Below are positions 1-64,000 of a DNA stretch of 64,000 nucleotides, one piece after another (within the stretch, counting starts at the first letter, position 1; each line of letters begins with the position of its first letter). This stretch comes from Pseudomonadota bacterium (GTDB taxonomy: Bacteria > Pseudomonadota > Gammaproteobacteria > Steroidobacterales > Steroidobacteraceae): NCBI GenBank assembly GCA_025357635.1, contig JANXOV010000073.1, positions 1 through 64,000 on the forward strand, in the 5' to 3' direction. The notes under the pieces were generated by a model. The model saw nothing but the letters and a program-made list of their open reading frames with translations. It did not search any database and was not told the origin of the DNA. A program made the position numbers and the translations under genes.

Positions 1-117
1 CAGTGACAATCAAGCCGCTAAACAGCTCAACCAGGCACGCGCAACCCTGTTTAAACTTATCTCCAACCGATCGACATCAGTCGCCTGAGGACTCCCCGGC
101 TCTCTCTTTGCTCAGAC

Positions 118-1206
118 TCATACTTGGATTGGAAAATACTCGGAGCCGGTGCCCGCGAAGACGCGCTCAGTGTTTGCCCCGTAGGTTGTGGAGTTCCAGC
201 CGCAGCCGGCCGCAGAGCATCCGGCAGTCGTCGCTCCGACGAACGTCAGGTTCGGCGAACCGGTGCCCGACGTGCCGCATCCCTGGCGCAAAAAGTGCAC
301 CTGGTAGCTCGTCTGGGTACCGGAGGAGTCGCCGCGGCGGCACAGGAAAATGCTGCTCGAGCCACCGGCAGCGGGGATCGCAGTTCCTGCGCCCGTGTCG
401 CCCGCCGGGTTGTTGAACAGCGCCGCGGTGGAGGTGAACTTGCCATTGAAGATGCCACGCAGAATGGATGAGCTCAGGCTCGGCATGCTGGCGCCCTTGT
501 TATTGGCAAGCGTCGCATCCGGCGCAATTCCTTCGGCCGTTTGCAAGGCCGTATAGAACGCGGTCGACACGACCGGCGCGAAATTTACCGCAACGCCGCT
601 GGACACCGTGAGATTGAGCAATTGCGCCGCCGTTGCGCCCAGCAACGGGGGTTCAACGTCCGACAATCCGCCGTGGGTGATCTTTGCCGTCGCGGCAGTA
701 CAACCTGTACGCACCGTGTAGGCTTGACGATCAGCTGATGCAGCAACACCCGTTCCGGTGGCCTGTGCCGTGCGGCAGGCCAATACGTCGACCCATTGAC
801 GGTTGTTGACGTTATCCGGGTTCAGCGCGGCGCCGCTCGCGACCTGGCTGATGCCGGATCCCGAACCGCCGGAGTACTTGCGGAATATCACGTCGATGTT
901 CGCCGCCGCAGCCGGCGTGATCGTGGTGCGCGTGTGGCAGGCGATCGCATAATTTGCCACGGTGGGCAGGAAGGACGCTTCGGTCGTGAACACTTCGATA
1001 TCGGCAACTGCGGAGTCGCAGACGCTCGATGTGGAGGAGTTGATGAACGCATCGGCCATCGCGATGTCAGTGGCAGTGGCGCCGCTGTTGTTCACGATCA
1101 TTGGATCAGGATCCGCCGCCGGATACGTGATGGTGGCCGCCATGACGCCGCCGGCCATCAAAGCCAGCGCGGCGCTGATGCCGGCTTGAAGTAGATTGAT
1201 TTTCAT
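118..1206 (-). CDS. Secreted cysteine-containing protein resembling periplasmic substrate-binding (PstS-like) domains
   Basis: The 362-residue product starts with a clear signal peptide ending near VMAATI. An AGAGG ribosome-binding site lies 7 bases before the ATG. The mature part carries a serine/glycine loop (RKYSGGSGSGI) that resembles the phosphate-binding loop region of PstS-like type 2 periplasmic binding proteins. It has eight cysteines, which suggests disulfides in an exported protein. It lies 53 bp downstream of, and on the same strand as, the VPLPA-CTERM gene, so the two are probably co-transcribed. No C-terminal sorting tail is present. The exact role is unknown. The substrate-binding resemblance is a motif-level judgement and not a firm family assignment. 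Confidence 0.7.
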   Translation of the reverse strand: MKINLLQAGISAALALMAGGVMAATITYPAADPDPMIVNNSGATATDIAMADAFINSSTSSVCDSAVADIEVFTTEASFLPTVANYAIACHTRTTITPAAAANIDVIFRKYSGGSGSGISQVASGAALNPDNVNNRQWVDVLACRTAQATGTGVAASADRQAYTVRTGCTAATAKITHGGLSDVEPPLLGATAAQLLNLTVSSGVAVNFAPVVSTAFYTALQTAEGIAPDATLANNKGASMPSLSSSILRGIFNGKFTSTAALFNNPAGDTGAGTAIPAAGGSSSIFLCRRGDSSGTQTSYQVHFLRQGCGTSGTGSPNLTFVGATTAGCSAAGCGWNSTTYGANTERVFAGTGSEYFPIQV

Positions 1207-1259
1207 GAAAAGACCTCTAGATAAATGATTTAAACCAGTCGGAGAAGGCCGATGCCCGA

Positions 1260-2108
1260 TCAGGCCTCGACCACATCCGTCTTGCGGCGGCGGGCGATGG
1301 CGCCCAAGCCGGTGATGCCCGACAACAGCAACCAGGCAGCGGCGGGAAGCGGAACCGGCGTTCCACCACCGACGTTGTAGGTCAACACACCGCCGGCGGA
1401 GAGATTCCAGGTGCCGGCGTAGGTCGTGGTTGTGTAGGTTGATGCAAAGGTATCGGTCAGATCAGCAGTCAAGCGGTAGAAGGCCATTGCCGTACCCACC
1501 GTGCCAGCCGTTTGCGCGCCGGGAATGCCCGCCAGATTTCCGCCGTAGTTGTTGCCATAGGAATTCGTGAACGACTTGGTGTCGTTGAAGTCCGTCGCGA
1601 TGCAGGGGTTGGCCTTGTTGCAAACCGCAGCGGCGTACATGCGGCTGGAAGTCCAGTTGCCGATGTTGGAAACGGCGCTTTGAATATTGCCGGCGGCGGC
1701 ACCCTGATCGGGCGCGGTGACGCCGAGAGCCGAGTTGCCGGTGGTGAAAACCGTGTTCAGGTTCAATGCGCTGTCGACGCTGGTGGAGAACACTTCGTAA
1801 CGCAGGTTAGAAGCGGTGCTGCTCGCAAACGCCGTGCTGAAGCCCTGCAGCGTTCCGAAGCTGAGGTTGGCGGTCATATCGGCCGGCGAGATCTGCCCGG
1901 CGCTCAGTCCGACGTATTCAACCAGCGATGCGCCAGTCGTGGCATCCCAAACGGCCACGTAAACGTTGTCGCCAGTCAGCGTGCCAACGGTACCGGTGCC
2001 CGGCAGCGGAGCAGGCTGTGCCGGAACAACGGGCGGAGCGGCCATTGCGGTCGTTGCGCCGAGCCCGAGCGCTGCGGTGATGGCCAGTGCCATAAGTGAT
2101 TGCTTCAT
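1260..2108 (-). CDS. VPLPA-CTERM sorting-domain exported protein
   Basis: The 282-residue protein has an N-terminal signal peptide (about residues 1-23, ending AMAAPP). Its C-terminal tripartite tail consists of VPLPAAAWLLLSG, a short hydrophobic helix and an ARRRK basic end. That tail is the VPLPA variant of the PEP-CTERM sorting signals, which are recognised by exosortases in exopolysaccharide-producing Gram-negative bacteria. The middle is a low-complexity Ala/Thr/Ser/Gly-rich region with no recognised enzyme domain. An AGGGGA sequence precedes the ATG. No exosortase gene lies in this window, so the sorting enzyme must be elsewhere. The target could be the cell surface or matrix. The sorting tail is certain and the function is unknown. 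Confidence 0.88.
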   Translation of the reverse strand: MKQSLMALAITAALGLGATTAMAAPPVVPAQPAPLPGTGTVGTLTGDNVYVAVWDATTGASLVEYVGLSAGQISPADMTANLSFGTLQGFSTAFASSTASNLRYEVFSTSVDSALNLNTVFTTGNSALGVTAPDQGAAAGNIQSAVSNIGNWTSSRMYAAAVCNKANPCIATDFNDTKSFTNSYGNNYGGNLAGIPGAQTAGTVGTAMAFYRLTADLTDTFASTYTTTTYAGTWNLSAGGVLTYNVGGGTPVPLPAAAWLLLSGITGLGAIARRRKTDVVEA

Positions 2109-2346
2109 ATGAAAATTCCCCTGAAGGTAAAAAATTAAAGACCCGACACTGAACGCGGCAACACGTAAGGACTGATCCTAAAACCGTGCTGCCGACGGAA
2201 GACTTCGGGCGGGGATTCTGTCGGGGTTACATGTCAGAGCATTGGCTTTAATGTGAATTTTACGCAACACGCTGGCGCGTGGATTTCACGCGGCGGCAAC
2301 AAACGCCGTATAGCGTGAGCGCACCGGCATTCCAACCCACGCGAGC

Positions 2347-3093
2347 ATGACCATGCGCAGCAGCAATTTTTCCCTTGTTTTCCTTAGTTTTTCCTGCCTG
2401 AGCGCGTTCGGCGCCGCGGATGACGCGGCCGCAAGCCGTGTCCGGCAGGCGCTTGCGCAACGCATTCCCGACGTGAAAATCCAGAGCGTGGCCGCTTCGC
2501 CGGTTGCGGGGCTCTACGAAGTAATCACTGCAGATGGGATCTACTACGCCGATGCGGCGGGCGATCATCTGATCATGGGACAGATCCTCGACACGGCAAG
2601 CAAACGAAACCTGTCCGTGGATCGCTGGAATGAACTGAATTCGATCGACTTTTCCAAGCTGCCGCTGGAGCTTGCGATCAAGCGCGTCCAGGGCGACGGC
2701 CACCGGCGCCTCGCCTTGTTCGCCGATCCTGACTGCCCGTACTGCCGTACGTTGGAAAAGGATTTGCAGTCCGTTCCCGACGTCACGATCTACACCTTTC
2801 TGTTTCCTCTGGAGCAGATTCATCCGGGTTCACGGTTGAAGGCGCAGCAGCTGTGGTGCGCCCAGGATCAAGCGGGCGCCTGGACCGACTGGATGCTCAA
2901 CCAGAAAATCCAACACGTGACGCCCTGCGAAGATACGGTGGATGCGACTTACAAGCTCGGCAACGCGCTCAAGGTGGATTCGACGCCCACGCTGTTTTTC
3001 AGCAATGGACGCAGGGTCGCCGGCGTGATCCCGGCGGACCAGCTTCGGCAATTACTTGACGAATCCGAGACCAAGACAGCGCGCGTGAAGTAA
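2347..3093 (+). CDS. dsbC: Thiol:disulfide interchange protein DsbC
   Basis: This is a 248-residue periplasmic protein-disulfide isomerase. A signal peptide covers about residues 1-22, the N-terminal dimerisation domain about 25-90, and the thioredoxin-fold domain follows. The redox motif CPYC is at residues 130-133 inside FADPDCPYCR, and the cis-proline loop is STPTLFF. A second cysteine pair (WCAQ and TPCED) matches the structural disulfide of DsbC proteins. Length is close to E. coli DsbC (236). It would reshuffle wrong disulfides in exported proteins, with DsbD as electron donor. The start could be either ATG of ATGACCATG. It converges on the gspC-like gene, with 7 bp between the stop codons. 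Confidence 0.93.
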   Translation: MTMRSSNFSLVFLSFSCLSAFGAADDAAASRVRQALAQRIPDVKIQSVAASPVAGLYEVITADGIYYADAAGDHLIMGQILDTASKRNLSVDRWNELNSIDFSKLPLELAIKRVQGDGHRRLALFADPDCPYCRTLEKDLQSVPDVTIYTFLFPLEQIHPGSRLKAQQLWCAQDQAGAWTDWMLNQKIQHVTPCEDTVDATYKLGNALKVDSTPTLFFSNGRRVAGVIPADQLRQLLDESETKTARVK

Positions 3094-3100
3094 CGCCGCG

Positions 3101-3739
3101 TTATTCCCAAGGCTTGTTTCCCGGCGGATACTCGGGGTTGGCGCCGCCGGCAGTCTGGGCGGCCACCACCGCAGCAACTTCCTTCTCCTGCGGTACCTCC
3201 TGCGAGGCGGACACTGCTGGCGCGGCCGAAAAATATGGCCCCCGGCGAGCCATCGTCAGCTTCTCCAGGAAGTTCTGCCGAATCAGCACCACGTGATCGG
3301 TAAACACCTGTTGCAGTCTGACACCGCCCGGCATCTGCGCACCGACCATATACAATTTCGATGAGGCGGGGGATTCGCCAATGAACGCCAAGCCCTGCTC
3401 GGGATTCGACATGGCGATGGTGCCCGACAGCACCAGCCCGGCTTTGCTTTCAGGCGCATCCGCGGCGCGGCTGTCGAGGAGCCCAAACAGGTGCGCAGAG
3501 ACAATGGCCTCGACGTTGAGCACCGCCGGACCCGGGCCGGATCGGGCAGGAACCATCGTCCGAGCCGGCGCGGGGATCGGAGGGGGGGTCCTCAGCAACT
3601 GGTTCGAAACCATCGCAACCTGCACCGCCAGCGCCAGCGCCAGTACGGCGGCCACTGCGCGAGGCGCCTGGTCGGCCCGCAGGAGTTTTTCCAATTGAAC
3701 GCGTGCTTCAGGCAATTCAACATCGACTCGATGAACCAT
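3101..3739 (-). CDS. gspC: Type II secretion system protein C (GspC)-like, without PDZ domain
   Basis: The 212-residue protein has a short cytoplasmic N-terminus and one transmembrane helix (about residues 27-47). The periplasmic domain carries the pattern of the GspC homology region: AHLFGLL, LVLSGTIA, GLAFIGE, YMVGAQMPGGVRLQQV, then DHVVLIR. In T2SS this region links the inner-membrane platform to the secretin GspD. The C-terminal PDZ or coiled-coil domain of classical GspC is missing, and a short Ala/Pro-rich tail ends the protein. No other T2SS gene is nearby, so it is an orphan gspC, which is common in xanthomonad-type genomes. The start codon has no obvious Shine-Dalgarno sequence. The family assignment is good, the exact pathway less so. 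Confidence 0.78.
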   Translation of the reverse strand: MVHRVDVELPEARVQLEKLLRADQAPRAVAAVLALALAVQVAMVSNQLLRTPPPIPAPARTMVPARSGPGPAVLNVEAIVSAHLFGLLDSRAADAPESKAGLVLSGTIAMSNPEQGLAFIGESPASSKLYMVGAQMPGGVRLQQVFTDHVVLIRQNFLEKLTMARRGPYFSAAPAVSASQEVPQEKEVAAVVAAQTAGGANPEYPPGNKPWE

Positions 3740-3800
3740 GGCCGCGCATCATGCAACCGACGATGCGAAGCCTCTGTTACATCTGCATGAATCTTGGGTT

Positions 3801-3840
3801 TCGCGCCGCTGACACCGACTCGGCGCTCAGAGCGGCGCGA
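3801..3840. repeat. Inverted repeat at the 3' end of the ELWxxDGT gene
   Basis: Ten-base arms TCGCGCCGCT (3801-3810) and AGCGGCGCGA (3831-3840) are perfectly complementary around a 20-base loop. The right arm encodes the last codons of the minus-strand gene and the left arm lies just beyond its stop. No T tract follows, so it is at best a factor-dependent terminator or RNA-stabilising stem. Confidence 0.4.
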
Positions 3841-5206
3841 TGAATACCTTGCCGACGATGGATGTCTGGTCGCTCTCCAGTCCGTCGGCGGTGAAGGCGG
3901 TCATCGCAAAGTAGCGTTCGCCATTGGGCAGGAAGCTAATTTTGAACGAAGTCGCGCCCGGGTCGCGGATTTCGACCACTTCGTTCAGCGCAGCCGGGTC
4001 GGTGCCGAAATAGATGCGATAGCCAGCAAGGTTCGCCAGGGCCGCGCCGTCGACGCTTTGCGAAACGGGCAGCCAGCTCAAGGTGGCGGTTGAACCCGGA
4101 TTGCGGTAGATCGGCAACGCGTCTCCGGGAACACCTTCGGTCACCCAGAACTCGGACCCGTGCACCGCGTCATTGGCGATGAACAACAAGCGGCCTTGAT
4201 ACTCACTCACCGGCACCGGATTGGAATCCAGCGGACCGGCGGCGATGTCACTGACAAGCACCGTGCCCTGCGGGGTCCCGTCCGCGCGCCACAACTCGCG
4301 CCCATTGACGGCATCGGTAGCCGAGAAATACAGGTTCTGCCCGACGACGATGAAATTCTTCGGCATCGAATCCGCCGGACCCGGATTGACATCCGTGAAC
4401 ACGGCCGTTCCCTGCGGCGTGCCGTCGGAGCGCCACAGTTCATAACCGCTGATTCCATCTGTCGCGCAAAGATAGACGAATCCGTCGAACACGGTGAAGT
4501 GGTACGGGAAGGAGGAGCCGGCCCCTGACCACAAATCGGCAAGCAGCTTCGTCCCTCCGGGGGTTCCATCCGATACCCAGAACTCACGGCCGTGTGCCCC
4601 ATCATCGGCTGAAAACACCAGGCTGTCCGCGAAGCGCGTGATGCCGATCGGATAGGAACTGCCGAAACCCGGCGCAATGTCGAGAACCAGCGCAGTACCG
4701 GCGTCCGTTCCGTCGGTGCGCCATAGTTCCACGCCGCTGGCCGGATCATAGGCCTGGAAGTACACGATTCCGCCGAGCTGCGCCAGAAAATTTGGAGAGG
4801 ATCCATAGGCGCCCGGCACGATGTCCCTGACCAGACGAGTTCCCGCCACGGTGCCGTCCGAGCTCCACAGTTCCGATCCATGCACCGAATCTTCCGCCGC
4901 AAAAAAAACCACGCCATTGGCCGCAACGAAGTTTCTGGGATAGGAACCTGAGGGACCCGCGGCAATGTCCGTGACCGGGTAGGTGCCGGCCTCCGTGTCA
5001 TCAGAGCGCCACAGCTCTACGCCGTTCACGCCATCGTCAGCGGCAAAGAAGCGCACGCCATTGACCGTTGCGGCATCTTTCGCATTCCATACGGTATGAT
5101 AAAGCGGCGCCGCGAGCGCTAGCGACGGCAGGACGAGGGCGGAACTGGCAAGCGCGCAGATCGCAGCGATGTGAAACAGGACAGGTGCGCGCTTGATCGT
5201 TCGCAT
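3827..5206 (-). CDS. Exported ELWxxDGT-repeat protein with C-terminal fibronectin-III-like domain
   Basis: The 459-residue protein is built of about seven repeats of the ELWRSDGTxxGT type, each preceded by a VYF-A-DxxxGxE segment, as in the ELWxxDGT repeat family (beta-propeller-like extracellular proteins). The last ~90 residues resemble a fibronectin type III fold (TATLSWLPVSQSVDG... YRIYFGTDPAALNEV). The ORF track starts at 5254. The ATG at 5206 is preferred because an AGAGG site precedes it and a standard signal peptide (MRTIKRAPVLFHIAAIC... LALAAP) begins there. It is probably secreted or surface-exposed. The binding partner is unknown. Confidence 0.85.
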   Translation of the reverse strand: MRTIKRAPVLFHIAAICALASSALVLPSLALAAPLYHTVWNAKDAATVNGVRFFAADDGVNGVELWRSDDTEAGTYPVTDIAAGPSGSYPRNFVAANGVVFFAAEDSVHGSELWSSDGTVAGTRLVRDIVPGAYGSSPNFLAQLGGIVYFQAYDPASGVELWRTDGTDAGTALVLDIAPGFGSSYPIGITRFADSLVFSADDGAHGREFWVSDGTPGGTKLLADLWSGAGSSFPYHFTVFDGFVYLCATDGISGYELWRSDGTPQGTAVFTDVNPGPADSMPKNFIVVGQNLYFSATDAVNGRELWRADGTPQGTVLVSDIAAGPLDSNPVPVSEYQGRLLFIANDAVHGSEFWVTEGVPGDALPIYRNPGSTATLSWLPVSQSVDGAALANLAGYRIYFGTDPAALNEVVEIRDPGATSFKISFLPNGERYFAMTAFTADGLESDQTSIVGKVFIAPL

Positions 5207-5262
5207 GAAGGCCTCTAAGGAATTGAAATTTTCGCAAAACTTTTGCGCGCGCAATTAAGCAA

Positions 5263-5347
5263 GTGGAATTTGACGATTGCGTGACGTCGGTCGGCGACGA
5301 CAATACTTTTTGATTTGCGATTCGGGCACAGGCCGGTGGAATTTGAC
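5263..5347. repeat. 12-bp direct repeat (two copies, 73 bp apart) in a divergent intergenic region
   Basis: GTGGAATTTGAC occurs at 5263-5274 and again at 5336-5347, between the ELWxxDGT gene (minus) and the glycerophosphodiesterase gene (plus). The second copy contains a perfect -35-like TTGACA (5343-5348). The repeats may be binding sites of one regulator acting on both genes. This is seen directly; the regulatory meaning is inferred. Confidence 0.5.
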
Positions 5348-5407
5348 AATAATGATGCAATACAAATGTATCGCGCCGACTTCTGCGCTCTCGGATGAGG
5401 ATTGAGC

Positions 5408-6385
5408 TTGCACTCTGATCACGCCAGCCGTTTCACCGTCATCGCGCACCGCGGCGCCAGCGGATATCTCCCCGAGCACACGCTGGAGGCCAAGGCGCTC
5501 GCCATCGGCCTTGGCGCCGGCTACCTTGAACAAGACGTGGTGCTCACACGCGATGACGTCCCGATCGTCACTCATGACATTTTTCTTGAGGACATCTCGG
5601 ACATCGCGTTACATTTCAGCGGGCGGCAGCGCGCAGACGGTCACTACTACGCCATCGACTTCAGCATCGCCGAGTTGAAAACGTTGACCCGCCATGAGCG
5701 CGTGAACCATGCCGGCCATCTGGTATTCAATGCGCGCTTTCCGCTCTCAGCCTGCCGCTTCGGCATCGTCACGCTCGCGGCAGAAATCGAGTTCATCCAG
5801 GGCATCAACAAGAGCATGCGCAGGAACGTCGGCCTGTACACCGAGATCAAGTATCCCACGTGGCATCGGGCGCAAGGCAAGGACATCACCCGGATCGTGC
5901 TCGACATGCTCTCGCACTACGGCTACCGGGCGCGCGGCGACGACGCCTTTTTCCAATGTTTCGACGCGCTGGAACTGCAACGCGTGCGCCGGGAACTGGG
6001 CAGCGATCTAAAATTGATCCAATTGATCGGCGAAAATGCCTGGAACGAATCCACGAGCGATTACGACGCGATGCGTACCGAAGCCGGCATTGCGCAGGTT
6101 GCCACTTACGCCGACGGCATCGGCCCGGAGATCGACCAGCTGGTTCGCTGGCCCGGGCGGGGCGCGGCCGCCCAGTCGACGGGACTCGCCCCGCGCGCAC
6201 ATGAGAACGGACTCAAGGTCCATCCCTACACGCTGCGTCTGGATCAACTGCCGGCAAATGCGCCGGATGCAGACGCGGTGTTGCATGCGCTGATCGAGGC
6301 CGAACAGGTCGACGGGATATTCACCGACTTCACGGATACCGTGGTGAGATACCTCGATGCGCGTTCGAGCCGGGAACCGGGCTGA
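5408..6385 (+). CDS. Glycerophosphodiester phosphodiesterase (GlpQ-like)
   Basis: The GDPD TIM-barrel enzyme hydrolyses glycerophosphodiesters to sn-glycerol-3-phosphate and an alcohol. Visible motifs are IAHRGASGYLPEHT (catalytic His and metal ligands), LEQDVVLTRDDVPIVTHD (second catalytic His) and a late metal-binding region TEIKYP. The ORF track uses TTG at 5402. The TTG at 5408 lies 6 bases after GAGGA and is the better start; a stop codon just upstream rules out a longer gene. There is no signal peptide, so a cytoplasmic enzyme is likely although the length (about 325) is nearer to periplasmic GlpQ. A second GDPD occurs at 25319. Confidence 0.9.
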   Translation: MHSDHASRFTVIAHRGASGYLPEHTLEAKALAIGLGAGYLEQDVVLTRDDVPIVTHDIFLEDISDIALHFSGRQRADGHYYAIDFSIAELKTLTRHERVNHAGHLVFNARFPLSACRFGIVTLAAEIEFIQGINKSMRRNVGLYTEIKYPTWHRAQGKDITRIVLDMLSHYGYRARGDDAFFQCFDALELQRVRRELGSDLKLIQLIGENAWNESTSDYDAMRTEAGIAQVATYADGIGPEIDQLVRWPGRGAAAQSTGLAPRAHENGLKVHPYTLRLDQLPANAPDADAVLHALIEAEQVDGIFTDFTDTVVRYLDARSSREPG

Positions 6386-6420
6386 GGGCCCTGCGCCTGG
6401 CGCGGGAGGCCCCCCTTTCA
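6386..6420 (+). terminator. Probable rho-independent terminator after the GDPD gene
   Basis: Immediately after the TGA stop, GGGCC and GCGC arms pair with GCGC and GGCCC, followed by CCCTTTC. The U tract is short, so strength is uncertain. It also sits just before the stop of the convergent small ORF. Confidence 0.45.
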
Positions 6421-6678
6421 AGCCGCCGTCAGCGCCCGCCGCACCCGCGCCGCGGTAGTCCGCTCACACTCAAAGTCGGCCTCGGCCAGCTGCTGACCCA
6501 ACTCGTCCCGCAGCGCCTCCAGCTGGCGCAGCCGCGCGTGCGAACGCCGCCAGGCGAGTTCCGCCGCCTCGAGCGACTGCCGGGTATGATCGCATTCATG
6601 GCGCTGAGTGGTGCAGGCGTTCTGCGCCGCAAACCAGCGGCGTTCGAGCAGATCCCCGGGGCCGTCGCTTCGACTCAT
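6418..6678 (-). CDS. Small coiled-coil protein, unknown function (second of a coupled pair)
   Basis: The 86-residue, highly charged protein is rich in Leu, Glu, Arg and Ala (AWRRSHARLRQLEALRDELGQQL) and is predicted to be mostly one helical coiled coil. It has no signal peptide or metal site. Its ATG lies one base after the TAA stop of the upstream ORF (6680-6916), so translation is almost certainly coupled. I do not recognise a family. The size and coiled coil loosely recall flagellar or secretion chaperones such as FliJ, but no defining motif supports that. Confidence 0.6.
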   Translation of the reverse strand: MSRSDGPGDLLERRWFAAQNACTTQRHECDHTRQSLEAAELAWRRSHARLRQLEALRDELGQQLAEADFECERTTAARVRRALTAA

Positions 6679-6679
6679 C

Positions 6680-6916
6680 TTAGGAATCCAGCAAGCTCAG
6701 TTCGAGCTTTTCAATCTTGCGCATGACGCGGGCCTTGAATGCCTCGGCCCGTTCCAGCTGATCGACTGCGCGTTGCAGGCGTTCCTTGTCGCCCTTCGTA
6801 TCGGATTGCAGCGCCTCGTAGTCGGCTCTGGCCAGCAGGCTGGCTTCGAATGCCTGGCGCCACTCCAATTCCAGGCGCGTCATGTGGGTGTCGATGTCGA
6901 AATCCAGGCTGCTCAC
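6680..6916 (-). CDS. Small coiled-coil protein, unknown function (first of a coupled pair)
   Basis: The 78-residue protein starts at GTG 6916, where GGAGAG stands 6 bases upstream. The ATG used by the ORF track (7072) would read through a terminator hairpin and add a Cys/Trp-rich stretch unlike the rest. The product MSSLDFDIDTHMTRLELEW... is charged and helical, with heptad-like leucines up to KIEKLELSLLDS. It ends one base before the ATG of the next small ORF, and both resemble each other in composition. It could form a heteromeric coiled coil with that product. Function is unknown. Confidence 0.6.
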   Translation of the reverse strand: MSSLDFDIDTHMTRLELEWRQAFEASLLARADYEALQSDTKGDKERLQRAVDQLERAEAFKARVMRKIEKLELSLLDS

Positions 6917-7000
6917 GATAGTCTCTCCGATCCGATCAACGGGTGATGATCGAATCCTGCCCCGCCAACATGACCATTCGCGGTCAGTTTGTTTGCAGAA

Positions 7001-7030
7001 CAAAGAAAGACCCCCCGGTGAAGGGGGGGT
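7001..7030 (-). terminator. Rho-independent terminator (minus strand)
   Basis: A seven-base stem, ACCCCCC (7010-7016) with GGGGGGT (7024-7030), closes a 7-base loop. On the minus strand it is followed by TCTTTCTTTG. It lies 39 bp past the stop of the small ORF at 7069 and would end transcripts coming from the olsF-like gene. Confidence 0.75.
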
Positions 7031-7068
7031 GAGTATCGACTGGGGAGCGAACGAAAAACGGTGGGCGA

Positions 7069-7236
7069 TCAAACACCCGGCTGGCGCAGAGCGAAGGGAA
7101 CCTTGTGCGTCAGCGCGCGAAACATCCAGAATTCACGCGCCGCCGGCACACGCGGCGCGCTGGCGGCCAGAGCGCGCAGCAGCTGCTGCCAGGGCAGATT
7201 GCTGGGTGCTGGAGCCGGCTCGAGCTGGCGGATCAT
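7069..7236 (-). CDS. Possible small protein downstream of the OlsF-like gene
   Basis: The 55-residue ORF starts at an ATG with AGCAGG 6 bases upstream (MIRQLEPAPAPSNLPWQQ...). The track version starts at GTG 7257. It lies between the olsF-like gene and a strong minus-strand terminator, so it is almost certainly transcribed. The sequence is Pro/Ala-rich at first and then basic and aromatic (REFWMFRALTHKVPFALRQPG). No family is recognised. It may be a real small protein or simply a 3' untranslated region. Confidence 0.35.
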   Translation of the reverse strand: MIRQLEPAPAPSNLPWQQLLRALAASAPRVPAAREFWMFRALTHKVPFALRQPGV

Positions 7237-7297
7237 TTTCATCCTGCTATTTGACACTGGCTAAATGACATGTGTATGAAGCGCAGGTGATGTTTTT

Positions 7298-9106
7298 TCA
7301 TGCGCTGAGCCGTTCATCGGCATCGGGCAACTGGTGTTGCAGAAAATGCGCGGCGTCCGTCTTGCCCATGTACTTGTCCAGCACGCGCACGTCGGTCTTG
7401 CGCAGATCCACCACCAGCAGGCAATCGATGGAGTCGCTGAAATCCGCATCGACATTGAAGCCGACGATCTTGCCGCCGAGCTTCAGGTATTGGCGCAGCA
7501 GCACCGGAATGCCCTTGCCGTCGGCTTCGAGGTTGCTCACGACATCGCCCAGGGACTCGAGCGACTGCGGACCCGGCCAGGGGTGAATCAGCGTCTTCAA
7601 GGACATGCGCCGGCGCAAGCGGTTGCGCGGCTTGACGCAGCGGGCAAGATCGGCCGCGAAATGCTCGCGCGAGAGATACTCGCGCAGAAACTCCTTGGAC
7701 AAGGGGTGATAGTCATTGCTGATGCTGACGGCGCCGAACAACACCGAATAGCGCGGATTGCGCGCGACGTAGGCTGCGATGCCCTTCCACAGCAACAGCA
7801 GCGGCGTGAATGATCGCTGATATTCCTGTCGAACGAAGGAGCGGCCCAGTTCCAGCGCCGGTCGCTGTTGCTCGAAGAAGCTGCGATGAAAGCGGAACAG
7901 ACTCTGCGTATACAGTCCGCTGAGCCCGCTGACCCGCAGGATCTCATCCGACCGTCCGATGCGGTAGGCGCCGGCAATCTCGCCTCGGGTCTCGTTCCAG
8001 ATGAACAGGTGGTCGTAATAATCGTCAAAACGGTCCAGATCGGTGGCGCGCCCGGTGCCCTCGCCGACGCTGCGGAAGGTGATCTCCCGCAGGCGGCCGA
8101 TCTCGGCGATCACCGCCGGCGCCTGTTGGCGGGTGGCCACGACCACGCTCAATTCGCCATTGCTCGACAGGCGTTGCAAGTCGGGCAGCGCAGCGATCTG
8201 TGCGGCCAGCACTTGTGGGTCGCTCGCCGCGGCAACCGGCTGACCCACCGCTTTGGCGGCCTCGGCCTTGGGGCGCACGACAGTCTCAACGGCCAGCGCA
8301 TACACCTGCAGCCGCAGATGACTGGCCAGCACATCGTTCTTTTCGATGCCGGCGATCCGGGCGGGTTCGACCGGCTTGCCGATGCTGATCAGGACCTCTT
8401 GGCGCGCCTTGTTCAACAACTCGCGCGGCAGCAGTGCGGTGCGCAGCAGCGGATGCACCAGGCCTGCCAGCTGAAACATCCAGCTGTTGTGGCCGCCGAA
8501 ATAGACCGGTGTGACCGGCGCGCCGCTCATGCGCACGATGCGCGCGGCCGAATCCGGCCACACGGGGTCGATGATGCCGCCGGCGTCCACCTTCAAGTGC
8601 GACACTTCACCAGAAGGGAACATCGCCAGCATGCCGCCGGATTCCACCCAGCGCAGGGCCTTGCGCACGCCGCTCACGTTTTCGCGTATGCCGCCGCGGC
8701 CGTTGAACAGGTCGACACTGATGAACAGTTCGCTCAATTCCGGAATCCGCGCCAGGAAGCGGTTCGTCAGAATCCGCACATCGGGACGGCGCTTGAGCAG
8801 CAATTGCGCCAGCAGCAGCCCGTCGAGCCCGCCAAACGGATGGTTCGCAACCGCGATCGCAGGACCGGTGGCGGGAATGGCGGCAAGACCGGCGCCGAGA
8901 ATCCGGGTGCGCACCTGCAGATGCTGGATGACCAGATCGACAAATTCCGCTGCCGTGTCTGCCGGCGGAATCCCGCGATAAAAATCGCTGAGCTTGTCCA
9001 GCGCCAGCGCGCCGTCGGCGACGCGGGTGAAGGCGCGCTTGAACGTCGGTAGGCGCGAAGAACGGGGGCGGTGACCACCGATGGAAAGGGCTCGCTGCTG
9101 CATCAT
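7298..9106 (-). CDS. olsF: Bifunctional acyltransferase, OlsF-like ornithine lipid synthase
   Basis: The 602-residue protein has two domains. The N-terminal half is a PlsC-type O-acyltransferase with NHPFGGLDG (His89, Asp95) and the FPSGE motif (about 164-168). The C-terminal half is an OlsB/hemolysin-like GNAT N-acyltransferase (REITFRSVGEGTG, DLDRFDDYYDHLFIWN, ELGRSFVRQEYQ). This fusion order is that of OlsF. OlsF makes lyso-ornithine lipid by N-acylation with its C-terminal domain and completes it with its N-terminal domain, giving phosphorus-free membrane lipids. It starts 22 bp after the LpxH-like gene on the same strand. The amino-acid substrate (ornithine or other) is inferred from the family. 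Confidence 0.82.
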   Translation of the reverse strand: MMQQRALSIGGHRPRSSRLPTFKRAFTRVADGALALDKLSDFYRGIPPADTAAEFVDLVIQHLQVRTRILGAGLAAIPATGPAIAVANHPFGGLDGLLLAQLLLKRRPDVRILTNRFLARIPELSELFISVDLFNGRGGIRENVSGVRKALRWVESGGMLAMFPSGEVSHLKVDAGGIIDPVWPDSAARIVRMSGAPVTPVYFGGHNSWMFQLAGLVHPLLRTALLPRELLNKARQEVLISIGKPVEPARIAGIEKNDVLASHLRLQVYALAVETVVRPKAEAAKAVGQPVAAASDPQVLAAQIAALPDLQRLSSNGELSVVVATRQQAPAVIAEIGRLREITFRSVGEGTGRATDLDRFDDYYDHLFIWNETRGEIAGAYRIGRSDEILRVSGLSGLYTQSLFRFHRSFFEQQRPALELGRSFVRQEYQRSFTPLLLLWKGIAAYVARNPRYSVLFGAVSISNDYHPLSKEFLREYLSREHFAADLARCVKPRNRLRRRMSLKTLIHPWPGPQSLESLGDVVSNLEADGKGIPVLLRQYLKLGGKIVGFNVDADFSDSIDCLLVVDLRKTDVRVLDKYMGKTDAAHFLQHQLPDADERLSA

Positions 9107-9128
9107 GGGGTGCCGGCTCCTGTCCGCG

Positions 9129-9983
9129 TCAACGCAACTGCGCGATGCGGGCGACCAGAGCGGCCGCGACCGGTGCCGTTGCAGGGTCGAGCGCCGCCGG
9201 GACGGTTGCAGCGGGCAGCACGGCGGATGGAGCGGCCGTCAGCAGCCGCTCGCGGATCTTCGGCCACTCGATCAGGCTGAGCCGCCCGTTCATGTCCTCG
9301 ACCAGCGAGGTGCAGCTCTCCACCCAGTCGCCGTCGTTGCAATACAGGATGCCGTCCATGTCGCGCATCTCGGCGCGGTGAATGTGGCCGCAGACCACCG
9401 CGTCGACATTGCGCTTGCGCGCAGCCTGCGCGACCGAGTCTTCAAAACAACCGATGTACTGCACGGCCTTCTTGGTCTTATTCTTGAGATAGCCGGCCAA
9501 TGACCAGTGCGGCAGGTCGAAGCGGCGGCGCACCCAGTTGATGTAGGGGTTGATGGCAAGAAGAATGTCGTAGATATTGCTGCCGACCTTGGCAAGCCAA
9601 GGGCTGAACTTGACGACATTGTCGAACTCATCGCCATGCAGGATCAGCATGCGGCGGCCGTCAGCTGTCTCATGAATGTATTCGTTATGTATTTCGAGGT
9701 TGCCGAACACGCTGCCGTCGAAATCCCGGAACACTTCGTCGTGATTGCCGGGCACGAAAATCACCTTGGTGCCGCGCTTGGCCTTGCCGAGAATCGTGCG
9801 CACCACGTTGTTGTGCGATTGCGGCCAGAACATGGTCTTCTTCATGCTCCAGACGTCGATGATGTCACCGACCAAGAACAGGGTGTCCATTTCAACCTGG
9901 TGCAAAAACTCGAGCAGCAGATCGGCGCTGCACCCCTTGAAGCCGAGGTGAATGTCGGAGATGAAGACAGTGCGCAGGCGCAT
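9129..9983 (-). CDS. LpxH-like UDP-2,3-diacylglucosamine diphosphatase family metallophosphoesterase
   Basis: The 284-residue calcineurin-like phosphoesterase shows all five metal-site motifs: SDIHLG (near the N-terminus), GDIIDVW, GNHDE, HGDEFD and GHIHRAE. The insert with KFSPWLAKVGSNIYD... NKTKKAV is typical of the LpxH-related group that hydrolyses UDP-diacylglucosamine in lipid A synthesis. Members of this particular branch (with the C-terminal ILYCNDGDWVESCT) are often extra copies alongside a canonical LpxH, so the true substrate is uncertain. A good GGAGGA site precedes the ATG. The Ala/Pro-rich tail after residue 255 is probably disordered. It heads a likely operon with olsF. Confidence 0.82.
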   Translation of the reverse strand: MRLRTVFISDIHLGFKGCSADLLLEFLHQVEMDTLFLVGDIIDVWSMKKTMFWPQSHNNVVRTILGKAKRGTKVIFVPGNHDEVFRDFDGSVFGNLEIHNEYIHETADGRRMLILHGDEFDNVVKFSPWLAKVGSNIYDILLAINPYINWVRRRFDLPHWSLAGYLKNKTKKAVQYIGCFEDSVAQAARKRNVDAVVCGHIHRAEMRDMDGILYCNDGDWVESCTSLVEDMNGRLSLIEWPKIRERLLTAAPSAVLPAATVPAALDPATAPVAAALVARIAQLR

Positions 9984-10128
9984 GTTCGAATCCTCCGCGT
10001 CGCTATGACACGGGACCAGATTCGCGCCAGCGTGTTACGGCCACATGACCGCGGGGAGAAGATTTGTTTACAACAGAGGAACTTAGCCGTGGAACATCAC
10101 GTGGAATTGTAATTATGTGAGACGCGTC

Positions 10129-10851
10129 TCAAACCGGGCCGGCGCCGTTCGACGGCACCGCGAACCGGTAGCCGAAACCCCGCACCGTCTGGATGTACTC
10201 CTCATAACCCGGATCGGCCAGGATCTTGCGCAGGCGCTGCACGTTGACATCGACGGTGCGCACATCGACCTCGCAGTCCTTGCCCCACACCTGCGAGAGC
10301 AACTGATCGCGGCTGAAGGTGCGCCCCGCGTGCGACATCAAGAACTCCAGCAGACGGTATTCGGCGCCGCGCAGATTCAGCAGCTGCCCGCGCGCGCTCA
10401 CGCGGTTGGTGGTCGAGTTCAATTCCAGGTCATCGAAACTCAGCGCCGTCTTTCGCTCCTGCAACCGATGTGAGCGCAGCACCGCCAGCACCCTTGCCAC
10501 GACCTCGCGCGGCGAAAAGGGCTTGGCGATGTAATCATCGGCGCCGGACTCCAGGCCGGTCACCACGTCGTGCTCACTGGTGAGTTCCGACAGGATGATG
10601 AGCCGCACGGTCTGCGGGGCGCGCATGGCGCGCACGCGGCGGATCAGCTCCAGCGCCGCGAACCCCGGCATGTTCCAGTCCAGCATCACCAGCAACGGCG
10701 GGCGGTCGGAGAAGCGCGTCATGGCGGCCGCGCCATCGACCTCTGAACGGACGCTGAATCCCAACTCGGACAATCGCTGACGGACGGGCTCGAGCGCAGA
10801 CAGATCCGGGTCGACGATGAGAATGTGTCTGGTGGTTTCTGTTGCGAGCAT
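10129..10851 (-). CDS. OmpR/PhoB-family response regulator
   Basis: The 240-residue protein has an N-terminal receiver domain with phospho-acceptor Asp58 (VMLDWNMPG), switch Ser88 and Lys110 (IAKPFSP). A C-terminal winged-helix DNA-binding domain ends with the usual RTVDVNVQRLRK and VRGFGYRF motifs. It most resembles PhoB, but no sensor kinase (PhoR) or Pho operon lies next to it, so the partner kinase must be elsewhere. Its target genes are unknown. If it is PhoB-like, the neighbouring olsF (ornithine lipids replace phospholipids during phosphate starvation in several bacteria) would be a sensible target. That link is inference. Confidence 0.9.
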   Translation of the reverse strand: MLATETTRHILIVDPDLSALEPVRQRLSELGFSVRSEVDGAAAMTRFSDRPPLLVMLDWNMPGFAALELIRRVRAMRAPQTVRLIILSELTSEHDVVTGLESGADDYIAKPFSPREVVARVLAVLRSHRLQERKTALSFDDLELNSTTNRVSARGQLLNLRGAEYRLLEFLMSHAGRTFSRDQLLSQVWGKDCEVDVRTVDVNVQRLRKILADPGYEEYIQTVRGFGYRFAVPSNGAGPV

Positions 10852-10914
10852 ACGACGCTCGCATTTAAGGAACTCAGTCTTACACTACGTTGACGATTTT
10901 GTGACGGGACGAAA

Positions 10915-11112
10915 TTAAATGTTGTGAGCGCGCACGGATCTCACCGTCACGAGGGGGTGCTTGTGCAGCGGCGCCGGCTTGTTCGCTGTGGTTGTGACCG
11001 CATCGTTGTCGCTGAAGTTCCACGCGGCGAGCAACAATCCCAATGCCAGCCAATTGCGCGCGCCGTCGCTGCGCAGTGCAAACCAGGGATGGGTCGGATG
11101 GTGCGAAGTCAT
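10915..11112 (-). CDS. Small hypothetical protein with one hydrophobic segment
   Basis: The 65-residue ORF starts at the second ATG of ATGACCATG, 8 bases after AGGAG (MTSHHPTHPWFALRSDGARN...). The longer version in the ORF track lacks a better start. A hydrophobic stretch NWLALGLLLAAWNF could be a single membrane helix, and a polar, His/Pro-containing tail follows. It lies between two response-regulator genes and is divergent from pdsR. No family is recognised. The good ribosome-binding site is the main support. Confidence 0.5.
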   Translation of the reverse strand: MTSHHPTHPWFALRSDGARNWLALGLLLAAWNFSDNDAVTTTANKPAPLHKHPLVTVRSVRAHNI

Positions 11113-11276
11113 GGTCATTTCTCCTGCCGGTTGTGTGCGTCCGGTGATGACAGTTGACCGCGGCGGCCGCCGTGGGTACGGGCGCAATCCGGCCAAACCG
11201 GCTGCAAAATCTGATGAATTGTGGCGAGCGGTGCGCCCCCGGCCAGCCGGCGCGGTCGATGGGCTATGATCTGCGC

Positions 11277-11966
11277 ATGAAAAAGAGCATTGCCATCGTC
11301 GAAGATGAGGCGGCGCTGCGGGAGAATTACGCGGCGGCGTTGGCCCGGCTGGGCTATCAGGTCAAGACCTTCGCCAACCGCAAAACGGCCCTGCAGGCGT
11401 TTGCCGTTCGTCTGCCGGATCTGGTCATCATCGACATTTCACTGGAAGACGAGGCCGAGGGCGGGTTCGATCTGTGCCGCGACCTGCGCGCCCTGTCGGC
11501 CGAATTGCCCCTGATCTTTCTGACCGCGCGCGACAGCGAACTGGACGCCGTGTCGGGGCTGCGCCTCGGCGCGGACGACTTCCTGACCAAGGATGTCAGT
11601 CTGCCGCACCTCGCCGCGCGGGTGGCGGCGCTGTTCCGGCGCATCGATGCGCTGCGCCGTCCCGAGGATGCCGCGCAGGTCCTGCGGCGCGGCGCCTTGT
11701 CCATCGATTCGGAGAAGATGCAGACGACCTGGAACGGTCAGGCGGTTTCCTTGAGCCTGACCGAATTCTGGATCGTGCATGCGCTGGCGAAAAACCCGGG
11801 CCACGTGAAGAACCGGCAGCAGCTCATGGATGCCGCCAACGTGGTGCTGGATGACAACACCATCACCTCGCAGATCAAGCGGGTGCGGCGCAAGTTCCAA
11901 AGTGTCGATGCCACATTCGATGCCATTCAGACGGCCTACGGCATGGGATACCGCTGGGTCGAGTGA
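11277..11966 (+). CDS. pdsR: PdsR-like response regulator (proteobacterial dedicated sortase system type)
   Basis: The 229-residue OmpR-family regulator has a receiver domain with Asp53 (VIIDISLEDE), Thr83 and Lys105 (LTKDVSLP), then a winged-helix domain (TEFWIVHALAKNPGHVKNRQQL... SQIKRVRRKFQ). The overall pattern and length match regulators called the proteobacterial dedicated sortase system response regulator. The ATG at 11277 is chosen because the receiver fold starts there; the track start (11154) adds 41 non-homologous residues. The last codons overlap the kinase start by four bases (GTGA), so the two are translationally coupled. Confidence 0.85.
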   Translation: MKKSIAIVEDEAALRENYAAALARLGYQVKTFANRKTALQAFAVRLPDLVIIDISLEDEAEGGFDLCRDLRALSAELPLIFLTARDSELDAVSGLRLGADDFLTKDVSLPHLAARVAALFRRIDALRRPEDAAQVLRRGALSIDSEKMQTTWNGQAVSLSLTEFWIVHALAKNPGHVKNRQQLMDAANVVLDDNTITSQIKRVRRKFQSVDATFDAIQTAYGMGYRWVE

Positions 11967-14008
11967 GCATCCGGCTGCAGCTGCTGTTGATGTCCCTCGC
12001 CACGCTGGTGCTGCCATGGGCCGGGTGTCAGTACGCGCGCGAGGTGCAGACCGTGCTGCGCGCCTCGCAGGAGCAGGCGTTGCTGGCGGCTTCCGGGACC
12101 ATTGCGAACGCGCTGTCGGCGCAGCCGCAGCGTATGTTTCACAGTGCGCAGTCGGGCAGCAAGTTCGATGCGGGCGGCGGCGACATTTATGCATTTCCTC
12201 TGCGCGCCACGCCGTTGCTGGATGGCTACCGGGACGACTGGGATGTGCCGCTGGAGCCGCGGGCGCTGCCTTCCGCGTCGGGCTTGCGCGCACGCATGCA
12301 GGCCGGCGTCACCGACCGGTATCTGTTCGTGTACGTTGAAGTGGACGATTCGCACTGGGATCCGCAGGCCGGGGAAACTTCCGCCGCCGATGCGGACCGG
12401 ATCGAATTCGCGCTGCAGGACCCGGACGGCGCGCTGGAGAATTACCTGTTCGCCACCAACGCACCGGGCATGGTGGCCGCGCAGACCACGGTGCGCGGCG
12501 ATGACGGCAGCGTGCGGCTGGTCAGCGAACCGCGCATCCAGGGGTTCTGGCTGCAGACTGCGCGCGGCTATACGCTGGAGTTTCGCGTGCCGATGGCCCT
12601 GGTGGGCGCACGCTTGTGGATCGAGGCCATCGACGGCGCCAGTCCGGTGCGGCGCCGCGCCGGCACTCTCGGCGGCGCCGACAAACTGACCGGCGGTCGC
12701 TTGTTCTTCTCCTCGGGGAGTCTGATCGAGTGGCTGTCGCCGTTCATTCGCAACGGCACGGGCGCCACGGTGATCGACGCCAACGCGTTGAAACTGGCCA
12801 CCGCCGGATCGGCGGAAGCCGCGGCGGCGCCGGGTGACGAAGAAGCCCAGGTCGCCTGGTATCGCCGCTTCCAGGCCATGGACATTCAGCACCTGCCCTC
12901 ACGCAAACCGCTGGCGGACCGGCTGGAGGGCGCGCATGTGGATGCCGCGTTGCTGGGACATCCCCAGGCACAGTGGTATCGGGTGGGCAGCCACGATGAA
13001 ATCCTGCTGGCCGCGGCCGCGCCTGTCATGGCCAATGGGCATGCGATCGGCGCCGTGGTGCTCGAGCAGGCCGGCGATCAGCTGCTGGGTCTGCGCGACC
13101 GCGCATTGAGCCGGCTGTTCAATCTGACCCTGATCGCCACCGGCATTGCGGTGATCTTCGTTCTGGGATTCGCCAGCCGCCTCAGCAGTCGCATCGGCAA
13201 GCTGCGCGAGGCGGCGGACACGGCGCTGTCGGCGGACGGGACACTCGCCACCACGCTGCCTGAGTCCGGCGCCGGCGATGAGATCGGCGCGCTGTCGCGC
13301 AGCTTCGCGCGCATGCTGACGCGCCTGAGCGAACACACACGGTATCTGCGCACCCTCGGCGGCAAGCTCTCGCACGAGCTGCGCACGCCGCTCAGCATCG
13401 TCAAATCCTCGCTCGACAACCTGGAGCTGGAAGGCGCATCGGCCAGCCAGCAGATCTACCTGACGCGCGCGCGCGATGGCGCGGAACGATTGCAGCAGAT
13501 CCTGGGCGCGCTGGGCGCGGCGGCGCGCACCGAAGAGAGCATTCGCCAGGCCGACCGGGTTGGTTTCAACTTGAAGGAACTGGTCGAATCCGCCGTGGCG
13601 GCCTATCGCGACAGCTTCGCGCCGGCGCGATTCGTTCTCGAGGTTCCCGTGGAGGCCTGCCATTGGCGCGGGGCTCCCGAGTTGATCGTCCAGATGCTGG
13701 ATAAGCTCGTGGAAAACGCCGTGGACTTCACGCCGCCCGAGGGCAGCATCCGCATCGCGCTATCCAGGGACGCCGGCCGTTATCTGCTGCAGGTGGGCAA
13801 CGACGGCGCTCTCATACCGGAGAGTCTGTTGCCACGGCTGTTTGAATCCTTGTTTGAAATGCGCGATACCAAGGACGATCGCCCGCATTTCGGCTTAGGG
13901 TTGTACATCGTCCGTTTGATCGCGGAGTTTCATGGCGGCGTGGCGCAGGTCGCCAATCGCGAGGATGGCAGCGGCGTGGAGTTCACGATTTCGCTGCCGA
14001 TGCTCTGA
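11963..14008 (+). CDS. pdsS: PdsS-like sensor histidine kinase with CBM9-like sensory domain
   Basis: The 681-residue membrane kinase starts at GTG. Domains in order: TM1 (about 5-22); a periplasmic region containing a carbohydrate-binding-family-9-like (DOMON-type) fold (LLDGYRDDWDVP ... YTLEFRVPMALVG, about 80-240); TM2 (about 387-410); HAMP; HisKA with His471 (SHELRTPLS); and HATPase (N box ENAVDFTP, G box HFGLGLYIV). The start LLLMSLATLVLPWAGCQYAREV is typical of kinases annotated with the dedicated-sortase system. The CBM9-like domain suggests sensing of a polysaccharide or envelope glycan. No sortase is in the window, so the signal and outputs are unknown. Confidence 0.85.
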   Translation: MSIRLQLLLMSLATLVLPWAGCQYAREVQTVLRASQEQALLAASGTIANALSAQPQRMFHSAQSGSKFDAGGGDIYAFPLRATPLLDGYRDDWDVPLEPRALPSASGLRARMQAGVTDRYLFVYVEVDDSHWDPQAGETSAADADRIEFALQDPDGALENYLFATNAPGMVAAQTTVRGDDGSVRLVSEPRIQGFWLQTARGYTLEFRVPMALVGARLWIEAIDGASPVRRRAGTLGGADKLTGGRLFFSSGSLIEWLSPFIRNGTGATVIDANALKLATAGSAEAAAAPGDEEAQVAWYRRFQAMDIQHLPSRKPLADRLEGAHVDAALLGHPQAQWYRVGSHDEILLAAAAPVMANGHAIGAVVLEQAGDQLLGLRDRALSRLFNLTLIATGIAVIFVLGFASRLSSRIGKLREAADTALSADGTLATTLPESGAGDEIGALSRSFARMLTRLSEHTRYLRTLGGKLSHELRTPLSIVKSSLDNLELEGASASQQIYLTRARDGAERLQQILGALGAAARTEESIRQADRVGFNLKELVESAVAAYRDSFAPARFVLEVPVEACHWRGAPELIVQMLDKLVENAVDFTPPEGSIRIALSRDAGRYLLQVGNDGALIPESLLPRLFESLFEMRDTKDDRPHFGLGLYIVRLIAEFHGGVAQVANREDGSGVEFTISLPML

Positions 14009-14162
14009 CGAAACGGTCTCAGCAATTCTGTTTCGCAATGTATGCTTGATTGCGACGCACCATCTGATTTGCGACAGACAGCGGCGGGAATCTTATCAAT
14101 AACAAGCCATTTGGATGCAAATCCATTAAAGTAATACCTGATAATTTCTGAGTGTTACCTCG

Positions 14163-14405
14163 ATGGCAACAAATATGACGAGCAAAGGTCAGGTGACCGT
14201 TCCGAAGAGTGTGCGTGACTATCTGGGTCTGAAGCCTGGTGTCGCCGTGACCTTCGAACGCCAGCCGGGCGGCGAAATCGTCCTCCGGCCAGTCAAACGA
14301 GGCGCGAAGTCTCGACCCAGTGTCTTCGCCAAGTTTAGAGGCAGCGCGACCATAAAAATGACGACCGATGAAATAATGGCGCTGACGCGCGATCAGGACG
14401 AATGA
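14163..14405 (+). CDS. vapB: VapB-type antitoxin (AbrB/SpoVT fold)
   Basis: The 80-residue protein has an N-terminal AbrB-type swapped-hairpin DNA-binding domain (TSKGQVTVPKSVRDYLGLKPG, roughly residues 6-26). Its C-terminal tail (TIKMTTDEIMALTRDQDE) should wrap around the PIN toxin. It overlaps the downstream toxin gene by four bases (ATGA), the usual arrangement for this pair. Such antitoxins neutralise the toxin and, with it, repress their own promoter. The operator would lie in the 154-bp AT-richer region before the gene. Confidence 0.9.
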   Translation: MATNMTSKGQVTVPKSVRDYLGLKPGVAVTFERQPGGEIVLRPVKRGAKSRPSVFAKFRGSATIKMTTDEIMALTRDQDE

Positions 14406-14800
14406 TTCTAGTCGATACGAACGTACTGTTAGATGTGTTTCAGGACGATTCGCAGTGGGCAAAATGGTCGCAGGATCAGCTCGATACCGCCCTGCTCACA
14501 GATCGACTTGCCATCAATGCGGTGATCTACGCTGAGCTATCGATCGCTTACAGCAGGATCGAGGATCTTGAAAAAGTCGTCGCTGGCACGTCGCTTAAAG
14601 TCGAAGCCATGCCGCGCGAAGCATTATTCCTCGCAGGAAAGGTGTACCGCGACTACAGGCGCAAACAAGGGCGCAAGACAGGAGTCCTGCCTGATTTCTT
14701 CATTGGTGCGCACGCTGCCGTACAGAATTGCCCGATTCTCACGCGTGACACGGCCCATTACAGGACCTACTTTCCCGGTGTGCGGCTCATCTGCCCGTAG
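14402..14800 (+). CDS. vapC: VapC-type PIN-domain ribonuclease toxin
   Basis: The 132-residue PIN-domain protein carries the four acidic metal ligands: Asp5 (ILVDTNVLLD), Glu45 (YAELSIAY), Asp98 (LPDFFIGAHA) and Asp116 (LTRDTAHYR). VapC toxins are Mg2+-dependent endoribonucleases, often cutting tRNA or rRNA, released when the antitoxin is degraded. Length is normal and no inactivating change is seen, so the module looks functional. The gene converges on gltD with 40 bp between them. Confidence 0.92.
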   Translation: MILVDTNVLLDVFQDDSQWAKWSQDQLDTALLTDRLAINAVIYAELSIAYSRIEDLEKVVAGTSLKVEAMPREALFLAGKVYRDYRRKQGRKTGVLPDFFIGAHAAVQNCPILTRDTAHYRTYFPGVRLICP

Positions 14801-14840
14801 CGCAGCGGTGAGTTCTGAGCTGCCGCCGCAATGGCGTCCG

Positions 14841-20775
<5,935 letters not shown>

Positions 20776-20943
20776 AACCCGCCGTGCCGTGCGGTTTTGG
20801 CCGCATAGCCTAATAAAAACAATCGCTTAAAGCCGGTTCGTGCGCTTTGCAATGCGCCGCGCGTGGGGGTGGCGGATGCACCGCTACACCAATGTCTATG
20901 GCTTCATAATACCCAGGTGGCGGGTATCGTCAATCGGCAATTC

Positions 20944-21393
20944 CTACGCGCCGGCGATGTAGCGCTGCAGCTGCTCGATTTCTTCGCGTTGCTCATCGAT
21001 CACGGCCTTGACCAGATCGCCGATCGACAAAACGCCCACGACCTTGGAATTGCTCACCACCGGCAGATGCCGGATGCGCTTGTCGGTCATGATCTGCATG
21101 CAGTGGTGCACGGTGTCCTCGGGCCGAACGGTGATCACCGGCGAACTCATGATCTCGCCCACCGTGGTGTCGGCCGAGGAGCGGCCCTTGAGAATGACCT
21201 TGCGTGCGTAATCCCGTTCGGACAGCACGCCCAGCAGCTCCGCGTCCTGCATGACGAGCAGCGCGCCCACATGCCATTGCGCCATCACGCCAATCGCGTG
21301 CAGGACGGAATCCTCAGATCGCACGGATAGAACCTCGCCGGATTTCTGATCGAGCAGATGCTTGACGGTTTGCATGACTTCAAACTCCCCCAC
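20944..21393 (-). CDS. Tandem CBS-domain protein
   Basis: The 149-residue protein is almost entirely two CBS motifs (HAIGVMAQWHVGALLVMQDAELLGVLSERDYARKV and HCMQIMTDKRIRHLPVVSNSKVVGVLSIGDLVKAV), which fold into a Bateman module that usually binds adenine nucleotides. Stand-alone CBS proteins of this type are common and mostly uncharacterised. It lies 168 bp upstream of gltB on the same strand and is divergent from the oligopeptidase gene. A regulatory link with GltBD is possible but unsupported. Confidence 0.9.
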   Translation of the reverse strand: MGEFEVMQTVKHLLDQKSGEVLSVRSEDSVLHAIGVMAQWHVGALLVMQDAELLGVLSERDYARKVILKGRSSADTTVGEIMSSPVITVRPEDTVHHCMQIMTDKRIRHLPVVSNSKVVGVLSIGDLVKAVIDEQREEIEQLQRYIAGA

Positions 21394-21472
21394 CCTTGCA
21401 TGGTCCGTCGGCGTCAGATGCGCCGTTTGACACGTCTATACTTGCGCTCTTTCCCGCCGGACGTCAATTGAC

Positions 21473-23578
21473 ATGCCATCAGCCAAGAAACCCCGAGCGC
21501 AGGTGGCGCCCCTGCCGCCACTGCCGCTGGCCGAGGAGCGGGAACACTGGGTGCAATCACCCCATGGAAACCGCGCCGACCCGTACTACTGGCTGCGCGA
21601 TGATTCGCGTAAAAACCCGCAGGTGCTGAAGTTTCTGCGAGCCCACAATCGCCGCGCCGCCCAGTGGTTCAAGGCGCACGGCAACCGCGAGCGCGGCCTG
21701 TACCGGGAAATCATTGCGCGCCTGCAGCAAGAAGACAGCACCGTGCCGTACCTGAAGAACGGCTACTGGTACTACGCTCGCTACCAGAGCGGCAAGGAGC
21801 ATCCCTTGTATGCGCGGCGGGCCGGCTCGCTGCAAGGCACCGAGCAGGTCATGCTGGACGTGAACGAACTCGCGGCGCCGCACGACTACTACGACATCGG
21901 CTCCATCGAGGTGTCGCCGGACGGGCGCTTCATGGCCTACTGTGAGGACAGCGTGGGCCGTCGCGAATATTCGCTGCGCTTGAAGAACCTGGACAGCGGT
22001 GAAACGCTGGCCACGCAGATACCCAATGTCGAATCGGATCTGGCGTGGCTGAACGATTCGAGCAGCATCCTGTACATCGCCAAGGATCCGAAGACACTGC
22101 TGGGCTTGTATGTGAAGCGGCATCGCCTCGGCACGTCGGTGAGCGAGGATGAACTGGTGTTCGAGCAGACCAACCCCAGCTTCTATACGACGGTGGTGAA
22201 GTCCAAGTCTGACCGTTACGTGTTCATCGGCATGCAGAGCACCGTTTCCTCCGAATGGCGCTACGCCGAGGCCGGCGGCGGCGTGTTGCAATTCAACACG
22301 GTGCTGGCGCATGCGCGCGATCACGAGTATCAGATCGAGCACTGGGGCGGGGAGTTCATCGTGCGCACCAACTGGGATGCGCCGAACTTCCGGCTGATGC
22401 GCGCGCCGGTTCAAGCGGCATCGGATCGCGCGCAATGGCGCGATCTGCAACCGCATTGCCCCGATGTGTTCATCCATGACTTCGAAGTGATGGCGAATTT
22501 CGTGGCGGTGTCGGAACGCTCCTCGGGCCTGCGCAAGATCCGGATCAGAGCGTTGTCCGATCCCCCCGGCGCGGCAGACGCACAGGAATTTTTCATCGAT
22601 GCCGGGGAAGCCGCCTACACCATGACTCTCGGGGCCAATCCGTGCATCGAATCGGATGTGCTGCGCTATGGCTACACCTCGCCCAAGACGCCGCAGAGCG
22701 TGTTCGACTACGACCTGGGCACGCACGCGCGCACGCTGATGAAGCGCGAGCCGGTGCTCGGCGGGTTCGACCCCGACCGGTACGCGACACAGTTCATCCG
22801 TGCCCCGGGCCGCGACGGCGCCGCCATTCCCGTCTCACTGGTCTATCGCAAGGACACGCCGCTGGATGGCAGCGCGCCGTTGATGCAATACGGCTACGGA
22901 GCGTACGGGCACTCGCTGGACCCGGGCTTTTCCTCCTCTCGCTTGAGCCTGCTCGACCGCGGCTTCGTGTTCGCGCTCGCGCACGTGCGCGGCGGCCAGG
23001 AACTCGGCCGCGCCTGGTACGACGCGGGTCGTCTGCTCCACAAGGAAAACTCGTTCCATGATTTCATCGACGTGACGCGCCATCTGGTGGAGCGGCGCTA
23101 TGCGGCCAAGGACCGCGTCTTCGCCATGGGGGGCAGCGCCGGCGGCCTGCTCATGGGGGCCGTGGCAAACCTCGCGCCGCAGGAGTACTGCGGCATCGTC
23201 GCGCAGGTCCCTTTCGTGGACGTGGTCACGACGATGCTGGATGAAACGCTGCCGCTCACGACGAACGAATACGATGAGTGGGGCGATCCGAGACAAAAGA
23301 TTTACTACGACCACATGCTCTCGTACTCGCCCTACGACAACGTGCGCGCCCAGCACTATCCCGCCATGTACGTGTCCACCGGGCTGTGGGACAGTCAGGT
23401 GCAATACTTCGAGCCGGCCAAGTGGGTTGCAAAACTGGCGCGGCTGAAGCTGGATTCGCATCCTCTGCTGCTGCACGTGGACATGAGCGCCGGCCACGGC
23501 GGCAAGTCGGGACGCTTCGCGCGCTATCGGGAGATCGCGCGCGAATATGCGTTCGTGCTGAGCGTTGTGGCCGCTTGA
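21473..23578 (+). CDS. ptrB: Oligopeptidase B (S9A serine peptidase)
   Basis: The 701-residue enzyme has an N-terminal seven-bladed propeller domain and a C-terminal alpha/beta-hydrolase domain. The nucleophile is Ser555 in MGGSAGGLLMG, the acid is in the STGLWDSQVQYFEP region, and the catalytic His is in MSAGHGG. It cleaves short peptides after basic residues in the cytoplasm. The N-terminal pattern (DPYYWLRDDSRKNPQVLKFL) is typical of PtrB. No signal peptide is present and length is normal. The start has only a weak ribosome-binding site. Confidence 0.95.
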   Translation: MPSAKKPRAQVAPLPPLPLAEEREHWVQSPHGNRADPYYWLRDDSRKNPQVLKFLRAHNRRAAQWFKAHGNRERGLYREIIARLQQEDSTVPYLKNGYWYYARYQSGKEHPLYARRAGSLQGTEQVMLDVNELAAPHDYYDIGSIEVSPDGRFMAYCEDSVGRREYSLRLKNLDSGETLATQIPNVESDLAWLNDSSSILYIAKDPKTLLGLYVKRHRLGTSVSEDELVFEQTNPSFYTTVVKSKSDRYVFIGMQSTVSSEWRYAEAGGGVLQFNTVLAHARDHEYQIEHWGGEFIVRTNWDAPNFRLMRAPVQAASDRAQWRDLQPHCPDVFIHDFEVMANFVAVSERSSGLRKIRIRALSDPPGAADAQEFFIDAGEAAYTMTLGANPCIESDVLRYGYTSPKTPQSVFDYDLGTHARTLMKREPVLGGFDPDRYATQFIRAPGRDGAAIPVSLVYRKDTPLDGSAPLMQYGYGAYGHSLDPGFSSSRLSLLDRGFVFALAHVRGGQELGRAWYDAGRLLHKENSFHDFIDVTRHLVERRYAAKDRVFAMGGSAGGLLMGAVANLAPQEYCGIVAQVPFVDVVTTMLDETLPLTTNEYDEWGDPRQKIYYDHMLSYSPYDNVRAQHYPAMYVSTGLWDSQVQYFEPAKWVAKLARLKLDSHPLLLHVDMSAGHGGKSGRFARYREIAREYAFVLSVVAA

Positions 23579-23588
23579 GCAAAAAAGA

Positions 23589-23625
23589 GGCGTCGCGAAT
23601 CCGGGGGGAGCAGATGCGCGACGCC
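23589..23625. terminator. Hairpin downstream of ptrB, possible terminator
   Basis: Nine-base arms GGCGTCGCG (23589-23597) and CGCGACGCC (23617-23625) pair perfectly. On the minus strand the stem is followed by TCTTTTTTG, a good U tract, so it would stop transcripts running leftwards into ptrB. On the plus strand it lies 11 bp past the ptrB stop and may also help ptrB termination. The rest of 23579-23847 shows no supported gene. Confidence 0.55.
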
Positions 23626-23802
23626 AATATCAGACCCTAGAGGAGAAAACTAACGAGCCGAAGTCTGTGGCAGTCCGCGGCCCGCCAGTCTTATCAAGCA
23701 ATCTCCGTGCCAGGCAGGGCAATGCCGGGAAATCAGGTTTCTGAGCGGGCCCTTGCTGATCAGGCGCGGCATCGCCCTGACCAGAAGTGTCACAGGTGAC
23801 GA

Positions 23803-23834
23803 AAATTGATCACGCCCGCGCCGGCGGGCGTGAT
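23803..23834 (-). terminator. Strong rho-independent terminator of the SPOR lipoprotein gene
   Basis: An 11-base perfect stem, ATCACGCCCGC (23809-23819) with GCGGGCGTGAT (23824-23834), closes a 4-base loop. On the minus strand it is followed by CAATTTTCG. It begins 13 bp after the stop codon of the SPOR-domain gene. Confidence 0.8.
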
Positions 23835-23847
23835 GCACGTCTCGCTC

Positions 23848-24606
23848 TTACGGCGCCACGACGATGCACGCCTGCGACTTGGCCTTGAGGCTGGCGCAGA
23901 CAGACTCCGCGTGCGCCTTGCTCAAGCCTGTCGCCTGCAGACGATACACCGTGCCGTTGGGGCCCTTGCCGCTGACCACGCGATGACTCAAGCCCTTCAG
24001 CGCAGACGGGTGGCTGGACTGCAAGGTCGACCATCCATGCTCCGCCGCCACCTTGCCCGCACTGAACGCACCCAATTGCACCGCATAGGTGCCGGATTTG
24101 GCGACATGCGCGTTTGCGACGTTCGCGTTGGCGTGCGCAGCGCTCTTGGAGTCGTGCTTGGCCGCGGTGGCGGGAGACGTGGCCGCAACCACGGCGGCGG
24201 CAGGCTTGCCGGTCGCGTCAGCTGGCGCGGCCGGCGTGCCGTCCGGGCTGGCGGCGGTGCCCGCCGGAGTCTGCGCCAGCGAGAAATTCTCGATTCGAAT
24301 GCGAGCCTCTTCTGTCCACTTGCCTTCGGGATATTGCTTGAGGAAGGCCTGATACGCATCCGGCGTATCGGCATCGCGCGCCTTCTGCCATTCGCGCTCC
24401 TCTTCCAATTCCTTGAGGCGCGCCTGAGCCTGCGCAGTGAAGTCGCCGCTCGGATATTTTTTGACGAATTGTTCGTAGGACTCGATGTTGTTCGCGGTAC
24501 GCGCCTTGTCCCAATCGCTTTGCTGGCGGCTGCACCCCGCAGCCGTCAGCACTGCAACGCATGCCAGGGCCACGGCCCATTTCATCCCCGACTGTCTTGT
24601 TTTCAC
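23848..24606 (-). CDS. SPOR-domain lipoprotein with TPR-like repeats
   Basis: The 252-residue protein has a lipoprotein signal (LTAAGC, lipidated Cys25). Two TPR-like helical repeats follow, with the shared pattern WxKAR...YxxFxKxYPxGxxxxxA (about 30-110). A long Ala/Pro-rich linker leads to a C-terminal SPOR domain (GTYAVQLGAFSAGKVAAEHGW ... YRLQATGLSKAHAESVC). SPOR domains bind denuded glycan strands of septal peptidoglycan, and the TPR-like part probably binds a partner protein. It is likely anchored in the outer membrane and recruited to the division site. The gene is divergent from the bactofilin gene, another cell-shape protein. Confidence 0.87.
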   Translation of the reverse strand: MKTRQSGMKWAVALACVAVLTAAGCSRQQSDWDKARTANNIESYEQFVKKYPSGDFTAQAQARLKELEEEREWQKARDADTPDAYQAFLKQYPEGKWTEEARIRIENFSLAQTPAGTAASPDGTPAAPADATGKPAAAVVAATSPATAAKHDSKSAAHANANVANAHVAKSGTYAVQLGAFSAGKVAAEHGWSTLQSSHPSALKGLSHRVVSGKGPNGTVYRLQATGLSKAHAESVCASLKAKSQACIVVAP

Positions 24607-24744
24607 GCTCGCTCCTGATGCAAGTATCCTAAAACCGGCACCATTCTACTTAACTTTGGTCCCGGCATGTCGATGCCGCCAAGCGCGTCACAGTACGTCT
24701 TGATCGCGATGCGATAATCGGGCCTTCCGCAACGAGGCTCATGC

Positions 24745-25170
24745 ATGTCCGAACCGCAACGCAAGCTGGATTTGTCCGATCTGGAGCGCCGCTTCATCAA
24801 TCGAAGCGCCGGCACTCCAACCGTTTTGGGCGCCTCGACCAGCTTCGTCGGCGATGTCCGCGGCAGCGGCACCTTCGTCGTTTATGGTGAAGTGCGCGGC
24901 GACGGGGACATTCAAGGCAGCCTGAATCTGGCCGCATCGGCCCGCTGGCACGGCCACGTTCATGCGCAGCAGGCCGTCATCGCCGGCCACATCACCGGCA
25001 GCCTGATCGTCGAAGGCCGGCTTGAAATCGGCTACACCGCCGTTATTCACGGCAGGGTAAGCGCCAGTTCCATCGCCATCGCAACGGGCGCCGTCGTGGA
25101 CGGGGAAATCGAGACGACCAGCGGCGCGCCCATCCAGCAATTCGCCGAGAAGAGAACCGACGGCAGCTGA
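24745..25170 (+). CDS. Bactofilin (polymer-forming cytoskeletal protein)
   Basis: The 141-residue protein is a single bactofilin domain, a right-handed beta-helix of short repeats (FVGDVRGSGTFVVYGEVRGDGDI... GHITGSLIVEGRLEIGYTAVIHGRVSA). It has a short polar N-terminus and a C-terminal tail. Bactofilins polymerise without nucleotide into filaments that place peptidoglycan enzymes and shape cells. No M23 peptidase, a frequent partner, is adjacent; the nearest wall-related gene is the divergent SPOR lipoprotein. Length and fold are typical. Confidence 0.92.
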   Translation: MSEPQRKLDLSDLERRFINRSAGTPTVLGASTSFVGDVRGSGTFVVYGEVRGDGDIQGSLNLAASARWHGHVHAQQAVIAGHITGSLIVEGRLEIGYTAVIHGRVSASSIAIATGAVVDGEIETTSGAPIQQFAEKRTDGS

Positions 25171-25318
25171 GCGTCGGCGAAGAGCCGCGGGCGGCCAAAC
25201 CACCGCAGCCGGCGGCTGTAGGCGATTGGCGACAGAGCGCCTGCGTTGAGCAGTGGCTCGCAAAGGTTCAAGCACATTTCCGTTCGCGTTCGCCAGTCCC
25301 CTACAATGCGCAGGCTGC

Positions 25319-26125
25319 ATGAACGCCATTTCCACACCTCCCCCGATCACCGACCGGCAAGCGGTCGCGCCACGGCGCCTGCCGCAGATCGTGGCCCACC
25401 GCGGCAACGCGCGGGAATTTCCTGAAAATACCATTGCCTCCCTGCGCTCGGCCATCGATCTGGGCGTCCGTTTTCTGGAATTCGATGTGCACCTGTCCGC
25501 TGACGAGGTTCCGATCGTGATACACGATGAAACCCTGGTCAGAACCGCCGGGCGGCCTGAATCGGTCTTCGAATTGAATGCCGCCGATCTGTTGAAGATA
25601 GAGGCGGCCGAGCGCACCCGCTTCGATGACCGCTTCAGCGACATTCACATCCCCTCTCTGGAACAGGTCACCGAGCTGCTCGCCGCGCATCCGCAGGTCA
25701 CCGCCTTCGTGGAGATCAAGCGCGCCAGCCTGCAGCGCTTCGGCAGCGCCACGGTGGTTGCGAAGGTGATCGAGCGGCTGCGCCCGGTGCGGCCGCAATG
25801 CGCCATCATTTCCTTCGATCTGGCCAGCGTGCAGGCCGCGCGTCAGGCCGGCGCTGCCGCCGTGGGCTGGGTGCTCGACCAGTACGATGAGCGCGCGCGC
25901 AGCAAGTACGAAGCGCTGCGGCCGGATTTTCTGTTTTGCGATCAGCTCAAACTCCCCAAATCCACGGCGAGGCTGTGGCGCGGACCGTGGCGATGGGTGG
26001 TGTACGAAATCGAACAAGTGGCCGACGCGATGGCGCTGGCCGATCGTGGCGTCGAATTCGTCGAAACCATGGCGGTGCGTTCCCTGACGCGTGGCTTGCA
26101 TGCTTTGAACAATGGACAACCATGA
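25319..26125 (+). CDS. Glycerophosphodiester phosphodiesterase (UgpQ-like, cytoplasmic)
   Basis: The 268-residue GDPD enzyme has motifs IVAHRGNAREFPENT, LEFDVHLSADEVPIVIHD and FVEIKRA, the catalytic histidines and acidic metal ligands of the family. The ATG at 25319 is used because the domain starts soon after; the ORF track adds 22 residues. No signal peptide is present. Its stop overlaps the start of the GlpD-like gene by four bases (ATGA). Its product, glycerol-3-phosphate, is the substrate of that neighbour, so the pair makes a short salvage route. Confidence 0.93.
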   Translation: MNAISTPPPITDRQAVAPRRLPQIVAHRGNAREFPENTIASLRSAIDLGVRFLEFDVHLSADEVPIVIHDETLVRTAGRPESVFELNAADLLKIEAAERTRFDDRFSDIHIPSLEQVTELLAAHPQVTAFVEIKRASLQRFGSATVVAKVIERLRPVRPQCAIISFDLASVQAARQAGAAAVGWVLDQYDERARSKYEALRPDFLFCDQLKLPKSTARLWRGPWRWVVYEIEQVADAMALADRGVEFVETMAVRSLTRGLHALNNGQP

Positions 26126-27315
26126 TCGAGTTCGACGTGGTGGTGATTGGCGGAGGGATTCATGGCGCGGGCGTGCTGCAGGCGGCCGCGGCTGCGGGGC
26201 ACAGCTGCCTGCTGATCGAACGCAAGGCCATTGCCAGCGGCACCTCCAGCCGCTCGAGCAAGCTCATTCATGGCGGCCTGCGCTACCTGGAAAGCGGACA
26301 ATTTCGGCTGGTGCGCGAAAGCCTGCACGAACGCACCGTGCAGCTGCGCACCGCACCCGAGCTGGTGCAATTGAAGCCCTTCTACATCCCGGTCTACCGC
26401 AACACGCGGCGGCGCCCCTGGCAGCTGCGCCTGGGGCTGCTCGCCTATGCCGTGCTCGGCGGCTTCAGCGCCGGCACCGGCTTTGGCAGCGTTCCACGCT
26501 CGCAGTGGAAGCAGCTCGACGGGCTGGATACGCGCGATCTGGATGCCGTGATCCGCTATCACGACGCACAGACCGACGATGCGCAGCTGACGCGCGCGGT
26601 GGTGCGCTCAGCGCAAGGCCTGGGCGCGCAACTGGCCATGCCGGCAAGCTTCATCGAAGCTGAGTTGGACGAACATGGGGTGCGCATCGGCTACGAAGAA
26701 AAATCAGATCAGGGATCGGCCATGCGTGAATGCCACGCCCGGGTCATGGTGAATGCCGGCGGTCCCTGGGCTACGCATGTGGCGCGCGATGTACGGCCCG
26801 CCATCGCGATTCCGCGCGTGGATCTGGTGCAAGGGACGCATATCGTGGTGCCCGTGGAGACGAAGTCGGGCATCTACTACGTCGAGAGTCCGGGCGACGG
26901 GCGCGCCGTGTTCATCATGCCCTGGCAAGGCGGCACCATGATCGGCACCACCGAGACGCCGTTTCAGGGCGAACCGGATCAGGTACAGCCACTGCCTGCC
27001 GAAGAGCAATACCTGCTCGACGTCGCGCAGGCTTACTTCCCCCCCCTGCGCGGCCTGACGCGCGCCGATATCACAACGCGGTTCGCGGGCTTGCGGGTGT
27101 TGCCGGCGGGCGACGTGCAGGCATTCGGCCGATCTCGTGAAACCATGCTGATTGGCGACCGCGCCGAAAGCGCGCGCGTGATGAGCATTTATGGCGGCAA
27201 GCTCACCGCGTGGCGCGCCACGGCAGAACAGGTCATGGAAAAGATAGAGACCTCGCTGCCGCGGCGGCGGCGCCGCGCAAGGACAGAAGATCTGCCGTTG
27301 AGGAGTAGCTTATGA
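26122..27315 (+). CDS. GlpD-like FAD-dependent glycerol-3-phosphate dehydrogenase, C-terminal domain missing
   Basis: The 397-residue flavoenzyme starts MIEFDVVVIGGGIHGAGV (FAD-binding Rossmann motif). It continues with the GlpD signatures SGTSSRSSKLIHGGLRYLE, VMVNAGGPWA and MIGTTETPF. It should oxidise glycerol-3-phosphate to dihydroxyacetone phosphate and feed electrons to quinone. Classical GlpD has about 500 residues; here the helical C-terminal domain is absent and the protein ends in a basic RRRRRAR tail. It overlaps the genes on both sides by four bases. The ORF track start at 25936 is inside the previous gene and is rejected. Confidence 0.88.
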   Translation: MIEFDVVVIGGGIHGAGVLQAAAAAGHSCLLIERKAIASGTSSRSSKLIHGGLRYLESGQFRLVRESLHERTVQLRTAPELVQLKPFYIPVYRNTRRRPWQLRLGLLAYAVLGGFSAGTGFGSVPRSQWKQLDGLDTRDLDAVIRYHDAQTDDAQLTRAVVRSAQGLGAQLAMPASFIEAELDEHGVRIGYEEKSDQGSAMRECHARVMVNAGGPWATHVARDVRPAIAIPRVDLVQGTHIVVPVETKSGIYYVESPGDGRAVFIMPWQGGTMIGTTETPFQGEPDQVQPLPAEEQYLLDVAQAYFPPLRGLTRADITTRFAGLRVLPAGDVQAFGRSRETMLIGDRAESARVMSIYGGKLTAWRATAEQVMEKIETSLPRRRRRARTEDLPLRSSL

Positions 27316-28130
27316 AAATTCCGACAGCCGCCGGCGCAGGCCTGCTGCTCACCATTCTGGCCTCGCCCACGCTCGCGCAGGACAACCCGTACATCAGCCC
27401 CACCGTGGAGCGCGTACGCATCTCGCTGGGCGTCATGCAGATGTCGTCGGCCACCAAGCTGCGCATCGACAGCACGAGCGGCGTGCAGGGAACGGACATC
27501 GACGTCGAGAACGATCTGGGCATGGACAAGAGCAAGACGGGTCCGAAGTTCCAGGCCATGATCCGCGTCAGCGAGCGTCACCGGCTGCGATTCGACTATT
27601 TCACGCTCGACCGGGAGGCCTTCAAGAACATCGAAAAACCGATCAGCTTTCGCAATGAGAACCTGGTGGTCGGCGACCCCGTGGATTCTCAGTTGAGCCT
27701 GCGCACGCTCGGCATCACTTATGGCTACTCATTCGTGCGCCGTGAGAATTTCGAACTCGCCGGCACCTTCGGCGTGAACCTCTTGGACTTCTCCGCGCGC
27801 GCCCGCGTGCAGCAGCCCAACCGGCGCATCGATCAGCGTGAAGACCAGGCCGGGCCGTTCCCAACGCTGGGGCTGGAAACCACCTGGGTCATCAGCAAGC
27901 GTTTTTATCTGGATGCGCGCTATCAGTACCTGAAACTGTCCATCTCGGAGCTCGACGGCTCGCTGGGTTTCTTTGAACTGGCGACGATGTACCGCTGGCG
28001 CCCCAACGTGTCCGTGGGTCTGGGATACAGCATGGTGCGCACCAAGCTGTCCTCGACCAAGGCAACCGAAAGCGGTTATTTCGATTTCGACACCAAGGGT
28101 CCGGAACTGTTCCTGCGCATCGCGTTCTAG
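27312..28130 (+). CDS. Outer-membrane beta-barrel protein, unknown ligand
   Basis: The 272-residue protein has a signal peptide (cleavage near TLAQDN), alternating amphipathic strands (RHRLRFDYFTLDRE, YLDARYQYLKLSI) and a terminal Phe (LFLRIAF), the usual signal for BAM-dependent insertion. The barrel of about 8-10 strands resembles OmpW/OmpA-like small barrels. It overlaps the GlpD-like gene by four bases and so is the third member of the GDPD-GlpD operon. This suggests a role in passage or sensing of glycerophosphodiesters or a related small solute, which is inference. Confidence 0.8.
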   Translation: MKIPTAAGAGLLLTILASPTLAQDNPYISPTVERVRISLGVMQMSSATKLRIDSTSGVQGTDIDVENDLGMDKSKTGPKFQAMIRVSERHRLRFDYFTLDREAFKNIEKPISFRNENLVVGDPVDSQLSLRTLGITYGYSFVRRENFELAGTFGVNLLDFSARARVQQPNRRIDQREDQAGPFPTLGLETTWVISKRFYLDARYQYLKLSISELDGSLGFFELATMYRWRPNVSVGLGYSMVRTKLSSTKATESGYFDFDTKGPELFLRIAF

Positions 28131-28134
28131 ACGC

Positions 28135-29136
28135 TCACGGCGCGCGCGCCAGTTCCTCGTGGACGAAGCGGTCCAGCCAGGCGCCGCCGAACAAACGTTC
28201 ACGAAACCCGCAGTGACCGCCATGCTGCGTCAGCGTGATCTGCAGCATCGGGTTGGGATACAGGCGCTGCAAGTCCTGCGCGGGAATGATCGGGTCATCC
28301 TGGGCTGCGATGATGTGGCTGTGAACCTGCAGATGCTTGAGCGCCTCCCCGGTGATCGCATAGCCTTGCAGATACTGCGCCAGTGTCGGGAACCCGGTGT
28401 GACCGAGCACCAGGTCCTCGGTCATGCGCGTCAAGTTGCGCTGCCCCGACAGATGCGCAAAGTCGAACTGCCCGGGCCAGGCCTGCTGCTTCATGCGCAG
28501 TGAACGGCGCCACTTGTTGATGAAATAGCGCCGGTACAACGGCGATCCGCTTTCCAATGCGAGCAGCGTCGCCTGCGGGTCCAGCACCGGCGAGACGGCG
28601 AGTATCCGCGACAGTTCACCGCCGCCGGGCGGCAGTGACGCTGCGATGCGCAGGGCGAAATTCCCGCCCAGGGAAAAGCCCACCAAGCTGCGCCGATGAT
28701 CCGGATACTGTTCGGCCAGCCGGCACACCGCGTCGCGCACTTCGGCCAGCCGGCAGGAATGGAAAATGCTGCGATTCAAGTGATGCGACCCGCCGTGGTC
28801 GCGCAAATTCAGTCGAAACACGTCGAAGCCCCGTTCCAGCAGATGCTGTCCGAGGCCGAGCACGTACATGGAATCGCTGCTGCCTTCCCAGCCATGCAAA
28901 ATGATGACGAGCCGGCGTTGCGCGCCGGCCGCGGCGCCGGATGGCGAAAAGTGACCCAGCAGGCGGACACCGTCGCCGCAATCCAGCAGCACGGACTGGC
29001 TGGATCTGAGCAGAGCCGCGCAGCGGCGCCGCACCAGCGGCTTGCGTAAGGCCAAACTCGGGAAGATCGACTGAACGTCCGCGCTGCGTAGCCAGAACGA
29101 GGGTCGAAAATGAGCCGGCTGCGCCTTAACCGGCAC
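28135..29136 (-). CDS. YheT-like alpha/beta hydrolase
   Basis: The 333-residue hydrolase has the oxyanion region HGWEGSSDSMY, the nucleophile elbow GFSLGGN, and the late acid and histidine in the QDDPIIPA and HGGHCGF segments. These are typical of the YheT/ABHD1-3 family, which acts on esters or lipids; the true substrate is unknown. The ORF track starts at 29262, deep inside the upstream gene. The GTG at 29136, with GGAG four bases before it, overlaps the stop of the receiver gene by 11 bp and is more likely. It is convergent with the outer-membrane-protein gene. Confidence 0.85.
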   Translation of the reverse strand: MPVKAQPAHFRPSFWLRSADVQSIFPSLALRKPLVRRRCAALLRSSQSVLLDCGDGVRLLGHFSPSGAAAGAQRRLVIILHGWEGSSDSMYVLGLGQHLLERGFDVFRLNLRDHGGSHHLNRSIFHSCRLAEVRDAVCRLAEQYPDHRRSLVGFSLGGNFALRIAASLPPGGGELSRILAVSPVLDPQATLLALESGSPLYRRYFINKWRRSLRMKQQAWPGQFDFAHLSGQRNLTRMTEDLVLGHTGFPTLAQYLQGYAITGEALKHLQVHSHIIAAQDDPIIPAQDLQRLYPNPMLQITLTQHGGHCGFRERLFGGAWLDRFVHEELARAP

Positions 29137-30514
29137 CCGGCTCCACCGCGAACTCCACACGATTGTTGGCGGCGGCGGCCTTGTTCCACTCGCCCGCGCT
29201 GGTGGAGTCGGCGCGCGCCGGATAGGCCACCGCCGTCTTCGCAGCGCCGGCGTTTTCCACACTCACGCTGATGGCGCCTGCACTTCGCTGCCGGATGCCG
29301 CTGACCAGATTGGCGAAGGCGACGGACTGGCGCTGCGAATTGGCGAGCGATTCTTCGAATGGATTGCCCAGCGTATCGCACTTGCTGAGCGGCGTTGCTG
29401 CCGGCGCGGGTGCGTAGCCGTCGGCGGCATTGCCGCTCAGGCAAAACGCGCCCGCATGGCTGGTGATCCGAACGACCCCGCGAAAGCCCTGGGATTCGAG
29501 CCGGCCGGTCAGATCACGCAGGAAATCCAGGCGTGAACGATCCATCGCCACTTCGCCATACGGCACGGGTTCGGTGCGCACCAACGATGCGGGGCCGGCA
29601 GCGCCGGAACCGGCCGACCCGAGGCCCATGGAGGCCGCCGGCAGGGCGTTGGTCAGCGCGCCGCTCAGCTCCTTGATGGTATCGGTCAGATCCTGCTGGC
29701 TGCGCTTGAGCTGTGCATTGGCGCTGTTGAGGGCGGCGACCTGATTCAGAATCTGGGTCAGTTCACTGCGTGAGGAGACCCACAGGAAACCGAAGGACAA
29801 CGCGGCGATCAGCGCAGCGGCAATGCCGCCGAGCCATGCCCAGCGCATCGACAGGTTCGAGGCCGCGACGGCCGCGGGTTCCGGCGACGGCGGCGCGGCG
29901 GGGACAAGGCCGCGCACATCGCTGATGATGCGCGTGGCGAAGCTGTCGAGACTGGCGATGACGAAGCGCCGCAGATCCACGCCCTGCTCCTTGATGGCCT
30001 GCTCCACGCGGTGTCCCCATTCTGCGGACGGCGCGGCCGGCTCACGGCGCTCGGCGCCGGAGGGTTTGGCTGCGCCGGAGACCGGGTCCACTTCGACGGG
30101 TTCGAGCGCCGGCGCCGACCAATCGCGCCGATCAGGAAGCAAGTGCAGTTCGTAGAGAACCTTGGACACATCGACGGGGCGGACCTGCTTGGGCAGCACG
30201 CCCATTGCACCCAGCGCGCGCGCCTGACCCACGTATAACTCGCCCTCCTGCGAGGTGTACATCATGATCGGGATGGTGGCCGTCTGCGGATTGCCTTTGA
30301 TGGCTTCGACCGCCTGCAGACCGTCCATCCCGGGCATGAGATGGTCCATGAAAATGGCGTCGGGCCGATTCTGCTGCAGATAGTGAATGGCTTGTTCGGC
30401 CGACTCCGACATGTCGACTTCGATGTCGTACTTCTCGAGCATGCGGCTCAAGATCACGCGGGCCGATTTGGAATCGTCCACGATCAAAGCGCGTTTGCGG
30501 GCCATGGATGCCAT
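29126..30514 (-). CDS. Membrane-anchored receiver-domain protein with OmpA-like periplasmic tail
   Basis: The 462-residue protein has an unusual domain order. An N-terminal CheY-type receiver (Asp13/14, phospho-acceptor Asp57 in FMDHLMPGMDG, Thr87, Lys109) is followed by a Pro/Ala linker, a single transmembrane helix (about 226-247), a coiled coil (about 250-290) and a C-terminal domain. That last domain has OmpA-like features (FLRDLTGRLESQGFRGVVRITSH, ANSQRQSVAFANLV, ANNRVEFAVEP). It would have the receiver in the cytoplasm and a peptidoglycan-binding-like domain in the periplasm. All receiver residues are intact, so it can probably be phosphorylated. No kinase is adjacent. The OmpA assignment is from weak motifs. 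Confidence 0.78.
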   Translation of the reverse strand: MASMARKRALIVDDSKSARVILSRMLEKYDIEVDMSESAEQAIHYLQQNRPDAIFMDHLMPGMDGLQAVEAIKGNPQTATIPIMMYTSQEGELYVGQARALGAMGVLPKQVRPVDVSKVLYELHLLPDRRDWSAPALEPVEVDPVSGAAKPSGAERREPAAPSAEWGHRVEQAIKEQGVDLRRFVIASLDSFATRIISDVRGLVPAAPPSPEPAAVAASNLSMRWAWLGGIAAALIAALSFGFLWVSSRSELTQILNQVAALNSANAQLKRSQQDLTDTIKELSGALTNALPAASMGLGSAGSGAAGPASLVRTEPVPYGEVAMDRSRLDFLRDLTGRLESQGFRGVVRITSHAGAFCLSGNAADGYAPAPAATPLSKCDTLGNPFEESLANSQRQSVAFANLVSGIRQRSAGAISVSVENAGAAKTAVAYPARADSTSAGEWNKAAAANNRVEFAVEPGAG

Positions 30515-30597
30515 TGTAACGTACTCTATGCGGGGCTAGGACGTTGCGCCGCGCGCCGGTAACATGGTCCGGCGTTTTGTCGCACAGTCGGGTGACC

Positions 30598-32508
30598 ATG
30601 AGAAATGTTTTTGTCTGGCAGCGGTTCCGTCCCGTGCTCACGATGGCCGCGGTTTATCTGGCGCTCGGGCTGACGCTGCGGCTCGGACTGTGGTGGGCGT
30701 TCGGCCGCAAGGAAGACGTCTCCACGCTGTCGCTCGTCTGGATACTGCCCGCGGGTCTGATCGCCGATTGGGTTCAATCGCTGTACCTGCTGCTGCCGTT
30801 TTCGGCCTTCGTGTTGCTCATGCCCGATCGCTGGTACCGCTGCACCGGCAATCGCTGGTTCGTGACAGGCATGTGCGCATTGAGCCTGTTCGCGCTGCTG
30901 TACCTGATTCCCACCGAATATTACTTCTTTGAAGAATTCGATGCGCGTTTCAACCTGGTCGCGGTCGACTATCTCATGTACCCGACCGAAGTCTTCACCG
31001 ACATTTGGGAAGCCTATCCGGTGATGCAATTCGTCGCCCTCGCGGCGATCCTAACGCTGATCGTGACCTGGGCCATTCGTCGCCATCTGGCGACGGGATT
31101 TTCCAATCCAACCACGCTGCGCGAGCGGGCGCCGGTTTTTCTCGCGCATGCTGCGCTGCTGGCCCTGGCAATCGGGCTTTTTCCCAGCAATCTGCTGTCG
31201 CGATCGGAAAACCGGCTGTCCAATGAACTGGCGCAAAACGGACACTCGAGCTTCTTCCGCGCACTGCGCACCAGCGAACTGGATTACCACGCGTACTACC
31301 GCACCCGCGACCGCGCGCAGAACTTTGACCGTCTGGTCAAGCAGCTGGCCGGCGGCGGCGGGCAGTTCACGCGTCTGCAGGAAGGCCGGCTGGACCGTTC
31401 CTTTCCGGCAAACCCGCAAGGATTGGGCAAGCTCAACATCGTCATCGTCATGAACGAATCCTTCGGCGCGGAATTCAGCAAGCTGTATGGCGATGAGCGC
31501 GATCTGATGCCCAACTTCGATCGCTACGCGCAGCAAGGACTCTGGTTCCGCAATGCCTATTCCTCCGGGACGCGCACGGTGCGCGGGCTGGAGGCCATCA
31601 CCAGCTCCTTTCCACCCACGCCCAGCGAGTCCATCGTGCGGCGTCCGGGCAACGACGGCATCGCCAGCATCGGCAAGGTGCTGCGCGCGGCGGGCTACCA
31701 CACGTCCTTTCTGTACGGCGGCAACGGCTACTTCGACAACATGAATGCGTTCTTCGATGCCAACGGTTACGAAATCCTGGATCGCAGCAAGATCAGCAAG
31801 ATCCGCTTCGAAAACATCTGGGGCGTCAGCGACGAGGACCTCTTCGATCGCGCGCTGGAGCATTTCGATGAGGTGGCCGGAACCGGCAAGCCGTTCCTGG
31901 CGCAGATCATGACCACCTCGAACCACAAACCGTTCACCTTCCGCGCCGGCGTCCCCGGAGTGCCGCCGGCGGGCGGCGGACGGGCGGCGGGTGTGCGCTA
32001 TGCGGACTTCGCCGTGGGATACTTTCTCGAAGAAGCGAGGAAGCATTCCTGGTTCAAGGACACCGTATTCGTGGTCGTTGCCGATCACGGCGCGCGCGTT
32101 TACGGCAAGGTGGAAATTCCACTGAAAACCTACGAGATTCCATTGATGATCTGGTCGCCGGGGCACATCAAGCCGCAGCGCGTGGACACGCTCACCGGCC
32201 AGATAGACATCGCGCCGACGCTGCTGGGCCTGCTGGGCCTGCCGTACACGGCGCCGTTCTTCGGGCAGAACGTGCTGGGTCCGAACCCGGGAACGCGCAT
32301 CGCGCTGTTCAATCACAATCACGATGTCGCACTGTACCGGGACGGCAAGATCGTGGTGCTGGGTCTGCAGAGGAAATCCACGACCTACACTTACGATAAG
32401 GATCGCAACACCTTCAAGCTCGAGCCGCGGGACGCAGGCCTCGAGGATCTGGCCATCGCGTACTATCAAACGGCATTTGAGCAGTTCCGCGCGCACACTT
32501 ACGAATGA
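30598..32508 (+). CDS. LTA synthase/OpgB-family sulfatase-fold membrane transferase
   Basis: The 636-residue protein has about five N-terminal transmembrane helices and a C-terminal alkaline-phosphatase-superfamily domain. Visible motifs are IVIVMNESFG (metal ligand), SGTRTVRGLEA (nucleophile Thr near residue 327), and VVVADHGARVYG (metal site). Relatives transfer phosphoglycerol or phosphoethanolamine from phospholipids to envelope glycans. The ATG at 30598 starts the first hydrophobic region; the track start at 30544 is less likely. Its stop overlaps the YdbH-like gene start by four bases, which ties it to outer-membrane lipid homeostasis. The acceptor substrate is unknown. Confidence 0.87.
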   Translation: MRNVFVWQRFRPVLTMAAVYLALGLTLRLGLWWAFGRKEDVSTLSLVWILPAGLIADWVQSLYLLLPFSAFVLLMPDRWYRCTGNRWFVTGMCALSLFALLYLIPTEYYFFEEFDARFNLVAVDYLMYPTEVFTDIWEAYPVMQFVALAAILTLIVTWAIRRHLATGFSNPTTLRERAPVFLAHAALLALAIGLFPSNLLSRSENRLSNELAQNGHSSFFRALRTSELDYHAYYRTRDRAQNFDRLVKQLAGGGGQFTRLQEGRLDRSFPANPQGLGKLNIVIVMNESFGAEFSKLYGDERDLMPNFDRYAQQGLWFRNAYSSGTRTVRGLEAITSSFPPTPSESIVRRPGNDGIASIGKVLRAAGYHTSFLYGGNGYFDNMNAFFDANGYEILDRSKISKIRFENIWGVSDEDLFDRALEHFDEVAGTGKPFLAQIMTTSNHKPFTFRAGVPGVPPAGGGRAAGVRYADFAVGYFLEEARKHSWFKDTVFVVVADHGARVYGKVEIPLKTYEIPLMIWSPGHIKPQRVDTLTGQIDIAPTLLGLLGLPYTAPFFGQNVLGPNPGTRIALFNHNHDVALYRDGKIVVLGLQRKSTTYTYDKDRNTFKLEPRDAGLEDLAIAYYQTAFEQFRAHTYE

Positions 32509-34658
32509 TCCGCCAGCGCAGGAGCCGGGGCGCAATTCCGATGACTGGCCGTCGCCTTGACTTGCGCGCAGGCGGCGCGTTGATGGCGGCAGCGTCGCTG
32601 CTGTTTTGCCCGCCGAGCGGGGCGATCGATCAGATCAGCGCAAGTGTAGAACGGTTGCAGCAATCCGGGGTGGATGCGCACGACATCGAAGTGCGGATGA
32701 ATTTTCCGGACCTATCGAAGAGCCCCGTCTGGATCCGGATCGCGCGTGTGGATCTGGGCGCCACGCTGGGCAGGGTCGATGACGTGCGGATCGAATGCCC
32801 GCTGCCGGTGATCAAGGAGCCGATTTTCAGCTGCGCGCGGGCGCAGGTGCGCGCCCGCTCCAGCCGCTTCGGTTTGCAGAATCTTCAAGCGGGCATCATC
32901 TGGAACAACCGCGATCGCACGCTGCAATTCAGCGCTGCCGGGCTGCGCGTAGCCGGCGGGCGCATCGATGCGCAGGGCCGGTGGGGACGGCGCGGCTGGT
33001 CGATGACTCTGAAGGCGGATTCCATCGCCCTGGCGCAGGCGCGCCCACTGCTGGGCGGCCTTCTGCCGCTTCCGGGCGACTGGTCGCTGGAGGGAAAACT
33101 CGAGAACCTGACGGCGCAACTCGCCGGCGCGGCGGCGCTGGGGACCGTCAGTGTGCATGCCGTGCTGGGTGGCGTGAGCCTTGCCAATCCCGAGGGCACG
33201 ACCGCAACCGACCAATTGGGTGCGACCCTGGAATTGCGCGGCAACAGGACCCAAGGCGCCTGGCAATACGAGGCAACCGTACATTCCACGCACGGTGAGG
33301 CCTTGTCAGGCCGCTGGTATTGGAATTTTTCGAATCAACCGCTGCAGGCGCATTGGCGCGGTCAATGGAACGATGAGAACGTGTTGACGCTGGAGGAATC
33401 ACAGCTGACCCTCGGCGGCTTCATTCACGCCGCCGTGCGCGGCCGGATCAGTCTGGCCGAAAAACCGATGTTGCGCGACCTCGAAATACAGCTTGCAGAT
33501 CTGGATCTGGCCGCGCTTCCACCGCAGACGCGCGACGGCATTTTTTCGGGCAGTCTCGTCTCGCAACTGCATGGCGCCGGACATTTCAGCGGCCGCATCG
33601 AGGTGCAGGACGATCTGCCGGCCGCGATCGACCTGACGCTCGACTCGGTTCTTCTGCAGGATCAAAGCGCGAAGCTCGCGCTGGGCGGGGTAAACGGACA
33701 TCTCGTGTGGCACACTCTCGAGCGGCGCAAACAAGCCCTGGCCGCGCAGAGCGATGACACGCAATCCGAACTGCGCTGGGACAGCGGACTGCTGTACGGC
33801 GTGCAGATCGGCGAGGCGCGGATTCGATTCACCACCGCCGGCAACGACGTGCGTCTGATGCAACGCGCGCGCATCCCGATTCTGGATGGCGGGCTCGCAA
33901 TCAGCACGCTGCAGTTGCGCCGCATCGGTGAGGAGGCGATGTCCATCCGCTTCGACGCGACGCTGGATCCGATCAGTGTGGCGCAGCTGTGCAAGGCATT
34001 TGGCTGGCCGGAGTTCGCCGGAAAACTGTCGGGCCGGATTCCGGACCTCACGCTGGAATCCGGGGTGCTGACACTGGGCGGCGCATTACAGGCATCGGTC
34101 TTCGATGGTCAGTTGTCGGTCAAGGACTTGAAGCTGAGCGACCCATTCGGCTCGCGCCCGCGCCTGCAGGCCAACATGGCGTTCTCGCACCTGGATCTGG
34201 CGGCGGTCACCGGCGCATTTTCCTTCGGCAAGATCACCGGCCGCATCGACGGGCACATTTCCGCGCTGGAACTGGTGGGATGGGAACCGGTGGCATTCGA
34301 TGCGGCGCTGTACTCGACACCCGGCGACCGGACGCGCAAGCGCATCAGCCAGCGTGCCGTGCAGAACATCTCCAGCATCGGCGGCGGATCCGGCGCCGCA
34401 GCCGCGCTGCAGCGAAGCGTGCTGCGGTTTTTCAACGAGTTCAACTACGACAAGCTCGGCATTTCGTGCCGGCTGAATAACGATGTATGTCTGATGCAGG
34501 GCGTCCAGGCGCACGCCTCGGGCTATTATCTGGTCAAGGGGTCGGGACTGCCGCGCATCGACGTCATCGGGGATGCGCACCGGGTGGACTGGCTGAGCCT
34601 GGTCGCGACCCTGAAGGAGCTGCCTAAATCCCAGGCTGCAATCGGCAAATCCCCTTGA
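32505..34658 (+). CDS. ydbH: YdbH-like AsmA-type intermembrane protein
   Basis: The 717-residue protein has a single N-terminal hydrophobic segment (GGALMAAASLLFC) and then long repetitive beta-strand-rich sequence typical of bridge-like AsmA proteins. The C-terminal region (RAVQNISSIGGGSGAAAALQRSVLRFFNEFNYDKLGISC) matches the conserved end of YdbH. In E. coli, YdbH and lipoprotein YnbE form an intermembrane bridge that moves phospholipid to the outer membrane, redundantly with TamB and YhdP. Here the next gene encodes a YnbE/YdbL-like protein, which supports the call. It is somewhat shorter than E. coli YdbH (879). Confidence 0.82.
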   Translation: MIRQRRSRGAIPMTGRRLDLRAGGALMAAASLLFCPPSGAIDQISASVERLQQSGVDAHDIEVRMNFPDLSKSPVWIRIARVDLGATLGRVDDVRIECPLPVIKEPIFSCARAQVRARSSRFGLQNLQAGIIWNNRDRTLQFSAAGLRVAGGRIDAQGRWGRRGWSMTLKADSIALAQARPLLGGLLPLPGDWSLEGKLENLTAQLAGAAALGTVSVHAVLGGVSLANPEGTTATDQLGATLELRGNRTQGAWQYEATVHSTHGEALSGRWYWNFSNQPLQAHWRGQWNDENVLTLEESQLTLGGFIHAAVRGRISLAEKPMLRDLEIQLADLDLAALPPQTRDGIFSGSLVSQLHGAGHFSGRIEVQDDLPAAIDLTLDSVLLQDQSAKLALGGVNGHLVWHTLERRKQALAAQSDDTQSELRWDSGLLYGVQIGEARIRFTTAGNDVRLMQRARIPILDGGLAISTLQLRRIGEEAMSIRFDATLDPISVAQLCKAFGWPEFAGKLSGRIPDLTLESGVLTLGGALQASVFDGQLSVKDLKLSDPFGSRPRLQANMAFSHLDLAAVTGAFSFGKITGRIDGHISALELVGWEPVAFDAALYSTPGDRTRKRISQRAVQNISSIGGGSGAAAALQRSVLRFFNEFNYDKLGISCRLNNDVCLMQGVQAHASGYYLVKGSGLPRIDVIGDAHRVDWLSLVATLKELPKSQAAIGKSP

Positions 34659-34744
34659 CGAACGGGCTTTTGGCGTTCAGCGTTCATTCACCCGGCAGGG
34701 AAGAAACTGGTTGCCGGCTTGCGATAAACGGTCAGGAGCAATGG

Positions 34745-35365
34745 ATGAAAAAGATTTTCTTGGTTCAATGCGCGGTGTTGTCGGCGGTGCTGGCGGCCTG
34801 CGTCACGATCAACGTGTACTTCCCCGCGGCAGCAGCCGAAAAGGCCGCCGACCGGATCATCGGCGATGTGATCGGCAAGAGTTCCGAGGCCGCACCGGCC
34901 GTGAAAGAGCCGCCAACCGGATCACTGGAGGAAAGCGCGCCGCGCCTCGGCAATCGGCTGCTTGCAGGCCTGGATCAGGTGTTGCGGGTGTTGGTCGCGC
35001 CTGCACAGGCGGCAGCTCCGGATCTGGATGTTTCCTCGGCCACCATCCGCCAGATCACCGATTCGATGAAGGCGCGTCACGCAACGCTTGCAAAGTACTA
35101 CGACGGCGGCGCCATCGGCTACACGGCCGACGGCCTCATCGACGTGCGCGACGCGAATGCCATTGCGCTGGCCGAGCGCAACTCGGTGCGCAAGGCGGTG
35201 GCGGATGAGAATCGCGACCGCGCCGCGCTTTACGCCGAAATCGCCAAGGCGAATGGACATCCGGAATGGCAGCCGGATATCCGTGCGACTTTCGCCAAGC
35301 GCTGGGTGGCCAACGCCAAGGCCGGCTGGTACTACAACGACGGCAGCGGCTGGAAGCAGAAGTAG
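34745..35365 (+). CDS. ydbL: YdbL (DUF1318)-family lipoprotein with YnbE-like N-terminus
   Basis: The 206-residue protein starts at ATG 34745 after AGGAG; the longer track start has no such support. A lipoprotein signal (VLAAC) is followed at once by VTINVYFPAAAAEKAADRI, which resembles the beta-strand of the YnbE lipoprotein that pairs with YdbH. The C-terminal half is a DUF1318/YdbL domain (DGLIDVRDANAIALAERNSVRKAV ... YNDGSGWKQK). E. coli has two separate genes (ynbE, ydbL) after ydbH; here one polypeptide seems to combine both. It probably anchors the YdbH bridge at the outer membrane. Confidence 0.83.
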   Translation: MKKIFLVQCAVLSAVLAACVTINVYFPAAAAEKAADRIIGDVIGKSSEAAPAVKEPPTGSLEESAPRLGNRLLAGLDQVLRVLVAPAQAAAPDLDVSSATIRQITDSMKARHATLAKYYDGGAIGYTADGLIDVRDANAIALAERNSVRKAVADENRDRAALYAEIAKANGHPEWQPDIRATFAKRWVANAKAGWYYNDGSGWKQK

Positions 35366-35376
35366 CCTTGGATTGA

Positions 35377-35409
35377 GGGGTCCTGCCAGATCAGGCGGAT
35401 CCCTTTTCT
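35377..35409 (+). terminator. Rho-independent terminator after the ydbH-ydbL genes
   Basis: GGGGTC and GCC arms pair with GGC and GATCCC (one G-T pair), followed by TTTTCTT. It starts 12 bp after the TAG stop and overlaps the stop of the convergent small ORF. Confidence 0.65.
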
Positions 35410-35597
35410 TCCTTGTTCTGCGAGATCCACAGCAGCGCCGCCTCGACATCGGCCAGGTCGCTGGCGGTGAACCCTTCCAGCCGGACCGTCGTGGAATCGG
35501 CTTTGCGGCGATTCAACTCGTTGTTGGCGGTCGAATGCACCCACACCAATCCGCGCCGCACCTTGGAAGTAAATTTCTGCTGTTTATCTTCGGTCAT
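35391..35597 (-). CDS. Small soluble hypothetical protein
   Basis: The 68-residue protein starts at ATG 35597 with AAGGAG six bases upstream, an excellent ribosome-binding site; the track start at 35702 lacks one. The sequence (MTEDKQQKFTSKVRRGLVW..., ending AALLWISQNKEEKGSA) is charged and mixed alpha/beta, with no signal peptide, cysteine pair or membrane helix. No family is recognised. It lies downstream of the ABC-2 permease gene on the same strand, with a 234-bp gap, and is convergent with ydbL. Confidence 0.65.
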   Translation of the reverse strand: MTEDKQQKFTSKVRRGLVWVHSTANNELNRRKADSTTVRLEGFTASDLADVEAALLWISQNKEEKGSA

Positions 35598-35729
35598 ATT
35601 CGACTCCTTACGTTTAATGAAGGCCGCAGGTCTCAAGGACCTGATCCGGCCTGTTCCAATTTCTGCCCATAGGCATCGCGCACGCCGGTAATCCGCGCGC
35701 ATCGGTCAGCAGCGGCTCAGGGCGGGTGA

Positions 35730-35753
35730 GCGAGCGCATTGCATTGCGCTCGC
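35730..35753. repeat. Perfect hairpin downstream of the ABC-2 permease gene
   Basis: Arms GCGAGCGCA (35730-35738) and TGCGCTCGC (35745-35753) close a six-base loop. No U tract follows on either strand. It lies in the 234-bp gap between the permease gene and the small ORF and may mark a transcript end or protect mRNA. Confidence 0.5.
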
Positions 35754-35831
35754 CTGCCTGCCGATTGTGGATCGGCGGCGTTCAAAAGTCGACCGTATTG
35801 CGCAACACGGGCGTTTCTCGACGCGGACGGC

Positions 35832-36617
35832 TCAGTCTCGAATGCCTGTACCACGGTTCAGCAGCTGCACGGCAAGCGTAAACATGAAAACCGCCGCACC
35901 GATCATGATGCCAAAGGCGAGCCGCAGGTCGACGTCCGTGGTGCCGAGAAACCCGAAGCGAAATGCACTGACCATGTACAGGATGGGATTGGCGTGCGAG
36001 GCGGCGCGCGCCCAATCGGGCAGCATGTTGATGGAATAGAAAACCCCACCCAGATACGTCAGCGGCGTCAGCACGAAGGTTGGAAACCAGGAAATCTGGT
36101 CGAAATTCTTGGCGAAAATGGCGTTGATGAAGCCGCCGAGCGCGAACACGACGCTGGTCAGCAGAACGGCCGACACGGTCGCAAAAACATTGTGGATGGC
36201 CAGGTGCGTGAAGAACAATGCCACCACGGTCACCACGCTGCCCACCAGCAGGCCGCGCAGCACGCCGCCGCCGATATAGCCGGTGAGGATCAGCCAGTTG
36301 GGGAGCGGCGAGACCAGCAATTCCTCGATGTGCTTGCCAAATTTTGCGCCGAAGAACGAGGACACCACGTTGGCGTAGGAATTGGTGATCACCGTCATCA
36401 TGATCAGACCGGGCGCGATGTATTGCATGTAGTCGAAGCCGCCGACGCTGCCCACGCGCCGGCCGATCAGGCTGCCGAAAATCACGAAATACAGGGTCGC
36501 GGTGACCGCGGGGGGCACCAGCGTCTGACCCCAGATGCGTGCGATGCGGTTGAACTCGCGGATGATGATGGTCTGAAAGCCGATCCAGTCGGTGCGCGCG
36601 CGCGACGGCGCCCTCAT
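35832..36617 (-). CDS. ABC-2 type transporter permease (YadH-like)
   Basis: The 261-residue protein has six hydrophobic segments and the ABC-2 membrane domain layout, including NSYANVVSSFFGAKFGKHIEELLVSPL and the late GGVFYSINMLPDWAR region. It is a half-transporter permease of the YadH type that probably exports a lipid, glycan or drug. Its start overlaps the ATPase stop by four bases (ATGA). The substrate cannot be told from sequence. Confidence 0.92.
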   Translation of the reverse strand: MRAPSRARTDWIGFQTIIIREFNRIARIWGQTLVPPAVTATLYFVIFGSLIGRRVGSVGGFDYMQYIAPGLIMMTVITNSYANVVSSFFGAKFGKHIEELLVSPLPNWLILTGYIGGGVLRGLLVGSVVTVVALFFTHLAIHNVFATVSAVLLTSVVFALGGFINAIFAKNFDQISWFPTFVLTPLTYLGGVFYSINMLPDWARAASHANPILYMVSAFRFGFLGTTDVDLRLAFGIMIGAAVFMFTLAVQLLNRGTGIRD

Positions 36618-37561
36618 GCGGGCAGCACCGCAGCGGCCGGTTGCGCAGGTTTGGCATCGACAAGGCGGATGAACAGCTCTTCGAGGCGGTTGACCTTGTT
36701 GCGCATGCTGGTCACGTCGATCCCAGCCGCAGAAAACTGCGCGAAGATGTCATTCAAACTCTGCTCCTTGGACATCTCGACCTCGAGGGTGTGCTCATCG
36801 ATCAGGTGCGCGGTGAAGCCCTGCAAAGCCGGCGCGCGCTGCAGCGAGGCGCGCACGTTGAAGACGAAGATCTCCGTCTGCAGCTTGCGCAACACATTGG
36901 CCATGCTGTCGCGCTCGATGATCCGTCCGCCGTCGATGATGGCGATCTGGCGGCACAGATTCTCCGCTTCTTCAAGATAGTGAGTGGTCAGGATGATGGT
37001 GGTGCCGCTGTCGTTGATCTCCCGCAGGAACACCCACATGCTGCGGCGGATCTCGATGTCCACGCCCGCCGTCGGCTCGTCCAGAATCAGCAGCCGCGGC
37101 TCGTGCATCAAGGCGCGAGCGATCATCAGGCGCCGCTTCATGCCGCCGGACAGCGAGCGGGCGATGGAATTGCGCTTCTCCCACAACTGCAGTTGCTTGA
37201 GATACTTCTCGGCGCGCTGTTTGGCAAGCGAACGGGGGATGCCGTAAAAACCGGCCTGATTGACCACGATGGTCAGGCAGGTTTCGAACATGTTGAAATT
37301 GATTTCCTGCGGCACCAGGCCAATGCAGGATTTGGCGACCTCCAGTTCCCGGTCGATGTCGTGGCCGAACACCTCGACCGCTCCACCGGTCTTGTTGACC
37401 AGCGAGGTGACAATGCCGATCGCCGTGGTCTTGCCGGCGCCATTGGGGCCCAAAAGCGCAAAGAATTCCCCTTCCGGGACTTCCAAATCGATGCCTTTTA
37501 AAGCCTGGACGCCGTTTTTGTAGGTTTTCGACAGATTCTTGAGGACTAGGGCAGGTTTCAT
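36614..37561 (-). CDS. ABC transporter ATP-binding protein (YadG-like)
   Basis: The 315-residue ATPase has Walker A (LLGPNGAGKTT), the ABC signature (RSLSGGMKRRLMIARAL), Walker B (LLILDEPTAGVD) and the H-loop (LTTHYLEEAE). Its C-terminal extension of about 90 residues is typical of ABC-2 exporters. It pairs with the overlapping permease gene downstream. The FlhD-like gene lies 96 bp upstream on the same strand, so read-through from that promoter is possible. Confidence 0.94.
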   Translation of the reverse strand: MKPALVLKNLSKTYKNGVQALKGIDLEVPEGEFFALLGPNGAGKTTAIGIVTSLVNKTGGAVEVFGHDIDRELEVAKSCIGLVPQEINFNMFETCLTIVVNQAGFYGIPRSLAKQRAEKYLKQLQLWEKRNSIARSLSGGMKRRLMIARALMHEPRLLILDEPTAGVDIEIRRSMWVFLREINDSGTTIILTTHYLEEAENLCRQIAIIDGGRIIERDSMANVLRKLQTEIFVFNVRASLQRAPALQGFTAHLIDEHTLEVEMSKEQSLNDIFAQFSAAGIDVTSMRNKVNRLEELFIRLVDAKPAQPAAAVLPA

Positions 37562-37657
37562 GGCAGGGGCGAAGCCTAAACTGCGCGTGCCTCGCGGCGC
37601 AATGTTTTGACGCCGGCGCGTCCGCCGGCGGGACCGGCGCTGCGCCGGGAGCGAGAA

Positions 37658-38281
37658 TTAATTTGACAAACGCACCGCGGCGGCAATCTGCAGACCGAAC
37701 AGCTGGGCGCGCCGCAGATTGACCGAGCCCGGAAGGCTCGCGGGGCTCGTCAGTGCATACCAATACGACCGGGAGTTTGCCCAGCGCAAGCTCAGGTGAT
37801 GCCGCTGCAAACCGATGAGGGCGGGCAGCCGGTCAAGCGTGACCCGGCCCAGATCGCGCGCGGTGCGCTCGGCCATTCCCAGGATCAGCGGTGCGGACAA
37901 CGGCTGCGTCTGCGCCAGATGCCAGCAGTAAAACAGCGCCAATTGCAGAAACTCGGCAATTTGCGGGTTCTGCGCGGGCAGATCCGCCACCCGCCAGTGG
38001 GGCGCGGACTGAAGCGAGATCTGCCAATGGGCATCGTCGCAAAAGCGGATGTCGAACAATGCGTACGGGCATTGCGACAGCGCCGTCCGCCGCTCTTCGC
38101 TCAACCCGGCGATGCGCCGCGCAAGTTCTGCCGGCGCGCTGAGGCTCCACTGCGACCCGCAGATCGCGCCGCAGCCGGCGGCCAGATCCAAAAAGCGCCG
38201 GTTCAACTGGTTCAGCGAGCTGAGCAGCTGCTGCGACAAAAGCGGTTCTCGATGCGTGCCGGCCGGTCTTGCTTCTTGCAT
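37658..38281 (-). CDS. FlhD-like protein with C-terminal extension (tentative)
   Basis: The 207-residue protein starts at ATG 38281 (GGAG eight bases upstream). Residues about 19-85 can be aligned by eye with E. coli FlhD: LLSSLNQLNRRFLDLAA against LLKHIYDINLSYLLLAQ, then AELARRIAGL and a matching IRF/FRF segment near residue 78-80. FlhD is 116 residues; here about 100 extra residues follow (LILGMAERTARDLGRVTLDRL...) with no known motif. The gene is divergent from an FlhC-like gene, which strengthens the idea that the two products form a complex. The resemblance is weak in sequence and needs a profile or structure test. Confidence 0.5.
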   Translation of the reverse strand: MQEARPAGTHREPLLSQQLLSSLNQLNRRFLDLAAGCGAICGSQWSLSAPAELARRIAGLSEERRTALSQCPYALFDIRFCDDAHWQISLQSAPHWRVADLPAQNPQIAEFLQLALFYCWHLAQTQPLSAPLILGMAERTARDLGRVTLDRLPALIGLQRHHLSLRWANSRSYWYALTSPASLPGSVNLRRAQLFGLQIAAAVRLSN

Positions 38282-38403
38282 GTTGAGTTCTCCATGAGTT
38301 TTGAATCGGGGTGAAAACGGCACTAATGCCGACTGGAAAATCGTCTACCATGCCTTTTAAACTTTATGACTAAATTTTGTCAAATTTTTTGATAAGGGAA
38401 AAC
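38282..38403. promoter_or_regulatory. Shared divergent promoter region of the FlhD/FlhC-like genes with AT-rich dyad
   Basis: This 122-bp region separates the two divergent start codons. Its right half is strikingly AT-rich for this genome. It contains a dyad TTGTCAAA (38377-38384) and TTTGATAA (38388-38395) directly before the ribosome-binding site AAGGGA of the FlhC-like gene. This is a good place for an autoregulatory operator. The dyad is seen directly; its function is inferred. Confidence 0.5.
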
Positions 38404-39027
38404 ATGCGTATTTCAGACGACCGTTACAGCCGCGATCGGCAAAACATGGAAATCGCCGTCCGCTTGATCCACCACGAGGCCCGCACGCTGACCATCCGCG
38501 AATGGACCGGCCTGTCCGATGACCGCATTCGCAAGCTGTACCGGACCTACGTCGCCAATCAAGGGACGCGGCGCATACTGCGTCATCGCGGCAAGTCCCC
38601 CCGCCAGAGCGCCTACTTCTTCCGCAATGCGGACCGCAATTTTCAAGCCGCGCAGCTGGCCAGCATGTACATCATGGTCGGCCTGCTCAAGCCGGTTGCG
38701 CTGGGCGTGGAGTCGCGCTGCGAATTGGGATCCCTCACCTCCTGCCTGCTGTTGTGCCAGGCCTATGAGACCTACGCCGATCTGCATCCGCAGAACGATC
38801 GGCTGTCCTTCGAACACGCCTGGTTCTTGCTGATCGCCCTGTCCCGGCGCCATGAAATCGGCATTTCCAGCTGCGGCGCCTGCGGCGGTGTCAAGCTGCG
38901 CGACCTGCTGTCCCGCCGCGGCGCTGTCTGCAGCCACTGCCAGTCCAGCCTGGAGTTGCATTTCGCTGACCCGTTGGACGCACCGCCGGCCCTCGCGGGT
39001 GCTCAAGGCGGCCGCTCGAGGGACTGA
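38404..39027 (+). CDS. FlhC-like transcriptional activator
   Basis: The 207-residue protein starts at ATG 38404 after AAGGGA. It follows the FlhC layout: an N-terminal helical part (DRQNMEIAVRLIHHEARTLTIREWTGLSDDRIRKLYR) like the FlhC HTH region, then a C-terminal zinc site with Cys157-x2-Cys160 and Cys176-x2-Cys179. Spacing (3, 16, 3) is close to that of E. coli FlhC (3, 17, 3). In enterobacteria FlhC binds FlhD in a hetero-oligomer that activates flagellar genes. No flagellar gene is in the window, so the target genes are unknown. NudC follows after 12 bp. Confidence 0.78.
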   Translation: MRISDDRYSRDRQNMEIAVRLIHHEARTLTIREWTGLSDDRIRKLYRTYVANQGTRRILRHRGKSPRQSAYFFRNADRNFQAAQLASMYIMVGLLKPVALGVESRCELGSLTSCLLLCQAYETYADLHPQNDRLSFEHAWFLLIALSRRHEIGISSCGACGGVKLRDLLSRRGAVCSHCQSSLELHFADPLDAPPALAGAQGGRSRD

Positions 39028-39039
39028 TAGAATCAGTCG

Positions 39040-40005
39040 ATGCACCGAAGGAACGTTTTTGCCGGGCCGTATCTGGACCGCGTGGCCCATTTGCGCCAGG
39101 ACGAGCACTGGCTGGCCGCAGCGCTGGCCGATGCCCGCAGCCGCGCCATTCCGGTCTGGAACTCCAAGAGCCTGATCACCGAGGCTTCGGATGCGCCGCC
39201 CGGAGCGCCCACGGCGCGCGCCGGATTCGTTGAATTTTCCGCCCTGCCCAGCGGCACCGCGAACCTGGGATCCCTCATTTTCCTCGGCACCCACGAACAA
39301 GCGCACTACTTTGCCTACGAACTGGAGGCCACGGAGCCGCCGCTGCTGCTGCCTAACGCCCAATTCCAGGATTTGCGCCTGAACGCCGCGCGCCTGGACT
39401 CGCGCGAGGCGGGGTTGCTGGCGTATGCCCGGGCGATGATTTCATGGCGCCGCAGTCACCGCTACTGCGGCAAATGCGGAACGGGAACCGCTGCGGCCAA
39501 GGGTGGTCATGTTCTCAGATGCACCAATCCTTCCTGCGGACATGAACAGTTTCCACGCCTCGATCCCGCCGTCATCGTGCTGGTGAGCGACGGCAATCAG
39601 GCGCTGCTGGGCCGGCAGGCCTCCTGGCCGACCGGGCGCTATTCCACCATCGCCGGCTTCGTCGAGCCCGGCGAGTCGCTCGAAGACGCGGTCGTGCGCG
39701 AAGTGGCCGAGGAAACCGGTGTCGAGGTGCAGGAGGTTCACTATCATTCCTCGCAACCCTGGCCCTTCCCCTCCTCCTTGATGCTCGGCTTCCTGGCCCG
39801 GGCGCGTACGCGCGCCATTCACCTTCGCGATCAGGAACTGGAGGATGCCCGCTGGTTCAGCCGCGCCGACATACTCGCGGCGCCGTCGATGCTCCCGCCG
39901 CATCAATCCATTTCATTCAGCCTCATCGAGCAATGGTTTGATTCCCTCGGCGATGGGCGGCTGCGCGATCTCGCCGGTGGCAGTTCGTGGCCCGCGCCGC
40001 GCTGA
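39040..40005 (+). CDS. nudC: NAD+ diphosphatase / NAD-capped RNA hydrolase NudC
   Basis: The 321-residue Nudix hydrolase has an N-terminal NudC domain, a four-cysteine zinc ribbon (Cys143, 146, 161, 166), the Nudix box (GFVEPGESLEDAVVREVAEETGVEV pattern, about 209-233) and the NudC-specific SQPWPFPSS motif. It cleaves NAD(H) and removes NAD caps from RNA. Its 3' end overlaps the tamA start by 19 bp. It is preceded by the FlhC-like gene after 12 bp. Confidence 0.95.
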   Translation: MHRRNVFAGPYLDRVAHLRQDEHWLAAALADARSRAIPVWNSKSLITEASDAPPGAPTARAGFVEFSALPSGTANLGSLIFLGTHEQAHYFAYELEATEPPLLLPNAQFQDLRLNAARLDSREAGLLAYARAMISWRRSHRYCGKCGTGTAAAKGGHVLRCTNPSCGHEQFPRLDPAVIVLVSDGNQALLGRQASWPTGRYSTIAGFVEPGESLEDAVVREVAEETGVEVQEVHYHSSQPWPFPSSLMLGFLARARTRAIHLRDQELEDARWFSRADILAAPSMLPPHQSISFSLIEQWFDSLGDGRLRDLAGGSSWPAPR

Positions 40006-41732
40006 AGGGACCTTTCCGGGTTTTGGCGGCATGCTTGGCTGGGCTCCTGTGTCAGCGGGCGCTGGGCAACATCACCATCGACGTCAACGGCATCGACGGC
40101 GACATGAAACGCAATGTGCTTACTTTCCTGAGCCTGCAGCGCTATGCCGAGCGCGACGATCTTGACGCCGATACGGTCGAGCGCATCAGCCAGCGCGCCA
40201 CGCCAGAAGTCAAAGCCGCGCTCAAGCCCTTCGGCTATTACGATCCCACGGTCACTGCGGCCATCAAACGCGAGGGCAGCAACTGGCGCGCCACCATCAC
40301 GGTGGAGCGCGGCGAGCCGGTCGTGCTGCGGGAAGTGGACCTGCAGATCACCGGACCCGGCGCGCAGGAGCGCATGTTCAGCGCCGCGCTCGCCCGCTCC
40401 ACCCTCAAGGTGGGCGATCAACTCAACCACGGCGCCTATGAACGGGTGAAAGGCGATCTGGAGCGCACTGCCGCCTCTTTTGGTTACCTCGACGCCAAGC
40501 TCGAGCGGCATGAATTATTGGTCGACCCGAAGGGCAAGAGCGCCAGCGCGCATCTGCTGCTGGACACCGGGCCGCGCTACCGTTTCGGCGAGACCACCAT
40601 CAGGCAATCGGTGATCGACGAGGAGGTGATGCGCAAATACATCCGCTATCGCGAAGATCAGCCCTACGACTCAACCTCGCTCCTGCGCACCCAGTTTGCG
40701 CTGGATGACAGTCAGTACTTTTCCAGCGTCGAAGTGCTGCCCGGCGAACGCAACACCGAAACGCTCACCGTACCCGTGGTCATTCAAGGATTGCCGAACA
40801 AGCGAAACCGCTACAGCATCGGCGCAGGCTACGGTTCGGACACCAAGTTCCGCGGCACACTGGCCTGGGACAACCGGTTGGTCAACGCAAAAGGTCATCG
40901 GGCGCATGTGGAGATCAAGGCATCGGGCATCACGCAGGAACTGAACGCCAACTACATCATCCCGGTCGGTGATCCGGCGCTGGAAAGATTGAGCCTCGAG
41001 TCCATTTATGGACGATCCACCCTGGGCGATGTGACCACCACGGGTCTGGTGGTCAAACCCAGCCTGACCCAGGTGCTGGGCAACTGGCAGCGCGTGCTGT
41101 TCGTCTCGATGAACAAAAGCATCAGCCGCACGGATTTCACCAGCACGGCAAATTCCTTGCTCATTCCAGGCATCAGCTATGCCTCGATACCGCCGGGCAT
41201 TTTCGGGCAACCCGTGTCCGGGCGCGGCCTGTACGCCGAGTTGAGGGGTTCGCACGCCGTCTTGGGATCCAATTCAAACTACCTGCGCTTGTTCGTTCAA
41301 GATGACCGGCGCTTCGACCTGTCGCAGCGCTGGCACCTGTTGCTGCGCGCTCAGTTTGGCACCACCATCGTTTCGCAGTTCGCTGAGTTGCCCGCGTTCG
41401 AGCGCTTCTTCGCCGGCGGTGATCGCAGCGTGCGCGGCTTTGCACTGAACGATCTGAGCCCGGTGGATCAGTACGGCCAAAAGGTCGGCGGCCGCCATCT
41501 GGTCGTCGGCAGCGTGGAAATCGAGCGCGATCTGCCCCGCAACTTTGCCGTGGCGAGCTTTTTCGATGCCGGCAATGCCATGAATTCCTTGACCGATCCG
41601 CTGGAGTATTCGGCCGGCATCGGCGTGCGCTTCAAACTGCCGGCGGTGAGCTTTGGCCTGGATATCGCGCAGGCCTTGTCGCGCACAGACCTGGCTCCGC
41701 GACTGCACCTGAACATTCAGCCGGTGTTCTAG
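39987..41732 (+). CDS. tamA: Autotransporter assembly complex protein TamA
   Basis: The 581-residue Omp85-family protein starts at GTG inside the nudC 3' end. A signal peptide (VLAACLAGLLCQRALG) is followed by about three POTRA domains (to residue ~260) and a 16-strand barrel ending in Phe (LNIQPVF). The barrel has the conserved FFAGGDRSVRGF motif of the substrate-gating loop. With TamB it spans the envelope and moves outer-membrane proteins or lipids. The tamB start codon follows with no gap. Confidence 0.93.
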   Translation: MARAALKGPFRVLAACLAGLLCQRALGNITIDVNGIDGDMKRNVLTFLSLQRYAERDDLDADTVERISQRATPEVKAALKPFGYYDPTVTAAIKREGSNWRATITVERGEPVVLREVDLQITGPGAQERMFSAALARSTLKVGDQLNHGAYERVKGDLERTAASFGYLDAKLERHELLVDPKGKSASAHLLLDTGPRYRFGETTIRQSVIDEEVMRKYIRYREDQPYDSTSLLRTQFALDDSQYFSSVEVLPGERNTETLTVPVVIQGLPNKRNRYSIGAGYGSDTKFRGTLAWDNRLVNAKGHRAHVEIKASGITQELNANYIIPVGDPALERLSLESIYGRSTLGDVTTTGLVVKPSLTQVLGNWQRVLFVSMNKSISRTDFTSTANSLLIPGISYASIPPGIFGQPVSGRGLYAELRGSHAVLGSNSNYLRLFVQDDRRFDLSQRWHLLLRAQFGTTIVSQFAELPAFERFFAGGDRSVRGFALNDLSPVDQYGQKVGGRHLVVGSVEIERDLPRNFAVASFFDAGNAMNSLTDPLEYSAGIGVRFKLPAVSFGLDIAQALSRTDLAPRLHLNIQPVF

Positions 41733-44700
41733 ATGAAGCGCAAGATCCTCATCGTCGTTGCCGCCGTCTTGACGCTGTTTCTGGCGCTGCCCGTCGGTGC
41801 GATCTACTGGGTGGTGTACACCCAAAGCGGCCTGCGCTTTGCCATCGGGCAATTGGATCATCTGAAGAAAGTCGTGCGAATCCACGCCACCGGTGTGCAT
41901 GGCACGCTGGCCGAGGGCGTGCGCATCGACAGCGTGAGCGTCGATCACGAGCGGGTCAGTATCCAGGTCGAGGATTTCAAATTCACCGTGCTGCCGCGGG
42001 CGCTGCTTTTGCAAACCGTGCGGGTGGAGCGCTCCTCCATGGGCAAGGTGCGCGTGGAAGTGCGGCCGCGGACGCATCCGCCCAGCAACACGCCGTTGAA
42101 ATTTCTGCCCTCCTTCCTGCGCATCGTCGTGAGCGACGGCGATCTGGGTCAAGCGGATGTCGTACTGCAGAATCACTACCAGATCCATGCGCATGCGCTG
42201 CACGCCGGCGGCCTGCTGCTGACCAGCAGGCACTTGTCGGTCACCAAGCTGTTCGCCGACGGCGGATTCTTCACCGCGGCCGGCAGTTTCGACATGGACG
42301 CCGCCGATCCGATCGCCCTGCGCAGCGAATTGGATTGGACCCTGGTGTTTGCCGATCGGCCGCCATGGAAGGGCGTGCTGCATGCCAAGGGCGATTTGAA
42401 CGATCTTGAGGTCAAGGCGGAGCAAAGCCAGCCCATCCAGGCAACTGTCGTGGGCCGCGCGCTGGCGCTGACGCATGACTGGCACTGGGAAGCGCGCGTC
42501 ACCAGCAACTTCATCGATTTCACGCATCTGAATCCATCAGCCAGGATTTCCGCCGCCGACATTGCACTGGATGTGCGCGGCGATCACACCGGCATGCAGG
42601 TGGGCGGCGTCCTGCGTCCCACCACCCTGCCCACCGGCAACCTGCGCGTGAGTGCGAGCGGACCGTACCCGGGCCGTCGCGTGCAGCTCGACGCAATCCG
42701 GATCGAGGCGGCCGGTGGTGTGCGCGTGGACGCTCGCGCCGTGATGAATTTCATCGACGGCGGCCCGGACATCGCTCTGAGCGGCCGCACCACCAATTTC
42801 CGCTGGCCCATTCTCGGCAAGGCGGTGGTCACCTCGGCGTCCGCCGAATTTTCCTTGAGCGGACCGCGCCTGCCCTATCGGTTCACGGTGAAGGGCCCCG
42901 TGAGCGTGCCCGCTGTACCCGCCTTCGGCGTCGAAGCCTCAGGCATCCTCGGCAGCGATCACCTGGAGCTGAGCAAGGCCAGCGCCACGTGGCTCAAAGG
43001 CCGCATCGATGCCAGCGGGCAGCTGGGCTGGACGGGACGCGGGCAATGGAGTTTCGCCGCCACCGGAATCGATCTGGACCCCGGCTCGATTGATCCTGCC
43101 TGGCCGGGTCGGTTGAGTTTCGGCGCGACGCTGGAAGGCAGCGGCCTCAACGCCAATGCCGACATCGATTTGAGAGTCAGCCGCGTGGCCGGGACTTTGC
43201 GCGGCGAAAGCGCGTTTGCGCAAGGTCGCGTGCAGCGCCACGGCGAGAATCTGATGTTCGATCATGTGCAGGCGCGGCTGGCGGACGCGCATGCAGAACT
43301 CAGCGGAACCTTCGGCAATCCGCGCGACATCCGCCTGACCCTCGACGCGCCGCACCTGCAGCGCATCGTGCCGCCGTTCAAAGGCGCGGTCTCGGTCAAC
43401 GGGCGCCTGTCGGGCCCCCCCGCCACGGCGCGATTGAGCGGCACGGTGACCGGCCATGCGCTGATCTTCAGCAGCATCGCCGCGCAGAACCTGCATGCCA
43501 GCGCCGACATCGACCTGTCCGATCGGCTGGCCTCGCATTTCAATCTCAAGGCCGACGCGGTGACGCTCGCCGAGCGCAATCTCGGGCGCGTCGATGCACT
43601 GCTCGATGGACGCGCGTCCGAGCATCGATTCATCTTCAATGTCGCCGACGGGCTGATCGACATCCACGCCGGCGTGAGCGGCGCGTATGACCCCAAAGGC
43701 TGGCGTGGCCGCATCGAGGAATTGATGCTGCGCAATGGCGTCGATGTGAATCTGGCCCTGGAAGCGCCGGCCGCGCTGCAGGCCTCCTCCAGCAGCGCAG
43801 CCCTTGCGCATCTGTGCCTGCTCGGAACAAAGGAACGCGTGTGCGCGCAGGGCGACTGGACGCGGGCCGGCCGGTGGAATCTGCAGTCCGCCGGCACCGG
43901 CATAGCGCTGCGCGCCTTCGGCGCCAACCTGCGCACCAAGCCCCAGTACACGGGCGCGCTGGCGTACGACATCGACGCGCATGGCACCACGCTGGAGGAT
44001 GCGGTGGGGCATCTGTCGGTGGATCTGGCCGAAGGCAATCTGCGCTACAAACTGCCCAGCGGACACGAGGATACGGTGCACCTGGGCAGCGGCCATGGCG
44101 AGATCACCGCCACGCCGGCATTCATCGACGCGAAGCTGCATCTCGCAGCGACCGAACAAAACTTCCTCGACGTGAAGCTCCAAGGCGCGCGTGCCGCCGG
44201 ACAGAGCGTGCTGCAGACGCCGGTGACCGGCGAGATCCATACCCAGGCCAACGAACTCGGATTCATCGCCCTGCTCGTGGATCAGATCGATCGAGCCAAA
44301 GGCCAGCTGAACGCCGACCTTGCCGTCAGCGGCACACTGGCCGAACCACGACTGGATGGCGCCGTGAAACTGCAGCAAGGCGAGCTGGATATCTATCAGG
44401 TGAACCTGCTGATGCGCGCCATCAATGCGCGCGTCGACATCGCCGGCACGCAGATCGCGTTGGCCGGCAGCACCACCATCGGCGCAGGCAAGGCCAGCAT
44501 CGCCGGCGAACTCGCCTGGACCGAGCGCAAGCCCAAGGGAGAGATTCATCTCACCGGCGAGAAGCTGATGATGGTGAACATTCCGGAACTGCGCGCGGAC
44601 GCATCGCCTGATCTGAAATTCAAGATCGACGGCCGGCGCATCGACGTCGACGGCACCGTGACCATTCCCTACGCGCGCATCAAGCCGGCGGATCTCACCG

Positions 44701-45470
44701 GCGCCGTACTCTCATCAGGCGATGAAATCATCGTTGGCGAGCAGACCGGCCCCGACGATCAACGCCTGATGATCTACACCGACGTCAAACTGGTGCTGGG
44801 CGCGGATGTCACGGTGGACACCTACGGACTGACAGGCCGGCTCACCGGCAGCGTGGCGGCGAGCAGCGATCCGAGCGGCGCTGCGCGCGGTTCGGGCGAA
44901 CTGAAAATCGCAGAAGGCAAATACGCGGCCTACGGAAGGTTGTTGGACATCGAGCGCGGCCGGCTGATTTTCAGCGGCGGGCTGGTAAGCGATCCGGCGG
45001 TGGATTTACGAGCCCAGAAGATGTTCCCCGACGTCACCGCGGGCGTCAACGTTCGCGGCAAATTACGCAATCCGCAGATCAGCTTCTATTCCGTTCCGTC
45101 GCTGTCGCAATCTCAAATCGTTTCGATACTGCTGGCCGGCGGCACGCTCGAGTCGGTGCAGAAGAGCGGCCCGCAGCAGGCAAGTCAAGCCCGCAACCAA
45201 TTGCTGGCGCAAGGCGGCGCCATTGTCGCGCAACAGTTCGGAGCCCGCGTGGGCGTGGAGGATGTGGGCCTGGAATCCGATACGTTCAATCAGACCTCCC
45301 TGGTCCTGGGTAAATTCCTCAACCCACGGCTGTATGTCAGCTACGGCATCAGCTTGTCGGAGTCCATCAACACGGTGAAGCTGCGCTATACGCTGGGAGA
45401 TCACTGGACCATCAAGACTGAGGCCGGGCAGAATCGCAGCACGGATTTGATTTTTACCATCGAGCGGTAG
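41733..45470 (+). CDS. tamB: Translocation and assembly module / AsmA-like lipid bridge protein TamB
   Basis: The 1245-residue protein has an N-terminal inner-membrane helix (ILIVVAAVLTLFLALPVGAIYW) and a very long periplasmic beta-taco body. The conserved C-terminal TamB (DUF490) domain has IAEGKYAAYGRLLDIERGRL, the QSQIVSILLAGG region and the final LRYTLGDHWTIKTEAG strands. Length equals the E. coli protein (1259). TamB interacts with TamA and also serves in phospholipid transport to the outer membrane, redundantly with YdbH and YhdP. A large antisense ORF here is a shadow. Confidence 0.95.
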   Translation: MKRKILIVVAAVLTLFLALPVGAIYWVVYTQSGLRFAIGQLDHLKKVVRIHATGVHGTLAEGVRIDSVSVDHERVSIQVEDFKFTVLPRALLLQTVRVERSSMGKVRVEVRPRTHPPSNTPLKFLPSFLRIVVSDGDLGQADVVLQNHYQIHAHALHAGGLLLTSRHLSVTKLFADGGFFTAAGSFDMDAADPIALRSELDWTLVFADRPPWKGVLHAKGDLNDLEVKAEQSQPIQATVVGRALALTHDWHWEARVTSNFIDFTHLNPSARISAADIALDVRGDHTGMQVGGVLRPTTLPTGNLRVSASGPYPGRRVQLDAIRIEAAGGVRVDARAVMNFIDGGPDIALSGRTTNFRWPILGKAVVTSASAEFSLSGPRLPYRFTVKGPVSVPAVPAFGVEASGILGSDHLELSKASATWLKGRIDASGQLGWTGRGQWSFAATGIDLDPGSIDPAWPGRLSFGATLEGSGLNANADIDLRVSRVAGTLRGESAFAQGRVQRHGENLMFDHVQARLADAHAELSGTFGNPRDIRLTLDAPHLQRIVPPFKGAVSVNGRLSGPPATARLSGTVTGHALIFSSIAAQNLHASADIDLSDRLASHFNLKADAVTLAERNLGRVDALLDGRASEHRFIFNVADGLIDIHAGVSGAYDPKGWRGRIEELMLRNGVDVNLALEAPAALQASSSSAALAHLCLLGTKERVCAQGDWTRAGRWNLQSAGTGIALRAFGANLRTKPQYTGALAYDIDAHGTTLEDAVGHLSVDLAEGNLRYKLPSGHEDTVHLGSGHGEITATPAFIDAKLHLAATEQNFLDVKLQGARAAGQSVLQTPVTGEIHTQANELGFIALLVDQIDRAKGQLNADLAVSGTLAEPRLDGAVKLQQGELDIYQVNLLMRAINARVDIAGTQIALAGSTTIGAGKASIAGELAWTERKPKGEIHLTGEKLMMVNIPELRADASPDLKFKIDGRRIDVDGTVTIPYARIKPADLTGAVLSSGDEIIVGEQTGPDDQRLMIYTDVKLVLGADVTVDTYGLTGRLTGSVAASSDPSGAARGSGELKIAEGKYAAYGRLLDIERGRLIFSGGLVSDPAVDLRAQKMFPDVTAGVNVRGKLRNPQISFYSVPSLSQSQIVSILLAGGTLESVQKSGPQQASQARNQLLAQGGAIVAQQFGARVGVEDVGLESDTFNQTSLVLGKFLNPRLYVSYGISLSESINTVKLRYTLGDHWTIKTEAGQNRSTDLIFTIER

Positions 45471-45516
45471 ACAGCCGCGGCCTGCGCAGCGTACCTGAGG
45501 TTGTCAACCGGTCCGC

Positions 45517-46914
45517 GTGTGCCCCGTTGTACCGTGCATGCTTGCCGAGATAGCCGCATTACGGTTCGGATTGGGCGCCCGCCCCGGCGAACTGCGCGAG
45601 TCCGCCGGCGATTCGCGCGGCTGGCTGCGCGCGCAGATCCGCGGGCCTGTGAACCTCGCGGTGGCCGCGGACCTCGCGCCGTCCGCCCAAATCCTGAACG
45701 CCTTTCTCGCCGCACGCGAACAGCGAAAACAGGCCAAGCGCAGCGGCAATGACGCGGATCTTCTGACTGCGTTCAAGGAGGCGTATCTGCCGCATTACCG
45801 CGCGCAAGTATTGGTGCGCGCGCAAAGCGCCGCCGTCACACGGCGCCCCTTTGGCGAGCGCCTCGTGCACTTCTGGTCCAATCACTTTGCCGTCTCCGCG
45901 GACAAAGGACTGGTCACCGGCATCGCCGGCGCGCTGGAGAATGAAGCCATCCGTCCGCATGTTTGCGGTCACTTCGCCGACCTGCTGTTCGCCGTGGAAA
46001 AACACCCGGCGATGATCGGCTTTCTCGATAACCAGGCCTCGGTGGGGCCGGCCTCACCGGCCGCGCGCTGCATGAGCCGCCGCGATGACAAGCGCGAGCC
46101 GGGCATCAACGAAAACCTGGCGCGCGAGATCATGGAACTGCACACACTGGGTGTGAACGGCGGCTACTCGCAGGCAGACGTCACGAGCTTTGCCAAGGTG
46201 CTCACCGGCTGGTCCATCGGCGGCATGCACGGGCACGTCCGTGGCGGGGATCCGGGCCGCTTTTATTTCCGCGACAATGCCCACGAGCCGGGATCGCAGA
46301 CCGTGCTCGGCCGAGGATTTTCGCAGGCAGGCATCGAGCAGGGCGAAGCCGTCCTGCGCTCGCTCGCGCAGCATCCTTCCACCGCGCACTTTCTGGCCGA
46401 CAAACTCGCGCGCCATTTCGTGGCGGATGATCCGCCGCCGGCGTTGGTGGATCATCTGGCGCACGCGTACCGGCAATCCGACGGCCATCTGCCAGCCGTC
46501 TACGACGCCTTGATTGACGACGACCTTGCCTGGGCCACGCCGGCACAGAAGTACAAGACGCCACAGGAACTGGTGTTCTCCACGCTGCGCGCCTTCGATG
46601 TTCAACCCCGTGAGCCGCAGGAGGCGCTGCACAGTTTTGACTTCCTCGGCCAGCGCCAGTACACGCCAGGATCCCCGGCGGGCTGGCCCGACACGGCCAG
46701 GAGCTGGGATGGCTCGGATGCGCTGATGCATCGGGTGCTGTGGGCGGCGCGGATGGGCGAGCGATTTGAAACAGGCCATGACCCGGTGACCCTGTGCCGC
46801 GAGGCGCTGGGCCACTACGCTCGGCCGGAAACCATCACGGCCTTGCAGCGCGCAGCCTCCGGCTCCCAGGCGCTTGCGCTGCTGATCATGAGCCCGGAGT
46901 TCCAGCGGCGATGA
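45517..46914 (+). CDS. DUF1800-domain protein
   Basis: The 465-residue protein is a full DUF1800 domain (AEIAALRFGLGARPGE, RLVHFWSNHFAVSADKG, NENLAREIMELHTLGVNGGYSQADV, AKVLTGW). Function of the family is unknown; it is almost always encoded next to a DUF1501 protein, as here, with a four-base overlap. The start may be GTG 45517 or ATG 45538; no strong ribosome-binding site separates them. No signal peptide is evident, so it may be exported with its Tat-dependent partner (inference). Confidence 0.9.
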   Translation: MCPVVPCMLAEIAALRFGLGARPGELRESAGDSRGWLRAQIRGPVNLAVAADLAPSAQILNAFLAAREQRKQAKRSGNDADLLTAFKEAYLPHYRAQVLVRAQSAAVTRRPFGERLVHFWSNHFAVSADKGLVTGIAGALENEAIRPHVCGHFADLLFAVEKHPAMIGFLDNQASVGPASPAARCMSRRDDKREPGINENLAREIMELHTLGVNGGYSQADVTSFAKVLTGWSIGGMHGHVRGGDPGRFYFRDNAHEPGSQTVLGRGFSQAGIEQGEAVLRSLAQHPSTAHFLADKLARHFVADDPPPALVDHLAHAYRQSDGHLPAVYDALIDDDLAWATPAQKYKTPQELVFSTLRAFDVQPREPQEALHSFDFLGQRQYTPGSPAGWPDTARSWDGSDALMHRVLWAARMGERFETGHDPVTLCREALGHYARPETITALQRAASGSQALALLIMSPEFQRR

Positions 46915-48134
46915 AAAGCGTCAGCCGCAACAATCGATTCACCCGACGCCGTTTCCTGTTCGGCGCAGGCGCCCTCGCGGTCGGCGCCGCACTGCCCGAT
47001 GCGCTGTTCGCCAAAACCGGCGGCGAGGCGCGATTCGTGGCCATCATCCTGCGCGGCGCGCTGGACGGCCTGGCCGCCGTGCCGCCCTACGCCGACCCGC
47101 ACTACGCAGGTCTGCACCGGGATCTGGCCATTGCCGCGCCCGGCACGCAGGCAGGCGCGCTGGATCTGGACGGCCATTTCGGATTGCACCCCTCGCTGAG
47201 TTTTCTGCACGAGCGCTATCGCAGCGGCGAACTCGCGGTGATGCAGGCCGTGGCCTCGCCCTACCGCGACCGGTCGCATTTCGACGGCCAGGCCGTGCTG
47301 GAGAATGGTCTGACCCGCGCCGTGGGCAGCGCCGATGGCTGGTTGAATCGCGCGCTTGCGGTGATGCCGGCCCGCGCGACCGGCGCAGCGGCCGAGCACG
47401 CGCTGGCGCTGAGCCAGAACGTGCCGCTCATTCTGCGCGGCAATCAACGGGTGCAGTCGAAGTCCCCGCAGGTTACGCCCGCAGTGGATGAGGATCTGCT
47501 GACCCGGCTGGCGGATCTGTACTCCAAGGACGACTGGTTCTCGGCGCGACTGAGCGAGGCGGCGAACATGCAGGCAATGCCGGCGCCCGGTACGGACAAC
47601 CCCAGGCCTCAGATCAACGCCCGCATTCAACAATCCGCGCAAATGGCCGCCGCCATCATGGCCGCCGACGGCGGCCCGGAAATCGCCGTGCTCGAAGCCT
47701 CAGGCTGGGACACTCACGCCAACCAGGGTGCGGCGCAGGGCACACTGGCCAACCGCCTGGCCGGGCTGGATCACGCACTGCGTGCCTTCAACGACGGGCT
47801 TGGGCCCTTATGGCGCCACGCCGTGGTGATGGTGGTGACGGAATTTGGCCGCACCGCCGCGATGAACGGCACGCGTGGCACCGATCACGGCACGGCCGGC
47901 TGTTGTTTCGTGATGGGTGGCGCCATCGCCGGCGGCCGGGTCATGACCGACTGGCCCGGATTGGCGCCGGCCGATCTGTATCAAGGGCGCGACTTGCAAC
48001 CCACGCAGGATCTGCGCGGCGTGTTCAAAGCGGTGCTGACCGATCATCTGAGAATCGACCGGAGCAGCGTGGAGCGCCTGATTTTCCCGGAAAGCGCGGA
48101 CATCAAGCCGGTATCCGGCCTGATCAAGGGGTAA
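46911..48134 (+). CDS. DUF1501-domain Tat-exported protein
   Basis: The 407-residue protein begins with a twin-arginine signal (FTRRRFLFGAGALAVGAALPDALFA). It carries the DUF1501 alkaline-phosphatase-like fold (VAIILRGALDGLAAVPPYADP, ASPYRDRSHFDGQ, EASGWDTHANQGA, VVMVVTEFGRTAAMNGTRGTDHG). It overlaps the DUF1800 gene by ATGA. The pair is widespread but unassigned; a secreted or surface role is likely. The track start at 46794 is inside the upstream gene. Confidence 0.92.
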   Translation: MKSVSRNNRFTRRRFLFGAGALAVGAALPDALFAKTGGEARFVAIILRGALDGLAAVPPYADPHYAGLHRDLAIAAPGTQAGALDLDGHFGLHPSLSFLHERYRSGELAVMQAVASPYRDRSHFDGQAVLENGLTRAVGSADGWLNRALAVMPARATGAAAEHALALSQNVPLILRGNQRVQSKSPQVTPAVDEDLLTRLADLYSKDDWFSARLSEAANMQAMPAPGTDNPRPQINARIQQSAQMAAAIMAADGGPEIAVLEASGWDTHANQGAAQGTLANRLAGLDHALRAFNDGLGPLWRHAVVMVVTEFGRTAAMNGTRGTDHGTAGCCFVMGGAIAGGRVMTDWPGLAPADLYQGRDLQPTQDLRGVFKAVLTDHLRIDRSSVERLIFPESADIKPVSGLIKG

Positions 48135-48140
48135 GACAAC

Positions 48141-48184
48141 CGCGGCCTCCCTGACGACGCGCAGACGCCGCCGGGGAGGCCGCG
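48141..48184. repeat. 11-bp inverted repeat between convergent genes
   Basis: CGCGGCCTCCC (48141-48151) and GGGAGGCCGCG (48174-48184) pair perfectly around a 22-base loop, in the 57-bp gap between the DUF1501 gene and the histone-like gene. It may serve as a bidirectional terminator stem, although no clear U tract follows on either side. Confidence 0.5.
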
Positions 48185-48191
48185 AACAGTC

Positions 48192-48623
48192 CTAGAACAA
48201 CGGCGACTGGTTCGAGCTGGAGGCGCCACCGTTCGAGTCCGGTGTCGCCGCCGGCGCAGGCGCCGGAGTCACAGGGACCGGATCCAGAATGGAGGGGCGC
48301 GAAACGGGCGCGAAACTGGCCGGTGTGCGCGGCGGCACATATGCCGCCTTCACCGCGGGCGCCGGCTTCTTCACCGCTGGTTTTTTCGGAGCCGCTTTCC
48401 TGGGCGCCGCCTTTTTGGGCGCGGCAGTCTTTTTCTTCGCAGCGGCTTTTTTCTTTTTCGGCGCCGCCTTTTTGGCCGCGGCCCGCTTCACCGGCTTGCG
48501 CGCCTTCTTCGCTGCCGCCTTTTTCTTTTTGCGCGGCGCAGCCTTGGCGAGCGCGCGCTTGGGCTTCCTGGCCTTGGATTTCTTGGCCTTCGAGCCGGTC
48601 TTCGATCGTTTCTTCTTCGCCAT
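48192..48623 (-). CDS. Histone H1-like Lys/Ala-rich protein
   Basis: The 143-residue protein begins MAKKKRSKTGSKAKKSKARK and is dominated by KKAA, AAPKKAAPRK-type repeats to about residue 85. A Pro/Ala-rich tail with few charges follows (VPPRTPASFAPVSRP...). Composition matches bacterial histone H1-like (HctB/AlgP-type) proteins that bind and compact DNA. The plus-strand ORF covering it reads as a low-complexity Ala/Phe shadow. The expressed strand is chosen because the Lys-rich product is the known type, though repeats make codon evidence weak. Confidence 0.78.
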   Translation of the reverse strand: MAKKKRSKTGSKAKKSKARKPKRALAKAAPRKKKKAAAKKARKPVKRAAAKKAAPKKKKAAAKKKTAAPKKAAPRKAAPKKPAVKKPAPAVKAAYVPPRTPASFAPVSRPSILDPVPVTPAPAPAATPDSNGGASSSNQSPLF

Positions 48624-48750
48624 CTGCTGTCACCTCTTGAAGTGCCGAACGCTTGTGTTGAGATTAGTCCTGAAAACTGCGGCTGTCACTAGCGTTGCGA
48701 ATACGCAGGCCGCGCTGGCAGCGTTCAAATCATTTGCGTACCCTGGCGCC

Positions 48751-49374
48751 ATGAATTCACTTCAAGAGGTTTGGATACGCCCCCGCAAAGTGTTTCGTGC
48801 GCTCGCCAGCCAGCCCATCGGAATTCTCGACTACCTGCTGAGCGGCGTGCAAGGCGTGGTGGTCGTTTTGGCGCTGGGCCGGGCGAGCAACCTGGGCTCC
48901 AAGGCGGGCGTGGCGGAGATCTTCCTCCGAGCGGCGACCGAAGGAATGCTCATCGGGATAGCCATCGTCTGGGTCCAAGCCTGGATTTACACCTGGATGG
49001 GCCGCCGCGCAGGCGGGGTGGCCACCCGGGCACAGGTCATTCACGTGCTCGCCTACGGCAGCGTACCCATGCTCGGTTCACTGGCCATCTGGTGCCTCGC
49101 CGCCTTGCTGCTGGGCAATCACGCCTTCATCGAAACACCCAGCGGCGATGCCGATGCCTTCGTCTCCTTGTTGAACGCCGCTCAAGTCACCGGGTTTGCG
49201 CTGCTGGGGATCTGGAGCGTCATCCTGCAGGTCATGGGCCTGAGCGAAGTTCACCAGCTGCGCACCGGCGGCGCAGCCGGCACCTGGCTGCTGGGTCAGG
49301 TCGTCTCCGGATTCGTTCTGGGGGTCATCCTGGTGCTGGTGATCCTGATCACAGGCCCGCTGCCGCAGACCTGA
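48751..49374 (+). CDS. Yip1-family integral membrane protein
   Basis: The 207-residue protein has five predicted membrane helices (LLSGVQGVVVVLALG, GMLIGIAIVWVQAWIYTWMG, VPMLGSLAIWCLAALLLG, VTGFALLGIWSVILQVMG, VVSGFVLGVILVLVILITG) in the bacterial Yip1 domain layout. Its N-terminus MNSLQEVWIRPRKVFRALA is typical, since these proteins often begin WxRPRxxFR. The ATG at 48751 is chosen; the track start at 48289 adds a shadow of the histone-like gene. Function is unknown. It is convergent with the PQQ dehydrogenase gene. Confidence 0.83.
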   Translation: MNSLQEVWIRPRKVFRALASQPIGILDYLLSGVQGVVVVLALGRASNLGSKAGVAEIFLRAATEGMLIGIAIVWVQAWIYTWMGRRAGGVATRAQVIHVLAYGSVPMLGSLAIWCLAALLLGNHAFIETPSGDADAFVSLLNAAQVTGFALLGIWSVILQVMGLSEVHQLRTGGAAGTWLLGQVVSGFVLGVILVLVILITGPLPQT

Positions 49375-49381
49375 GCCAGGT

Positions 49382-51241
49382 TCAAGGACCCCCGCCGACC
49401 GAAAACGCCAGCAGCACATTGCCCGGCATGTGGCCATACAGCCCGTAGCCGGAGTTCACGTACACCATGCCCTGATAGACGACCGGACCCGGACCGCCGA
49501 TCGTTCCGCCGCGGCCCGTCGCTCCCGACAGCGTGGTGATGGGCGCCGTGGTGTCATGGCTCCACAGCACCTTGCCGCTGCCGCTGTCATAGGCGCGGAC
49601 CCGCCCGTCCATGTGGCCTGCGAAAACGGCCCCGGGAATCGCGGTGATGGCGGCCAGAATACCCGAGTCGCAAAAATCCCGGCCGGCGCACACATTGTCG
49701 GCGGGGCTGGACCACAGCAGCTTGCCATCCGCAGGGTTCAGCGCGTAGAGGCCGGGACGCGCAGGTTCGTTGTAGACACGGCCATCGTGGGCATCGGCCA
49801 TATCCGACACCGGCACGTACAAACGCGATTGATCGGCAGCCATCGCGAACTGCACCCCGCCTTGGATGCTGCCGCGGCCCAGCTTGGCCTGCCACACGGC
49901 CGTGTCGTGCTTGTCCGGATCCAGGGCGAACACCGTGCCGTCTTTGCGCCCGACGAGTATCAATTCCTTGCCCGTTGGCAACGTCGTAAGAATCGTGCCC
50001 GCGCCGATGTCGAAATCCGGGCCCACTTTGTCGGGGCAGCCTTCGATGCCGACCATGCAGGCGATGTTCCAGGTATCACCGGCCACGGATTGCCAATGCC
50101 AGCGAATCGCGCCGCTGGCCATATCGAAGGCAACCACCGAATCACTCAGGTTGGTGGCGGGCGATGAATAATTGTTGCCGGTGCCGACGTACAGCAGCCC
50201 GCGCTTCAAGTCCAGGGTCGGAGAATTCCATATCGGTACGCCCGAAGGTCCCAGGGTGAGCGTCCCGGATTTGGTTTTGCCGGTGGGCGCTGCAGGCCGG
50301 TCGACGCTGTAGGTTTTCCATAGCGTTGCCCCGCTGCCGGCATCCAACGCCACCAGCGAGCCGCGAAAGCTGCAACAGGGATAGGTCGGATCCACCCCCG
50401 CCTCTTCCAACGAGGAGACCGGAACGTACAAGCGGCCGGCATGGTAGACCGGTGCACCGGTGATGGTCGCGCTGGGATGATCATCCATGCGCTGCTTCCA
50501 TTTCAATGCGCCCGTGCCGGCATCCAATGCATAGACGCGGCCCAGGATGTCGCCGAAGAATGCAAGCGACGCACCGCCGGACGCGCTGCTCTGGCTGTCC
50601 GACAGCACCACGGGCGTACGCACTTCGGCAGTGGCGCGATAGGTCCAGCGCACGCAGCCGCTTGCCGCATCGAGCGCGTAGACCGTGCCGTTCTGACTGC
50701 CGACGAACAGCATCCCCCTCGCGAACGTGGGTTGGGAGCGCGCGCGTATGGCGCCGTGATAGTTCAACGCCCATTTGAGCTTCAACTTTGGAATCTGGGC
50801 AGCCGACAGGCCGGCCACCGCCGCGGGGATCAGGCGGGTGTTGCGGTCATCGAATCCCCAGCTGGGGAGCGCCGACCCGCCGGACGATGCGGTCTCGTTC
50901 CTCTGCGCGTTGCAGCGCGGCGCTTGCGCGACCGCGGCAGCCTGCTCCACGGTTTCACCGGACAGATAATGGGCGACGTCGCGCTTTTGAGCCTCGCTCA
51001 ATCCGGCGGACTGTCCTTGCATGATGCCGCTGATGAGCGCCGCGGCGATGGCGTCCGCCGGCATGAGCTGCAGGAAAGTCTTGCTCGGCGCCTTGGGCAC
51101 CTGGCCCAGATGGCAGTGCGCGCAGCGCTCCTTGAAGATCGGGGCGCCGGGCAGGTTTTCCGGATTCGGCGCTGCCGCCAGGCAGGTCCCGCCGATGGTC
51201 AGCACCAAGGCCATCCACAAAGCCGCAGGATTGATTCTCAT
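49382..51241 (-). CDS. Periplasmic PQQ-type quinohemoprotein dehydrogenase (polyvinyl-alcohol-dehydrogenase-like)
   Basis: The 619-residue protein starts at ATG 51241 (GAGGA six bases before). It has a signal peptide (to about residue 23), a cytochrome c domain with CAHCH (Cys40, Cys43, His44), and an eight-bladed PQQ propeller (repeated GTVYALDAASG, GRVYALDAGTG, GSLVALDAGSG blades). The order heme then PQQ is that of polyvinyl-alcohol-dehydrogenase-like enzymes, which oxidise alcohols in the periplasm and pass electrons to the respiratory chain. It closes the catabolic cluster and could oxidise an alcohol before uptake. Its true substrate is unknown. Confidence 0.85.
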   Translation of the reverse strand: MRINPAALWMALVLTIGGTCLAAAPNPENLPGAPIFKERCAHCHLGQVPKAPSKTFLQLMPADAIAAALISGIMQGQSAGLSEAQKRDVAHYLSGETVEQAAAVAQAPRCNAQRNETASSGGSALPSWGFDDRNTRLIPAAVAGLSAAQIPKLKLKWALNYHGAIRARSQPTFARGMLFVGSQNGTVYALDAASGCVRWTYRATAEVRTPVVLSDSQSSASGGASLAFFGDILGRVYALDAGTGALKWKQRMDDHPSATITGAPVYHAGRLYVPVSSLEEAGVDPTYPCCSFRGSLVALDAGSGATLWKTYSVDRPAAPTGKTKSGTLTLGPSGVPIWNSPTLDLKRGLLYVGTGNNYSSPATNLSDSVVAFDMASGAIRWHWQSVAGDTWNIACMVGIEGCPDKVGPDFDIGAGTILTTLPTGKELILVGRKDGTVFALDPDKHDTAVWQAKLGRGSIQGGVQFAMAADQSRLYVPVSDMADAHDGRVYNEPARPGLYALNPADGKLLWSSPADNVCAGRDFCDSGILAAITAIPGAVFAGHMDGRVRAYDSGSGKVLWSHDTTAPITTLSGATGRGGTIGGPGPVVYQGMVYVNSGYGLYGHMPGNVLLAFSVGGGP

Positions 51242-51264
51242 GAGCGATCCTCGTTTTTCCAGGT

Positions 51265-52026
51265 TCAAAATTGTGACACGCCGAGCGCGATGCCGCCGTC
51301 GACTTCCAGCGCGACGCCCGTCACCCATTCGGCGCGGATCAGATATTCCACCGCCTCGGCTATTTCCGTTTCAGTGCCGATGCGGCCCAGCGCGTGCAGC
51401 GGCGCGACCGCCGCGTAGCGCTCTGTCGCCTGCGGCGCGGTGAACAGCCCGGCGCGCAGATTCAGTTCGGTGCTGACGGCGCCAGGCAAAATGCAGCCGA
51501 CACGAATCAGTTTGCGTCCCAGTTCAGCCGCCATGACGCGCGTCAATCCTTCCACGGCCGCCTTGGTGGTCGCATAAGGAGAGGCGCCCGGAAACGCCCG
51601 GCGCGTGTGGGTGGAGCCGATGAACACGATCGAGCCCTGCGTCTTTTCCAGATGCGGCACCGCAATGCTGGACAGCATCATGGCGGAGATCACGTTGGTG
51701 TCGAAAGCTTCCTTGAGCAGGGCCTCGGTGTATTCCCCGACCGCCTGCCGGTACATGTTCGCCGCATTGTTAACCAGGGCATCGAGCTTGCCGCCATGCG
51801 CGATGGCCGCCTCCAGCATGCGGTGCCGGTCGGCATCGACCGTCACATCGCCGGCAATGCCGAGACAGGCGGGCCCGATGCTGTTTGCCACGGCCTGGAT
51901 TTTCTCCTGCCGGCGTCCGCTGATGGTGACGCGCGCGCCGCGCCCGGCCAGATAGCGGGCAATGCCCGCGCCGATGCCCGAGCCGCCGCCGGTAACGAGC
52001 ACCGACATGTCTTTCAATTCACGCAT
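51265..52026 (-). CDS. Short-chain dehydrogenase/reductase (SDR A)
   Basis: The 253-residue classical SDR has the cofactor motif TGGGSGIG, NNAAN in place of NNAG, the active-site Tyr-x3-Lys in SPYATTKAAVEG, and ends EVDGGIALG. The ATG 52026 is used; the track start is inside the upstream gene. It is a close paralogue of SDR B (54212-54973): both have 253 residues and share the start MRE(L/I)xxMSVL(V/I)TGGGSGIGAG. It lies 19 bp after the ACMSD-like gene stop. It oxidises or reduces an alcohol or ketone of the pathway substrate. Confidence 0.9.
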   Translation of the reverse strand: MRELKDMSVLVTGGGSGIGAGIARYLAGRGARVTISGRRQEKIQAVANSIGPACLGIAGDVTVDADRHRMLEAAIAHGGKLDALVNNAANMYRQAVGEYTEALLKEAFDTNVISAMMLSSIAVPHLEKTQGSIVFIGSTHTRRAFPGASPYATTKAAVEGLTRVMAAELGRKLIRVGCILPGAVSTELNLRAGLFTAPQATERYAAVAPLHALGRIGTETEIAEAVEYLIRAEWVTGVALEVDGGIALGVSQF

Positions 52027-52045
52027 TGCATTCTTGCCCCCGAAG

Positions 52046-53038
52046 TTAACGCCGCAACAATCGCCGCGCATTGTCCGCCAGATACGGCGGCGCGGCATCG
52101 CTGCGCAAGCTCTCCGGCTGATCCCAGCCGGCAAAATTGGTGCCCAGCACCAGCCGCTCCTCACCCACGATGCTCCTGAGCAGCGCCAGGGAGCGCTCAT
52201 CGTGTACATGGTTGTCGAACCACAGGCGCTTCAGGCGCGATTCGAATGCGCCCTCATCGCGCAGCGCGCCCTGCGACCAGGGGCGTTTGCGGGCCGCCTG
52301 CGACAATCTGCCGCTCAGGAAACCGACCGCACCGCCGCCGTGGCTGACGCAGATGTCCAGATCCGGATGCCGGTCGAGCACGCCGCCGAAAATGAGCGTC
52401 GCCACCGCGATGGTTTCCTGCGTGGCGAATCCGATCAACAGATCCAGATCGAAGTAATTCACCGCCGGAAACGCGGCCGGTCCGTCGATGCCGGCAGGCG
52501 CCGGATGAAAAAACAGCGGGACATTCAACTCCACGCAGCGGCGGTACAGCGGATCCAGCGCCGCCGAATCCAGGCGGATGCCGAACTCCGTGCCGACGTA
52601 GGGCGCCCACAATCCCAGTTCCTGCACGGCCCGCGTGAGTTCATCGGCGGCGGCCTGCGGGTCCTGCATGGGCAGGGCCGCAAAGCCCGCCAGGCGCTGC
52701 GGAAAAGCGGCGATGCGCTGCGCCGTGACGTTGTTCTGGCGCCGGCAGAATGCGCTGGCCGAGGCTGTGTCGATGAAGTGGAAATAGGTCAGCGGATTCG
52801 GCGACACAACCTGAAAGTCGATGCCGGCCTTGTCCATGGCCGCGATACGCACGTCCAGATCCATGAAGGCGCTGCCGCGATAGCGCACGCCGTGCAATCG
52901 GTAGCCGCCGACTCTGAACAGCGGCCGGCCATCCGGCGCCGTCGTCAGTTCAGGCCCATGCTCGCCGGCTGCGCCGAAGGTTTCTTCGAGCACGATGTGC
53001 GCATGGATGTCGATGGTTCTTGCGCTGCGTATGGACAT
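52046..53038 (-). CDS. ACMSD-like amidohydrolase
   Basis: The 330-residue TIM-barrel protein belongs to the amidohydrolase-2 family. The metal motif TIDIHAHIV, the histidines in FFHPAP and CVSHGGGAVGFLSGR, and the final barrel strand LVLGTNFAGWD are visible. In most relatives that last strand carries a catalytic Asp (GTD/GSD); here Asn stands in its place. Family members decarboxylate or hydrolyse ring-cleavage products, so a role on a carboxylated or lactone intermediate is plausible. It lies 10 bp after the LEH-like gene. Confidence 0.87.
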   Translation of the reverse strand: MSIRSARTIDIHAHIVLEETFGAAGEHGPELTTAPDGRPLFRVGGYRLHGVRYRGSAFMDLDVRIAAMDKAGIDFQVVSPNPLTYFHFIDTASASAFCRRQNNVTAQRIAAFPQRLAGFAALPMQDPQAAADELTRAVQELGLWAPYVGTEFGIRLDSAALDPLYRRCVELNVPLFFHPAPAGIDGPAAFPAVNYFDLDLLIGFATQETIAVATLIFGGVLDRHPDLDICVSHGGGAVGFLSGRLSQAARKRPWSQGALRDEGAFESRLKRLWFDNHVHDERSLALLRSIVGEERLVLGTNFAGWDQPESLRSDAAPPYLADNARRLLRR

Positions 53039-53048
53039 CGGCGATTCC

Positions 53049-53417
53049 TCAGCGGCCTTCGCGCTGGCGCAGGTACGTGGCCAGATCGAAGTAATCCCGC
53101 CAGGCGGCGATCAATCCGTCGCGGATTTCGAACGCGCCCATGATGGGCAGTTTCACGTGCACGCCGCCAATACCGAATTCGTCGATTCTTTCGGTGAGAA
53201 CCGTGTCGCCGGATTCGGCAATCGCCAGCAGTTTCCAATCCACCCAATCGAAACTGCCCGCGCTGTGCAGATAGGTGCGGACCGCCTCGCGACCCTGGAT
53301 GGGTTGCAGCGGAATATTGTGATAGCGGACATCCGGGTGCAGCGAAGCGACCACTCGATCCAGGTCGTTGGCGTTCCACGCATCGATGAAGGCACGAATG
53401 ATATCCGCGTGCGCCAC
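53049..53417 (-). CDS. Limonene-1,2-epoxide hydrolase family protein
   Basis: The 122-residue protein has the curved-sheet (SnoaL/NTF2-like) fold. The residues that build the active site of limonene-1,2-epoxide hydrolase are all present: Tyr32-x-Asn34 (RYHNIPL), Arg77-x-Asp79 (TERIDEF) and the Asp of WRDYFD (about 107-111). Such enzymes hydrate epoxides to diols in one step, using an Arg-Asp pair to activate water. It would process an epoxide made by one of the cluster P450s. It starts at GTG and overlaps the upstream SDR stop by one base. Confidence 0.87.
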   Translation of the reverse strand: MAHADIIRAFIDAWNANDLDRVVASLHPDVRYHNIPLQPIQGREAVRTYLHSAGSFDWVDWKLLAIAESGDTVLTERIDEFGIGGVHVKLPIMGAFEIRDGLIAAWRDYFDLATYLRQREGR

Positions 53418-54208
53418 TACAGGTAACCCTGCACGGTGCCGCCGTCGACCTGGAGCGCTGCGCCGGTGACGTAGCTTGCGCGCGCCGAGCCGAGGAACAC
53501 GATGACATCGGCAATCTCGTTTGCATCGGCGAGCCGGCGCATCGGAATGCCCAGCGCGATGCTCTGCTCGACCGAGTGGCTGTCGGATGCCGATCGGCGC
53601 GCCCGTTCATCGACGATATCGCGGACCCGCTGCGTGCGCGTCCAGCCCGGGCAAACCGTATTCACCAGCACGTTGTCCTGCGCCACTTCATTGGACAGTG
53701 ATTTGGCCCAGCCCAACACGGCAAGGCGAATGCTGTTGGAGAGCAACAGGCCATCGATCGGCTGTTTGACCGAGTAGGAGGACACATTGACGATCCGGCC
53801 CCATCGACGCTGCCGCATGCCCGGCAATACTTCGCGGGTCAGGCGTATGGCGGACATCAATGTCAGATCCACTGCACGCTGCCAGGCCGCATCGTCCAGC
53901 GCCGCGAAATTGCCGGGCGGCGGGCCGCCGACATTGTTGACCAGCACATCGACCCCGCCCCACTGGCTTTGCACGCGCGCATACAAAGCCTGAGCGCCGT
54001 CCGGCTGCGACAAATCGGCGGCCACCGCAAGCACGCTGCCGGCGCCGCCGGGATCCAGCCGGCGCACGGCCGCCTCCAGATTCTTTTCACTGCGAGAGCA
54101 GATGGCAACGCGCGCGCCCTCCTGCACGAAGGCCTGTGCCGTCGCCAGCCCGATGCCGGCGCTCGCACCGCTGACCAGAACCACCCGATCGTTGAGTCCT
54201 AGATCCAT
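53417..54208 (-). CDS. Short-chain dehydrogenase/reductase (SDR C), altered catalytic motif
   Basis: The 263-residue SDR has the cofactor motif SGASAGIG, NNVGG and the active-site serine region NVSSYS, but the usual Tyr-x3-Lys is not evident. At that place the sequence reads LLLSNSIRLAVLGWAKSL. Some beta-ketoacyl-reductase-like SDR subgroups share the LSNSxR form. It may be catalytically different or use another acid. It is one base from the LEH-like gene downstream and 3 bp from SDR B upstream. Confidence 0.88.
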   Translation of the reverse strand: MDLGLNDRVVLVSGASAGIGLATAQAFVQEGARVAICSRSEKNLEAAVRRLDPGGAGSVLAVAADLSQPDGAQALYARVQSQWGGVDVLVNNVGGPPPGNFAALDDAAWQRAVDLTLMSAIRLTREVLPGMRQRRWGRIVNVSSYSVKQPIDGLLLSNSIRLAVLGWAKSLSNEVAQDNVLVNTVCPGWTRTQRVRDIVDERARRSASDSHSVEQSIALGIPMRRLADANEIADVIVFLGSARASYVTGAALQVDGGTVQGYL

Positions 54209-54211
54209 GTT

Positions 54212-54973
54212 TCAGCCTGCCGTCAATCCAAGTCCCAGCCCGCCGTCCACATCGACGATGGCGCCGGTGGTCCACTCGGCGCAACACAGATAGCCGATCG
54301 CTTCGGCAATCTCGGTCTCGGTGCCGATGCGCCCCAGTGCGTGCATCCCCGCCATGCCTTCGAGGCGTTTGCGGGCGGTGGCGTCATCGAACAGTCCGGC
54401 GCGTTGATTGATTTCGGTGAGCACGGCGCCGGGCACCACGCAGTTCACGCGAATGCGCTGTTCTCCCAATTCGGCCGCCAGCACCCGCGTCAGCACTTCC
54501 ACGGCGCCTTTGGTCGCTGCATAGGGCGAAGCGCCCGGGTAGGCGCGCCGCGTATGCACCGAGCCGATGAAAATCACCGCGCCCTGCGTCTTGGCCAGAT
54601 GCGGCACCGCCAGACCGGTGAGCAGCATGGCCGCGATGACGTTGGAGTTGAACACTTCCATCAGCTTATCTTGCGTGAGCGTGGCGATGGGTCCGCGGTA
54701 CATGTTGCCGGCGTTGTTGACCAGCACATGCAATCCGCCGCCGTGCTCCACGGCACCGGCCAGAATCGACTGCCGGTCCGCCGCCTGCGTGATGTCACCG
54801 ACCACGACGCGGCACGCGGCGCCCAGGTCGTGGGCCACCTCGGCAAGCTTGTCGCCGCGCCGGCCGCAAATGGTCACGCGCGCGCCGCGCGCCGCAAAGT
54901 AACGCGCCGTGCCGGCGCCGATTCCCGATCCGCCACCCGTGATCAGCACCGACATTGCCTGGATCTCACGCAA
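54212..54973 (-). CDS. Short-chain dehydrogenase/reductase (SDR B), paralogue of SDR A
   Basis: The 253-residue classical SDR has TGGGSGIG, NNAGN, the Tyr-x3-Lys motif SPYAATKGAVE and VDGGLGLG. The start is TTG 54973, six bases after AGGAGG; it gives MREIQAMSVLITGG, matching the start of SDR A, and the same gene length of 762 bp. The ORF track version is 37 residues too long. It overlaps the end of the ThuA gene by 8 bp. Presence of two near-identical SDRs suggests two similar steps or a duplication. Confidence 0.9.
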   Translation of the reverse strand: MREIQAMSVLITGGGSGIGAGTARYFAARGARVTICGRRGDKLAEVAHDLGAACRVVVGDITQAADRQSILAGAVEHGGGLHVLVNNAGNMYRGPIATLTQDKLMEVFNSNVIAAMLLTGLAVPHLAKTQGAVIFIGSVHTRRAYPGASPYAATKGAVEVLTRVLAAELGEQRIRVNCVVPGAVLTEINQRAGLFDDATARKRLEGMAGMHALGRIGTETEIAEAIGYLCCAEWTTGAIVDVDGGLGLGLTAG

Positions 54974-55682
54974 GACCCACCTCCTGCCCGACCGCGTTCG
55001 GCTGCACCAGCCAGGCCACGGCCCGGTCGAGAATTTTCCGATGCGTCGGCTCGTTGATCGACTCCACCCCATGTCCCAGCGCATCGTAAACGACGCGGCC
55101 CTTGCCGAAGCGATGCGTCCACATCACCGGTTGATAGTCCCCATCCGGCACAGTGCGTGCGCGCAGGATGGGGCGTGCCTGCGCGTCAAGCCGCAGACCG
55201 TGATAGACCTCGTCGAACACCTGGAACGGCGGGACATCCTGCGTCAGCGTCCCGCGCGGCTCGATGGATTCCACCTGCACCATGCCGGTCGGCGGATGAA
55301 AGGATTGGCCCCATACCCATTGTGCACCGAGGATCGACCCCCACCCGGCCCAACTGTCAAAACAAATGCTGGCCGTGTGCAGGCCGAGCAGAGCGCCGCC
55401 GCGGCGAACGAAATCAGTCAGTGTTTCGCGTCCGGAGAGAGAGAGATTGAAGGCCCATTGGGCGCGAAATGGCGCGTATTTTTCATTCTGCGTCATGCTG
55501 AATCGAAGCGCGTTCACGGTCAGCAGCCGGCACTTGCCCGATTGCGCCAGCGCCTGCAAAGCGGTTTCAGGATCCAAGAAGACCTGCGTGCGCAGATTCA
55601 ATGCGGCGCAGCGCGCGGCCAGCAGCGCCGAAGTCTGCTCGAACTCGTGGTAGATCCCCCCGGCAATCAGCACATGATCCAT
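54966..55682 (-). CDS. ThuA-domain protein
   Basis: The 238-residue protein is a ThuA-like domain, a class I glutamine-amidotransferase-like fold (HVLIAGGIYHEFEQTSALLAA, GGALLGLHTASICFDSW, PVMWTHRFGKGRVVYDALGHG). Family members occur in sugar and polyol catabolic operons, and their biochemistry is largely unresolved. There is no signal peptide here. It lies inside the catabolic cluster, 14 bp after an SDR gene. Confidence 0.85.
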   Translation of the reverse strand: MDHVLIAGGIYHEFEQTSALLAARCAALNLRTQVFLDPETALQALAQSGKCRLLTVNALRFSMTQNEKYAPFRAQWAFNLSLSGRETLTDFVRRGGALLGLHTASICFDSWAGWGSILGAQWVWGQSFHPPTGMVQVESIEPRGTLTQDVPPFQVFDEVYHGLRLDAQARPILRARTVPDGDYQPVMWTHRFGKGRVVYDALGHGVESINEPTHRKILDRAVAWLVQPNAVGQEVGLA

Positions 55683-55696
55683 GGGCGTTGAGCCGG

Positions 55697-56437
55697 CTAT
55701 TCGCGCGGCAGGCCCGCCAACACGCTGTTGACGACGCCGCCATCGACAATGAGCTCATGGCCGTTGATGTAAGAGCCTTGATCCGAGGCCAGAAACAGCA
55801 CCGCGTTGGCGATGTCCTGCGCCGTTCCCAGACGCCGCTGCGGCACGGCGCCGCCGCGCAGTTCACGCACCCGCGGATTCGCATAGATTGGCGTCGACAT
55901 TCCCGCATCGATGAAGCCCGGCGCAATCGCGTTGACGCGAACGCCGCCCGGGCCCCACTCCAGCGCCATATGCTGCGTCAGCGACACGATGGCCGCCTTG
56001 GTGGCCGGATAGGCGCCCGAACCGGGCGCCGGATGCGTGGCGTTGATCGAGGACATGTTGATGATGACGCCGGAGCCGCGCTCGAGCATGCCGCGCGCAA
56101 CCGCGCGCGCCGTGACGAAGGTGCCGATGAGATTGACGTTCACCGCGGCTTTGAAGTTCTCCAGGCTGTGCTCCAGCAAAGGACCGAAGCGCACGATGCC
56201 GGCGTTGTTGACCAGCACGTCCGGCGCAGCGCCGAGTGAGCGCAGCACGGCATCCACCGCCTGTTCATCGCTCACATCCACACCAAAGGCGACGCCGTCT
56301 TTGAGACTGAGCGCCACGGCGGCGGCGCGCGCCGCGTCCACATCCAGCACCGCGACGCGATAACCGGCCGCGGCGGCCGCGCACGCAATGGCCTCACCGA
56401 TGCCTGCGCCCGCGCCGGTCACCATCATCGTCTTCAT
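55697..56437 (-). CDS. Short-chain dehydrogenase/reductase (SDR D)
   Basis: The 246-residue classical SDR has TGAGAGIG, DVLVNNAGI, SSINATHPAPGSGAYPATK (Tyr-x3-Lys) and GHELIVDGG. The ATG 56437 overlaps the upstream P450 stop (ATGA) and follows GGAG; the longer track start adds no homology. The coupling with a P450 gene suggests that it oxidises the alcohol made by that enzyme. Confidence 0.92.
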   Translation of the reverse strand: MKTMMVTGAGAGIGEAIACAAAAAGYRVAVLDVDAARAAAVALSLKDGVAFGVDVSDEQAVDAVLRSLGAAPDVLVNNAGIVRFGPLLEHSLENFKAAVNVNLIGTFVTARAVARGMLERGSGVIINMSSINATHPAPGSGAYPATKAAIVSLTQHMALEWGPGGVRVNAIAPGFIDAGMSTPIYANPRVRELRGGAVPQRRLGTAQDIANAVLFLASDQGSYINGHELIVDGGVVNSVLAGLPRE

Positions 56438-57636
56438 ATCTTGAACTCCACGGGGTATCGGCCCCAATTCTGGCGCTGCGTGTTCGGGTCCGCCACCGGT
56501 GGGTCGCGCGGATCCGGCCGCGCGCCGGCCTGCAGCAACTCGGCCACGAGCAGGGTCACGAGACCATATTGGTGAGTCGCCGGGTCGACATCCGAGCGGG
56601 CGATGATTCCGCCGTCCAGATCCCGGCCGAGGCACGCATGCACGCCGGTTCCGAACGTCAGACCGAAGGGAAACAAGCCCTGCGGCACGCGTCGGCCCGG
56701 CTTGAACTCATCCGCATCAGCGCCGAAAACGCTTTGATCCCGGTTTGCGGCCGCCAGGTCGATGACGACGCGATCCTTCGAATCCAATTGGTCACCGGAC
56801 TTCAACGTGACCGGGCAGGTGGGCCGGCGCCAGGCGACCGGACTGGCCGGGTGCAGGCGCATGCTCTCGTGCACGCAGCGCTGCACGAACAGCCGGTCGC
56901 GGCGCACCCGCGCCCAATCCTCGGGATGCTGATCGCACCAGGTGAAAATCTCGTGCATGGCATGCGCCATGGAGTTGGACGTGCTGTGCGAGCCGGCTTG
57001 CAGATAAAACGCCATCTCGCGCAGCAGCACATCGGGCGGCAGATCGATCTTGTCTTCGTTGCGAAGCAGCACCGTCAGCACATCGCGCGGCAATTCCTCC
57101 TCGTCGATTTCCCCTGCCGCCAGGCGTGCGATCAACGCCTGCCGGCGCGCCATGGAAGGGGTGAGAAATTCTTTCTGCAGTGCCGCCAGCGCGCTGCGCA
57201 CCTCCGCCTGCACACGCAGCGGATCGCGCTTGGAGTGAACCAGGGTGGCGCCTTCGCTGAACGTCTTGACCAGGCCGAACAGCGCCTCGGTTTCCCCGAC
57301 GGTTCCCGCCGGTCGGTCAATACCGGCGAAATCGGCGGTCAGATTTATGGTGACGCGGTAGCCGAATTCGATGAGACTGGCGCGGCCGGCGTCGAGGTAG
57401 GGCTGCAAAGTCGCGCGCAGCGTCGCCGGAAAAACCTCGCGCTCGTAATAGGCAAAGAAGTTCTTGCGAAAAACGCGGAACTCCAGCAGCCGCCGCACCC
57501 GATGCTCCTCGCCATGCAGCGTCAGCAGCACCTTGTCCATGACGACGGCGCCCGCCTCGTACATGGATTGCGCCAGATCGGGATTGCGCAAGGCGGCGCC
57601 CGCCGCGTCGAACCCCGTCACGAAGGATTGCTTCAC
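56434..57636 (-). CDS. Cytochrome P450 (first of tandem pair by coordinate)
   Basis: The 400-residue bacterial class I P450 has the K-helix ExxR (HESMR) and the heme loop FGTGVHACLGRDL with the Cys ligand. The I-helix reads LQAGSHSTSNS, where the usual acidic residue of the acid-alcohol pair is His. It starts at GTG and overlaps the upstream P450 stop by four bases. The two P450s share clear similarity (TLHGEEHRxRRLLE, FFAYYE). No ferredoxin or reductase gene is in the cluster, so redox partners must be elsewhere. Confidence 0.92.
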   Translation of the reverse strand: MKQSFVTGFDAAGAALRNPDLAQSMYEAGAVVMDKVLLTLHGEEHRVRRLLEFRVFRKNFFAYYEREVFPATLRATLQPYLDAGRASLIEFGYRVTINLTADFAGIDRPAGTVGETEALFGLVKTFSEGATLVHSKRDPLRVQAEVRSALAALQKEFLTPSMARRQALIARLAAGEIDEEELPRDVLTVLLRNEDKIDLPPDVLLREMAFYLQAGSHSTSNSMAHAMHEIFTWCDQHPEDWARVRRDRLFVQRCVHESMRLHPASPVAWRRPTCPVTLKSGDQLDSKDRVVIDLAAANRDQSVFGADADEFKPGRRVPQGLFPFGLTFGTGVHACLGRDLDGGIIARSDVDPATHQYGLVTLLVAELLQAGARPDPRDPPVADPNTQRQNWGRYPVEFKI

Positions 57637-58847
57637 GGCAACGAAAACACGATCGGATACCGCAACCAGGTCTCGCGTTCGGTGCTCAGATCCTGTTGCG
57701 GTCCCTCCTGAGGATCGGGCCGCACACCATGCATCAATAGCTCACGCGCCACCAGGGTGATCGTTCCGTACTGATGCGTGTTCGAATCGGTGGTGGCCTT
57801 GGGGATGTCACCTGCCGCCAGGTTCTTGCCCAGGCAGCTGTGAACCCCGACCCCGAATGTCAGTCCGTAAGGCATGTGCGGCGGTGACTTCGCGCGCTGC
57901 GGATTGAATGCCGCGGCATCCTCTCCGAATGCGTCGACCTGGCGATTGGCCTGAAACAGACTCACCACCACGGTGTCATCGACGCCGGCCACCTCACCCT
58001 GCGCCAGCGTCACCGGGCACAGAGGGCGGCGCTTGGAAACCGGGCTGGCCGGGTGCAGCCGAAAACTCTCATGCACGCAACGCTGCAGATACAAGGGCTC
58101 AGCGAGCAGCCGCGCCCGCTGCGCCGGATCCCGAGCGCACAGCTCGAACAGCTCGTGCATGACATGCGAAATCGAATGCACCGAGGTATGGGCGCCGGCC
58201 AGAAAATAAAAGGCGGTTTCGCGCAACATCATGTCCCGCGGCAGATCCACCTGTTCTTCGTTGCGGACAAGAAGCGTCAGGATATCGCGCGGCAGGCTGT
58301 CCTCTGCGATCACGCCTTGCCGGAATTGCGCAACCAAGGCCACGCGCCGCGCCACCGACGGATTGAAATAGCGCGCTTCGAACTCCTGCATGCCCTGCGT
58401 GATCGATGCCTTGAGCGCGGCAAACTCCTCGCGCGATCCCTTGAACTGGCCGATGGTGGCGGCGTTGCCGAATACGCGCAGCAATCGCACCAGATCCGCC
58501 GTTTCGGCCTCCGTGCGCAACGGCCGGTCGATGCCCGCGAAATCGGCGGTCAATCCGACCATGCACTGATAGGCCACGTCGATGAGATCCACTCGAACCG
58601 CGGCGACGAACGGCAGCAGCGTTTCGCGAATGACTTTCGGCAGCACCTGCGTTTCGTAATAGGCGAAGAAATCCTTCTTGAAAATCTTCATTTCCAGCAG
58701 GCGCCGCCGGCGATGCTCCTCGCCGTGCAAGGTCACGAGCACCCGGTCCATCAGCGCCGCTCCTTCGTCGTACAAGGATTGCTTCAGATCCGCAATGGAC
58801 AGCGTTTGCTGCGCTTCGCGAAAGCCGGTGACGGTGATGGTTGCCAT
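57633..58847 (-). CDS. Cytochrome P450 (second of tandem pair)
   Basis: The 404-residue P450 is a paralogue of the adjacent one. It has ExxR (HESFR), the heme loop FGVGVHSCLGKNL, and an I-helix with LAGAHTSVHS, again with His before the conserved Thr. It begins at ATG 58847, 2 bp from the amidohydrolase stop. It probably hydroxylates or epoxidises the same substrate or a related intermediate. Epoxidation would fit the LEH-like protein of the cluster. Confidence 0.92.
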   Translation of the reverse strand: MATITVTGFREAQQTLSIADLKQSLYDEGAALMDRVLVTLHGEEHRRRRLLEMKIFKKDFFAYYETQVLPKVIRETLLPFVAAVRVDLIDVAYQCMVGLTADFAGIDRPLRTEAETADLVRLLRVFGNAATIGQFKGSREEFAALKASITQGMQEFEARYFNPSVARRVALVAQFRQGVIAEDSLPRDILTLLVRNEEQVDLPRDMMLRETAFYFLAGAHTSVHSISHVMHELFELCARDPAQRARLLAEPLYLQRCVHESFRLHPASPVSKRRPLCPVTLAQGEVAGVDDTVVVSLFQANRQVDAFGEDAAAFNPQRAKSPPHMPYGLTFGVGVHSCLGKNLAAGDIPKATTDSNTHQYGTITLVARELLMHGVRPDPQEGPQQDLSTERETWLRYPIVFSLP

Positions 58848-58849
58848 GA

Positions 58850-60187
58850 TCAGTGTTTCCGGCCGCGCATCGCCAGCTCGCGTGTCAGAATCTGGCTGGA
58901 ATACAGGCTGACGCGCCAGCCCGGAATCGCGCGACGCTCGCGTTCCGGCCGCTGCAGATCGACGAAATGGCCATCGGCCATGACGTATTTCATTTTCGAG
59001 CGATCACCGAGCACGGTGACGTCTTTGGACGGATCACCCTGAAGAACGATCAGGTCGGCGAGCCGGCCCGCGGCAATTTCACCCACCTGCCCTTCCATGC
59101 GCAATGCGCGCGCCGCATCGAAGGTCGCCGCACGGATGGCTTGCAGCGGCGTAAACCCCAGGTCGCGCACGAACACTTCAAGTTCGCGGTAATGCCACTC
59201 CCCCAGGGGAGTCAGCGAGAACCCGCTCTCGGTTCCGCACAACAAGGGCACTCCCGCCGCGTGCAGCCGCTGCAGCATGACGGCGCTGTCGGCAATCTCG
59301 CGGCGGAACATTTCCTGCAGCGCCGGGTCGGCGTTCACCGCATCGCCGTAGTCGGCCAGATTCGCCTGGAACGCAAACGTCGGCACCACCGGCACCTTGC
59401 GTTCGCATACGGCATCGAAGGCTTCTTCGTCCATGTGCGTTGCATGCAAAATCATGTCGAACCCGGCGCGCACGGCGTCGCGCGTACTGCCGGCGTTGCG
59501 GCAATGACCGACCACCGGGATGCCCAGCGCATGGGCCGCATCGCACACCGTACGCAATTCATCCATGGACCAGACCGTGAGCTCGCCCTGCGATCGCTGC
59601 CTCGGGATCAGGCCGGTCACATGCACCTTGATCCAGTCGACGCCGTTTTTGATCTGCCGCCTGACTTCGGCGACGATTTCGTCGCGCGAACGCACGATCA
59701 CCGCATAGCCGCGGATGCCCTCGTCCGGAAACAGCCGCCCGGCGGTGCCGCCGACCGAGGTCAGCAGCGCGTGCCCGCCCGTGGTCATGCGCGGACCTTC
59801 GACGATGCCGGCCTCGATCGCATCGCGCAGATCCGTACCGATCTCGAAAATGGAATCCGCATCGAAGAAACCGGTGACGCCGGCGCACAGCAGCTTGCGC
59901 ATGTCGGCCGCGGCGATGATGGCGGAGAGCGCGGCGCGGCGATGAAAGAACAGCTCGTCGTTGGAGCGCGGCGCATCGAAGGTGACATGGCAATGCGCGT
60001 CGATGAGGCCGGGCATGAGCGTTGCGCCGGCGATGTCGATGCGCCGAAGGTCGAGGATCAGCGCTGCGCGCTGCGCCGCTTGCGCACCGGTGGCGGTAAT
60101 CCTGTTTCCCTCCACCAGAACGTCGACGGCACGGGCGGGTGCGCCCGTGCCGTCGATGACACTACCATTCTGAAACAGAACCGCCAT
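58850..60187 (-). CDS. Imidazolonepropionase/prolidase-like amidohydrolase
   Basis: The 445-residue metal-dependent hydrolase has MPGLIDAHCHVTFD (HxH motif), a metal-bridging lysine region DWIKVHVTG, histidines in VVGHCRNAG and LHATHMD, and a final LCGTESGFSL strand. Relatives usually have GTDSG there; here Asp is replaced by Glu. The N- and C-terminal strands form the composite domain typical of the superfamily. It follows the TonB receptor gene with only 1 bp between them, so it is probably the first intracellular enzyme of the operon, opening a lactone, amide or imide. Confidence 0.88.
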   Translation of the reverse strand: MAVLFQNGSVIDGTGAPARAVDVLVEGNRITATGAQAAQRAALILDLRRIDIAGATLMPGLIDAHCHVTFDAPRSNDELFFHRRAALSAIIAAADMRKLLCAGVTGFFDADSIFEIGTDLRDAIEAGIVEGPRMTTGGHALLTSVGGTAGRLFPDEGIRGYAVIVRSRDEIVAEVRRQIKNGVDWIKVHVTGLIPRQRSQGELTVWSMDELRTVCDAAHALGIPVVGHCRNAGSTRDAVRAGFDMILHATHMDEEAFDAVCERKVPVVPTFAFQANLADYGDAVNADPALQEMFRREIADSAVMLQRLHAAGVPLLCGTESGFSLTPLGEWHYRELEVFVRDLGFTPLQAIRAATFDAARALRMEGQVGEIAAGRLADLIVLQGDPSKDVTVLGDRSKMKYVMADGHFVDLQRPERERRAIPGWRVSLYSSQILTRELAMRGRKH

Positions 60188-60188
60188 A

Positions 60189-62564
60189 TCAGAACTTCAG
60201 CTGTACATCCACTCCGTAAGTGCGCGGCGGGCTGAGCGTTCCGAATGTCCACAGTCCGGCCACCGGCACCGCACTGTTGCCGGGTCCCGCGTTGTAGTTG
60301 GTGCCGACGTCAAGCACGTGCAGGAAATGCCGCTCGTCCGTCAGGTTCTTGGCCCAGGCCGTGACCTTCCAGGACTTCGCATCATAGGCGAGCATCAGAT
60401 CCAGATTGCCGTAGGACTTGATGAGGCCGGGATTGCTGCTGAAAGCGCCCTGCGGGCTGACGTCATAGGGCGACAGCGTGTTCGCAACGATGTAGTAGTC
60501 GTCCTTGTAGGCATAGTTGGCGCCGTAGTCAATGCTGTGGCCGTTGGAAAGCGACTGCTCATACAGAAGGTTCACCGCGGCCGTGAACTTGGGCGCACGC
60601 CGCAGCTTGAAGCCTTTCTTGTCGACGGTACCGCCGGAGAGGCCCGGCACATTCCAGCTGTCGTACTTGGCATCGAGATAGCCCAGATTGATCCCAGCGG
60701 TGAAGCCCTGCACCGGCACCGCGGTCAGTTCCAATTCGGCGCCCTTGAGCGTGGCTGAAGCCGCGTTCTGCACCAGCGTCACCGTCACCAGATTCGGATC
60801 CGGGAACACCACGTCTTCCTGCTTGTTGGTGTACTTGGTGTGGAACACGGCGAGGTTCGCGCGCAGGCGATTGTCCATCCACTGTGTCTTGGCGCCCAAC
60901 TCGACCGACTTCACCTTCTCCGGCTCATACGGCCCGAGGGTCTTCGGATCGCTGGAACGGCCGTTGAAGCCGCCCGAGCGGAAGCCTTCCGAATAGGTGG
61001 CATACACCATCTTCGACGGATCGACGCGCCAGGACAGGTTCACGCGCGGCGTGAACTTGGACCAGGTACGCCGGCCGGTCTGCGTGATGGTATTGCCGTT
61101 CACGTCCACATACGAGGCGATGTAGTTGCCGGCATCGCAGGTGCCGAAGCTGCTCTGCACGGCGGAAAGATCGGTCGGATCGTAGTTGATGGCGCAGGCG
61201 TCTTTCTTCTCACGCGTGTAGCGGCCGCCGACACTCAGGGTGAAATTGTCGATGAACTCCCAATCCACCTGGCCAAACAGCGCCGAGGAGGTGGTGCCCT
61301 GTTTGTAGTACGGCGCACCGAACGGGCCGCCGCCAAAGAAGGTCAGCTGACGCAGGTTATAGCTGCCGTCGAAGTAGTAGGCGCCGAGCGTGGAACGCAG
61401 CTTGGAGGTCCAGTCCGACTCGAGGCGCAGCTCTTCGCTGAACTGATGGCTGCTCTGCGGCCGCACCGTATTGAAGAACGACAACTCAAATGGCGGCGTC
61501 ACTCCCGGCGGCGACAGCGTGGTCGTCTGGCCGTCGAATTCCTCGATCGCATCTTCCTTGACATCGCGGTAACCGGTGACCGAGACGATGCGCTGCGTGT
61601 CGCTGATCTGCCACTTCGCGTTCAACGTGGCGGCCTTGGTCTTGAGGAAGGCCGTCTGCTCCAGCGAGGTGTGGGTGGTGCCGTGATAGTTCTCATCGCC
61701 CGCCGGCGCGCCGCCGACAAAGGCGCCCAGTACTTCCAGCGGTCCGGTGATGGAGGTCACCGGGCGCGTCGGGGACTTGTCGTCGAAGTAATCCAGGATC
61801 AGGCCCAACTCCAGCTTGTCCGTGGCCGCGAGCGTCGTGAACAGCGAAACGCCGGTGAAGGCCGTGTCGCCCTCGCGCTTGCCGTTGCGCGTGTAAGTCA
61901 CGTTCTTCCAATACCCGCCGCCGGACTGGCGCACCACTGACAGCTTGGTCTTGAGCTTGCCGTCGAAGGCGGCGTCGAAGTTCAGCACCGCATGGCCGTC
62001 GAACTGCTGGAAGCGTCCGTAGCCCAGCTGCAGCTTGCCACCGAACTCGCCGGTGGGCGCGGCGCGGCGGATGTTGAGCAGACCGCCGATGGTGTTGCGG
62101 CCGAACAGCGTGCCCTGCGGCCCGCGCAGCACTTCGATGTCGGCCGCGTCGAACATCTGCAGCAGCGCACCGGTGGTGTTGGCGAGATAGATGCCGTCCA
62201 AATACACGGCGACCGCCGGGTCGAAGGACTTCTCCACATCGTTCAACTGCATGCCGCGGATGGAAATGGCCGCGGTGCCGTTGCCCAGGATCGGATCCAC
62301 GATGAGGTTGGGCGCAAGCTGTGCCACGCCTTGTATGTCGCGCGAATGCGAGCGCTCGATGGCCGCCGCGTCCAGCGCGGTAAGTGCGATGGGCACGCTC
62401 TGCGCGCTTTCGTCGCGCTTTTGAGCCTGCACGATGATTTCTTCAAGTCCTACGACTTCCGCCACAGGTTTGACGTCCGCCGCGGACACGGGCAGGGCGA
62501 AGGCGCTCACCGCCAGCCCGGCACACAGGGCCGACAACCACTTGTTGGATAAATATTTGTTCAC
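60189..62564 (-). CDS. TonB-dependent outer-membrane receptor
   Basis: The 791-residue receptor starts at GTG 62564 after GGGGAG and has a signal peptide (LSALCAGLAVSAFALPVSAA), a TonB-box-like EEIIVQAQKR, a plug domain (VPIALTALDAAAIERS ... EVLRGPQGTLFGRNTIGGLLNI) and a 22-strand barrel ending TYGVDVQLKF. It belongs to the large group found in sphingomonads and steroid or terpenoid degraders with many such receptors. It should import the cluster substrate using TonB energy. The ORF track start adds 38 unlikely residues. Confidence 0.93.
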   Translation of the reverse strand: MNKYLSNKWLSALCAGLAVSAFALPVSAADVKPVAEVVGLEEIIVQAQKRDESAQSVPIALTALDAAAIERSHSRDIQGVAQLAPNLIVDPILGNGTAAISIRGMQLNDVEKSFDPAVAVYLDGIYLANTTGALLQMFDAADIEVLRGPQGTLFGRNTIGGLLNIRRAAPTGEFGGKLQLGYGRFQQFDGHAVLNFDAAFDGKLKTKLSVVRQSGGGYWKNVTYTRNGKREGDTAFTGVSLFTTLAATDKLELGLILDYFDDKSPTRPVTSITGPLEVLGAFVGGAPAGDENYHGTTHTSLEQTAFLKTKAATLNAKWQISDTQRIVSVTGYRDVKEDAIEEFDGQTTTLSPPGVTPPFELSFFNTVRPQSSHQFSEELRLESDWTSKLRSTLGAYYFDGSYNLRQLTFFGGGPFGAPYYKQGTTSSALFGQVDWEFIDNFTLSVGGRYTREKKDACAINYDPTDLSAVQSSFGTCDAGNYIASYVDVNGNTITQTGRRTWSKFTPRVNLSWRVDPSKMVYATYSEGFRSGGFNGRSSDPKTLGPYEPEKVKSVELGAKTQWMDNRLRANLAVFHTKYTNKQEDVVFPDPNLVTVTLVQNAASATLKGAELELTAVPVQGFTAGINLGYLDAKYDSWNVPGLSGGTVDKKGFKLRRAPKFTAAVNLLYEQSLSNGHSIDYGANYAYKDDYYIVANTLSPYDVSPQGAFSSNPGLIKSYGNLDLMLAYDAKSWKVTAWAKNLTDERHFLHVLDVGTNYNAGPGNSAVPVAGLWTFGTLSPPRTYGVDVQLKF

Positions 62565-62650
62565 TTCCCGCTCCCCGATGTTGTGGAATGGCCGGGGTTC
62601 GACGCACCGGCTCGCGATAACCCCTGGATAATACATCGAAATCGATCTAA

Positions 62651-62674
62651 ATGAGCAATCGCAGATTGTCTCAT
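62651..62674. terminator. Hairpin at the end of the LLM monooxygenase gene
   Basis: ATGAGCAATC (62651-62660) pairs with GATTGTCTCAT (62664-62674), with one unpaired base and a three-base loop. It includes the stop codon of the flavin monooxygenase gene, and on the minus strand TTTAGAT follows. It could be a weak terminator, an attenuator or an operator for the TonB receptor promoter, which must lie in 62565-62670. Confidence 0.5.
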
Positions 62675-63771
62675 TCACGCAACCCCGCCTGGCGCATCAG
62701 CGGCAGGATCTTCTGCTTGAACTGCGTCAGGCCGGCATCGTAGTTGAGCCAGCTGAGGGTGATGCCGTCGAGTCCGGCGCGGGAAAACGCCAGCATTCCT
62801 TCGACGACCTGTTCGGCCGTCCCCACCAGGGGAATGGCGCCATAGCCGGCGATGAGATTGGATGCCATCGCCTCCCAGCCCGTCCCCAGCGCGCTCTTGG
62901 AGTTCGGGACTAGCACATCTAATAGGTTGCGGACGCCGGGCCAGTCGCCCTTCACATTCACATAGTCGTTGACGTACTCGCGCGCCTCGCGCTCGGTGTC
63001 ACGGCACACCACATAGGCCTGGCCGAATACCTGCATGCGGCGGCCAAATTTCTCCGCTGCAATGCGTTTGCCGGTCGCCGCAATTTCTCCGGCCGCCGCG
63101 ATGTCCTTGGCGACGACGAAATTCAAGTCCGCATGCTGGGCGGCGAACAGCTGACCGCGCGCGCTGTTGCCGGCGCTCATCAACGGCGGATGTGGGGATT
63201 GGACCGGCTTGGGTTCGGAGTAGGCCCCCGGCGAGGGGAAGTAGGGGCCCTCATGATCGAACTCGCCTTTCGCCGTCCACAGCCGCTTGCACAGCGTGAT
63301 CCAATCGTCGGCGACGTCATAGCGCACGTCATGCTCCTTCTGCGGCACGCCGAACATGCCGATTTCCTTCGAGTTCCAGCCGGCCACGATGTTCAGCCCG
63401 AAGCGCCCCCTGGAGATGTGGTCGATGGTCGCGACTTCCTTGGCCGCGCGGATCGGATGCACCGTGGGCACATGGAAGGTCGCGAAGACGGATATCTTGC
63501 TGGTCACGGCCGACAGCCCGGCCGCCCAGGTGAAGGTCTCGAAATTGCGGTGATTGAAGTTGACGTTGCCGCCCATCCCCTTCCACCGCGCCACCGGAAT
63601 GATGGCCTCGATGCCGGCGGATTCAGCCAATTGGGCGATGCGCACCGATTCGTCCCAGGTGACCTGCAAGACTTCCGGCGAATCGGTCATGGAGCAGCCG
63701 CCGCTGACATTCAAGCCGAAAACGGCCAGCTTGAGCTTGTGCGGACTGGTCAGGATCGGATTGTTGGACAT
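62671..63771 (-). CDS. Luciferase-like (LLM class) flavin-dependent monooxygenase
   Basis: The 366-residue TIM-barrel FMN enzyme of the bacterial luciferase family is close in motifs to the SfnG/RutA group (ESAGIEAIIPVARWKG, FETFTWAAGLSAVTSKI, HISRGRFGLNIVAGWN). Such enzymes use reduced FMN from a separate reductase for oxygenation, including Baeyer-Villiger or C-N/C-S cleavage. ATG 63771 is used, since the longer track start adds a non-homologous leader; the ribosome-binding site is weak. It is upstream of the TonB receptor on the same strand, 106 bp away. Confidence 0.9.
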   Translation of the reverse strand: MSNNPILTSPHKLKLAVFGLNVSGGCSMTDSPEVLQVTWDESVRIAQLAESAGIEAIIPVARWKGMGGNVNFNHRNFETFTWAAGLSAVTSKISVFATFHVPTVHPIRAAKEVATIDHISRGRFGLNIVAGWNSKEIGMFGVPQKEHDVRYDVADDWITLCKRLWTAKGEFDHEGPYFPSPGAYSEPKPVQSPHPPLMSAGNSARGQLFAAQHADLNFVVAKDIAAAGEIAATGKRIAAEKFGRRMQVFGQAYVVCRDTEREAREYVNDYVNVKGDWPGVRNLLDVLVPNSKSALGTGWEAMASNLIAGYGAIPLVGTAEQVVEGMLAFSRAGLDGITLSWLNYDAGLTQFKQKILPLMRQAGLRE

Positions 63772-63867
63772 GGGCTTTTCGACTTTTGTTGAGTATGTTT
63801 GAATCGCAGCAAGGCAGCCTATCTTAACATTGCATTTCACGCGCAGAACATCAATGCCCGTCAGTCT

Positions 63868-64000
63868 CTAGACGCGCGGGCCGAGCATTCGTGCCAGATC
63901 CAAAATGGTGTCGAGGTTATGCGCCGATGCGTTGCGATGAGCGTGACGCGCCAATACGCCAGCGCCGGCGGCGAGCGGCTGGTAGCCGGCGTGCCGCCGC
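63868..64000 (-). CDS. 3' end of an unidentified CDS (truncated by window edge)
   Basis: Reading the minus strand from the window edge, an open frame of 44 codons ends at TAG (63868-63870), giving ...GYQPLAAGAGVLARHAHR... ending LDLARMLGPRV. It is not in the ORF track because its start lies outside the window. The family cannot be told from this fragment. It is upstream of, and co-oriented with, the LLM gene, with a 97-bp gap. Confidence 0.45.
   Translation of the reverse strand, partial: RRHAGYQPLAAGAGVLARHAHRNASAHNLDTILDLARMLGPRV

Follow-up and report, generated by a model that had tools for sequence, protein, structure and literature searches.

A chromosomal FlhDC-type factor with a predicted single-chain FlhD dimer, encoded as a divergent unit beside cell envelope genes and apparently targeting its own locus

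Gene content of the locus

The window, that is, the whole stretch of 64,000 nt analyzed here, contains a divergent gene pair between positions 37658 and 39027. The D subunit gene lies on the minus strand (37658..38281; ORF call, likely start ATG 38281) and the C subunit gene on the plus strand (38404..39027; ORF call, likely start ATG 38404), and each encodes a protein of 207 aa. The divergent regulatory region between them (38282..38403) measures exactly 122 bp. Both ORFs and the length of this region agree with the preliminary description of the locus, and the same holds for the neighbors that it named, an ABC exporter and NudC, which were matched by Pfam and NCBIfam models. On the plus strand, the stop codon of the C gene is separated by 12 bp from the gene for NudC (NAD+ diphosphatase; 39040..40005; NCBIfam NF001299, 241 bits, cut-off 158), and the two genes probably form one operon. 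The next genes on this strand encode a TamA-like Omp85 protein (39987..41732), which scores above the cut-offs of Pfam POTRA_TamA_1 (66.3 bits) and Omp85 (84 bits) but reaches 368 bits with the NCBIfam TamA model, under that model's cut-off of 625, and a TamB-like protein (41733..45470), which is above the cut-off for Pfam TamB (202.7 bits) and, at 431.6 bits, under the cut-off of 825 of the NCBIfam TamB model. On the minus strand, 96 bp downstream of the D gene, lies the gene for an ABC exporter ATPase (36614..37561; Pfam ABC_tran, 110.6 bits), followed by that of an ABC-2 exporter permease (35832..36617; NCBIfam NF011648, 394.7 bits, cut-off 225). The Rfam search gave no match, and the tRNA search found none.

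Elsewhere in the window, a 717-aa ORF without a Pfam match is followed by the gene for a DUF1318 protein (YdbL-like) on the plus strand (32505-35365); we take this pair to be ydbH/ydbL, and 10 of the 80 listed loci described below have it, too, upstream of the ABC exporter. On the minus strand, the product of the frame at 7298-9106 is similar to OlsF, a bifunctional ornithine lipid synthase; its 394 bits fall short of the 620 required by the equivalog model.

The C subunit

The C protein scores marginally over the curated cut-off of the Pfam FlhC family (PF05280; 27.3 bits, cut-off 27), and the same model matches 55 of 56 C relatives at an E value of 0.1 or better. The cut-off of the NCBIfam FlhC equivalog is not reached (26.7 bits, cut-off 216), and therefore we call the protein FlhC-like and not an orthologous flagellar FlhC. 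A profile of the C family (56 sequences) matched the solved FlhC chains 8j56_C (E 6.3e-9) and 2avu_E (E 6.3e-6). The AlphaFold2 model of the protein (pLDDT 88.4) was aligned by VIA-align with 8j56_C at a Z score of 16.3 (151 residues, rmsd 2.8) and with 2avu_E at 14.9, the next entry scoring 4.5, and Foldseek matched the model to FlhC with an E value of 5.4e-6. The C-x2-C ... C-x2-C zinc site (C157, C160, C176 and C179; 38872..38940, plus strand) is unchanged in 56 of 56 rows of alignment A3, which comprises 55 C-like sequences and that of the window, 82 C-like frames having passed. Thus, the plus-strand gene encodes an FlhC-like protein with the predicted FlhC fold and the zinc site, and the FlhC-like helices and paired C-x2-C motifs that had been read from the sequence hold up.

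The D subunit

Taken alone, the D protein of the window matched no model in Pfam, including FlhD (PF05247), or in NCBIfam, and a single-sequence search of the PDB sequences gave no usable match. A profile of the D family (68 sequences), by contrast with these single-sequence searches, matched 8j56_A with an E value of 2.8e-6 over an alignment from 16 to 187, and it matched FlhD 5hxg_B in the N-terminal half (17-96) and FlhD 1g8e_A in the C-terminal half (113-168). Alignment A2 comprises 67 of the 77 D-like loci and the window; alignment A1 has 24 rows. Pfam FlhD matches 12 of the 68 family members at an E value of 0.1 or better (best 1.5e-6), and among 59 related genomes it matched two, below the cut-off, in each case a D-like ORF adjoining a C-like gene. 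In a VIA-align comparison of the AlphaFold2 model (pLDDT 90.1, pTM 0.87), five FlhD entries were the only ones above 3.3 (FlhD Z 7.2-7.5; next row, unrelated, 3.3). The E values of Foldseek for FlhD were 2.3 and worse and hence not significant, with probabilities of up to 0.87. The FlhD likeness proposed earlier was thus missed by single-sequence searches of Pfam, NCBIfam and PDB, but was recovered at the levels of the family profile, the predicted fold and profile-profile comparison. The two outcomes named beforehand as counting against it, absence of an FlhD profile match and absence of an FlhD-like fold, thus did not occur.

With 207 aa and two domains, the protein departs from the PF05247 pattern of one FlhD domain of about 116 aa. 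Its residues 14-103 (37973..38242, minus strand) were aligned by VIA-align with the whole FlhD chain 1g8e_A (Z 7.4, 89 residues, rmsd 2.5), and residues 102-206 (37664..37978, minus strand) with the whole FlhD chain 2avu_B (Z 7.5, 103 of 104 residues, rmsd 2.5). In hhalign comparisons with a 13-sequence FlhD alignment as the reference, the N-terminal half scored 43.0 and the C-terminal half 41.8; of 100 controls with permuted columns, the highest reached 22.3 and 19.2, respectively, so that none of the 100 permutations reached the observed score for either half. The two halves are only weakly alike (hhalign probability 7%, score 18.4 vs. a permuted maximum of 16.4); the tandem organization is therefore argued from the match of each half to FlhD and not from the likeness between the halves. 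A single FlhD split by a 90-residue insertion was rejected, because each of the two segments aligns separately to a whole FlhD chain. Taken together, the profile and model comparisons establish that the minus-strand protein consists of two predicted FlhD domains fused in a single chain. The roughly 100 additional residues pointed out in the preliminary description are real in length, but they are not extra: they make up the second FlhD-like domain.

Distribution and linkage of the gene pair

With single-sequence queries, relatives of the C protein were found in 106 and relatives of the D protein in 93 of 118 related genomes. A search of 84,980 species genomes with the C protein gave 228 relatives, and the locus counts that follow refer to the 80 listed of these 228. 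By their titles, the 80 loci belong to uncultured Gammaproteobacteria, Proteobacteria or Pseudomonadota, to Steroidobacteraceae and, in one case, to Lysobacteraceae. A D partner is present in 77 of them, on the opposite strand and head-to-head in 77 of 77 cases, and the three loci without it are contig ends with only 470, 165 and 0 bases upstream. The usual place of the divergent pair is between the ABC exporter and NudC-TamA-TamB: the 80 listed loci, many of which are too short to span all neighbor genes, contain NudC in 74 cases, the ABC ATPase in 54, the permease in 51, TamA in 39 and TamB in 38. In one relative (G003), D and C are co-directional. Among 274 sampled genomes of the class, full-length matches to the D profile occurred only in three members of the window's order, and four other genomes matched by the C-terminal half alone, in short frames. 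Searching plasmids with the C and D proteins by tblastn yielded no relatives of note. The divergent pair is thus an old, linked, head-to-head unit. Divergence is the usual arrangement throughout the group and not a local change, which casts doubt on the idea that the pair is rewired.

Several loci have additional or altered copies. Seven genomes (G011, G023, G066, G068, G060, G091 and G098) have two to four FlhC-like matches each, and the D protein of the second pair in G023 is the nearest to Pfam FlhD. The C-like gene of locus L089 is broken into two frames, which may reflect a pseudogene or an assembly error, and at locus L158 D and C are about 1.5 kb apart, with NudC-TamA-TamB inverted relative to the C gene. 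Genome G362 contains four single-domain FlhD-like genes (L167, L175, L176 and L185), each beside an FlhC-like frame.

A conserved palindrome between the two genes

The upstream regions of 78 loci and of the window have a palindrome in common, with the matrix consensus ATTTGGTAAAATTTTACCAAAT (about 20 bits). In the window, the predicted operator TTATGACTAAATTTTGTCAAAT is a 22-bp palindrome at 38364..38385, recognized by the palindromic matrix and the clade pattern; it scores 24.8 bits, and the next best site in the 64-kb window 14.2 bits. The matrix was trained on the same 79 upstream regions that it scores, and in this in-sample comparison 70 of the 79 regions reach about 15 bits or more, while nine are lower, two of them (L161 and L148) without any site. 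Across 1.077 Mb of locus DNA, 79 sites score at least 15 bits, and 77 of them lie between D and C. The remaining two are at locus L158, upstream of the displaced D gene; the C gene of this locus kept its own operator site, too.

Because the matrix is in-sample, fixed patterns were also run over whole genomes. The exact pattern TTTGGKNNWWTTNNMCCAAA gave 12 sites in 70 genomes, 12 of 12 between D and C, and the reversed control gave none. When two mismatches were tolerated in 14 genomes, 7 of them (G091, G030, G010, G033, G088, G073 and G072) had a site at the locus and nowhere else; a few extra sites occur in G069, G020, G080 and G062, and more in G013, G023 and G063, with counts near those of the reversed-pattern control. 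The variant of the window's clade, TTTRTGANTAAWTTYTGTCAAA, searched with up to three mismatches, has six sites in six genomes, five of them at the locus. Its single match in the window's whole genome is at the D/C locus; in genome G001 it has no site. The one extra site (G028, contig C4, L205) is inside a reading frame that is MFS-like as judged from its sequence by eye, not by a profile. None of the exact, two-mismatch and clade patterns revealed a convincing second regulon target. Thus, the predicted operator is a conserved 22-bp intergenic palindrome that is found almost nowhere else.

The position of the palindrome relative to promoter elements was counted in 73 of the 79 upstream regions (score above 12 bits, full flanks). 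The best −10 element begins at −5 or −6 from the operator center in 35 of the 73 regions, and TTGG is found at −29 or −28 from the center in 29. In the window's clade, the operator includes a D-strand TTGAC at a −35-like position (21 of 73). A consensus scan found no sigma-70-like promoter in the window itself, so the overlap with the −10 element is an argument from relatives. At seven loci (L117, L132, L136, L139, L140, L153 and L159), two palindrome copies about 35 bp apart were seen by eye, which may reflect cooperative binding, and in one clade (L105, L108, L120 and L147) the operator has just downstream of it another short inverted repeat, with the form GTTTC...GAAAC. A comparison of operator type with protein residues produced alignment columns that split two operator classes; the split is confounded with phylogeny, L145 was misclassified, and the comparison was dropped.

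Proposed mode of action and alternative explanations

Within the FlhD4C2 complex, FlhD sits as dimers, and since it acts in this form, one tandem D chain would replace an FlhD dimer, resulting in a C2(DD)2 complex of fixed stoichiometry. Our preferred reading, to which we assign a probability of roughly 55%, is that such an FlhDC-type heteromeric factor binds to the divergent promoters from which it is itself expressed and adjusts the envelope operons on either side. C2(DD)2 would bind the intergenic palindrome and thereby control two divergent transcripts, one comprising C-nudC-tamA-tamB and the other D, perhaps together with the ABC exporter across the 96-bp gap. As the palindrome would be placed on the −10 element of the C promoter, binding would repress the C side. 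Such negative autoregulation is the likelier sign of control, since about half of the relatives have the best −10 of their C promoter overlapped by the palindrome. AcaCD and SetCD are described as activators bound near −35 in the available portions of the source (PMC4542580), so that the opposite sign, activation by the C/D complex, is possible by analogy for the D side. The job of the complex would be local control of an envelope gene set, and not of flagella.

A stricter form of this proposal can be advanced only tentatively. It holds that the factor, with its FlhD dimer joined covalently, would be a single-site autorepressor; its own divergent promoters would be the one strong target in the genome, and in this way its level would be coupled to TamA-TamB, NudC and the exporter. 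If true, this would add to the FlhDC type a repressor that acts locally, and FlhD would have been fused in this way twice, here and on IncA/IncC plasmids.

It is somewhat unlikely, in our view, that the pair is instead a global regulator with weaker or differently built sites at many unlinked genes, of which the palindrome would be just the strongest, autoregulatory one. Known FlhDC-type members do have regulons, as far as the accessible text of two reports goes (PMC4207636, PMC4542580), and degenerate sites would be invisible to a strict pattern. However, the relaxed two-mismatch search left the locus as the sole site in half of the 14 genomes, and in three others with more sites the numbers were near the control.

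We give little credence to the possibility that the palindrome serves an unlinked regulator controlling this locus, while the C/D complex acts elsewhere. In favor of it, 20-22 bp is short for a ring-shaped complex of the FlhD4C2 type, an argument from size that is general background. Yet the palindrome is kept together with the pair, even at L158, where D and C, though apart, both keep copies, and one site per genome is unusual for such a regulator.

A further candidate is a domesticated AcaCD-like activator of a conjugative element that was captured long ago by the chromosome. The AcaD-type D subunits of pRA1 (L186:45679-46284), pAQU2 (L211:925-1506) and pKAM339_1 (L212:901-1503), annotated as hypothetical proteins, are tandem FlhDs as well; the one of pRA1 was identified as AcaD by its place before an FlhC-family gene and by the 202-aa FlhD-like protein mentioned in the accessible part of PMC3915882. 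In the family formed by pRA1 and the two relatives, the halves match FlhD with E values of 6.6e-7 and 6.8e-8, and the N-terminal half matches the C-terminal half with an E value of 4.3e-10. By these comparisons AcaD of IncA plasmids is a tandem FlhD, which explains why the D subunit of AcaCD has about 200 residues. In the parts of the open-access literature that were available, no statement that AcaD is a tandem FlhD, or on tandem, duplicated or fused FlhD, was found. In a tree of the C subunits, AcaC is grouped on the same side as the proteins of the window's order, with a support of only 75/51 and long branches. AcaD and the D family gave a collinear alignment of 144 columns with a score of 24.5 vs. 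17.8 in 100 permutations, at a probability of only 7.7%. Nevertheless, a captured plasmid activator is very unlikely: the AcaD halves are far closer to each other than to the halves of the D family, an N-N/C-C pattern between the two families is absent, which favors two independent duplications, and the chromosomal pair shows conserved synteny with housekeeping genes. The two kinds of tandem FlhD, to judge from these alignments, are probably products of independent duplications.

The preliminary description had suggested that the pair may be a rewired FlhDC-type master regulator. The FlhDC-type nature of the pair stands, given the FlhC-like C gene and the FlhD fold predicted for the minus-strand protein, and so, as far as flagellin is concerned, does its location away from flagellar genes: the flagellin matches of the window's genome are on another contig (C72) than the window (C43). 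A role as flagellar master regulator is not supported. Flagellin was found in 36 of 59 relatives, and the C-like gene is slightly more common with flagellin than without it (34 of 36 vs. 18 of 23; Fisher p 0.098). At least 7 of the 36 relatives with flagellin (G011, G020, G024, G039, G041, G045 and G058) have a FleQ-family match no more than about 5 kb away from it, the matches to the FleQ profile being mostly weak, receiver-like and counted only where they adjoin flagellin; in the window's own genome, the FleQ-like match and flagellin are on separate contigs. Although this genome has flagellins, the retention of the C gene in 18 of 23 flagellin-less relatives and the restriction of the exact operator pattern to the pair's own locus make a flagellar regulator the least probable of all these explanations. 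We conclude that the pair probably regulates locally, acting on its own genes and the neighboring envelope genes rather than on flagella.

FlhDC is the textbook flagellar regulator, and FlhDC-like pairs have been discussed mainly for flagella and conjugative elements. The pair described here has been kept in a chromosomal lineage across many families, with or without flagellin, which suggests a third, so far unstudied role for the FlhDC fold, one that synteny links to the cell envelope. As the tandem FlhD would be a natural single-chain FlhD dimer, an FlhD4C2-type stoichiometry becomes directly testable. A search of the open-access literature listed neither a report of a tandem FlhD nor one linking FlhDC with TamA/TamB, subscription journals being outside the scope of the search.

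Comparison with known FlhDC-type systems

With FlhDC (E. coli, 2avu; Cupriavidus necator, 8j56), described in the available portions of two reports as a heterohexamer FlhD4C2 (PMC4605294; PMC3510510), the pair has in common the FlhC fold with a C4 zinc site (Z 14.9-16.3), the FlhD fold (Z 7.2-7.5) and the encoding by two adjacent genes. It differs in the two predicted FlhD domains in one chain of the D subunit. Canonical flagellar FlhDC is encoded in one operon, whereas the pair in the window is divergent and has its own palindromic site, and canonical FlhDC, which activates flagellar class II genes, goes with flagella, whereas the window-type C gene is also found without flagellin, as set out above.

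The single-domain FlhD-like/FlhC-like pairs of other Gammaproteobacteria (L167-L176, L179-L185) also have adjacent D and C genes, but their D protein, from a frame of about 104-170 aa, contains a single FlhD domain and no tandem. SetCD (SXT/R391) was compared by its description: in the accessible parts of the reports (PMC4344509, PMC4542580) it is, like the window pair, a heteromeric FlhCD-like regulator, but it is an activator of a mobile element. For BisDC (ICEclc), the available text of PMC7423338 reports an FlhC-like C subunit and autoregulation by positive feedback; it differs in that BisD is reported to have a ParB domain and no FlhD domain.

In architecture, the pair also resembles AcaCD of IncA/IncC plasmids (pRA1 L186:45679-46838; relatives in pAQU2 and pKAM339_1), which, according to the accessible part of PMC4207636, activates transfer genes and has a motif that bears no relation to the one of FlhDC. 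Both systems have an FlhC-type C subunit and a D subunit of about 200 aa that is predicted to be a tandem FlhD. However, acaD and acaC overlap and form one operon on a conjugative plasmid, whereas the pair in the window is divergent and chromosomal; and whereas AcaCD and SetCD reside on mobile elements beside conjugation genes, the window pair lies beside an ABC exporter, NudC, TamA and TamB.
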